From assembly GCA_003576795.1 (NCBI GenBank), contig QEVN01000010.1, forward strand, positions 1 to 42,493: a stretch of DNA of 42,493 nt. Direction: 5' to 3'. A program made the translations under genes and the position numbers. Shown piece by piece: positions 1 to 42,493 of this stretch (the stretch's first letter is position 1; each line of letters begins with the position of its first letter). The DNA is from Burkholderiales bacterium (GTDB taxonomy: Bacteria > Pseudomonadota > Gammaproteobacteria > Burkholderiales > Burkholderiaceae_E). The notes under the pieces are model-generated. The model ran no database searches. It saw nothing but the letters and a program-made list of their open reading frames with translations, and was not told where the DNA came from.

Positions 1-34
1 GGCCGCACAGGGCACGCCGCTCGTCACGCGCGGG

Positions 35-64
35 TTGACCGCCCGGAAACGCGCCGCCTAGCAT
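35..64 (+). promoter_or_regulatory. candidate sigma-70 promoter for the DUF1631 gene
   Basis: A TTGACC hexamer at 35-40 and TAGCAT at 59-64 are separated by 18 bp and lie 35 bp upstream of the ATG at 99. Both hexamers are close to the sigma-70 consensus and the spacing is good. I see nothing else in bases 1-98. This is a sequence match only. Confidence 0.45.
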
Positions 65-98
65 CCGCGCAACTGTTCTTCCGCGATGCCGAGCGCCG

Positions 99-2420
<2,322 letters not shown>

Positions 2421-2545
2421 GGCCGGCGCACCGAACGGACCCCGGTTACGTTGCACCGCCACGCTCCTGTGGCGATGCACGATGGCACTGCGGCGGTTCT
2501 CCTTTAGCATGCGGCGGAGTCTTTGCCGGATCGGGAGTCCGCCCG

Positions 2546-2956
2546 ATGAGCAATCTCAGCAACATTCCGCCGCACGCGGTGCTTCCGCTGCAGTCCTACG
2601 ACGGCGACGCGCTGCGCTCGGCCGCGGTGCGCGCCGAGCAACGCGTGCTGCGGGCCGACTGCCGCGGCGCGACCGACGCCGACTCGGTGCTCGGCGAGAT
2701 CGCCGTCGGCTTCTCGTTGCCGGCGCCCGGGTCGGCCGGCTTCGATGCGCTGTATCGGCGCGTCACCGACCTGCAGCCGGTGCACGATGCCGACGAACCG
2801 GGCTTCGTCGTCTTCCTCGAGAACCTGCCCGAAACGGCGGCATTCGATCGCGATGCGCGCGACCGGCTGCTCGATGTCTTTCGCGACGCAGCCGATTATT
2901 TCTTCGACCGGCAGACCGCGTTCCGCGTCTTCTATTCGGTGAATCGGCAGCGCTGA
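2546..2956 (+). CDS. barstar-like (barnase inhibitor) family protein
   Basis: A 136-residue acidic protein. The C-terminal part (NLPETAAFDRDARDRLLDVF, then YFFDRQTAFRVFYSV) has the look of barstar-fold proteins, which in Burkholderiales often lie beside rsmE. Classical barstar is about 90 residues and inhibits the RNase barnase; here the N-terminal 45 residues are extra. No barnase-like RNase gene is visible nearby, so a toxin-antitoxin role is not supported by context. The ATG at 2546 was chosen because the protein begins MSNLSN and matches this size class; the same frame is open far upstream but that part overlaps the DUF1631 gene. A TAGCAT element at 2505-2510 may be its -10. It converges on rsmE with a 20-bp gap. 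Confidence 0.7.
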   Translation: MSNLSNIPPHAVLPLQSYDGDALRSAAVRAEQRVLRADCRGATDADSVLGEIAVGFSLPAPGSAGFDALYRRVTDLQPVHDADEPGFVVFLENLPETAAFDRDARDRLLDVFRDAADYFFDRQTAFRVFYSVNRQR

Positions 2957-2976
2957 GCGTCGTCAGCCCAGTGTGG

Positions 2977-3783
2977 TCAAAAATCTCCGGCCAGCGCCTG
3001 CAACGCGGCCAGCGCCGCCACGCCGGCCGTTTCGGTGCGAAGCGTGCGCGGCCCCAGGCGCACGGCGGTGAAACCCGCGCGTCGAGCCGCTTCCGATTCG
3101 TGCGCATCGAGACCCGATTCGGGCCCAACCAGCAGCTCGATCTCGCGTTCGGGGGCGAATGACATCTCCCGCAGGCCGCGCGTCGCGTCGGGCGCCAGCG
3201 CGAGCGAAAGCGCGCCCTGCGGTCGCCGGCGGTCGGCGAGCCAGCGATCGAGCGCCTGCAGCTCGTGAAGCTGCGGCAGGACGTCCCGCCCGCACTGCAT
3301 GCAGGCGGCTTCGATCAGCCGCTGCCAGTGCTCCCGCCGGCGCTGCGCGCGAGCGGCGTCGAGCCGCAGCGGCGAGCGAGCGGAGGACAGCGGCCGGATC
3401 GCCGTGACGCCCAGCTCGACCGCCTTCTCGATCGTCCAGTCCATGCGCTCGCCGGCGGAGACGCACTGCAACAGCGTCACGCGCAGCGGGCTCTCGGTGC
3501 TCGAGGCGAGGCGCGTCCCGATCAGCACGACGCAGGCGCGCGGGTCGGCGACCGCCAGCGTGGCCTCGAAACGCCCGCCCCGGCCGTCGAAGCATTCGAG
3601 CGATGCGCCTGCCTGCAGTCGCAGCACGCGCACCAGGTGGTGCGAGCGCTGCGCGTCGAGCCGGAACGTCGAAGGGGCGCCGAGTTCGCCGGCGTCCGTG
3701 GCGAGCGGCTCGACGTCGGGGCCGAGCCGGTCGGCGTCGGGACCGAGTCGGCCGGCGTCGAGAATCAGCACGCGGGGACGCAC
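2977..3783 (-). CDS. rsmE: 16S rRNA (uracil-1498-N3)-methyltransferase RsmE
   Basis: A 268-residue SPOUT-class methyltransferase that methylates U1498 of 16S rRNA using S-adenosylmethionine. Typical signatures are HHLVRVLRL near the N-terminus, the central ERMDWTIEKAVELGV segment, LLVGPESGL at about residue 217, and the trefoil-knot LGPRTLRTETA at about 243-253. The family is usually about 240-250 residues. The extra length comes from an unusual N-terminal stretch, about residues 9-36, made of repeating seven-residue units (DAGRLGP, DADRLGP, DVEPLAT, DAGELGA) between the first beta strand and the HHLVRVLRL segment. The gene follows speDE on the same strand with a 34-bp gap, so the two are probably co-transcribed. 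Confidence 0.93.
   Translation of the reverse strand: MRPRVLILDAGRLGPDADRLGPDVEPLATDAGELGAPSTFRLDAQRSHHLVRVLRLQAGASLECFDGRGGRFEATLAVADPRACVVLIGTRLASSTESPLRVTLLQCVSAGERMDWTIEKAVELGVTAIRPLSSARSPLRLDAARAQRRREHWQRLIEAACMQCGRDVLPQLHELQALDRWLADRRRPQGALSLALAPDATRGLREMSFAPEREIELLVGPESGLDAHESEAARRAGFTAVRLGPRTLRTETAGVAALAALQALAGDF
3691..3768 (-). repeat. imperfect 21-bp tandem repeat inside rsmE
   Basis: Units start at 3691, 3712, 3733 and a partial one at 3754. They are diverged but in phase and encode a D-A-x-x-L-x-x heptad series in the RsmE N-terminal region. Because the period is a multiple of three the reading frame is kept. This is the second heptad-coding 21-bp repeat within about 700 bp (see 4280-4384). 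Confidence 0.75.
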
Positions 3784-3817
3784 GATCGCCGCGCCCGAGA
3801 AACCCGAGCCGCGCCCC

Positions 3818-5197
3818 TCAGGACGCGCGGGCCAGCTCGATGACCGTGGCGCCTTTCACGTCGGCCTTGCCGGGAAGCAGCTCGCGGTAGAAATTGGGCA
3901 GCGCGAACAGCCCCCGGTGCGTGTCGCCGTTGTAGTAGCGCAGATCGGCGATGCCGCGCTCGGCCAGCCGGCGTTCGGCCGCCTCGGGGTCGAGCGACAG
4001 CGGGTCGAGCGTGTCGGAGGCGCAGCACAGCCCCCAGTACGCGCCGTACAAGGGGATGTACAGGCCGAGCGGACGAACGACGGCGAACACCGACGCCAGC
4101 TCGCGCAGCAGCCGGCCGACGAGGTCGGGGCGATACAGCGGCGAGCCGATGTGCAGCGTGACCGCCGCCCCCGGGTTCATCAGGCGCCGCAGCAGGCGGA
4201 AGAAATCCGCCGTGTACAGCCGGTGCGCCGGCGTGTCGGGATCGGTGAGGTCGAGGACGACGAGGTCGAAGCGCCGAGCGCCGTGCGCGAGCGTCTCCGC
4301 GCCGTGCGCGAGCGTCTCCGCGCTGTGCGCGAGTGTCTCCGCGCCGTGCGCGAGCGTCTCCGCTTCGCCCGCGAGCGCCTCGGCGCTCTCCCAGCCGTCG
4401 CCGATCCGCAGCTCCACGCGCGGATCGTCGAAGGCGCCGCGGTGCACGTTCTGCAGGTGCTCGCGCGCGACGCGGATCACCTCGGCATCGAGCTCGGCGA
4501 GCACGACGCGCCGCATCGACGGGTGCTTGAGCAGCTCCTCGGTGGAGCCGCCGTCGCCGCCGCCGATCACCAGCGCACTCGTCGGATTCGGGTGCGCGAG
4601 CGCGGCCGGGTGCGTGATCGCCTCGTGATAGAAGAACTCGTCGCGCTCGGAGGTCATGTAGCAGCCGTCCAGGCGAAAGAGCCTGCCCCACTGCGGCGTG
4701 TCGAACACCTCGAGCGTCTGGTACGGCGTGCGCACGGTTTCGAGGCGGCGCGCGGCGCGAAAGCCGAACGCGCTGTCGGCGTTCAGCCATTCGAGCAGCA
4801 GCTCGCCTTCCGCCGAATCGGGATCTTCGGAACCGCGCAGGATGCGGTTGGTGTTCTGCTGGCGCGGCGCGAAAGCGACGATCAGGTCGTCGAGCAGCTG
4901 CTCGGCCTTCGACGAGTTGTCGGTGGAGAAATTGCAGACGTAGACGTCGAGCGTGACCCCGGCGCGCTCCGGCCACGTGTGCACCGCGACGTGCGACTCG
5001 GCGAGCAGCACCGCGCCGGTGACGCCGCCCGGCTCGCCCTGGTAGTCGGGAAAGGTGAAGAACTTCTCGTCGACGAGCGTGAGTTCCGCCTTGCGCACCG
5101 CCGCGCGGCACACTTCGGCGAGCTGCCCGGCATCGGTGAGCAACGACGGCTCGCAGCGGCAGCCGTACAGATCGGCAGTGAGGTGCAGTCCCTGCAT
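3818..5197 (-). CDS. speDE: SpeD-SpeE fusion: S-adenosylmethionine decarboxylase / spermidine synthase
   Basis: From the ATG at 5197 this is a 459-residue bifunctional enzyme. Residues 1-115 are a bacterial pyruvoyl AdoMet decarboxylase: ESHVAVHTWPE holds the processing serine (Ser68, cut after Glu67) and His73, and Cys88 lies in DVYVCNFS. Their spacing equals the Ser63/His68/Cys83 set of the Thermotoga enzyme. From about residue 150 follows a spermidine synthase domain with QWGRLFRLDG, the cofactor loop VIGGGDGGS and the catalytic-region DLTDPDTPAHRLYT. Such fusions are known from a few bacteria, for example Delftia. A 21-bp tandem repeat inserts heptads at about residues 272-306. The frame stays open to an ATG at 5437, but the added 80 residues are low-complexity; a TTG at 5206 with GGAGGG before it is another possible start. 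No separate speD is present in the window. Confidence 0.9.
   Translation of the reverse strand: MQGLHLTADLYGCRCEPSLLTDAGQLAEVCRAAVRKAELTLVDEKFFTFPDYQGEPGGVTGAVLLAESHVAVHTWPERAGVTLDVYVCNFSTDNSSKAEQLLDDLIVAFAPRQQNTNRILRGSEDPDSAEGELLLEWLNADSAFGFRAARRLETVRTPYQTLEVFDTPQWGRLFRLDGCYMTSERDEFFYHEAITHPAALAHPNPTSALVIGGGDGGSTEELLKHPSMRRVVLAELDAEVIRVAREHLQNVHRGAFDDPRVELRIGDGWESAEALAGEAETLAHGAETLAHSAETLAHGAETLAHGARRFDLVVLDLTDPDTPAHRLYTADFFRLLRRLMNPGAAVTLHIGSPLYRPDLVGRLLRELASVFAVVRPLGLYIPLYGAYWGLCCASDTLDPLSLDPEAAERRLAERGIADLRYYNGDTHRGLFALPNFYRELLPGKADVKGATVIELARAS
4280..4384 (-). repeat. 21-bp tandem repeat inside the spermidine synthase domain
   Basis: Copies start at 4280, 4301, 4322 and 4343, and a degenerate one at 4364. 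The first, second and fourth are identical and the third has two changes. On the coding strand they give four AETLAH(G/S) heptads preceded by AEALAGE. The array sits between the ARVELRIGDG-like strand and FDLVVLDLTDP, that is, in a surface loop of the Rossmann fold. Near identity of the copies suggests recent slippage, so copy number may vary between strains. Confidence 0.92.
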
Positions 5198-5212
5198 TTC
5201 GTCCAACCCAGT

Positions 5213-5226
5213 CCCTCCGAAGAGGG
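5213..5226 (-). promoter_or_regulatory. stable UUCG hairpin covering the speDE Shine-Dalgarno
   Basis: Read on the coding strand, the bases CCCTC, TTCG, GAGGG form a 5-bp stem closed by a C(UUCG)G tetraloop, one of the most stable RNA tetraloops. The 3' arm contains GGAGGG, the only good ribosome binding sequence before the ATG at 5197 (or the TTG at 5206). If translation starts there, the hairpin would hide the binding site and could set or regulate expression. The regulatory role is inference. Confidence 0.45.
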
Positions 5227-5548
5227 TGAAGACCCCAAGACCCCCGGACGCGCCCGGATGCACCGACGGCGGCTGCTCGTCGATGCGGTCGCCGCGGGAT
5301 GGGTGCTCCGCGGCGCCGACGCTTCCGGGACGCTCCGGGAAAGCCTCCGCGCACCCTTGGGGGCCTTGCGCGGGATGCGCCTCCCGGGCCCCGGCGCCGG
5401 CCCGTTCGGGCTTCGGCTCCGGGAAGCCGGACGTCACCGCCCGGCCAGTCCCTGAGTATCCCCACGGTGTTTCCTCGGGGATCCAGATCAGTGGAAATGT
5501 CGCCGGCCGCCCCCCGGCAAGGGGGTGGGTCGGCGAGAAAAGCCTTTG

Positions 5549-5578
5549 ATTATATAGGAATTTGTGTCGAAACCGCCA
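5549..5578 (-). promoter_or_regulatory. candidate speDE promoter with consensus -10
   Basis: On the minus strand a perfect TATAAT lies at 5554-5549, within the AT-rich island 5545-5566 that stands out in this GC-rich DNA. The matching -35 (TGGCGG at 5578-5573, 18-bp spacer) is poor. A TAGAAT at 5600-5605 on the plus strand could serve transketolase. The leader from here to the speDE start at 5197 would be about 340 nt and is otherwise unassigned. Confidence 0.4.
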
Positions 5579-5650
5579 GTAGGGGCCGACCCCGTTTGTT
5601 AGAATGGGAACCGCAACAGTTCGCCCCCTCCGCCTTCAGGACCACCGTCG

Positions 5651-7759
5651 ATGGAATCTCCCACGGAAAGCGCCACGCAACCCCATTCGCGAGTTCCGGG
5701 GGTCGCCGGTGGGCACGACGGCCAGGCGAGTCGCGAGCAGCGCCGCGAGATGGCCGACGCGATCCGCGCGCTCGCGATGGACGCGGTGCAGCAGGCGAAC
5801 TCCGGTCATCCGGGCATGCCGATGGGCATGGCCGAGATCGCCGTCGCACTGTGGGGCGGTGCGCTGAAGCACAATCCCGCCGATCCCGCATGGCCCGATC
5901 GCGACCGCTTCGTGCTGTCGAACGGGCACGGATCGATGCTGCTGTACGCACTGCTGCATCTCACCGGCTACGACCTGTCGATCGACGAGCTGCGCCGCTT
6001 CCGCCAGCTGCATTCGAAAACGCCGGGTCATCCCGAGCACGGACTCACCCCCGGCGTCGAGACGACCACCGGCCCGCTCGGACAGGGCCTGGCGAACGCG
6101 GTCGGCATGGCGCTCGCCGAGCGCCTGCTGGCCGATCGCTTCAACCGCGACGACCTGGCGATCGTCGACCACTACACCTGGGTCTTCGCCGGCGACGGCT
6201 GCCTGATGGAAGGCATCTCGCACGAGGCGTGCTCGTTCGCCGGCACGCTGCGGCTGTCGAAGCTCGTCGTCTTCTACGACGACAACGGCATCTCGATCGA
6301 CGGACCGGTGCGCAACTGGTTCACCGACGACACCGTGCAGCGATTCGAGGCCTACGGCTGGCACGTGATTCCCGACGTCGACGGCCACGACGTCGATGCG
6401 CTCGAAGCGGCGATCGCGCTGGCGCGCGAATGGGGCGCGCACGGCCGCGACGGCGTGTTCGCGCCGACGCTGGTGCAATGCCGCACGCAGATCGGACGCG
6501 GCTCGCCGGCCCGGGTCGGTTCCGCCAAGGCGCACGGCGAGCCGCTCGGCGCCGACGAGGTGGCCGCCACCCGAGCCGCGCTGGGCTGGGCGCATGCGCC
6601 CTTCGAGTTGCCCGAGTCGGTGCGTCGCGCCTGGGATGCCCGCGCGCGCGGGGCAGGCGCGCAGGCCGAGTGGAGCGCGCGCTTCGAGCGCTACCGCGCC
6701 GCCTACCCGGCCGACGCGCAGGAGTTCGAGCGCCGCGTCGCCGGCCGCCTTCCCGCTTCGTACGACGACGCCTTCGACGCGGCGCTCGACGAGGCGGTGG
6801 AGAAGGGCGGGTCGGTCGCCACGCGCAAGGCTTCGCAGAATGCGCTGAACCACTTCGGCGCGGCGCTGCCCGAACTGATCGGCGGATCGGCCGACCTCAC
6901 CGGCAGCAACCTCACCGACTTCAAGGGCAGCGGCGCCCTGCGCACGGTCGAGGGCTTCGTCGCCGGACGACACATCAATTTCGGCGTGCGCGAGTTCGGC
7001 ATGAGCGCGATGCTGAACGGGCTCGCGCTGCACGGCGGATTCATTCCGTACGGCGGCACCTTCCTCACTTTCTCCGACTACTCCCGCAACGCGCTGCGCA
7101 TGGCGGCGCTGATGAAGCAGCGCGTCGTCTTCGTCTTCACGCACGACTCGATCGGGCTGGGCGAGGACGGTCCGACGCACCAGCCGATCGAGCATGCCGC
7201 GTCGCTCCGGCTGGTGCCGCGGCTCGACGTCTGGCGTCCCTGCGACGCCGTCGAGACCGCCAGCGCATGGGCGGCGGCGATCGCGCGCGACGACGGTCCG
7301 GCAGCCTTGCTGCTCTCGCGGCAGGCGTTGCCCTTCGTCTCGCGCTCGCGCGCGCAGGTCGACGCGATCCTGCGCGGGGGCTACGTGCTGCGCGATGCAG
7401 CCGATCCGGCGGCCGTCCTGATCGCCACCGGTTCGGAGGTTTCGCTGGCGCTGCAGGCGCGCGACCTGCTGGCCGCCGAAGGCATCGACGTGCGCGTGGT
7501 GTCGATGCCCTGCGCCGACGTCTTCGACCGGCAGGACGAGGCCTGGCGCAGCGCGGTGCTCGGCAGCGACGTGCCGCGGGTGGCGATCGAAGCGGGCGTC
7601 GGCGACGGCTGGTGGAAATACGGCTGCGCGGCGGTCGTCTCGATCGACACCTTCGGCGAATCGGCGCCGGCGGCGGATCTGTTCCGTCATTTCGGCTTCA
7701 CGCCCGAGAACGTCGCGGGCACCGTGCGCGGCGTGCTGAAGCGGCGCGTGCCCGCCTGA
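5651..7759 (+). CDS. tkt: transketolase
   Basis: A 702-residue thiamine diphosphate enzyme that transfers two-carbon units in the pentose phosphate (and, where present, Calvin) pathway. It has the N-terminal substrate segment [15 protein letters not shown], the TPP-binding [13 protein letters not shown], the pyrimidine-domain motif [14 protein letters not shown], and a C-terminal domain from about residue 560. The length is slightly above the usual 660-670 because of a hydrophilic N-terminal leader of about 25 residues; an internal start near the [16 protein letters not shown] segment would give a shorter protein. It is divergent from speDE and is followed 65 bp later by gapA, as in many Burkholderiales. 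Confidence 0.96.
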
Positions 7760-7824
7760 TTCCCGGGGCGCTCGCCTCGCGCGTCGCGCCCCATCCGGTT
7801 TCGTCACTTGCAAGGGAATTCGTC

Positions 7825-8835
7825 ATGACCATCCGCATCGCGATCAACGGCTACGGCCGCATCGGCCGCAACATCCTTCGTGCGCACTACGAAGACGGCA
7901 AGAAGCATCCGATCGAGATCGTCGCGATCAACGATCTGGGCGACGCGAAGATCAATGCGCATCTCACCCAGTACGACACCGCGCACGGCAAGTTCCCCGG
8001 CACGGTTTCGGTCGAGGGCGAGAACATCGTCGTGAACGGCGACCGCATCCGCGTGCTGTCGCAGCGCGATCCGGCGCAGCTGCCCTGGGGCGAGCTGGGC
8101 GTCGACGTCGTCCTCGAATGCACCGGCTTCTTCACCAGCAAGGAGAAGGCCTCGGCGCACCTGAAGGGCGGCGCGAAGAAAGTGATCATCTCGGCGCCGG
8201 GCGGCAAGGACGTCGACGCCACCGTCGTCTACGGCGTGAACCACGACGTGCTGCGCGCGAGCCAGACGGTGATCTCGAACGCCTCGTGCACGACGAACTG
8301 CCTGGCGCCGATGGCCAAGGTGCTACACGAGCGCATCGGCATCGACACCGGCCTGATGACGACGATCCACGCCTACACCAACGACCAGGTGCTCACCGAC
8401 GTCTATCACACCGACCTGCGCCGCGCGCGCTCGGCGACGATGTCGATGATCCCCACCAAGACGGGCGCCGCCTCCGCCGTCGGCCTCGTGCTGCCCGAGC
8501 TGAACGGCCGGCTCGACGGCTACGCGATGCGCGTGCCGACGATCAACGTGTCGATCGTCGACCTGTCGTTCATCGCGTCGCGCGAGACCTCGGTCGAGGA
8601 GGTGAACGCCGCGATGCGCGAGGCCGCGCAGGGCGCGCTGAAGGGCATCGTCGCCTACAACGACGCGCAGCTCGTGTCGGTCGACTTCAACCACAACCCG
8701 GCATCGAGCATCTTCGATTCGACGCTCACCAAGGTGTCCGGCCGGCTCGTCAAGGCCAACAGCTGGTACGACAACGAGTGGGGCTTCTCCAACCGGATGC
8801 TCGACGTGACGGTCGCCTGGATGGACGCGCGCTGA
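7825..8835 (+). CDS. gapA: glyceraldehyde-3-phosphate dehydrogenase, type I
   Basis: A 336-residue phosphorylating GAPDH. The NAD-binding N-terminus [16 protein letters not shown] is classic, the catalytic cysteine is Cys155 in SNASCTTNC, and the signature [15 protein letters not shown] lies near the C-terminus. INDLGD after the second strand is the usual NAD-preferring form. A purine-rich AAGGGAA precedes the ATG. It forms a run with tkt upstream and pgk downstream, separated from pgk by one small unknown gene. Confidence 0.97.
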
Positions 8836-8845
8836 AAGGCTCGCG

Positions 8846-9166
8846 ATGAGCCGTCGGCTCGACGCCGCCGAAACGGCCGCGCTGTTGCGCGAGATCGTCG
8901 ACGGCAAGCGCACGATGCGGCTGCGCGACGCGCGCCGGCCGTGGGTGCAGATCGCCGTCGGCGAGTGCGTGGTCGAGGCGGACGGCGTCGAGCTGGTGTT
9001 CTTCGCCGACAACGCCACGCTCGATCATCTGGTGGCGGCGCGCCTGCCCGACGGGCGGCGCGGCCGCTTCGAAGACTGGCTGATGGACGACGGCGCCAAC
9101 CCGCTCGACCTGCTCGACGACGGCGAACGCCACGAGATCGAGCAGCAGTTGCATGAAGCGCAATGA
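8846..9166 (+). CDS. small conserved-type protein of unknown function
   Basis: A 106-residue acidic soluble protein starting 10 bp after gapA. It has an N-terminal helix (AAETAALLREIVDG), a short beta-rich centre (WVQIAVGECVVEADGVELVF) and an acidic tail (DDGANPLDLLDDGERHEIEQ). No signal peptide, membrane span or catalytic motif is visible. The centre loosely resembles small DUF7693-type proteins, but I am not sure of this. The tight spacing after gapA and codon use like its neighbours argue that it is real and co-transcribed with gapA and pgk. After its stop there is a short GAGGGCGC repeat before pgk. Confidence 0.7.
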   Translation: MSRRLDAAETAALLREIVDGKRTMRLRDARRPWVQIAVGECVVEADGVELVFFADNATLDHLVAARLPDGRRGRFEDWLMDDGANPLDLLDDGERHEIEQQLHEAQ

Positions 9167-9252
9167 GGGCGCGATAAGGGCGCAATGAGGGCGCGATGAG
9201 CGCGGCGCCGCGCTCGATCGGTGCCGCCCGCCTCCTGGAGGGATCGAATTCC

Positions 9253-10431
9253 ATGCATTTCCGCCGCCTGAACGAAGTCGACGTCGCCGGCAAGCGCGTA
9301 TTCATCCGCGCGGACCTCAACGTGCCGCAGGACGACGCGCTGCGCATCACCGACGACACGCGCATCCGCGCGTCGCTGCCCGCCATCGAACACTGCCTCG
9401 ACGCCGGCGCGGCCGTGATGGTCACGTCGCACCTGGGGCGCCCCAAGGAGGGCGTGGTGCGCGCCGAAGACTCGCTCGCACCGGTGGCCGCGCGCATCGG
9501 ACAGCTGCTCGGACGCGAAGTGCGCCTGGTGGGCAACTGGGTCGACGGCGGCTTCGAAGTGCGCGCGGGCGAGGTGGTGCTGCTCGAGAACTGCCGCTGC
9601 AACGTCGGCGAGAAGAGCGACGACCCCGGTCTCGCGCGACGGATGGCGGCGCTGTGCGACGTCTACGTGAACGACGCCTTCGGTACCGCGCACCGGGCCG
9701 AGGCGACCACGCATGCGCTCGCGCTGGCGGCGCCGATCGCCTGCGCGGGCCCGCTGATGGCCGCCGAGCTCGATGCGCTGGGGCGCGCGCTGAATTCGCC
9801 GCGCCGCCCGCTGGTGGCGATCGTCGGCGGCTCCAAGGTTTCCACCAAGCTGTCGATCCTCCAGGCGTTGGCCGCGAAAGTCGACCAGCTGATCGTCGGC
9901 GGGGGCATCGCCAATACCTTCCTGCTCGCGGCGGGCTTGCCGATCGGCCGCTCGCTGGCCGAGCGCGAGATGGTGGAGCAGGCGCGCGCGGTGCTCGACG
10001 CGATGTCGGCGCGCGGCGCCGCGGTGCCGATCCCGGTCGACGTGGTCTGCGCGAAGGAGTTCTCCGCGAGCGCGCAGGCGGTCACCAAACCCGTGGAGCA
10101 GGTGTCCGACGACGACCTCGTTCTCGACATCGGTCCGCGCACCGCGGGGGTGCTCGCGGGCTTGCTGAAGCAGGCGGGTACCATCGTCTGGAATGGACCC
10201 GTGGGCGTTTTCGAGTTCGATGCCTTTTCGCACGGCACGCGCGTTGTGGCCGACGCGATCGCGCAATCCGATGCGTACTCGATCGCCGGGGGCGGCGACA
10301 CGGTTGCCGCGATCTCCCGTTTCGGCGTGGCCGACCGCATCGACTACATCTCGACGGGCGGCGGCGCGTTTCTCGAGTTTCTCGAGGGGCGAACCCTGCC
10401 GGCGGTGGAGGCGCTACAGCAACGCGCCTGA
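9253..10431 (+). CDS. pgk: phosphoglycerate kinase
   Basis: A 392-residue glycolytic kinase that converts 1,3-bisphosphoglycerate and ADP to 3-phosphoglycerate and ATP. Seen are the N-domain RADLNVPQ, the substrate-binding [19 protein letters not shown], the hinge segment [13 protein letters not shown] and the nucleotide-site [13 protein letters not shown]. The ATG at 9253 is preceded by GGAGGGA and gives the family's normal N-terminus ([10 protein letters not shown]). An in-frame ATG at 9196 would add 19 atypical residues. In many Burkholderiales pyk follows directly; here about 3.3 kb of other DNA intervenes. Confidence 0.96.
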
Positions 10432-10494
10432 AACAGTCGGTGTCGGAGAACTTTACGTTTGTTCGTTGGCGTGCCGGCAGCTTCAGAAGATCCC

Positions 10495-10536
10495 TTGCAA
10501 ATCAACCGATTGGAAATGCAAGGCATGGAACTTGCA
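10495..10536 (+). promoter_or_regulatory. candidate sigma-54 (-24/-12) promoter with upstream dyad
   Basis: AGGCATGGAACTTGCA at 10521-10536 carries GG at 10522-10523 and GC at 10534-10535 with exactly 10 bp between, as sigma-54 requires, and the -12 half TTGCA is consensus. Directly upstream, TTGCA (10495-10499) and TGCAA (10517-10521) form a dyad that could bind a regulator. The site lies 126 bp before the ATG of the exported protein at 10662. The rest of the 230-bp gap after pgk shows nothing I can name. Confidence 0.5.
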
Positions 10537-10661
10537 GCCTTGATCCCACAGCCGGGTTGCCGTTCAAGACAGGCGAATTCGAGCGGCGCCGGTCTTGCGT
10601 TTCCGTACGCACGTCGGACAATGCTCTCCGGGGATTCTTTTCGCGCATTTCGAGGCGAGCC

Positions 10662-11324
10662 ATGACCGATTCGAACGAACAGATTCCCGCCGAGCCGTCG
10701 CATGAAGCGCGCAGGCGCCACCTGTTGCGCCTGGGAGTCGCCGCGCCGATGGTGCTGACCCTGGTGCCCGGGTCTTCGTTCGCCGCTTCCGCCGCAATGT
10801 GCGCGCAGAAACAGAACGGATTCGATCAGCAGCGCGGCGAATTGGCCGGCAAGCTGGTCGAAAGCCCCGATGAATGGATTCGCGTACAGGTGGACATCGT
10901 CACGCTGCGGCCGAACTTCGGCGAAGGGACGATCGAGGGCGAGTACGTGCTCGGCACCGACCAGCAATGGTGGCGCGTCGACTCCGGCGGCTCGATGGGT
11001 CCGCTGGTCGCCTCGGCGAAGAGCACGCCTCGCGTCAGTTACGGCAGCGGCGGCCTCGTCGGCAAGGACACGCCGTCTTCCGACGGTCAATATACGCTGG
11101 CGAACGCCAGCATTGCCGACGTGGTCGAGAAGCGCTGGGCGATGATCAAGGTCGATCCCGATACCGGCCAGCCGCTCGGTTACAGCTGGGAGCCCCAGGC
11201 GGCGGGCGGCATCTTTGCCACGACGGGGTGTGCGGCTTCGCTGATGGGCATCAGCGAGCGATATACCGGCGGTTTCGGAGAAGGGCTCACCGCGTACGTC
11301 CGGCGCGTGCTCGGACTGACCTGA
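10662..11324 (+). CDS. Tat-like exported protein of unknown function, HPr-rel-A cassette
   Basis: A 220-residue protein that begins with a 16-residue hydrophilic segment, then RRRHLLRLG (residues 17-25), a hydrophobic stretch (VAAPMVLTLVP) and Ala-rich probable cleavage sites at about 41-44. This looks like a twin-arginine (Tat) signal. The mature part, about 175 residues, is rich in Gly, Ser and aromatic residues, with WIRVQVDIVTLRPNF, DQQWWRVDSGG and a C-terminal GFGEGLTAYVRRVLGLT. It has only two cysteines, Cys47 next to the cleavage site and Cys190. I do not recognise a family. It is the first gene of a four-gene run with a PqqD-like protein, an HprK-related kinase and a nucleotidyltransferase, so it may be the substrate of those enzymes; that is inference. 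Confidence 0.8.
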   Translation: MTDSNEQIPAEPSHEARRRHLLRLGVAAPMVLTLVPGSSFAASAAMCAQKQNGFDQQRGELAGKLVESPDEWIRVQVDIVTLRPNFGEGTIEGEYVLGTDQQWWRVDSGGSMGPLVASAKSTPRVSYGSGGLVGKDTPSSDGQYTLANASIADVVEKRWAMIKVDPDTGQPLGYSWEPQAAGGIFATTGCAASLMGISERYTGGFGEGLTAYVRRVLGLT

Positions 11325-11337
11325 GCAGCGGCTTCTC

Positions 11338-11640
11338 GTGGACGCCGCGCGCGTCGTTCGCGTTCGTGACGGCCTGCGCCGACGCCCTCTCTCGGTCGAC
11401 TCGATCGCCGTCTTCGATTCCCGATCCTGGCGCACGCACGTCGTCAGCGGAGCTGCGGCAATGCTGCTGACGCTCTTTTCCGAACGCGGGGAGCAACCCG
11501 CCGACTCGCTGGTCGACGCGCTGGAACTCGTCGACGCCGGACTGTCGCGCGCGGAAGCGCAGATGCTGGTGGACAAGGCACTGGTCGAACTTGCGCAGTG
11601 CGCTCTCGTCGAAGGGGTCGATCTCCCTTCGCCGCATTGA
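11338..11640 (+). CDS. PqqD-like protein of the HPr-rel-A system
   Basis: A 100-residue protein starting with GTG 13 bp after the exported protein gene. It shows the pattern of PqqD-family peptide chaperones of the HPr-rel-A type: a basic N-terminus, a short strand (IAVFDSRSWRTHVVSG), then AAAMLLTLFSERG and a three-helix winged part ending in ELAQCALVEG. In related RiPP pathways PqqD domains bind leader peptides and hand them to a modifying enzyme. Its place directly before the kinase suggests that it presents a protein or peptide to that kinase. The family call rests on size, pattern and neighbours. Confidence 0.75.
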   Translation: MDAARVVRVRDGLRRRPLSVDSIAVFDSRSWRTHVVSGAAAMLLTLFSERGEQPADSLVDALELVDAGLSRAEAQMLVDKALVELAQCALVEGVDLPSPH

Positions 11641-11647
11641 GGCGGGC

Positions 11648-12598
11648 ATGCGAGGGCCTCCGACCGTCGCCGGCATGGCCCCCGAGGAGTTGCGCGCGCG
11701 CCTGCGCGATCCCGGGGTCGCCATCGATCTCGGCGCCTGCGCCGCACGCTTTCGTACGGTGTACCCGGGCTTCGCGTCGGCGATGCGTGCCCTCTACGGC
11801 GCGTTTCCGATCGAACCCGACGAGAGCTTCGCCGACGCGACCGTGTCGCTCGAGGTTCAGCGCACGGTCGTCGGTTCTCGTCTCGCCCGGCTGATCGTCG
11901 ACGGCGAGTCGCCGTTCGACCCGATGCCGTTGCCGATGCATCCGGCGCTCGTCGAATGGGGGCTGAACTGGACGATCGCCTATCGTTCGCATGCCTGGCT
12001 GATGCTGCACGCCGGCGTCGTCGCGCGCGGCGATCGCGCGTTGCTGATGCCCGCCTATTCGGGCGTCGGCAAGAGCACGCTCACCGCCGCGCTGATGTGT
12101 CACGGCTACCGGCTGATCAGCGACGAGTTCTGCGCGATCGATCCGCACGAAGGGACGGTGATGCCGCTGCTGCGTCCGGTCTGCCTGAAGAACGAGTCGA
12201 TCGACCGGATCGCCGAACGCTGGCCCGGGCTGGCGAGCGGTCCGCGCATCGCCGGCACGCGCAAGGGCACCGTCCTGCACGTCGCCCCCAACGCCATGAG
12301 CATAGCGGCGCGCAAGCGACCGGCGCGGCCCGAATTCGTCGTATTTCCCCGCTATGGAGCGGCGGAGGCGCCGGCACTCGAGCCGATCGCGTCGACGCGC
12401 GCGTTCGTGAAGCTGTCGGGCAACTCGTTCAACTACGCGCTGCTCGGCGAGACCGGCTTCCTCGCGCTGACGAACCTGGTGGCACAGTGCCGCAGCTACC
12501 AGCTGCGCTACTCCCGCTTCGAGGACGCCTTCGATCTCATCGACGCGCTTTTCGCCGAGACGGAGGTGGCGGCTCCGATCGAGCCCGCTCGACGATGA
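11648..12598 (+). CDS. HprK-related kinase A
   Basis: A 316-residue kinase related to the C-terminal domain of HPr serine kinase/phosphorylase. It has HAGVVARGDRALLMPAYSG leading into the Walker A loop YSGVGKST (about residues 137-144), then LISDEFCAID as the acidic second motif (about 157-166), and a distinct N-terminal domain with no HPr resemblance. No HPr or PTS gene is present. In the TIGR04352-type family this kinase occurs with a PqqD-like protein and a nucleotidyltransferase, exactly as here; its target is unknown. A related kinase modifies lasso peptides, so a peptide or protein substrate is plausible. The ATG at 11648 was chosen; MAPEELRARL at 11675 is an equally possible start. It overlaps the next gene by ATGA. 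Confidence 0.85.
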   Translation: MRGPPTVAGMAPEELRARLRDPGVAIDLGACAARFRTVYPGFASAMRALYGAFPIEPDESFADATVSLEVQRTVVGSRLARLIVDGESPFDPMPLPMHPALVEWGLNWTIAYRSHAWLMLHAGVVARGDRALLMPAYSGVGKSTLTAALMCHGYRLISDEFCAIDPHEGTVMPLLRPVCLKNESIDRIAERWPGLASGPRIAGTRKGTVLHVAPNAMSIAARKRPARPEFVVFPRYGAAEAPALEPIASTRAFVKLSGNSFNYALLGETGFLALTNLVAQCRSYQLRYSRFEDAFDLIDALFAETEVAAPIEPARR

Positions 12599-13680
12599 AG
12601 GCCTTGTTCCTCTTTTCGCTGCTCGTCGATCCGCTGCAGCCGCGCCAGCCCGGTCTGCGGGAATGGGACGAGATCGTCCGCATCGCGCGCATGGGCCAGG
12701 TGGCCGGCGTGCTGCATGCGCGCTACGAAGCCGCGGGGGCCCTGGACGCGCTGCCGCAGCCGGTTGAACGGGCGCTGCGCTCCGAACGCGCGGCCGCCGA
12801 GTATCGGATCCAGATGACGCGGTGGAACCTGCAGCATCTCGCCGATACGCTCGCGCCGCTCGACACCGAGCTGGTGCTGCTCAAGGGCAGCGCGTACGTC
12901 GCGCAGCGGGTCCCATGGGCACGCGGCCGGCCGACGAGCGACGTCGACCTGATGGTGCGCGCCTCGCGGCTCTCCGACGCCGAAGCCGCGCTGCGTGCGG
13001 CCGGTTGGCGTTTCGGCGAGATCGACGACTACGACGAGCGCTACTACCGCGAGTGGAGCCACGAGTTGCCGCCGCTGATGCATCCCGAGCGCCCGCAACC
13101 GGTGGATCTGCATCACACGATTCTTCCGCTGACGAGCCGGCTGCGGCCGGTTGCCGACGCGCTGTTCGACGCATCGGTACCGCTGCCCGGCACGGTATTT
13201 CGCGTGCTCGCGCCCGAAGACCAGGTGCTGCACACCTGCTGCCACCTGTTCGAGGACTCCGACCTGTGGCATCAGCTGCGCGATCTCGTCGATCTGGATG
13301 CGATGCTGCGCCTCGGGGCCGATCGTCCCGATTTCGACGAACGGCTCGCGGAATCGGTCGCCCGGCACGGCCTGCACCGGCCCCTGCACTACGGCCTGCG
13401 CTATGCGCATCGTTTTCTCGGCACGCCCATCCCGCGGGAGGCGGCCCGCGAAGCGGCGCGACGCGCGCGAACCACGGCCGCGACGCAGGCGCTGATGGAC
13501 GCGCTGGTGGTACGTTCGCTGCTGCCGGCCGAGCCCGATCGCGCGACCCGCGTCTCGCGCCGCTGGGCCAAGCGTGCGCTCAAGGTCCGGCAGCTCGCGC
13601 GCCGCTTCCCGCCGCGCCTGCTCGCGCTGCACCTCTGGACGAAACTGTTCCGTACTCCGCGCGCCGCTGCGTTAGGATGA
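12595..13680 (+). CDS. nucleotidyltransferase family protein, HPr-rel-A cassette
   Basis: A 361-residue protein of the NTP_transf_5-like group. The nucleotidyltransferase core is visible as VLLKGSAYVAQ followed by ARGRPTSDVDLMV (about residues 112-122), where the Asp pair should bind metal, and later PVDLHHTILP supplies a further acidic/His site. The C-terminal half is helical and basic (RRWAKRALKVRQLARRFP). Its ATG overlaps the kinase stop, so translation is coupled. It probably transfers a nucleotide or another group to a protein or small molecule within this system; the substrate is unknown. It ends 69 bp before the pyk start. Confidence 0.85.
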   Translation: MKALFLFSLLVDPLQPRQPGLREWDEIVRIARMGQVAGVLHARYEAAGALDALPQPVERALRSERAAAEYRIQMTRWNLQHLADTLAPLDTELVLLKGSAYVAQRVPWARGRPTSDVDLMVRASRLSDAEAALRAAGWRFGEIDDYDERYYREWSHELPPLMHPERPQPVDLHHTILPLTSRLRPVADALFDASVPLPGTVFRVLAPEDQVLHTCCHLFEDSDLWHQLRDLVDLDAMLRLGADRPDFDERLAESVARHGLHRPLHYGLRYAHRFLGTPIPREAAREAARRARTTAATQALMDALVVRSLLPAEPDRATRVSRRWAKRALKVRQLARRFPPRLLALHLWTKLFRTPRAAALG

Positions 13681-13749
13681 ATGTCCGCCGCCGGGTGCGT
13701 GCGTCGCGCCCGGCCGATCGTTCATCGCCGCATTTCCCGGTCGCCTCCC

Positions 13750-15192
13750 ATGTTCCATCCCGTTCCCCGCGCCACCAAGATCGTGGCCACGCTCGGCCCG
13801 GCGTCGTCCTCGCCCGAGGTGCTCGAGCGCATGCTGCGCGCCGGCGTCAACGTCGTGCGCGTGAACTTCTCGCACGGTACCGCCGAGGAGCACTCGGCGG
13901 TGGTCGCCAGCGTGCGCGAGATCGCCGACCGGATCGGGCAGAGCGTCGGCGTGCTCGCCGACCTGCAGGGCCCGAAGATCCGCATCGGCAAGTTCGCCGA
14001 AGGCAAGATCCAGCTCGAGGTGGGCGACCATTTCGTCTTCGACATCGATTGCGAGCTCGGCAACCAGCAGCGCGTCGGCCTCGACTATCCGGAGCTGGTC
14101 AACGACGTCAGCGTGGGCGACACGCTGCTGCTGAACGACGGACGCGTGACGATGCGCGTCGATCGGGTCGACGCGCGCACGATCGAGTGCACGGTCATGC
14201 AGGGCGGAACGCTGTCGAACCGAAAGGGAATCAATCGGCAGGGCGGGGGGCTGTCGGCGCCCGCGCTCACGTCGAAGGACATGGAGGACATCAAGACCGC
14301 CGTGCGCTTCGAGGCCGATTTCATCGCCGTGTCGTTCCCGAAGAACGCGGCCGACATGTACATGGCGCGCGAACTGGTGCGCGCAGCGGGCGCGCGCGCG
14401 CTGATGATCGCGAAGATCGAGCGCTACGAGGCGATCGGCAACCTGAAGGAGATCCTCCAGGCGAGCGACGGCATCATGGTCGCGCGCGGCGACCTCGCGG
14501 TCGAGGTGGGCGATGCTGCGGTGCCGGCGCTGCAGAAGCGGATGATCCGCATGGCGAAGGACCTGAACAAGGTCACGATCACCGCCACCCAGATGATGGA
14601 GTCGATGATCGAGTCGCCCGTGCCCACGCGCGCCGAGGTGTCCGACGTCGCCAACGCGGTGCTCGACGGAACCGACGCCGTGATGCTGTCGGCCGAGACG
14701 GCCGCCGGGCGCTACCCGGTGGAGACGATCGAGGCGATGGCGCGGGTGTGCGTCGAGGCCGACCGCTCCGAGCGTCATGCGCTGAGCGCCGAGATCCTCG
14801 ACGGCACCTTCACCCGCATCGACCAGGCGATCGCGATGAGCGCGCTCTTCGTGGCGCACCACATGAAGGTGAAGGCGGTGGTCTCGCTCACGCAGTCGGG
14901 CTCCACCGCGCTGTGGATGTCGCGCATCGATTCCGGCGTGCCGATCTACGCGCTCACGCCCGAGGAGCGCAGCCGCCGCCGGATGTGCCTGTACCGCGAG
15001 GTGCACCCGATCGTGATGACCTATCACGCGGTCGAGCGCGAGGCGCTGCTGCTCGAGGCCGAGCAGCGGCTGCTCGACGCGGGGATCGTCGAGAAGGGGG
15101 ACCTGATCGCGCTGACGATCGGCGAGCCGATCGGCAAGTCGGGGGGGACGAATACGCTGAAGATCGTGCGCGTGGGGGAGCATGGGCGCTGA
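13750..15192 (+). CDS. pyk: pyruvate kinase
   Basis: A 480-residue glycolytic enzyme that converts phosphoenolpyruvate and ADP to pyruvate and ATP. Motifs include RATKIVATLGPASSS at the N-terminus, RVNFSHG, DLQGPKIRIG, the active-site MIAKIERYEAIGN, and GIMVARGDLAVEVG. The B domain and the C-terminal regulatory domain (VVSLTQSGSTALWMSR) are complete. The ATG at 13750 gives the normal family start; an upstream in-frame ATG at 13681 would add an Arg-rich leader and overlaps the end of the nucleotidyltransferase. TTAGGAT at 13673-13679 may be a -10, which would make pyk independent of the cassette before it. Confidence 0.96.
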   Translation: MFHPVPRATKIVATLGPASSSPEVLERMLRAGVNVVRVNFSHGTAEEHSAVVASVREIADRIGQSVGVLADLQGPKIRIGKFAEGKIQLEVGDHFVFDIDCELGNQQRVGLDYPELVNDVSVGDTLLLNDGRVTMRVDRVDARTIECTVMQGGTLSNRKGINRQGGGLSAPALTSKDMEDIKTAVRFEADFIAVSFPKNAADMYMARELVRAAGARALMIAKIERYEAIGNLKEILQASDGIMVARGDLAVEVGDAAVPALQKRMIRMAKDLNKVTITATQMMESMIESPVPTRAEVSDVANAVLDGTDAVMLSAETAAGRYPVETIEAMARVCVEADRSERHALSAEILDGTFTRIDQAIAMSALFVAHHMKVKAVVSLTQSGSTALWMSRIDSGVPIYALTPEERSRRRMCLYREVHPIVMTYHAVEREALLLEAEQRLLDAGIVEKGDLIALTIGEPIGKSGGTNTLKIVRVGEHGR

Positions 15193-15208
15193 GGGTTCGC
15201 CCTGAGCG
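15187..15208 (+). terminator. hairpin at the pyk stop codon
   Basis: CGCTGAGGG, TTCG and CCCTGAGCG form a 9-bp stem with one G-G mismatch and a four-base loop. The stem includes the TGA stop of pyk. Only a weakly T-rich tract follows, so terminator function is uncertain. Confidence 0.35.
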
Positions 15209-15341
15209 TTCGTTGTCTGCGTTGCGTTTGGCGGGACGTCGTGGTGTGCGCGGGCGAACCTTCCGCGCGGGTTGTGCGAGTGTTTGGTGGCAGTCGCCAG
15301 GTTTCCAGTTTTTCGTACGACGAAGCACAAAGTCGGGTGCT

Positions 15342-15619
15342 CGACGGCGGCGTGCGTGTGGCGGTTTGCGCGGTGAGCGGCGATTCGCGTTTGCGCAGGC
15401 TTCGGAGCCGCCGAGCAGCGCAGCCCTCGCGGGGGAAGTCGGCGAGCACTGTTCGAGCTCCGAAGCGCAAGGCCCCAAAGGGGCCGCAGCGATGAGGGCG
15501 AGTTGCGCAGCCGCCCGCGAGGGCGAGCAGCGCAGGGAACCCCGAAGGGGCGGCTTCGTTGCCTGCGCAAACGCGAATCGCCGCTCACCGCGCAAACCGC
15601 CACACGCACGCCGCCGTCG
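15342..15619. repeat. 278-bp palindromic element with perfect 59-bp terminal inverted repeats
   Basis: Bases 15342-15400 and 15561-15619 are exact reverse complements over 59 bp. The pairing continues imperfectly for about 12 more bases inward (AGCCGCC on one side, GGCGGCT on the other). The 160-bp interior holds a perfect GGCCCC-AAA-GGGGCC hairpin at 15471-15485 and direct repeats of GAGCAGCGCAG and GAGGGCGAG. There is no transposase or convincing gene inside. It fills most of the 559-bp gap between pyk and fba. It may be a member of a dispersed repeat family (a MITE or REP/BIME-like unit); only one copy is in this window. Confidence 0.85.
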
Positions 15620-15695
15620 CGCGCGACCTTGACCGCGAAGTGACGCATGCCGCATCCCGCCGCCGGCCCTCGGCGAGCGGGTCCGCCGCGTAGGC

Positions 15696-15701
15696 GATAA
15701 T
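15696..15701 (+). promoter_or_regulatory. candidate -10 element of fba
   Basis: GATAAT lies 50 bp before the aldolase ATG, just past the palindromic element. No clear -35 is seen 16-18 bp upstream. The promoter would lie outside the repeat. Confidence 0.3.
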
Positions 15702-15751
15702 CGACCGACGAGGGAACTTCGCGCAGCCTCCGACGCCCTTCGGAGGTCGTC

Positions 15752-16816
15752 ATGCCCCTGGTTTCGATGCGTCAGCTGCTCGATCACGCCGCCGAGAACG
15801 GCTACGGGATCCCGGCGTTCAACGTCAACAACCTCGAGCAGGTGCAGGCCATCATGGCCGCAGCGAGCGAGGCCGATGCGCCGGTCATCATGCAGGCCTC
15901 GGCCGGCGCGCGGAAATACGCCGGCGAGCTGTTCCTGCGGCACCTGATCGAAGCGGCGGTCGAGAGCTACCCGAGCGTTCCGGTCGTCATGCACCAGGAC
16001 CACGGCCAGTCGCCGGCCGTCTGCCTGCAGGCGATCCGCCTGGGCTTCTCGTCGGTGATGATGGACGGTTCGCTGCAGGAAGACGGCAAGACGATCGCGT
16101 CCTACGAGTACAACGTCGACGTCACCCGGCGCGTCGTCGAGATGGCGCACACGGTCGGCGTCACCGTCGAAGGCGAACTGGGCTGCCTCGGTTCGCTCGA
16201 GACGATGAAGGGCGACAAGGAGGACGGCCACGGCGCGGAGGGCAAGATGACGCGCGAGCAGCTGCTCACCGATCCCGAGCAGGCGGCCGACTTCGTGAAG
16301 AACACGCAGGTCGACGCGCTGGCCATCGCGATCGGCACTTCGCACGGCGCCTACAAGTTCTCGCGCAAGCCCACGGGCGACATCCTCGCCATCGACCGGA
16401 TCAAGGAGATCCATCGCCGCATTCCGAACACGCACCTGGTGATGCACGGCTCCTCGTCGGTGCCGCAGGAGCTGCTGGCGGAGATCCGCGAATTCGGCGG
16501 CGACATGAAGGAAACCTACGGCGTGCCGGTCGAGGAGATCCAGGAGGCGATCAGGTTCGGCGTGCGCAAGATCAACATCGACACCGATATTCGCCTGGCG
16601 ATGACCGGCGCGATCCGCCGCTTCTTCGCCGAGCACCCGTCGAAGTTCGACCCGCGCGAGTACCTGAAGCCGGCGCACGCGGCGGCGAAGAAGGTGTGCC
16701 TGGCGCGCTACCGGGAGTTCGGCTGCGAGGGGCAGGCGAGCCGGATCAAGCCGGTCGCGCTGTCGGTGATGATCGATCGGTACAGGAAGGGCGAGCTGGC
16801 GCAGGTCGTGCGCTGA
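15752..16816 (+). CDS. fba: fructose-1,6-bisphosphate aldolase, class II
   Basis: A 354-residue zinc-dependent aldolase of the CbbA type, which cleaves fructose-1,6-bisphosphate (and often sedoheptulose bisphosphate). Metal and substrate motifs are [41 protein letters not shown] and [16 protein letters not shown]. The length is normal for the CbbA group. CTTCGGAGGTCGTC supplies a good ribosome binding site before the ATG. It completes the tkt-gapA-pgk-pyk-fba series, but the palindromic element separates it from pyk. Confidence 0.96.
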
Positions 16817-16874
16817 GTCGACTGCCGGTCATTTCGCCGCGAAACGCGGCGTTTTCCGCCGGAACGGAGTCTTC

Positions 16875-16913
16875 GCAGCCCGAAACGCTGCATCGCGCAG
16901 CGTTTCGGGCTGC
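16875..16913 (+). terminator. 17-bp perfect hairpin downstream of fba
   Basis: GCAGCCCGAAACGCTGC (16875-16891) pairs perfectly with its reverse complement at 16897-16913 around a five-base loop. It starts 59 bp after the fba stop. There is no U-run, so it may be a bidirectional or Rho-assisted terminator between fba and the convergent gene at 17027, or a processed 3' end. Confidence 0.6.
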
Positions 16914-16916
16914 CCT

Positions 16917-16998
16917 GTTGCCGGCGGGGAGTTGACCCCGGGCTACGCCTATCGAAGCGCCATGCCTCGGTTGACCCGTTGCCGGCGAGGAGTCGACC
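16917..16998. repeat. pair of 21-bp direct repeats between convergent genes
   Basis: GTTGCCGGCG(G/A)GGAGT(T/C)GACC occurs at 16917-16937 and 16978-16998 with two differences. The copies flank 40 bp containing GGCTACGCCTATCGAAGCGCC. The stretch 16817-17026 has no gene. The pair may be a small intergenic repeat unit; its role is unknown. Confidence 0.6.
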
Positions 16999-17026
16999 GG
17001 CCCGGCCCTCGGCGCGCGCTCGCTCC

Positions 17027-17344
17027 TCATGCCGTATCTTCGATGATCTGCCCGAGCGCGTTGTCGACGACGAGCGGCGTCTCGAAGAACTCGCGCGTCG
17101 GCGTGCTGCCGTACTTCGAGCGCACGCGTCCGCGCCACGCGTCGTCGTGCGCGGCGTCGGCCGCCTCCTTCGATTTCCACAGGTACAGCGCGCCGGTGCG
17201 CCCGTTCGCGGCATCGTAGAGGAAGGTCTTGCGGATCAGCTCCGGGTTGCCGCGCCAGGCCGGCGCCGCTTCGCGCATTCCCTCGACCACCTCTTCCCGG
17301 CGCATTCCGGCGGGCAGGTCGAACCAGACGAGCTCGCTGATCAT
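17027..17344 (-). CDS. small YdhR-like monooxygenase family protein
   Basis: A 105-residue protein beginning MISELVWFDLPAGM, continuing with WRGNPELIRKTFLYDAANG and GALYLWKSKEAADAAHDDAW. This is the pattern of small dimeric alpha-beta barrel proteins annotated as monooxygenase or YdhR family. No catalytic residue can be assigned, so the enzymatic call is loose. AACGAGGAGAACGACC before the ATG is a strong ribosome binding site. It lies 77 bp downstream of the TauE/SafE gene on the same strand and may be transcribed with it. Confidence 0.75.
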   Translation of the reverse strand: MISELVWFDLPAGMRREEVVEGMREAAPAWRGNPELIRKTFLYDAANGRTGALYLWKSKEAADAAHDDAWRGRVRSKYGSTPTREFFETPLVVDNALGQIIEDTA

Positions 17345-17421
17345 CGGTCGTTCTCCTCGTTGCGGTTCTTCGCCGCGGCAGCGCGGCAGATCGTGGGTCG
17401 TCGTGAGAGAGGCTGCCGCGC

Positions 17422-18216
17422 TCACCACGCGCTGACCGCCATCTTCGTCGCCAGCAGGTACAGCAGGCCCGCGAACACGCGCCTGAGTGTCGCCACCGGC
17501 AGCGCGTGCGCCTTTCGCGCGCCCCACGGCGCCGTGAGCACGCTCGCGGCCACCAGCGAGACGAGCGCCGGCAGGTAGACGAAACCCAGCGTCATCGGCG
17601 GCAGGTCGTCGATGCGCCAGCCGCCGGTGACGTAGCCGATCGTGCCGACGAAGGCGACCGGAACGCCGATGGCGGCGGCGGTGCCGATCGCGCGGTGCAT
17701 CGTCACCCCGCAAAAGAGCATGAAAGGAATGGTGAGGAACGCGCCGCCGGCGGAAACGAGGCCGCAGATCACGCCGATCCCGTATGCGACGGCGAAGGTG
17801 GCGGCCGCACCCGGCATCTCGCGCGCCGCCTTCGGCTTTCGCCCGACGAGGATCTGCGTGGCGCCGGCGAAGACGATCACCGCGAAGGCGAGCGCGAGCG
17901 TGCGCTGGCTGATCCATCCGGCAGCCATCGTCGACGACAGGGCCCCGAGCAGCATGCCGGGCGCGATGCGCCCGACGATGCGCCAGTCCACCGCCGCGTG
18001 CCGATGGTGCTCGCGCACGCTCGCGCTCGAGGTGAACAGCACCGACGCCATTCCGGTGCCCAGCGCGAGGTGCACGTTGTAGTCGGGCGCGAGCGCCTGC
18101 GCGCCGAACAGCGTCGCGAGGATCGGCACCAGCGTCATTCCTCCGCCGATGCCGAGCAGGCCGGCGAGAAAGCCCACGCCGGCGCCCGCGGCGAGATAGG
18201 TCGCGATCCAGATCAT
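17422..18216 (-). CDS. TauE/SafE (TSUP) family membrane transporter
   Basis: A 264-residue integral membrane protein with about eight hydrophobic segments. The two repeat motifs typical of TSUP transporters are seen: [16 protein letters not shown] near the N-terminus and [15 protein letters not shown] in the second half. Family members export sulfite, sulfoacetate or other organosulfur or C2 anions; the substrate cannot be read from sequence and no sulfur-metabolism gene is adjacent. Its start is 112 bp from the divergent isomerase gene, so the two may share a control region. Start and length are normal. Confidence 0.88.
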
Positions 18217-18328
18217 CGGGGCATCCGAGGGGGAATGCGGCTTTCGCTTTCGAGTCGTCGTGCCGCGGCACGCAGGTCTCTATCATGAAGGATCGCGTCC
18301 GCACGATGGCGGAACGCAGGGAGCAACG

Positions 18329-19108
18329 ATGCCGAAGTTCGCAGCGAACCTTTCCTGGCTGTACACCGAGTTGCCGTTCTTCGACCGCTTCGAGGCGGCG
18401 GCGCGCGACGGCTTCCGTGCGGTCGAATTCCTGTTCCCCTACGAGCATTCGGCCGTCGAGATCCGTGCGGCGCTGCTCGCGAACGGACTCGAGCAGGTGC
18501 TCTTCAACGCGCCGCCCGGCGAAGCGCGCGCCGGCGAGCGCGGCCTGGCCAGCCTGCCCGATCGCGTCGACGCGTTCCATGCATCGATCGACCAGGCGCT
18601 CGAATACGCGTCCGTCCTCGGCTGCTCCCGGCTGCACGTGATGGCAGGCATCGTGCGCGACGAGGCGAGGCGCGCCGAGCAGCGCGCGACCTTCGTGAGC
18701 AACCTGCGCCGGGCCTGCCGGCGCCTGGCGAGCGCCGGCGTGACCGCGCTCGTCGAGCCGATCAACCGGCGCGACGTTCCGGGCTATTTCCTCGCGACGC
18801 AGGCGGAGGCGCACGCGATCGTCGACGAGGTGGGCGAGCCGAACCTGAAGGTGCAGATGGATCTCTACCACTGCCAGATCGTCGAAGGCGACGTCTCCAC
18901 GAAGATCCGTCGCCATCTTTCGGGCGTCGGTCACGTCCAGATCGCCGGCGTGCCGGAACGCACGGAACCGGACGTGGGCGAGCTGCACTACCCGTACCTG
19001 TTCGCGCTGCTCGACCAGCTCGGCTACGACGGCTGGGTCGGCTGCGAATACCGGCCGCGCAACGGAACGCGCAACGGTCTGGGCTGGATGCGCGGGCTGG
19101 CGACCTGA
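18329..19108 (+). CDS. hyi: hydroxypyruvate isomerase / 2-oxo-tetronate isomerase-like enzyme
   Basis: A 259-residue TIM-barrel sugar isomerase of the Hyi family. It starts [17 protein letters not shown], the usual Hyi N-terminus, and contains [22 protein letters not shown] (metal-ligand Glu), [12 protein letters not shown] and [10 protein letters not shown] near the end. The family interconverts hydroxypyruvate and tartronate semialdehyde, or acts on 2-oxo-tetronate; no glyoxylate carboligase or tartronate reductase gene is in the window to decide. The ATG at 18329 was chosen over an in-frame upstream ATG at 18260 because it gives the family length and has AGGGAGCAACG before it. purC follows after 46 bp. 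Confidence 0.85.
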
Positions 19109-19154
19109 TGCCGCGCCGCCTTCGGGCAGAATGGCGCTTTTGCGCCAACGACCG

Positions 19155-20075
<921 letters not shown>

Positions 20076-20123
20076 GGCGCGGGCTCGCAGTACCAACGAC
20101 GAACGATCGAAGAGCGGCGAGCG

Positions 20124-20657
20124 ATGAGCGAAATTTCCGTCGGCAACGAACCCGCGGCAACGGAGGCGGTCGACGCCCTCGTCGGCATCGTCATGGGTTC
20201 GGGCAGCGACTGGGCCGTGATGCAGCACGCGGCGGCGGTGCTGCGCGAGTTCGGCGTGCCTTTCGAGGCGCGCGTCGTCTCGGCGCACCGGATGCCCGAC
20301 GAGATGTTCGGCTACGCCGAACGCGCGCGCGAGCGCGGATTGCGGGCGATCATCGCCGGCGCCGGCGGCGCTGCGCACCTGCCCGGGATGCTCGCCTCGA
20401 AGACGATCGTTCCGGTGCTCGGCGTTCCCTGTCCGTCGAAGTACCTGCGCGGCGAAGACTCGCTGCTGTCGATCGTGCAGATGCCGCGCGGAATTCCGGT
20501 GGCCACTTTCGCGATCGGCGAGGCGGGTGCGGCGAACGCCGCGTTGCACGCGGTGGCGATGCTCGCCGTCGACGACCCGGCGCTGGCCGACCGGCTCGTT
20601 GCCTTCCGCAGTGCGCAGACCGAATCGGCGCGCGGCACGACGCTGCCCGACGCCTGA
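20124..20657 (+). CDS. purE: 5-(carboxyamino)imidazole ribonucleotide mutase
   Basis: A 177-residue class I PurE that converts N5-CAIR to CAIR. The core motifs [49 protein letters not shown] and [19 protein letters not shown] are complete. About 18 hydrophilic residues precede the usual start of the fold. It lies 48 bp after purC and 13 bp before purK, and its partner enzyme PurK is next. Confidence 0.97.
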
Positions 20658-20670
20658 CGGCGCTTCGACG

Positions 20671-21894
20671 ATGAACCGGATTCCGCGGCGCCCCGAGGCG
20701 GATGCCGCTGCGTCGCCGCCGCGCCGGCCTTCGGCTCCGCTCGCGCCCGGCAGCTGGCTCGGCATGCTCGGGGGCGGGCAGCTCGGTCGCATGTTCTGCA
20801 TGGCCGCGCAAAGCCTCGGCTATCGCGTCTGCGTGCTCGATCCGGGCGCCGACAGCCCGGCGGGCTCGATCGCCGAGCGGCACCTGCGCGCCGACTATCT
20901 CGACGTAGCGGCGCTGGCCGAGCTGGCCGAAAGCTGCGCGGCGGTGACGACCGAATTCGAGAACGTCCCTGCGCGCGCGTTGCAGCAATTGTCCGAGCGG
21001 ACGATCGTCGCGCCGTCGGCCGGCAGCGTGGCGATCGCGCAGGACCGCATCGCCGAGAAGGATTTCGTTCGCGCAGCCGGGCTGCCCACCGCGCCGTATC
21101 GGGCGCTGCGCAGCCTCGACGATGCCCGCGAAGCGCCCGATGCGCTCTTCCCCGGCATCGTCAAGCTCGCGCGCCTGGGCTACGACGGCAAGGGGCAGGC
21201 CGGCGTGGCGAACGCCGAAGAGGCGTGCTCGGCTTTTGCCGAGCTGGGTTCGGTGCCCTGCGTGCTCGAGCGGCGGCTCGCCCTCGACAGCGAGCTGTCG
21301 GTGCTGCTCGCGCGAGGCTTCGACGGCGAGAGCCTCGCCTGGGACGTCGCGGGCAACGTGCACCGCGACGGGATCCTCGCGCGCACCACCTTTCCCGCAC
21401 GCGTCGATCCGTCGCTCGCCCGGCGCGCCGTCGATGCCGCGCGGTGCATCGCCGACGCGCTCGACTACGTGGGCGTGCTGTGCGTCGAATTCTTCGTGCT
21501 CGCCGATGCGACGCTGCTCGTCAACGAGATCGCGCCGCGTCCGCACAATTCCGGCCACGCGACGATCGACGCCTGCGTGACGAGCCAGTTCGAGCAGCAG
21601 GCGCGCGCGCTCGCCGCCTTGCCCCTCGGCGACACGCGCCTGCTCGCGCCGGCCGTGATGCTCAATCTGCTGGGCGACATCTGGTTCGACGAAGCCACGA
21701 AGGCGATGCGCGAGCCCGATTGGTCGTCGGTGCTGCGGCACCCGTGCGCGAAGCTGCACCTGTACGGCAAGCGCGAGGCGCGACGCGGGCGCAAGATGGG
21801 CCACGTGACCGTGCTCGGCGCATCGGCCGCCGAAGCCGGCGCCGTCGCCGACGCGATCGAGCAATCCCTCGGCATCGGAGCCTTCGCGCGATGA
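20671..21894 (+). CDS. purK: 5-(carboxyamino)imidazole ribonucleotide synthase
   Basis: A 407-residue ATP-grasp enzyme that makes N5-CAIR from AIR, bicarbonate and ATP. Motifs are WLGMLGGGQLGRMFCMAA, the AVTTEFENVPA segment, VKLARLGYDGKGQ and the metal-binding VNEIAPRPHNSGHATIDA. About 28 Pro/Ala-rich residues precede the usual family start. The ATG follows purE by 13 bp, and the stop overlaps the next start (ATGA), so purK and the Sua5 gene are translationally coupled. Confidence 0.96.
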   Translation: MNRIPRRPEADAAASPPRRPSAPLAPGSWLGMLGGGQLGRMFCMAAQSLGYRVCVLDPGADSPAGSIAERHLRADYLDVAALAELAESCAAVTTEFENVPARALQQLSERTIVAPSAGSVAIAQDRIAEKDFVRAAGLPTAPYRALRSLDDAREAPDALFPGIVKLARLGYDGKGQAGVANAEEACSAFAELGSVPCVLERRLALDSELSVLLARGFDGESLAWDVAGNVHRDGILARTTFPARVDPSLARRAVDAARCIADALDYVGVLCVEFFVLADATLLVNEIAPRPHNSGHATIDACVTSQFEQQARALAALPLGDTRLLAPAVMLNLLGDIWFDEATKAMREPDWSSVLRHPCAKLHLYGKREARRGRKMGHVTVLGASAAEAGAVADAIEQSLGIGAFAR

Positions 21895-22877
21895 CGGTCG
21901 TGCGGCCGGCCGATGCGGAGGCGATCGAGGAGGCGGCCGCGCGACTCGCGGCCGGCGAGCTGGTCGTCTTTCCCACCGAGACCGTGTACGGGCTCGGCGC
22001 GGACGCTGCGAACCGCGATGCGGTCGCCGCGGTGTACCGCATCAAGCAGCGCCCGCCCGGGCATCCGTTGATCGTGCACGTCCTCGACGACGGACCCGCG
22101 AAGGCCTGGGCCGAGTGGTCGCAGCGTGCGCAGCGCCTGGCCGAGGCCTTCTGGCCCGGGCCGCTCACGCTGATCCTGAAGCGCGCCGCCGATGCGCCCG
22201 CCTGGGCCTGCGGCGCCGAGTCCACGATCGGACTGCGCGCGCCGGCCCATCCGGTGGCGCGCGCGCTGCTGCATGCGTTCGTACGGCGCGGCGGCGTGGG
22301 CATCGCGGCCCCGTCGGCGAACCGCTTCGGTCGCATCAGCCCGACGCGCGCCGAGCACGTCGTCGAAGACCTGGGCGACGACGCGCCGCTGATTCTCGAC
22401 GGCGGTCCGTGCGAGGTCGGCGTCGAGTCGACGATCGTCGATCTCAGCCGCGGCCGGCCTGTGCTGTTGCGTCCCGGCGGCGTCTCGGTCGCGCAACTCG
22501 CCGCGGTGCTCGGCGAGGAAGTGCTCGAACGGGATGCGCACGCGCCGCGCGCCTCGGGCACGCTCGATGCGCATTACGCGCCGGCCACGCCGGTCGAGGT
22601 CGTCGACGCCGACGAAGTGCCCGCGCGGGTGGCGCAGTGGCGCTCGCAGGGCCGCAGCGTCGCCCTCTGGTCGCGCTCGGTGCCGCCGTCCATCGCCGAC
22701 GTCGGCCTGGCGATGTCGCACGATGCCCGGAGCACCGCGCACGAGCTCTACGACACGCTGCGCCGTCTCGATCGATCCGGCTGCGACCGCATCGTCATCG
22801 AACGCGTGCCGCGAACGCCGGAATGGCGCGCGGTGGGCGACCGCCTGCGACGCGCTGCCGCTGCCACAGACAAATGA
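21891..22877 (+). CDS. tsaC: L-threonylcarbamoyladenylate synthase (Sua5/TsaC family)
   Basis: A 328-residue Sua5-type enzyme that makes threonylcarbamoyl-AMP for the t6A37 modification of tRNA. The YrdC domain (about residues 1-205) shows VFPTETVYGLGADA, KQRPPGHPLIVHV, FWPGPLTLILKR, APSANRFGRISPT and GVESTIVDLS. A C-terminal Sua5 domain follows from about residue 215, after the linker SGTLDAHYAPATP. Presence of the extra domain makes this Sua5 rather than the short TsaC. The link to purK is common in this group. A strong hairpin follows the stop. Confidence 0.95.
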   Translation: MTVVRPADAEAIEEAAARLAAGELVVFPTETVYGLGADAANRDAVAAVYRIKQRPPGHPLIVHVLDDGPAKAWAEWSQRAQRLAEAFWPGPLTLILKRAADAPAWACGAESTIGLRAPAHPVARALLHAFVRRGGVGIAAPSANRFGRISPTRAEHVVEDLGDDAPLILDGGPCEVGVESTIVDLSRGRPVLLRPGGVSVAQLAAVLGEEVLERDAHAPRASGTLDAHYAPATPVEVVDADEVPARVAQWRSQGRSVALWSRSVPPSIADVGLAMSHDARSTAHELYDTLRRLDRSGCDRIVIERVPRTPEWRAVGDRLRRAAAATDK

Positions 22878-22884
22878 AGGGGGA

Positions 22885-22922
22885 GGGGAAAAGCCCGCCA
22901 GCGAGGGCCGAGGCTTTTCCCC
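22885..22922. terminator. bidirectional terminator between tsaC and the universal stress gene
   Basis: GGGGAAAAGCC (22885-22895) and GGCTTTTCCCC (22912-22922) are perfect 11-bp arms, and pairing extends outward with TGAAGGG/CCCTTCA. The loop is 16 bases. The plus-strand 3' side continues as three CCCTTCA units at 22920-22940. It lies between two convergent genes and could stop transcription from both sides. Confidence 0.8.
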
Positions 22923-22948
22923 TTCACCCTTCACCCTTCACTTTCCTG

Positions 22949-24283
22949 TCACCGCTCCTGCGGCTGCACCAGCAGGATCGGCCTGCGCGTGCCGCGCAAT
23001 AGCGTCTGCGCGGTGGAGCCGAGCAGCATCGCGCCGAGTCCGGTGCGGCCGATGGTTCCGGCGCAGACGAGGTCGGCGGCTTCGCGTTCGATCGCTTCGA
23101 GCAGCGCGCGGTCGGGGCGATCGCTCTCGACGAGGTCGATGCGCACCGTGGCATTGCCGGGGTCGGCGAGCAGCGCCTCGAGCGCCTCGCGCCGTTCGGC
23201 GACGACCGCTGCGTGTTCGCGGGCGAACTCGGGATGCGACGCCCGGCCGTAGCGCCCGTTGCGCATCAGGTTCGGGCTGACCACGTGAACGACGACGACC
23301 TCGGCACCCGACGGCGCGAGGGCGAGCGCATGCGCCACCGCGCGATTGCCGACCGGCGACAGGTCGGTGGCGGCGACGATGCGCCGGATCACCGGTGGAA
23401 GCAGCGAGGCCGAGGCGACGGCGGCGCCGGGGACCACGAGCACGTTGATCGCCGAATCGCGCAGCAGGTCGAGCGCGACCGAGCCGGTGAACAGGCGCTC
23501 GACCGCATTGCGCTGGTGCGAGCCGACCAGCAGCAGGTCGGCCTGTTCGCGTTCGGCCAGTTGCGCGAGCCGCGCCCCCGGGTCGCCTTCGTGCGCCGAT
23601 ACCACCACCTCGACCGGCAGCGACGGCAGTGCACGTCCGATCCGCGCGGCGATCTCCTCGCGCAGGTGTTGCTGCGCGCGCCCCGGCTCGTCGAGCAATC
23701 CGAGTCGTGTGGCCTCGCGTCGCGGATCTTCCGCGTAGGCGGCGAGCAGCTGGCACGAGCCCAGCTCGGCGAGCCTGGCCGCGAACAGCAGGGCGGCATC
23801 GGCCTGCGGCGTGAAGTCGTAGGCTATGAGCAGGCGCAGCGGGCGTTCGCCGCGCAGCCACGAAAGGAGCGGTGAAGCATCGCGCAGCACCAGCATCGGC
23901 GTCTCGGTGCTGCGCAACACGCGCTCGCAGGTCTTGCCCAGGCGCACGGCGACGCCGTCGCGCCGGCCGATCGCGGGCATCACGAGCAGTCCTGCGCCGC
24001 GCTTCTTCGCCTCGGCGACGATCGCCTCGTCGGGCCAGCCCGCAGGCAGTTCGGTGTTCACTTTCGCGCCCGTGGCTCGCAAGGTTTCGGCGCTCGCCTG
24101 CAGCCGCTGCCGCGCGTTCTCCTCGATCGCGTCGAGCACGGGCGCCGGGCCGAGCAGCACGCTGCGCGTGTCGAGGACGTGAACCAGCGTCAGCTCGCCC
24201 CCGGTTCGTTGCGCGAGCGCCGCGCCGAGCGCCGCCGCCTCCTCGGCACGGTCGCTGAAATCGGTTCCGCACAGAACCTGCAT
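22949..24283 (-). CDS. triple-domain universal stress protein
   Basis: A 444-residue protein made of three successive Usp domains: about residues 1-133 (MQVLCGTDFSDRA ... PMLVL), 148-285 (LRLLIAYDFTPQA ... NVLVV) and 300-442 (RRIVAATDLSPVG ... PILLV). Most Usp proteins have one or two domains. Only the third holds the full ATP-binding pattern G-x2-G-x9-G-S (GTIGRTGLGAMLLGS); the second has GSHQRNAVERLFTGS without the middle Gly, and the first GRRDGVAVRLGK. The third domain may therefore bind nucleotide while the others serve as scaffold. The ATG at 24283 gives the classic start. It lies 58 bp after the hydrolase gene on the same strand. Confidence 0.9.
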   Translation of the reverse strand: MQVLCGTDFSDRAEEAAALGAALAQRTGGELTLVHVLDTRSVLLGPAPVLDAIEENARQRLQASAETLRATGAKVNTELPAGWPDEAIVAEAKKRGAGLLVMPAIGRRDGVAVRLGKTCERVLRSTETPMLVLRDASPLLSWLRGERPLRLLIAYDFTPQADAALLFAARLAELGSCQLLAAYAEDPRREATRLGLLDEPGRAQQHLREEIAARIGRALPSLPVEVVVSAHEGDPGARLAQLAEREQADLLLVGSHQRNAVERLFTGSVALDLLRDSAINVLVVPGAAVASASLLPPVIRRIVAATDLSPVGNRAVAHALALAPSGAEVVVVHVVSPNLMRNGRYGRASHPEFAREHAAVVAERREALEALLADPGNATVRIDLVESDRPDRALLEAIEREAADLVCAGTIGRTGLGAMLLGSTAQTLLRGTRRPILLVQPQER

Positions 24284-24341
24284 GCCTTTCTCCGTTTCCC
24301 GGCAGGCAGCGATTGTAGGCCGGCCGCGCCCGCGTTCGTCG

Positions 24342-25163
24342 TCAGCCGCGGGAAGTCGCGCCGCCCGCCGCCTCCTTCGCGGCGATCGCGCGACAGAACG
24401 CGGCGACCGCTTCGACGACCTCGTCGGGACGATCCAGATGCGGACTGTGGCGGCAATCGGCGAGCTTCAGCAGCTGCGCACCGGGCTGCAGCTCGGCGAT
24501 GCGGTCGAGCTGGCGCATCGTTCCGTACTGGTCGTCCTCGCCCTGGATCGCCAGGATCGGGCAGCGGATCGCGGCCACTTCCTTCTCGATGGTCCACGCG
24601 GCGAAGGCGTCCGACAGCCAGACGTCGGTCCAGTAGCGGAACGCGCCGTCGACGTCGTCGTGGTAGCGGCCGAGCTGCTCGCGCAGCCCCGGCGCTTCGT
24701 AGCGCCGCGCGATCTCGGCGATCGCATCGGTGCACACCGGCTCCACGAACAGGTGCGGAGCGAGTACGGCGACCGCCGCGTCCGCCTGCGGAAAGGTGCC
24801 CGCGTGGATCAGTGCGATCGAGGCGCCGTCGCTGTGCCCCACGAGGATCGGCCGCTCGAGGCCGAAGCTGCGCAGCAGTTCGGGCAGCACGTCGATCGCC
24901 TCTTCGTGCATGAAGCGCACGCTGCGCGGCTCGTCGATCGGCTCCGAGCCGCCGTAGCCGCGGCGGGAGTAGACGATCCCCGGCAGGCCGGCGGCGGCGC
25001 AGACGCGGTCGGGGAAATCGCGCCACAGCGCGACGCTTCCCAGCCCTTCGTGCAGGAAGACCAGCGTGGGCGAGCGCGAGCCGGGCTCGCCGATCGACCG
25101 GCACTCGAGCCGGCGCCCGCCGACGACGACGTGAAAATAATGCTCGTTGGGGTTTGGTCTCAT
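24342..25163 (-). CDS. alpha/beta hydrolase next to the benzoate-CoA genes
   Basis: A 273-residue alpha/beta-hydrolase. The nucleophile elbow is GHSDGAS (Ser111), the oxyanion segment FLHEGLGSVALWRD, the likely acid Asp210 or Asp211 in GEDDQYG, and the base His242 in CRHSPHLDRP. It is divergent from the BoxR-like regulator with 43 bp between the starts, and hydrolases of this kind are often found in box (aerobic benzoyl-CoA) clusters. A role in hydrolysing a CoA ester, lactone or ester of that pathway is therefore likely but not shown. There is no signal peptide. Confidence 0.85.
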   Translation of the reverse strand: MRPNPNEHYFHVVVGGRRLECRSIGEPGSRSPTLVFLHEGLGSVALWRDFPDRVCAAAGLPGIVYSRRGYGGSEPIDEPRSVRFMHEEAIDVLPELLRSFGLERPILVGHSDGASIALIHAGTFPQADAAVAVLAPHLFVEPVCTDAIAEIARRYEAPGLREQLGRYHDDVDGAFRYWTDVWLSDAFAAWTIEKEVAAIRCPILAIQGEDDQYGTMRQLDRIAELQPGAQLLKLADCRHSPHLDRPDEVVEAVAAFCRAIAAKEAAGGATSRG

Positions 25164-25167
25164 GCGT

Positions 25168-25207
25168 TATATTGCAGGTTCTTCATTGTCCGACGTTCGA
25201 TGTTGCA
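25168..25207 (+). promoter_or_regulatory. candidate boxR promoter and TGCA operator half-sites
   Basis: TATATT at 25168-25173 could be a -10, with a weak TTGGGG at 25147-25152 upstream. TGCA occurs at 25173-25176 and again at 25204-25207, touching the ATG. BzdR/BoxR regulators are reported to use TGCA-containing operators, so autoregulation is plausible. Only 43 bp separate the divergent hydrolase and regulator starts. Confidence 0.35.
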
Positions 25208-26109
25208 TGGTCTCCGTGGTGGGCGGCAAGCCGGAAGACGAGAACGCGTTCCTCGAGGCGCTGGGCCGTCGCGTTCGCGAGCGTCGGGAAGAAGCGCACC
25301 TCACGCGAAAGCGCCTCGCCGAGCTGTCGGGTCTTTCCGAGCGCTATCTCGCGCAACTGGAAGCCGGCGACGGAAACATCTCGATCCTGCTGATCCGGCG
25401 CGTGGCCGAGGCGCTCGCCTGTCCGATCGAGCAGCTGATCGGCGATCGATCCTTCGATCCCGAGATCGTCGCGGCGCTCGAGCTGCTGCGCGGCCTGCGT
25501 CCCGAGCAGCGCCACGAGGCGGTGATTCAGCTGCAGCAGCGCTTCGGCGAATCGAGTCGCGAGCGCTCGCGGCGCATCGCGCTGGTGGGACTGCGCGGCG
25601 CCGGGAAGTCCACGCTGGGCGCGCAGCTCGCGGCGCGCCTGCGCGTCCCCTTCCATGAGCTGGACCAGCAGATCGAACACGAGCTGGGCGCTTCGCTGGG
25701 CAGCATCTTCTCGATGTACGGCCAGGACACCTTCCGCGAGGCGGAGGCGCGCGTGCTGGACCGGCTCACCCGCGCGCACAAGCGCTGCGTGATCGCGACC
25801 GGCGGCTCGCTCGTGCTCGAGCCGCGCACCTACGAGCTGCTTCGCGAGCGCTGCTTCACCGTCTGGCTGCGGGCTTCGCCCGAAGATCACATGGATCGCG
25901 TGGTCGCGCAGGGCGACCTGCGGCCGATCCGCGGGCGCGAGCACGCGATGGCCGAGCTGCGCACGATCCTGAAGCAGCGCGAGCGACTGTACGCGCTGGC
26001 CGACGCCGTCGTCGACACGAGCGGCACCGACGAGGCGCAGAGCCTCGAGCGGTTGCTCGGGCTCGTCGATTCGACGCCTTCGCACCTGCCCCAGGAACGG
26101 GCGGGATGA
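25207..26109 (+). CDS. boxR: BoxR/BzdR-type regulator (HTH plus shikimate kinase-like domain)
   Basis: A 300-residue regulator with two parts. Residues about 17-75 are an XRE-type helix-turn-helix (LTRKRLAELSGLSERYLAQL). Residues about 123-285 resemble shikimate kinase, with Walker A GLRGAGKST (128-136), FREAEARVLDRL and a TGGSLVLEP turn. In BzdR/BoxR this second domain does not make shikimate phosphate but senses benzoyl-CoA, which lifts repression. The next gene is a benzoate-CoA ligase, in keeping with that. The ATG at 25207 gives a protein of family length; the frame is open further upstream to 25147. Confidence 0.9.
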   Translation: MVSVVGGKPEDENAFLEALGRRVRERREEAHLTRKRLAELSGLSERYLAQLEAGDGNISILLIRRVAEALACPIEQLIGDRSFDPEIVAALELLRGLRPEQRHEAVIQLQQRFGESSRERSRRIALVGLRGAGKSTLGAQLAARLRVPFHELDQQIEHELGASLGSIFSMYGQDTFREAEARVLDRLTRAHKRCVIATGGSLVLEPRTYELLRERCFTVWLRASPEDHMDRVVAQGDLRPIRGREHAMAELRTILKQRERLYALADAVVDTSGTDEAQSLERLLGLVDSTPSHLPQERAG

Positions 26110-26184
26110 CGCGATGACGAACGCCGCGCCCGAGAGCGACCTCTCGCGCGCGATAATCCACTGACGAACCTGGAGGAAGCCGCC

Positions 26185-27834
<1,650 letters not shown>

Positions 27835-27898
27835 GCGCGAATCGTCGGCGAAGCTCTCGCGCCACGGTGCGCGGCTGAACGGCACGGGCGAGAAGGCG

Positions 27899-28549
27899 AT
27901 GCGCACCGACCCGCGCTTCCCGTCGCTGCGGATCGTCGATCACCCGCTGATCCAGCACAAGCTCACGCACATGCGCGATCGCGAGACGTCCACGCGCACC
28001 TTCCGCGACCTGCTGCGCGAGATCACGCTGCTGATGGGCTACGAGATCACGCGCGACCTGCCGCTGACGCTGCGCCGCATCGAGACGCCGCTGGTGGCGC
28101 TCGACGCGCCGGTGATCGCCGGGCGCAAGATCGGCGTCGTGCCGATCCTGCGCGCGGGGCTCGGCATGGTCGACGGGCTGCTCGAGCTGATTCCCGCGGC
28201 GCGCGTCGGCCACATCGGCCTGTACCGCGGCCCCGACCGGCGACCCGTCGAGTACTACGTGCGCCTGCCCGAAGTCGCGGGACGGCTGTTCATCGTCTGC
28301 GATCCGATGATCGCCACCGGGCACTCGGCGGCGCATGCCGTGCAGGTGCTGCTCGATCGCGGCGTCTCGCCCGAGGCCGTGCGGCTGCTCGCGCTCGTTG
28401 CGGCGCCCGAGGGCATGGAGGTGTTCGCCGCAAGCCATCCCCGCGTGCCGGTCTACGTCGCCGCGCTCGACGATCACCTCGACGCGAACGCGTACATCGT
28501 TCCGGGGCTCGGCGACGCGGGCGATCGGCTGTTCGGCACGAAGCATTGA
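27899..28549 (+). CDS. upp: uracil phosphoribosyltransferase
   Basis: A 216-residue pyrimidine salvage enzyme that makes UMP from uracil and PRPP. It starts with [18 protein letters not shown], has [19 protein letters not shown], the PRPP loop [12 protein letters not shown] and the uracil-binding C-terminus [18 protein letters not shown]. Length and motifs are complete. It lies 64 bp after the ligase gene. No functional tie to benzoate metabolism is expected, but free uracil reuse might be related to the pyrimidine-like catabolic genes further on. Confidence 0.96.
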
Positions 28550-28574
28550 ACGAACGAAAAGAGGAACGAGCGGA

Positions 28575-29030
28575 ATGCGCGTATTCGAAAGTCTTGCCGA
28601 GCTGGCGGCCTGCGTCGGCCAGGAGATCGGCGTCAGCGACTGGATCGAGGTCACGCAGCAGCGCATCGACGCCTTCGCCGAAGCGACCGGCGACCGGCAG
28701 TGGATCCACGTCGACCCGGAGCGCGCTGCGAAGGGGCCCTTCGGCACGACGATCGCGCACGGCTACCTGACGCTGTCGCTGCTGCCGATGTTCGCCGAGA
28801 GCGCCATCGAGCTGCGCGGCGTGCGCATGAGCGTGAACTACGGGCTGAACCGCGTGCGTTTTCCGGCGCCGGTGCCGGCAGGAAGCCGGCTGCGGGCGCG
28901 CTTTCGGGTGCTGTCGGTGGAGGACGTCGGCGGCGGGGGGCTGCAGATCGTGACCGAGGCGACGGTCGAGCGCGAGGGTGGGGACAGGCCGGTGTGCATC
29001 GCGGAGACGGTCGCGCGGCGCTACGCGTAG
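28575..29030 (+). CDS. MaoC family (R)-specific enoyl-CoA hydratase-like protein
   Basis: A 151-residue hot-dog-fold hydratase. The active-site motif is seen as AFAEATGDRQWIHVDPERA (Asp and His of the hydratase 2 motif) followed by GTTIAHGYLTLSLLP, and later NYGLNRVRFPAPVPAGS. Such proteins hydrate trans-2-enoyl-CoA esters, including in aromatic and fatty acid degradation; the true substrate is open. Start at 28575 after GAGGAACGAGCGG; 25 bp separate it from upp, so they are probably one transcript. It converges with the minus-strand gene ending at 29048. Confidence 0.88.
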   Translation: MRVFESLAELAACVGQEIGVSDWIEVTQQRIDAFAEATGDRQWIHVDPERAAKGPFGTTIAHGYLTLSLLPMFAESAIELRGVRMSVNYGLNRVRFPAPVPAGSRLRARFRVLSVEDVGGGGLQIVTEATVEREGGDRPVCIAETVARRYA

Positions 29031-29047
29031 CGCTTCGCAAGCGAAAA

Positions 29048-29752
29048 CTATGGCAGCAGGCTTTCCGTCTCCATCGGATGGTGGACGTTCCCGCCCTCGA
29101 AGCGCGGGAACCGGCGGTAATCGGCGCGAAGATCCTGCAGGGCGGCCGATTCGAGTGCAGCGGTCAGCGCCGACGCGTCATCGAACACGATCCGGTTGCG
29201 CTGCATATGGTGGACGCGCCGCCAGGGCAGTCCGTCGCACCAGTCGAGACCCGTGAAGATCTCGATCGAGCGGATTCCGGGGAGCCTCGCCAGGAGGCGG
29301 GGGTGATGTGCCAGGTAGTACCGCAGCCACTCGTGGATGTCCTCGGCACGACCCGGGTAGTGAACGAGATAGCTGCACGAGCGCGGCGCCGGTGTCGACG
29401 TCGACCGCGCGACGCCGGGGACCGGAAACGTCCGTGTAATCATTGCCTGGTGGCTGATGTCCGTGCCTTCCAGGCTCGGCCAGTCACCGGACGCAGCGAG
29501 CGCCTGCAGCGCTCCGTGCGGTCCGATCGCCGCCTCCAGCGCCGGCAAGCTCGCGAAGTCGAGTTGCAGCGCGAGCCGCGGCGGCGGCGGATCGTTCCGG
29601 AAGGGGCCGCCCACCACGGCCGGTGTGCAGACGTGGGCGCGAAGCAGTTCCGGCGTGCGCAACAGGCATTCGCGCATTCGAGCCTTGTCGGCCTCGCAGA
29701 CCGCGCCGCCGTTGCCGGCGTCCTCGAAGTAGACGAACCACGAGACCGCCAT
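29048..29752 (-). CDS. EthD-like protein with two ferredoxin-like domains
   Basis: A 234-residue protein made of two related dimeric alpha-beta barrel units. The first (about 3-110) begins SWFVYFEDAGNGG and ends GTDISHQAMITRTFPV. The second (about 125-225) begins CSYLVHYPGRAEDIHEWLRY and includes LPGIRSIEIFTGLDWCDG and PWRRVHHMQRNRIVF. The EthD family is named from ether degradation, where its exact role is still unclear; other members act as small isomerases or reductases. The start codon overlaps the stop of the dehydrogenase gene (TGATG), so it is the last gene of a tightly coupled three-gene operon. A longer in-frame start at 29770 also exists. Confidence 0.75.
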   Translation of the reverse strand: MAVSWFVYFEDAGNGGAVCEADKARMRECLLRTPELLRAHVCTPAVVGGPFRNDPPPPRLALQLDFASLPALEAAIGPHGALQALAASGDWPSLEGTDISHQAMITRTFPVPGVARSTSTPAPRSCSYLVHYPGRAEDIHEWLRYYLAHHPRLLARLPGIRSIEIFTGLDWCDGLPWRRVHHMQRNRIVFDDASALTAALESAALQDLRADYRRFPRFEGGNVHHPMETESLLP

Positions 29753-30690
29753 CAGCCGGCCATCGCCCATTCGGGACGCGGTGCCTCGGCGACGCGCAGG
29801 GCGCCGACCAGATCGACGGCGCGAGCAAGGCCGTGGCGCTGCAGGAATCCGGGCAGCGCATCGAGGATGTCGATCATCGTCGTCGGCCGAAGGAAGCTCG
29901 CGGTACCGACCTGGACCGCGGTCGCGCCCGCGAGCATGTACTCGATCGCATCCTCGGCCGTGGCGATTCCGCCGCATCCGACGATGGGCAGCGCGACGGC
30001 CCGCGCGCACTGATAGACCATCCGGAGGATGATCGGCTTGACCGCCGGCCCCGTGAGCCCGCCCATCACGTTGCCCAGCTTCGGGCGGAAGGTCTCGACG
30101 TCTATCGCCATGCCCAGCAGCGCATTGGCGACGACCAGCGCATCGGCGCCGGCCGACTCGGCGGCGCACGCGATCGTCGCGATGTCGCCGACATTCGGCG
30201 TGAGCTTCACCCACAGCGGCAGCGACGTCGCTCTTCGGATGCACGACACCACGTCCTCGGTGTCGCGCGCGACCATCGCGAAAGCCCGTCCATCCTGCTC
30301 CAGGTTCGGGCACGAGAGGTTCGCTTCGATCGCGTCGACGCCGGCAGCGGCGAGGCGCGCGGCAAGCGTGGCGAAGCCTTCCGCGCTGCCGGCGGAGATG
30401 CTCGCGATCAGCGGCGGGCGTCGCGCCGCGTAGAACGGCATCACCTGCGCGACGTAGTGTTCGGGGCCCTTCGAGGGGATGCCGATCGAGCAGAGCATCG
30501 CTCCGGTCGCCTCCGCAACGCGAGGCTGCGGGTTGCCGCGCCGCAGGTCGGGCGTGATCGTCTTGGTGACCAGCGCTCCCAGTTGATCGACGTCGATCAC
30601 CTGGGCCATCGTCTCGGCGAACGTGCCCGAGGCGGGCATCACCGGGTTGGCGAGCACGAGGCCGCCGCATCGAACCTGGAGATCTACCAC
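29752..30690 (-). CDS. dihydroorotate dehydrogenase 1B-like FMN enzyme, probably catabolic
   Basis: A 312-residue class 1 DHOD-fold flavoprotein. The general features are present: NPVMPASGTF, VTKTITPDLRRGNPQPR, the catalytic cysteine in NLSCPN, VKLTPNVGD, the FMN-phosphate part GCGGIATAEDAIEYMLAGA. Compared with true orotate enzymes, the pocket Asn of MLNAIGLQN is Cys here (MLCSIGIPS), and the Ser/Thr after the later Asn is Ala (ANALLGMAID). This suggests a substrate other than dihydroorotate. The partner subunit is encoded upstream with an overlap of 7 bp, and the GTG start at 30690 lies inside its end. Betaproteobacteria usually make orotate with the unrelated quinone-linked class 2 enzyme, which also points to a special role. 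Confidence 0.85.
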   Translation of the reverse strand: MVDLQVRCGGLVLANPVMPASGTFAETMAQVIDVDQLGALVTKTITPDLRRGNPQPRVAEATGAMLCSIGIPSKGPEHYVAQVMPFYAARRPPLIASISAGSAEGFATLAARLAAAGVDAIEANLSCPNLEQDGRAFAMVARDTEDVVSCIRRATSLPLWVKLTPNVGDIATIACAAESAGADALVVANALLGMAIDVETFRPKLGNVMGGLTGPAVKPIILRMVYQCARAVALPIVGCGGIATAEDAIEYMLAGATAVQVGTASFLRPTTMIDILDALPGFLQRHGLARAVDLVGALRVAEAPRPEWAMAG

Positions 30691-31487
30691 GACAGCGTCT
30701 CCCGAACGTCGAACACCGGTCCGTCGTGGCACACCCGTCTCGCCTCGGGACCCTCGCTTCCCTGGAACAGGCGCACGCAGCAATGGCACATTCCGATGCC
30801 GCACGCCATCTGCTGCTCGAGCGCCACCTGTCCCTCGATGGACAGCTCCACGACCAGCCGCCGCACGAGCTGCAACAGCCGGTCGGAGCCACAGGTGGCG
30901 ATCAGGTCGCATCCGTCGCGCTCGACCAGCACTCGAAGCCGCTCCTCCACGGAGGCGGGATCGGCACTGCCATCCTCGTCGGTGACGACCTGTACATGCG
31001 CCCCCACCGAGCGCAGATGCTCGACGGACATGACATGCGCCCGGCGTGCAGCCGAGAGCAGCGCGGTGACGCGAACGCCGCGTTTCGCCGCGGCCTCTGC
31101 CAGCGGCGCGAGCGTGGCCAGTCCGACGCCGCGGCCGAGCAGCACGACGTGCTGCAGGGACGGCGCGAGCCGGAAACCGCGGCCGAGCGGGCCGAACACG
31201 TCGAGCCGGTCTCCTTCCGACAGGCGCGCCAGCCCCTTCGTTCCGGTCCCGACGATCTTGTACAGGAACTCGATGCGACAGGCGTCGGGCACGACCCGAT
31301 ACACGCTCATCGGACGCCGCAGGAAGTGCGACCCCTCTCCGTTCCCCGGACACAGCAACTGGAAGAACTGCCCGGGGGCCGCCGCCAACGCCGCGGGGGG
31401 CGCAACGACGGCGAGATGTCGATAGCGGTCGTTGACGGGCCGGTTGAAGACCACTTCGCAAAGCGCGGACTGAATGAGTGCGGCCAT
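30684..31487 (-). CDS. PyrK-like FAD/2Fe-2S electron transfer subunit
   Basis: From the ATG at 31487 this is a 267-residue ferredoxin-NADP reductase family protein. It has the FAD motif LRRPMSVY, KIVGTGTKGLARL, the NAD-domain VVLLGRGVGLATLAPLA and a C-terminal 2Fe-2S site: CGIGMCHCC followed by Cys in RRVCHDG. That is the C-x4-C-x2-C-x(n)-C pattern of PyrK, which passes electrons between NAD and the FMN subunit. An ATG at 31517 with GGAGACAGA before it could give ten more residues, but it falls on the -10/operator of the promoter described at 31505-31545, so transcripts would start too late to include it. It is the first gene of the minus-strand operon. Confidence 0.85.
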   Translation of the reverse strand: MAALIQSALCEVVFNRPVNDRYRHLAVVAPPAALAAAPGQFFQLLCPGNGEGSHFLRRPMSVYRVVPDACRIEFLYKIVGTGTKGLARLSEGDRLDVFGPLGRGFRLAPSLQHVVLLGRGVGLATLAPLAEAAAKRGVRVTALLSAARRAHVMSVEHLRSVGAHVQVVTDEDGSADPASVEERLRVLVERDGCDLIATCGSDRLLQLVRRLVVELSIEGQVALEQQMACGIGMCHCCVRLFQGSEGPEARRVCHDGPVFDVRETLSW

Positions 31488-31504
31488 CCCGTTTTCGCCG
31501 AACA

Positions 31505-31545
31505 TCTGGTCGACCATTCTGTCTCCAGAATTCCGGAAGCGTCAA
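31505..31545 (-). promoter_or_regulatory. GntR-site promoter 1, for the reductase/dehydrogenase operon
   Basis: Read on the minus strand: TTGACG (31545-31540), 18-bp spacer, CAGAAT (31521-31516), with AATGGTCGACCAGA (31518-31505) overlapping the -10. The core TGGTCGACCA at 31507-31516 is a perfect palindrome. The same arrangement occurs at 32389-32430 and 36128-36168. From the end of the -35 to GTCGAC is 25 bp. A repressor bound there would block the -10, and the local GntR protein is the obvious candidate. Confidence 0.7.
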
Positions 31546-31612
31546 GACGATCCTGTCGACTGGAAAGGGCGCTGATCTGTACCATCCACCGTCCACACAA
31601 GCGGAGAACGCC

Positions 31613-32317
31613 TTGGGAACGACTGTCATCGGCAACGGCACCACGGGAGACAAAGGCACAGCGGCTCCCTCCGCGGTTCAGCGTGTCATCGACCTCGTTC
31701 TCGCCAGGATCCGATCCGGCGAATACGCGCCGGGACAGATCATCGTCGCGCGCGATCTGATGAGCGAACTGGGGCTGAGCAAGGCGCCCGTGCGCGAGGG
31801 GATCCACGTGCTGGTGGGCGAGGGCGTCATGGAACTGCTTCCGAACCGCTCGGCCCGGATCCGCAAGCTGTCGGCGATCGACATGATCGACTTCGCCGAG
31901 TTCTGGGCGGCGATCAGCGGCTTGAACATCCGCCTCGCGGCGCCGAAGCTCGAGCGCGCCGAGAACCGGGAGAAGGTCCGCAAGGCGCTCGATCGCATCG
32001 AGGCCACCGGACGCAACCGCGTTCCGTACGAATTCTTCATGGCCGTCGGCAACCTGCACTCGACGCTTGCCGGAATCGCCCAGAACCGCTTCATCCTCGA
32101 GTTCATGCGGGGTACCCATCTCGCGCATTTCTACCGCCATCTCGAACGGGGCTTCCCCGGCTCGTACTGGGACACGCACCTGTCGGCCTTCCGCCGGCTC
32201 GGGGAAGCGCTGGTCCAGGGCGAAGGCGAGCGCGCCCAGCGGGCCTACGCGAAACACATGCGCTGGGCCATCGGGTTGATGCGGCAGGGGGTGAGCACCG
32301 AGAACGGGGGCCGCTGA
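31613..32317 (+). CDS. GntR family transcriptional regulator with FCD domain
   Basis: From the TTG at 31613 (preceded by GCGGAGAACG) this is a 234-residue regulator. A winged helix N-terminus contains RIRSGEYAPGQIIVARDLMS and LGLSKAPVREGIHVLVGEGV. The C-terminal all-helical FCD effector domain follows, with the ligand/metal-type His residues in GNLHSTLAGIAQNRF, THLAHFYRHLERG and YAKHMRWAIG. An in-frame ATG at 31478 would extend the protein across the divergent promoter and the opposite gene, which is unlikely. It lies between two divergent operons that both carry the shared palindrome, so it most likely controls this island and may respond to the imported substrate. Confidence 0.88.
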   Translation: MGTTVIGNGTTGDKGTAAPSAVQRVIDLVLARIRSGEYAPGQIIVARDLMSELGLSKAPVREGIHVLVGEGVMELLPNRSARIRKLSAIDMIDFAEFWAAISGLNIRLAAPKLERAENREKVRKALDRIEATGRNRVPYEFFMAVGNLHSTLAGIAQNRFILEFMRGTHLAHFYRHLERGFPGSYWDTHLSAFRRLGEALVQGEGERAQRAYAKHMRWAIGLMRQGVSTENGGR

Positions 32318-32388
32318 TCGAGCGGCGCATCCCGCTTCCGGTTCGCGATCCGACGCCTGGCGACCCGCCGAGTTCGATCAGAAAGTCG

Positions 32389-32430
32389 TTGACAGAACGA
32401 CGACTTTGGTCGCAATAATAGTCGACCATT
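32389..32430 (+). promoter_or_regulatory. GntR-site promoter 2, for the TRAP transporter operon
   Basis: TTGACA (32389-32394), 19-bp spacer, AATAAT (32414-32419), and operator AATAGTCGACCATT (32417-32430) overlapping the -10. From the end of the -35 to GTCGAC is 26 bp. It differs at one base from the perfect palindrome at promoter 3. dctP begins 80 bp downstream. The rest of the 192-bp gap holds no gene. Confidence 0.72.
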
Positions 32431-32509
32431 TCGTCGTCAACGCATGTTGACGTTCCCGATTCGAACGACCCGGCCGCTTGTTTCCACGCAGTCGGAATAA
32501 GGGGAGACC

Positions 32510-33484
32510 ATGGATATGCGAACCGTGATTCGGGCAGTGATGGCAGCGGGGATCATCGGCGTTTCGCTCGCCCACGCGGCGGCCGAGGAAGTCACGCTGA
32601 AGGCGGTGAACGCCTTTCAGGAGGGAACCTATTTCGCCCGCAACTTCGAGGCCTTCGTGAAGAAGGTCAACGACGAAGGCAAGGGGATCCTGCAGATCCA
32701 CTATCTGGGCGGCCCGAAAGCGATGCCGGCGGCCGAGCATGGAACCGCCCTTCGGCGAGGCGTGATCGACCTGGCGAATTCGACGGCTTCGTACACGGCG
32801 AATCTCGTGCCGGAAGGCATGGCGTTGAGCTTCTCGCCGTTGCGCATGAACGAGCTGCGCAGAAACGGCGCCATGGACTACCTGAACGAGCTCTACCTCG
32901 AGAAAGGCCTGTACTACCTGGGCCGTACCGCCGAAGGCATTTCCTACCACGTATTCACGAACAAGCCTCCGAAGGGCATCGACCTCGGCGGACAGAAGCT
33001 TCGCTCGGCTGCGGTCTACCGCGACTTCTTCCAGGCGCTGGGTGCCACCACCGTGCAGACGGCGGCAGGAGAGGTCTACACCGCTCTCGAGCGGGGCGTC
33101 GTCGACGGATTCGGCTGGCCGCTGATCGGCATTTTCGACCTGGGGTGGCAGGAGAAGGTGAAGTACCGGCTCGATCCCGGCTTCTATTCCGTCGAGGTGG
33201 GAATGGTGATGAGCGCCAGCGCATGGAAGAAGCTCACGCCGGCTCAACGGGAGTTCCTGCAGAAGCAGGTGGGGGAACTGGAATCGGGAAACATCGCGCG
33301 AGCCGAATCCGACATCGCCAACGAGACGAAGCGGTTGCGTGAAGCGGGCATCGAGCCGATCACGCTGGGAGCCGAAGACGCGGCTCGCTTTCAGCGGACC
33401 GCTGCCGACACGGCCTGGGACGGCCTGGAGAAGCTCAGCCCGAAGCACGGCAGGAAGTTGCGCGAGCTGATGTCGGGCATGTGA
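32510..33484 (+). CDS. TRAP transporter substrate-binding protein (DctP family)
   Basis: A 324-residue periplasmic solute receptor. A Sec signal peptide covers about residues 1-24 (MDMRTVIRAVMAAGIIGVSL then AHAAAEE). The mature protein has the DctP layout: VTLKAVNAFQEGTYFARNFE at the start, the conserved LRSAAVYRDFFQALGATTV hinge region, and AGEVYTALERGVVDGFGW. Receptors of this family mostly bind organic anions through a conserved Arg; here Arg in KLRSAAV fits that role. The ligand is unknown. GGGGAGACC precedes the ATG. It is the first gene of a P-Q-M transporter operon under promoter 2. Confidence 0.92.
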   Translation: MDMRTVIRAVMAAGIIGVSLAHAAAEEVTLKAVNAFQEGTYFARNFEAFVKKVNDEGKGILQIHYLGGPKAMPAAEHGTALRRGVIDLANSTASYTANLVPEGMALSFSPLRMNELRRNGAMDYLNELYLEKGLYYLGRTAEGISYHVFTNKPPKGIDLGGQKLRSAAVYRDFFQALGATTVQTAAGEVYTALERGVVDGFGWPLIGIFDLGWQEKVKYRLDPGFYSVEVGMVMSASAWKKLTPAQREFLQKQVGELESGNIARAESDIANETKRLREAGIEPITLGAEDAARFQRTAADTAWDGLEKLSPKHGRKLRELMSGM

Positions 33485-33527
33485 GGCGGATAGCGAAGTC
33501 GAACGGCCTGCGGAAGACGAGCCCGCC

Positions 33528-34025
33528 ATGTGGGATCGCTTCCTCGCGTCGCTGGCGACGCTCGCCGCGCTGCTCATCGGCGCCGTGCTGGTTCTGGTGG
33601 GCTACGACGTGGTAGCGCGCAACCTCGCCCTGTGGAGTCCGGGCTGGGTCGTCGATGTAACCGAGTACGCGCTTCCGCTGGCGACATTGCTCGTTGCGCC
33701 GTGGCTGACACGGCGCAACGAGCACATCCAGATCGATCTCATCGTGTCCCTGCTCCCGCGGACCCATGCGCGCAGACTGGAACTGCTCGCGAGCCTCGCA
33801 TCCGCCGTGATCTGCGCGTTCATCGCGTGGTATGGCGCGAGCGTGACGCTCGAGGCATACGACACCCAGGCGCTGGTCATCAAGAACATCACGTTCCCGG
33901 AGTGGTACGTCTATGTACCGCTTCCGTTCTGCTTCCTGCTGTTGACGATCGAGAATCTGCGCCGGGCGCTGGGCAGATGGACGGCGCCTGCGAGCGCCGT
34001 CACGAGGCCGGGAACGAGCGCATGA
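33528..34025 (+). CDS. TRAP transporter small membrane subunit (DctQ family)
   Basis: A 165-residue membrane protein with four hydrophobic segments: about 7-29, 43-63, 84-107 and 125-145. The stretch NEHIQIDLIVSLLP after the second segment is typical for DctQ. It works with the large DctM subunit in sodium-driven uptake of the ligand delivered by DctP. It lies 43 bp after the receptor gene and overlaps dctM by ATGA. Confidence 0.92.
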   Translation: MWDRFLASLATLAALLIGAVLVLVGYDVVARNLALWSPGWVVDVTEYALPLATLLVAPWLTRRNEHIQIDLIVSLLPRTHARRLELLASLASAVICAFIAWYGASVTLEAYDTQALVIKNITFPEWYVYVPLPFCFLLLTIENLRRALGRWTAPASAVTRPGTSA

Positions 34026-35338
34026 CCTGGTGGGTGACGCTGCTGGTGCTGTTCGGCGCACTGACGGCATTGCTGTTCACCGGAATGCCGATCGCCTTCT
34101 CGTTCCTCGGCTTGAACATCGCGGGAGCGGTGCTGTTCTTCGGCGGAGCCGAAGGCATCGGCCAGGTGGTCCGCAACGGCGTCGGCGCGATCACGAATTT
34201 CTCGTTGACCCCCATTCCTTTCTTCATCCTGATGGGGGAGTTGCTGCTGCATTCGGGCGTGGCGATGAAGGCGATCGATGCGTTCGACAACGTGATCGGA
34301 CGCGTTCCCGGACGCCTTTCGGTGATCGCGGTGACCGCGGGGACCGTCTTCTCCGCGATATCGGGCTCGACGGTCGCGACAACGGCTCTCCTCGGCAGCC
34401 TGCTGCTGCCCCAGATGCTGAGGCGCGGGTACCACCCGTCGCTGGCCACCGGTCCGATCATGGCAATCGGCGGCGTCGATGCGTTGATTCCGCCTTCCGC
34501 GATCGCCGTCCTGATGGCCAGTCTTTCCGGCATCTCGATCTCCGGACTGCTGATTGCCGGCGTGATCCCCGGCGTGCTGCTGGCCTTGCTCTTCGTCGTG
34601 TACATCATCGTGCGGGTGTACATGGCCCCGGGGCTGGCCCCCGCCTTCGAGCCGCAGAAGCTGCGCGGCTGGATGAAATGGCGACCCGTGCTGGTGAACG
34701 TGACCCCGCTGGTCGCGATCTTCGTGCTCGTCGTGCTGGCGATGTCCGCCGGTTGGGCAACGCCGACCGAATCCGCCGCGCTCGGCGCGCTTGCCACCGT
34801 CGGGGTGTGCTTCGCGTATCGCTCGCTCAGTTGGGAGAACCTGGGCGTGTCGCTCGCCGGCACCGCGTCGATCTCCGGGATGATCCTTTTCATCATGCTC
34901 GGTGCGACCACGTTCTCGCAGATCCTCGTGTTCACGGGCGCAACCGACGGCATCGTCGCATTGGTGAGCGATTCGCAGCTCGCTCCCTGGGCGGTGCTCG
35001 CGACCATGCTCGCGATCCTCCTCGTGCTGGGGTGTTTCCTCGACCAGATCGCGATCCTGCTGATCACGCTGCCGTTCTACATGCCGCTCGTGCAGCTGCT
35101 CGGTTTCGACCAGATCTGGTTCGGCGTGCTCTACCTGATCTGCATGCAGCTGGGCCTCATCACGCCGCCGTTCGGGATGCTGCTGTTCACCATGCGCGGA
35201 GTCGCGCCGCCCGAAATCACCACGCGCCAGATCTATCGCGCCGTGGTGCCGTACGTCTGTCTCGGGCTGCTGATGCTGGCGCTCGTCGCTGCGTTTCCCG
35301 CCCTGGCGACCTGGCTGCCGGCCGCGCTGAAATCCTGA
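34022..35338 (+). CDS. TRAP transporter large membrane subunit (DctM family)
   Basis: A 438-residue transporter with about twelve membrane segments. Family motifs include FTGMPIAFSFLGLN, PIPFFILMGELLLHSG, FSAISGSTVATTALLGSLLLP, GGVDALIPPSA and LGLITPPFGMLLFTM. It moves the substrate with sodium ions together with DctQ and DctP. The ATG overlaps the DctQ stop. The transporter is complete, so the island probably imports its own substrate. Confidence 0.95.
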   Translation: MTWWVTLLVLFGALTALLFTGMPIAFSFLGLNIAGAVLFFGGAEGIGQVVRNGVGAITNFSLTPIPFFILMGELLLHSGVAMKAIDAFDNVIGRVPGRLSVIAVTAGTVFSAISGSTVATTALLGSLLLPQMLRRGYHPSLATGPIMAIGGVDALIPPSAIAVLMASLSGISISGLLIAGVIPGVLLALLFVVYIIVRVYMAPGLAPAFEPQKLRGWMKWRPVLVNVTPLVAIFVLVVLAMSAGWATPTESAALGALATVGVCFAYRSLSWENLGVSLAGTASISGMILFIMLGATTFSQILVFTGATDGIVALVSDSQLAPWAVLATMLAILLVLGCFLDQIAILLITLPFYMPLVQLLGFDQIWFGVLYLICMQLGLITPPFGMLLFTMRGVAPPEITTRQIYRAVVPYVCLGLLMLALVAAFPALATWLPAALKS

Positions 35339-35354
35339 ACGTGCAGCCCGAAAC

Positions 35355-35373
35355 GCGGCCGCAGGTCGGCCGC
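35355..35373 (+). terminator. GC hairpin between dctM and the racemase-like gene
   Basis: GCGGCCG (35355-35361) and CGGCCGC (35367-35373) form a perfect 7-bp stem with a five-base loop, 17 bp after the dctM stop. No T-run follows, so it may act as a partial terminator or an RNA-stabilising stem that lowers expression of the next gene. Confidence 0.35.
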
Positions 35374-35408
35374 CGGGGAGTTCGTCGCCGGACACGGAGA
35401 GCAAAGCC

Positions 35409-36131
35409 ATGGCGCAGGGAGTCGGCGGAAAGGCACGCATCGGACAGCTGTATCCCTCGGGCGGCCTGTGCGACCACGAAATGCAGCGGATGGCCCCCGA
35501 GGGCGTTCATTTCGTCACGACGCGAATGCCGTTTCGCAAGGCGGGCCTCGAGGACGACGCGGCTCTTGCGAGCAACGTGGAATTCCACGCGTCTCTTCTC
35601 GCCGATGCGCGAGTCGAACTGATCGCGTTCAATTGCACGGCCGCCAGCCTCGTCTGCGGCCCGAACGCCATCAACCGCCGTATCGAGGCAGCCACCGGCA
35701 TCCGTTCGGTCACGACGATCGAAGCGGTACTCGACGCGCTGAAGGCCGCCCGCATGCGGCGCTTCGCGCTGCTGACCCCGTATCTTCCCGAGGTCGTCGC
35801 TGCGGAAGTCCGGTTCCTGCAGGAATGCGGTCTCGAAGTCACGGCCACCGCAGGGCTGCCATGCGCGGACCCGGTCGAGCAGGGATCGATCGCGCCGGCC
35901 CGCTGGCGGGAGCTCGCCGGCGCGATTCCCATGCAGGGAAGCGATGGGCTGCTGATCAGCTGCGCGGGAATCCAGATCGCCGACGTCCTGGACGACATCG
36001 AAAGTGACCTGGGGCGCCCGGTGATCGCCAGCAACCAGGCGCTGCTGTGGACCTGCCTGCGCCTGCTGGATCTGCCCGACAGACCCTCGGGATTCGGCGC
36101 GCTTCTGGGCGGATCCTTCGATTCATCTTGA
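35409..36131 (+). CDS. arylmalonate decarboxylase / maleate isomerase-like (Asp/Glu racemase superfamily) enzyme
   Basis: A 240-residue protein of the Asp/Glu racemase superfamily. The two cysteines that act in maleate isomerases and hydantoin racemases are both present: Cys in IAFNCTAASLVCGP and Cys in LLISCAGIQIADVLDDIE. The sequence around the second (LGRPVIASNQALLWTCLR) resembles the AMDase/maleate isomerase group more than amino acid racemases. Possible reactions are cis-trans isomerisation of a ring-opened unsaturated acid or racemisation of a hydantoin-type carbon; the neighbouring HyuA/HyuB favours the second somewhat. It follows the TRAP genes by 70 bp and may be the last gene under promoter 2. 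Confidence 0.8.
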   Translation: MAQGVGGKARIGQLYPSGGLCDHEMQRMAPEGVHFVTTRMPFRKAGLEDDAALASNVEFHASLLADARVELIAFNCTAASLVCGPNAINRRIEAATGIRSVTTIEAVLDALKAARMRRFALLTPYLPEVVAAEVRFLQECGLEVTATAGLPCADPVEQGSIAPARWRELAGAIPMQGSDGLLISCAGIQIADVLDDIESDLGRPVIASNQALLWTCLRLLDLPDRPSGFGALLGGSFDSS

Positions 36132-36168
36132 CAGCCCGATTTTTGTGTAGCAAAAATGGTCGACCATT
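36128..36168 (+). promoter_or_regulatory. GntR-site promoter 3, for hyuA-hyuB-CoA transferase
   Basis: TTGACA (36128-36133), 18-bp spacer, AAAAAT (36152-36157), and the perfect 14-bp palindrome AATGGTCGACCATT (36155-36168) overlapping the -10. From the end of the -35 to GTCGAC is 25 bp, as at promoter 1. The -35 overlaps the stop of the racemase-like gene. hyuA begins 15 bp downstream of the operator. Confidence 0.78.
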
Positions 36169-36183
36169 CTGTAGGAAAGACCC

Positions 36184-38286
36184 ATGAGCGCTACCGGGCG
36201 AACATTGAGGCTCGCGGTGGACGTCGGAGGCACGTTCACGGACGTCACCCTCTTCGATCCCGCCACCGGCTCGCTGCTGTCGGCCAAGACGACGACGACA
36301 CCGCAGAACCGCGCGCTCGGCGTGCTCGACGGCATCCATGCCGCGCTGCAGGCCGCGGACGCGAACGCCGCCCGGGTTGCCGAGGTCGTGCACGGTTCCA
36401 CGACCGGAACGAATGCGTTGATCGAACGCACCGGGGCACGAGTCGGCCTGCTCACCACCCAGGGCTTCCGCGACGTCCTCGAAATCGGCCGCATCATGCG
36501 ACCCGACGCCGGCCTCTACGATTTCTCGGTCGACCTGCCGCTGCCCCTGGTTCCCCGCCATCTGCGCCTCGAGGTGCCGGAACGGCTGGACGCCCAGGGG
36601 AAGGTGCTGCTCGCGCTCGACGAGAGGGCCGTGATCGACGCCGCCCGGATCTTCGCGCGCGAGGGCGTGGAAGCCGTCGCGGTGTGCTTCCTCTTCGCGT
36701 TCCTCGACCCCCGCCACGAGGAAGCCGCCGAGCGGATCCTCGCGAAGCATCTGCCCGGCGTACCGATCAGCCTGTCTTCGCGCGTATGCCCGGAGATCCG
36801 CGAATACGAGCGCAGCTCCACGACGGTGATCAACGCGTATCTCACTCCCGTGATGTCCACCTACCTCGATTCGCTGCAGGCACGCCTGCACGAATCGCTG
36901 GGACCGGTGCGCCTGTCGGTGATCCAGGCCAATGGCGGGGCGACGTCGATCGCCGCGGCGCGGCGCAAGTCGGTGACCACGGTCAACTCGGGGCCGGCCG
37001 GCGGCGTCGTCGCCGCGGCTTTCTACGGCCGACGCAACGGACGCGATCGACTCGTATCGGTGGACATGGGCGGAACGTCGTTCGACATCGGCCTGGTCGA
37101 GAACGGCGTCTGTGCGGTCACGACCGAAGGCAGTTTCCAGGGCCTTCCGGTCCGCGTGCCGATCATCGACCTGCACATCATCGGCGCGGGCGGCGGTTCG
37201 ATCGCGTTTCGCGATCCGGGCGGCGCCATCCAGGTGGGACCCCAATCGGCGGGGGCGGAACCGGGGCCTGCGTGTTACGGACGCGGCGGCACGCGACCCA
37301 CGGTGACCGATGCGAACCTCGTCCTCGGGCGCTTGAGCGCCGACTATTTCAACGGGGGGCGGATGCGGCTGCATGCCGAGTCGGCGCATCGGGCCGTCCG
37401 CGCGCTCGCCGAGCAGATGGGCATGAGCGTCGAAGAGACCGCGCTCGGCATCGTCCGCGTCGTCAACGCCAACATGGCGAAAGGGATCGCGGCGGTGACG
37501 ATCCTGCGAGGCATCGACGTGCGGGACTTCTCGCTGCTGTCGTTCGGCGGAGCGGGAGGCGTCCATGCCGTGGAACTGGCGCGTGCGCTGTCGATGCGCG
37601 AGGCGATCGTGCCGCCCTTGCCCGGGACCTTTTCGGCGGTCGGCCTGCTCGTGACCGATGTGCGCCACGACTACGTCGTCGCGCTCGGCGGCATCCGCGC
37701 GAACGACGTCGTTCCGGGCGATCTCGAAGCGTCGTACCGGGAATTGGAACGCGAGGCGGCGGAGGAGCTCGCCGCCGAGGGGTTCCAGGGCAGTTCCGCG
37801 ACGTTCGTGCGCATCGCGGACCTGAAAGTTGCCGGACAGACGTACGAGCTTTCGCTGCCGCTTCCGGAGAGGGGACCGGTCACCCGGACGGGAGTGGACG
37901 CGCTGATCGATGCGTTCGCGCGCCTGTACCGCGAGCGCTATGCCTTCTTCTTCGACGGCGAACCGATCGAAATCGTCAATCTGCGACTGGCCGCTCTCGG
38001 CCACAACGACCCGATCGTGCTGCCTGCCGCCGAGCGCGGTCATCCCGATCCGGCGGTGGCGCGCAAGGGCACGCGGCCCGTCTACTTCGAAAGCGCGGGC
38101 TTCCTCGATACGGCGATCTACGAGCGCAGCCGGCTGCGTCCGGGCATGGTCGTCGAAGGGCCCGCTCTCGTCGAGGAGCAGACGTCGTCGACGCTCGTGC
38201 CTCCAGGCTCGCACGCGGAAGTCCTCGAAGACTTCGGTCTCGTCATACCGCTCGCCGAAGATCAGTCGCAAGGAGATCGAGCATGA
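36184..38286 (+). CDS. hyuA: hydantoinase/oxoprolinase family protein, HyuA subunit
   Basis: A 700-residue ATP-binding subunit of the HyuA/HyuB (N-methylhydantoinase/5-oxoprolinase/acetone carboxylase) family. It has the ASKHA nucleotide motif LAVDVGGTFTDVTLFD at the start, GSTTGTNALIERTGARVGLL, GRIMRPDAGLYDF, SVDMGGTSFDIGL, IGAGGGSIA and the late LSFGGAGGVHAVELA. Family members use ATP to activate a cyclic amide or ketone before HyuB opens or carboxylates it. The exact substrate cannot be read from sequence. The ATG at 36184 follows GTAGGAAAGACCC. It has its own operator and overlaps hyuB by ATGA. Confidence 0.93.
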   Translation: MSATGRTLRLAVDVGGTFTDVTLFDPATGSLLSAKTTTTPQNRALGVLDGIHAALQAADANAARVAEVVHGSTTGTNALIERTGARVGLLTTQGFRDVLEIGRIMRPDAGLYDFSVDLPLPLVPRHLRLEVPERLDAQGKVLLALDERAVIDAARIFAREGVEAVAVCFLFAFLDPRHEEAAERILAKHLPGVPISLSSRVCPEIREYERSSTTVINAYLTPVMSTYLDSLQARLHESLGPVRLSVIQANGGATSIAAARRKSVTTVNSGPAGGVVAAAFYGRRNGRDRLVSVDMGGTSFDIGLVENGVCAVTTEGSFQGLPVRVPIIDLHIIGAGGGSIAFRDPGGAIQVGPQSAGAEPGPACYGRGGTRPTVTDANLVLGRLSADYFNGGRMRLHAESAHRAVRALAEQMGMSVEETALGIVRVVNANMAKGIAAVTILRGIDVRDFSLLSFGGAGGVHAVELARALSMREAIVPPLPGTFSAVGLLVTDVRHDYVVALGGIRANDVVPGDLEASYRELEREAAEELAAEGFQGSSATFVRIADLKVAGQTYELSLPLPERGPVTRTGVDALIDAFARLYRERYAFFFDGEPIEIVNLRLAALGHNDPIVLPAAERGHPDPAVARKGTRPVYFESAGFLDTAIYERSRLRPGMVVEGPALVEEQTSSTLVPPGSHAEVLEDFGLVIPLAEDQSQGDRA

Positions 38287-39959
38287 CCGACGTCGTCACG
38301 ATGCAGGTGATCCGGTACGGCCTCGAGCAGGTCGCCGACGAGATGGGCAACACGCTCGTTCGCACCGGCCGCTCGACGATCATCACGGAGATCAAGGACA
38401 TCTCGTGCGTGGTGACCGATGCCGCGGGGCAGACGATCGCCCAGGCGCACCACAACCCCAGCCTGCTGGCCGGCTTCGAGATCACGATGAAGGAGCTGGT
38501 CGCCGCCTATCCGCCGGAATCGCTGGCGCCGGGCGACGTGATCATCACGAACGATCCGTATCGCGGCGGCCAGCACATCATGGACCTGTATGCGATCGCA
38601 CCGGCATTCCATTCGGGGAAGCTGATCGGCTTCGTCGGCAACATCACCCATCATTCAGACCTGGGCGGTGTGGCGGCCGGGGGCGTGGCCGGCGGCATCC
38701 GGGAGATCTATCTCGAGGGCCTCAGGCTGCCGATGGTCAAGCTGTACAAGGCAGGGCGGGAAGACGCCGAGATCGTCGCGATCATTGCCAACCAGATACG
38801 CGTGCCGGAGAAGACGCTCGGAGACATCCGCGCGCAGGTCGCCTCGCTGAGGGTGGGCACCGAGCGCCTCGACCGGATGTTCCGGCGCTACGGGGAGCAG
38901 ACGATGCGCGCGTCCTGCGCGGAACTGCTCGACTACTCCGAGCGACGGATGCGCGCCGGCCTCCTGGAGCTGGCTGCCGGAACGTACGAGGCAGAGGACT
39001 GGATCGACGACGACGGGATCGTCGATCGACCGATCCGCGTCGAAGTGAAGTTGCGAATCGGCGACGGGAAGGTCGTCGTCGATCTCAGCGGCAGCGATCC
39101 GCAGGCCGAGGGCAACATCAACTCGACGCTGGCGAACACCTTCGCCGCCGCCTACTACGTGATGATCGCCGTCGTCGACCCCGGCATTCCACCGAACTCC
39201 GGGTGTTATCGACCGATCGAGGTGATCACTCGCCCCGGTACGATCGTCCATCCGCTTCCGCCGGGCGCCGTCGCCGCGCGAACGAACACGTCGCAGAAGA
39301 TCGTCGAGGCGATGCTTCGCGCGCTTTCGGCAGCCGTGCCCGATCGGGTGACGGCAGGATCCCACGGGCAGATCAGCACCTGCGGCTTCGGCGGGCGCCA
39401 CCCGAGCGACGGAAAGCCGTTCGTCTATACCGATATCCAGGGCGGCGGATCGGGCGCGCGTCCGTACCGCGACGGCAGGGACGGACAGGACAGCCACCTC
39501 CCGCGCTTCATGAACACGCCGGTCGAAGTGCTCGAGCGGCAGTTTCCGGTGCGCATCGAACGGTACGAGTTCATCCGAGATTCGGGAGGGCCGGGCACTT
39601 TCCGCGGCGGCCTTGCGCTGCGACGGGACATCCGCATCCTTGCCGATCGCGTGAGCTTCGCCCGGTACGGCGATCGCCACAAGTTCGCTCCGCAGGGCCT
39701 GTTCGGCGGTCTTCCCGGCTCGTGCGGAAAGTTCGTGCTGAACCCGGGGACTCCCGGCGAACGCGTCCTGGCTTCGAAAGGACTGGACATGCTCGCCGAA
39801 GGCGATGTCGTCAGCATCCGGCTGCCGGGGGCGGGGGGCTACGGAGACCCCCGGCGACGCGAGCGCTCGGCGGTCGCGGCCGACCTGCGCGACGATAAGA
39901 TCGGCCGGGAATCGGCGATCCGCGACTATGGCTGGCCGGAAACGGAGGATGCGGGATGA
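38283..39959 (+). CDS. hyuB: hydantoinase B/oxoprolinase family protein, HyuB subunit
   Basis: A 558-residue partner of HyuA. Seen are [58 protein letters not shown] (metal-binding Asp), [32 protein letters not shown] and the C-terminal [10 protein letters not shown]. HyuB hydrolyses the phosphorylated ring made by HyuA. The fused eukaryotic form is 5-oxoprolinase; here the two halves are separate as in N-methylhydantoinase and related bacterial enzymes. Start overlaps hyuA and the stop overlaps the CoA-transferase start (both ATGA), so the three proteins are made together. Confidence 0.93.
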
Positions 39960-41173
39960 AGCCCCGGCGACGCCGCGTCGTTCTCTCGCTCGAGCAGGCG
40001 CTGTCGATGCCGCACGCGACACTCCGCTTCGTGCACAAGGGCTGGCGCGTCATCCGCATCGAGCCGACCCCGGCCGGCGCGACGCTGCCCGGCGACCCGA
40101 ACCGATACATCGGCAAGCGAATCGTCGGTGAGGACCGGCGCAGCTACTTCATCGCGCAGAACGTCGGCAAGGAGGCGATCGCACTCGACCTGAAGAACCC
40201 GCAGGGCCGGCAACTTCTGCGTCGCATCATCGAAGCGCTCGACGTCGACGTGTTCTGCTGCAACACGCTGCCGAGGCGCTATCGGCAGTTGGGCATCGAC
40301 TACGAGACGCTGTCGGCGGTGAAGCCCGATCTCGTCTGGGCCGGCATTTCGGCCATGGGTCCCGAATATCCGGACGCGCCCGGCTACGATCCGGCCATGC
40401 AGGCGATGGTCGGCTTCATGGAGCTCACCGGGGCGCGCGACGGGCCGCCGATGCTTTCCGGGGTTCCGCTGATCGACCTCAAGGCCGGCGACGACGTCTA
40501 CGCCGAAGTCATGGCAGCGCTCCTCGAGCGCGAAGAAACCGGATGCGGGCGCGAGATCCACGTCTCGATGCTGCAATCCGCCGCATCCTGGCTCGTCACG
40601 ACGATGCCGTTGCTGAACTTCGATTGCGACCCTTCCGAGATCGGGCGTGCGGGCAACGAGCACCGCAAGTTCATCCCGACGAACGCGTATCCGACCGCCG
40701 ACGGCTTCGTGTTCGTGGCGATCGGCAACGACCTGCAATGGAAGCGGCTCACGCAGATCCCCAAGTTCGCCGACCTCGCCGGCGAGACGCGGTGGACGCA
40801 GGAAGGCCGCCAGCAGGAGCGCGAGTCGATCCACGCGGAGATCGCCGGGATCACGCGTCGGTACACGAGGACCGAGCTGATGGAGGATTTCCGCCGCGCG
40901 ACGATTCCGCATGCGCCGATCCAGACGATCGAACAAGTCGCGGCGATGGAGCCGATCGCGCGCAGGATGAGCACCAGCACGATGCCCGACGGACGGACGA
41001 TCCGGCTGCAGCCGCCTGCGGTGGATCTCGACCGGCCCGCTCATTTCGCCTTCCCGCCTCGCTACGGGGAACATACGGCGTCGGTGCTCCGCGAGGCCGG
41101 TGTCGACGACGCCGAGTGCGCAAGGCTCGCGGCAAGCGGAGTCGTATCGCTCGGCCAGCCCAAGCCGGGCTGA
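39956..41173 (+). CDS. class III (CaiB/Frc-like) CoA-transferase
   Basis: A 405-residue family III CoA-transferase. The usual opening (GLRVLDL..AGP) is altered: here the protein starts with [19 protein letters not shown], then WRVIRIEP. Later motifs are normal: [22 protein letters not shown], the probable catalytic Asp in [23 protein letters not shown] and [17 protein letters not shown]. The family moves CoA between carboxylic acids through an aspartyl-CoA intermediate. Translational coupling to hyuB suggests that it activates the ring-opening product. The changed N-terminus could mean an unusual donor or acceptor. Confidence 0.88.
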
Positions 41174-41232
41174 CGGCGCATCCGGTCGATACGCCCCCTG
41201 TTCGAAGGCGCACCGCACGCGCCCCGGGTGTT

Positions 41233-41238
41233 TATGAT
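41233..41238 (+). promoter_or_regulatory. candidate -10 of the MetE-like gene
   Basis: TATGAT lies 27 bp before the ATG at 41265 in a short AT-rich patch. No good -35 is seen. The GGTCGACC palindrome is absent here, which suggests that this gene is outside the island regulon. Confidence 0.3.
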
Positions 41239-41264
41239 TCTCCGATACGCCCGAGGAGCCGCCG

Positions 41265-42365
41265 ATGACGATGCCCATTCCCTTTCGCGCCGACCACGTC
41301 GGCAGCCTGCTGCGCCCCGCCTGGCTCGCCGAGGAGCGCGCGCGCTGGCGTCGCGGCGAGATCGACGCGCCGACGCTGCGCGCCGCCGAAGACCGTGCGA
41401 TCGGCGAGGCGGTGCAGCGGCAGGAAGCGATCGGCCTGCAATCGATCACCGACGGCGAGTTCCGCCGCGACTGGTGGCACCTCGATTTCCTGTCGCAACT
41501 CGACGGCGTGACGCTGAAGGAGAACCCCGGCCCGAAGTTCGGCGTCGACGCCGCCTCCGAGCAGCCGCCGATCGCCACCGTGACCGGCCGCGTCTCGTGC
41601 GGCCGGCCGATCATGGTCGACCACTTCGCGTTCCTGAACGAGCAGACGACGCGCACGGCGAAGATGACGATCCCGTCGCCGTCGATGCTGCATCTGCGCG
41701 GCGGGCGCGCGGCGATCTCGAAGGAGGCCTATCCCGATCTCGACGCGTTCTGGTCCGACGTCGCGCAGGCCTACCGCACGGCGATCCGCCATCTGGCCGA
41801 CGCCGGCTGCCGCTACCTGCAGCTCGACGACATCACCTTCGCCTACCTGTGCGATCCGAAGATCCAGGCCACCTGCCGCGCCAACGGCGACGATCCGGCC
41901 GCGCTTCCGCGCACCTACGCGAACGCCATCAACGCCGCACTCGAAGGCCGCCCCGACGGCCTGCACGTCACGATGCACACCTGCCGCGGCAACTTCCGCA
42001 GCGCGTGGGTCGCCGAAGGCGGCTACGACCCGGTCGTCGAAGCGATGTTCTCGACGAAGGTCGACGGCTACTTCATGGAATTCGACAGCGCCCGCGCCGG
42101 CGGCTTCGAGCCGCTGAAAGCCCTGCCCGCCGGCAAGCGCGTCGTGCTCGGTCTCGTCACCACGAAGAGCGGCTCGCTCGAATCGAAGGACGCGCTGAAA
42201 CGCCGCATCGAAGAAGCGTCGCGTTTCGTGCCCCTCGAGAACCTGTGCCTGTCCCCGCAATGCGGCTTCTCGAGCACGCACCACGGCAACGCGCTCTCGC
42301 AGGAAGAGCAATGGCGCAAGCTGGAGCGCGTGGTGGAAGTGGCCCGGGAAGTGTGGGGCGACTGA
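41265..42365 (+). CDS. MetE C-terminal-domain-like methyltransferase (YxjG/YxjH type)
   Basis: A 366-residue TIM-barrel protein related to the catalytic half of cobalamin-independent methionine synthase. It starts with FRADHVGSLLRPAWL and has IGLQSITDGEFRRDWW, CRYLQLDDITFAYLC and HVTMHTCRGNFRSAW. The zinc ligands of MetE can be traced: His and Cys in MHTCRGN, Glu in YFMEFD and Cys in LSPQCGFSS. It lacks the N-terminal MetE half, so the methyl donor may differ from methyl-tetrahydrofolate triglutamate. RBS GAGGAGCCGCCG precedes the ATG at 41265. It stands between the island and a convergent dehydrogenase gene. Confidence 0.88.
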   Translation: MTMPIPFRADHVGSLLRPAWLAEERARWRRGEIDAPTLRAAEDRAIGEAVQRQEAIGLQSITDGEFRRDWWHLDFLSQLDGVTLKENPGPKFGVDAASEQPPIATVTGRVSCGRPIMVDHFAFLNEQTTRTAKMTIPSPSMLHLRGGRAAISKEAYPDLDAFWSDVAQAYRTAIRHLADAGCRYLQLDDITFAYLCDPKIQATCRANGDDPAALPRTYANAINAALEGRPDGLHVTMHTCRGNFRSAWVAEGGYDPVVEAMFSTKVDGYFMEFDSARAGGFEPLKALPAGKRVVLGLVTTKSGSLESKDALKRRIEEASRFVPLENLCLSPQCGFSSTHHGNALSQEEQWRKLERVVEVAREVWGD

Positions 42366-42493
42366 TCAGCTGAACGCCTGGATTCCCGTCTGCGCCCGGC
42401 CGAGGATCAGGGCGTGGATGTCGTGCGTGCCCTCGTAGGTGTTGACCACCTCCAGGTTCACCAGGTGGCGCGCCACGCCGAACTCGTCGGAGA
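42366..42493 (-). CDS. gcdH: glutaryl-CoA dehydrogenase, C-terminal end (partial)
   Basis: The minus strand encodes a 41-residue C-terminus running off the window edge, with [20 protein letters not shown] and [15 protein letters not shown] before the stop. This is the conserved end of the acyl-CoA dehydrogenase family, including TYEGTHDIH near the active site, and is closest to glutaryl-CoA dehydrogenases, which turn glutaryl-CoA into crotonyl-CoA in lysine, tryptophan and benzoate breakdown. The 5' part lies beyond base 42493. It directly abuts the stop of the MetE-like gene. Confidence 0.88.

Follow-up and report, generated by a model that had tools for sequence, protein, structure and literature searches.

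The gene at positions 10662-11324 of the 42,493-nt stretch of DNA analysed here (hereafter the window; contig QEVN01000010.1 of a Burkholderiales bacterium) probably encodes an RRE-guided substrate of the HPr-rel-A system, which would be phosphorylated, perhaps also glycosylated or nucleotidylated, most plausibly at Ser193, and then exported through Tat. The product, here called the cargo, is one of a large group of exported bacterial proteins, not modelled before, that carry one special leader, and the kinase and the nucleotidyltransferase encoded in the same cassette probably decorate such leader-bearing proteins before export. What is conserved in the cargo is this leader together with a CxxS motif, rather than its mature domain.

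The cargo ORF is confirmed as a real gene and is more than a chance reading frame, because a 57%-identical homologue occupies the equivalent position in a species of the same genus (G066) and 33 more distant homologues keep the fixed residues. Its ATG is preceded by GGCGAG, a ribosome-binding-like sequence, and its third-position GC (0.81) is similar to that of the neighbouring genes. It is the first gene of a four-gene HPr-rel-A cassette, followed in order by genes for a PqqD-like protein (TIGR04353), a kinase (TIGR04352) and an NTP_transf_5 nucleotidyltransferase; as the earlier note had it, 13 bp separate its stop from the GTG start (11338) of the PqqD-like gene. The cassette holds these four genes only and sits between pgk and pyk (Table 1). 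Since the interval between pgk and pyk measures 6-216 bp in six congeners, the cassette was most likely inserted between them, and the insertion is common to one sister species (G066). Further downstream, the pyk-fba intergenic region contains a 74-nt inverted repeat (15339-15412 and 15549-15622), with arms 95% complementary and separated by 136 nt.

Table 1. Features of the HPr-rel-A cassette and its flanks (window positions).
Feature	Position	Strand	Support
pgk, 5' flank of the insertion, outside the system	9253-10431	+	
Cargo ORF, proposed substrate, 220 aa, family C	10662-11324	+	Homologue searches; no Pfam/NCBIfam family
Conserved Tat-like leader, residues 17-42 (RRRHLLRLGVAAPMVLTLVPGSSFAA)	10710-10787	+	Leader HMM A2 match, 1.8e-8
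Cys47, near-invariant (33/35)	10800-10802	+	Family C alignment
C-x-x-S-L motif, C190-L194, with Ser193 (11238-11240) as proposed modification site	11229-11243	+	
PqqD-like stand-alone RRE, TIGR04353	11338-11640	+	40.8 bits (cut-off 35); AF2 pLDDT 90
HprK-related kinase A, TIGR04352	11648-12598	+	297.3 bits (cut-off 200)
NTP_transf_5 nucleotidyltransferase, PF14907	12595-13680	+	E 1.1e-52
pyk, 3' flank of the insertion, outside the system	13750-15192	+	

No Pfam or NCBIfam family describes the cargo, which the earlier note had assigned to no known family, and comparisons with the PDB, by sequence and by fold, returned nothing meaningful; there was likewise no match in plasmids. That note had also described a Gly-rich mature part and two cysteines, and indeed Gly makes up 14.5% of the mature part and C47 and C190 are the only cysteines. 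In the AF2 model, a beta core is predicted at pLDDT 70-90; overall the model is weak (mean pLDDT 55), and neither a match to a solved fold nor an enzymatic fold was recognised from it. Treating the mature part by itself as a family was given up, since a single-sequence search of 74 genomes recovered one relative; cassette and leader were used instead.

The N-terminus of the cargo contains the twin-arginine stretch RRRHLLRLG (residues 17-25), the secretion signal already noticed from the window alone, within a shared leader of approximately 26 residues of the form RRRx[FL]xKxG...P[VI][IL]LT[LV]xS...LA. The two arginines are invariant across all aligned cargos, and the leader has the twin Arg, a hydrophobic stretch and an A-x-A-like end. 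TatC is encoded in the genome of the window (224.8 bits). None of the formal Tat signal models passed its cut-off with the window cargo, and a relative (L086) scored 14.6 against TIGR01409 (cut-off 16.7). Mean pairwise identity within family C, to which the cargo belongs, reaches 0.51 over the leader and 0.56 over the C-terminal motif, compared with 0.21 over the mature part. A leader and a tail that are held while the middle drifts make the pattern expected for a substrate recognised at its leader and modified at its tail.

Other HPr-rel-A cassettes in the bacterial family encode, at the equivalent position, proteins with seemingly unrelated mature parts and a common N-terminus. In a sample of 399 genomes from the order, 68 contained a total of 70 kinases over the cut-off, and a leader-bearing ORF neighboured all 70, a count that includes eight kinases with no HMM match, whose leader ORF was recognised by eye, and the second cassette in the genome of the window (L019 3161-4347, G000:C41). 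In the latter, the cargo gene is split over two frames, with the leader in one and the C-terminal part, ending in VSFTALASFGGANCRDVV, in another, owing to a frameshift or an assembly error. A leader HMM of 29 positions, searched against the genomes of the order, gave 56 matches at E ≤ 2e-5, all less than 2 kb from a kinase. With the threshold relaxed to E ≤ 0.005, 68 matches were counted, of which 61 adjoined a kinase, this count omitting some of the weakest non-adjacent matches between 0.001 and 0.005. Matches away from a kinase were at 1.5e-4 or weaker and mostly covered the first 20 positions or so, as generic Tat signals would. Six kinase-adjacent matches, absent from the HMM training set, lay downstream of the cassette (G356, G269, G078, G159, G236 and G199).

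A scan of 84,980 species with a kinase alignment yielded 80 named loci, among them loci from Sulfuricella, Nitrotoga, Massilia, Noviherbaspirillum, Duganella, Thiobacillus, Malonomonas rubra, Magnetospira, Chromatiaceae and Sedimenticola. A leader-bearing ORF was found just upstream in 79 of them (69 by HMM and ten by weak match or by eye), covering alpha-, gamma- and Desulfuromonas-type hosts; the exception was a Nitrosospira MAG (L174). Because some of these loci also occur in the sample of the order (e.g. L176 and G086), they are an incompletely independent test, the independent ones being the non-Burkholderiales loci and a blind, leader-only search of 200 phylum-wide genomes. This search recovered 22 loci, in 22 genomes outside the order, of which 18 had cargo, PqqD-like gene and kinase, three had cargo and PqqD-like gene only, and one had the cargo alone. 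The cargo was thus adjoined by a PqqD-like gene at 21 of the 22 loci, and the kinase is present in each of the 22 genomes, including the four in which it lies elsewhere (L290, L291, L293 and L294). At L290, the cargo adjoins a YkgJ-like Cys-cluster protein.

Homologues of the whole cargo followed the same pattern. The family C HMM gave 13 full-length matches in the 399 genomes of the order, all beside a kinase, and three further matches plus one leader-region match in 369 genomes of the class, all beside both PqqD-like and kinase genes. No full-length homologue was found in a kinase-less genome in the order, class and phylum samples. An ordinary Tat-exported protein co-inherited with the cassette by chance would agree with the lack of an assigned fold or function for the cargo, but this reading is strongly disfavoured and very improbable, as the leader co-occurs with the cassette at about 170 loci while the mature domains change completely. 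The earlier proposal that the protein is a substrate of the PqqD-like, kinase and nucleotidyltransferase trio is strongly supported, in that all homologues and almost all leader-bearing relatives adjoin a PqqD-like gene and usually a kinase. Of the two outcomes that the note had named as refuting it, homologues widespread without the kinase and a fold with an enzymatic function of its own, neither was seen in the genome samples and the weak fold model; its detail of the conserved C-terminus did not hold (see below).

Gene neighbourhoods, with clusters named from sequence by eye, showed a Wza-like polysaccharide-export gene beside 29 of the 80 named cassettes, a chain-length-regulator-like gene beside 27, a trypsin-like protease gene beside 30 and prmC near 14. 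The polysaccharide-export neighbours, present at about 40% of these cassettes, are a hint that the system may act at the cell surface or in a matrix; no such genes lie alongside the window cassette. At one locus (L022 8591-10197), two tandem family B cargos precede a single PqqD-like/kinase/nucleotidyltransferase set.

The pairing of the cargo with the PqqD-like gene is tighter than that with the kinase, which is what a leader-reading role of the PqqD-like protein would predict. The predicted structure of this protein, a three-stranded sheet with a winged helix, has TbiB1, PqqD and TfuB1 as its best PDB matches (probability 0.9-1.0 for the best), followed by RRE domains of RiPP enzymes; TbiB1 and TfuB1 are RREs that bind lasso-peptide leaders and whose structures were solved with their leader peptides. 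From this model we predict with high confidence that the PqqD-like protein is an RRE. Matches of the PqqD profile to designed repeats were compositional and were discarded. The same pairing could also be explained by a dedicated Tat proofreading chaperone that masks the leader until the cargo folds, with the kinase and nucleotidyltransferase acting elsewhere and the cargo left unmodified, in keeping with a leader that is conserved beyond the needs of Tat and consistently paired with a PqqD-like gene, even at the three loci without adjacent kinase. We consider this explanation improbable, because it does not account for the near-universal kinase and nucleotidyltransferase or for the invariant Ser of CxxS, because the genomes without adjacent kinase still encode one, and because the fold is that of RREs that present substrates to enzymes.

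In the kinase, His110, GxGKxT, SDE and further residues are unchanged in 29 of 29 relatives, and a search with its profile recovers HprK structures (1jb1 at E 4e-4). The kinase is not a member of the HPr kinase/phosphorylase family TIGR00679 (14.8 bits, cut-off 240) or of HprK-related kinase B, TIGR04355 (27 bits, cut-off 200). NTP_transf_5 occurs in about 79 of the 80 named cassettes.

The family C alignment is a set of 35 sequences including cargos from the blind scan. Its 15 members from the order have invariant R18, R19, P29, C47, D70, W72, R74, C190 and S193. All 35 contain CxxS[FLIVM] within their last 40 residues, compared with about one expected in shuffled tails, so that an invariant Ser in a C-terminal motif, which the earlier note had proposed to look for by alignment, does exist. 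This element, C190-A-A-S193-L194, lies just before the basic/aromatic C-terminus ERYTGGFGEGLTAYVRRVLGL, which that note had taken as conserved but which is common only to the G066 homologue and was rejected as a motif. In 32 of the 35 members, 1-9 residues remain after the Ser of CxxS; the window cargo, L027 and L025 have longer tails. In the window cargo and its nearest relative, the Ser is not near-terminal, with 26-27 residues between it and the C-terminus (27 for Ser193). A thioredoxin-like redox role of CxxS is unlikely because the motif is near the extreme C-terminus in most members. It may be a disulfide or folding element, and Cys47 is a possible disulfide partner of Cys190.

Cargos of the other families also carry fixed serines. 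Those of family A lack a CxxS tail and have S[GA]xxS right after the leader, and family B has a Ser fixed near the C-terminus. Since family A fixes S[GA]xxS after the leader while B and C fix a C-terminal Ser, the modified site may differ between families, and a single common site for all of them is not supported. A C-terminal Thr of family A ([YF]Lxx-T-[MWFHQ]) was not adopted as a common target, being absent from many members and perhaps marking a helix end. Serine-rich tails end the cargos of L068, where the cargo is downstream of the cassette, and L074 (CGGTSSSSSSSSSSSSSSSSS; SSASSSSDAASKSASSK).

Alternatively, the kinase might modify a Ser near the mature N-terminus, just after the leader, with CxxS as a structural disulfide or packing element. 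In every cargo family a Ser is retained no more than about 15 residues beyond the leader (S[GA]xxS in 44 of 45 members of family A, ARxS in B and a Ser before C47 in most of C), which would place it near the leader held by the RRE, an arrangement found in many RiPPs. We regard such a site as unlikely, though less so than the chaperone, as the Ser before Cys47 varies in family C (A44 in the window cargo), while S193 is invariant, and as lasso kinases act on a C-terminal Ser (PMC8498205).

With Ser193 as the preferred site, we propose the following sequence of events. The hydrophobic leader strand VLTL, with T33 at its core, would be bound by the PqqD-like RRE, as lasso B1 proteins bind lasso leaders, and the RRE would present the cargo to the HprK-related kinase. 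The kinase would phosphorylate a fixed serine, most likely S193 of the near-C-terminal CxxS[LFVI], and NTP_transf_5 would then add a sugar or nucleotide to this phosphate, in the manner of PsmN in the case of pseudomycoidin. Once modified, the cargo would leave through Tat and its leader would be cut after about A41.

More tentatively, the cargos could form a widespread class in Proteobacteria, consisting of whole Tat-exported proteins with interchangeable mature domains behind a common leader, in which a PqqD-like RRE recognises that leader and a fixed serine acquires a phosphate or phospho-sugar/nucleotide; mature parts do differ widely between cassettes despite the common leader. If so, leader-guided modification would reach beyond small peptides and include whole exported proteins, and a PqqD-type RRE would be linked to Tat export.

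The window cassette is a member of the HPr-rel-A system (TIGR04352 HprK_rel_A and TIGR04353 PqqD_rel_X) by both curated cut-offs. The kinase, PqqD-like protein and nucleotidyltransferase of this system have curated names, but NCBIfam and Pfam model no substrate family for it, and no publication naming the system was found in the literature searched. We consider the leader-bearing cargo to be its missing part. The result is a proposed class of substrates that can be searched for by their leader, along with a candidate residue for the modification, which makes the function of the whole system directly testable.

Among other known systems, those of TorD/DmsD-type Tat chaperones also combine a twin-arginine leader with a dedicated small partner protein, although here the partner has a PqqD/RRE fold. 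In addition, the HPr-rel-A leader signature reaches position 29, whereas generic Tat matches mostly stop near position 20. The cassette kinase resembles HPr kinase/phosphorylase (HprK) in its P-loop and conserved His and Asp. In lasso biosynthesis, leader binding is the task of a stand-alone RRE (B1). HprK homologues place a phosphate on the C-terminal Ser of the precursors, the rest of the sequence mattering little, and a nucleotidyltransferase puts hexoses on that Ser phosphate (reviewed in PMC8498205). The systems of paeninodin and pseudomycoidin, which are phosphorylated or phosphoglycosylated lasso peptides (PMC8498205), share with the cassette the stand-alone RRE (B1), the HprK-type kinase, the nucleotidyltransferase and a substrate that carries a leader and has a Ser close to the C-terminal end. 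Unlike lasso clusters, the cassette lacks the asparagine-synthetase-like cyclase and the B2 protease and is neighboured by pgk and pyk, and membership in a lasso-peptide cluster was rejected because there is no cyclase or protease. Its proposed substrates are secreted proteins of 100-200 aa with a Tat-like leader, as compared with a lasso core of about 20 aa; the mature part of the window cargo, of about 179 aa, is not a short core with a C-terminal Ser. By analogy, the HPr-rel-A cassette may work like the phosphorylated lasso systems without being a lasso cluster.
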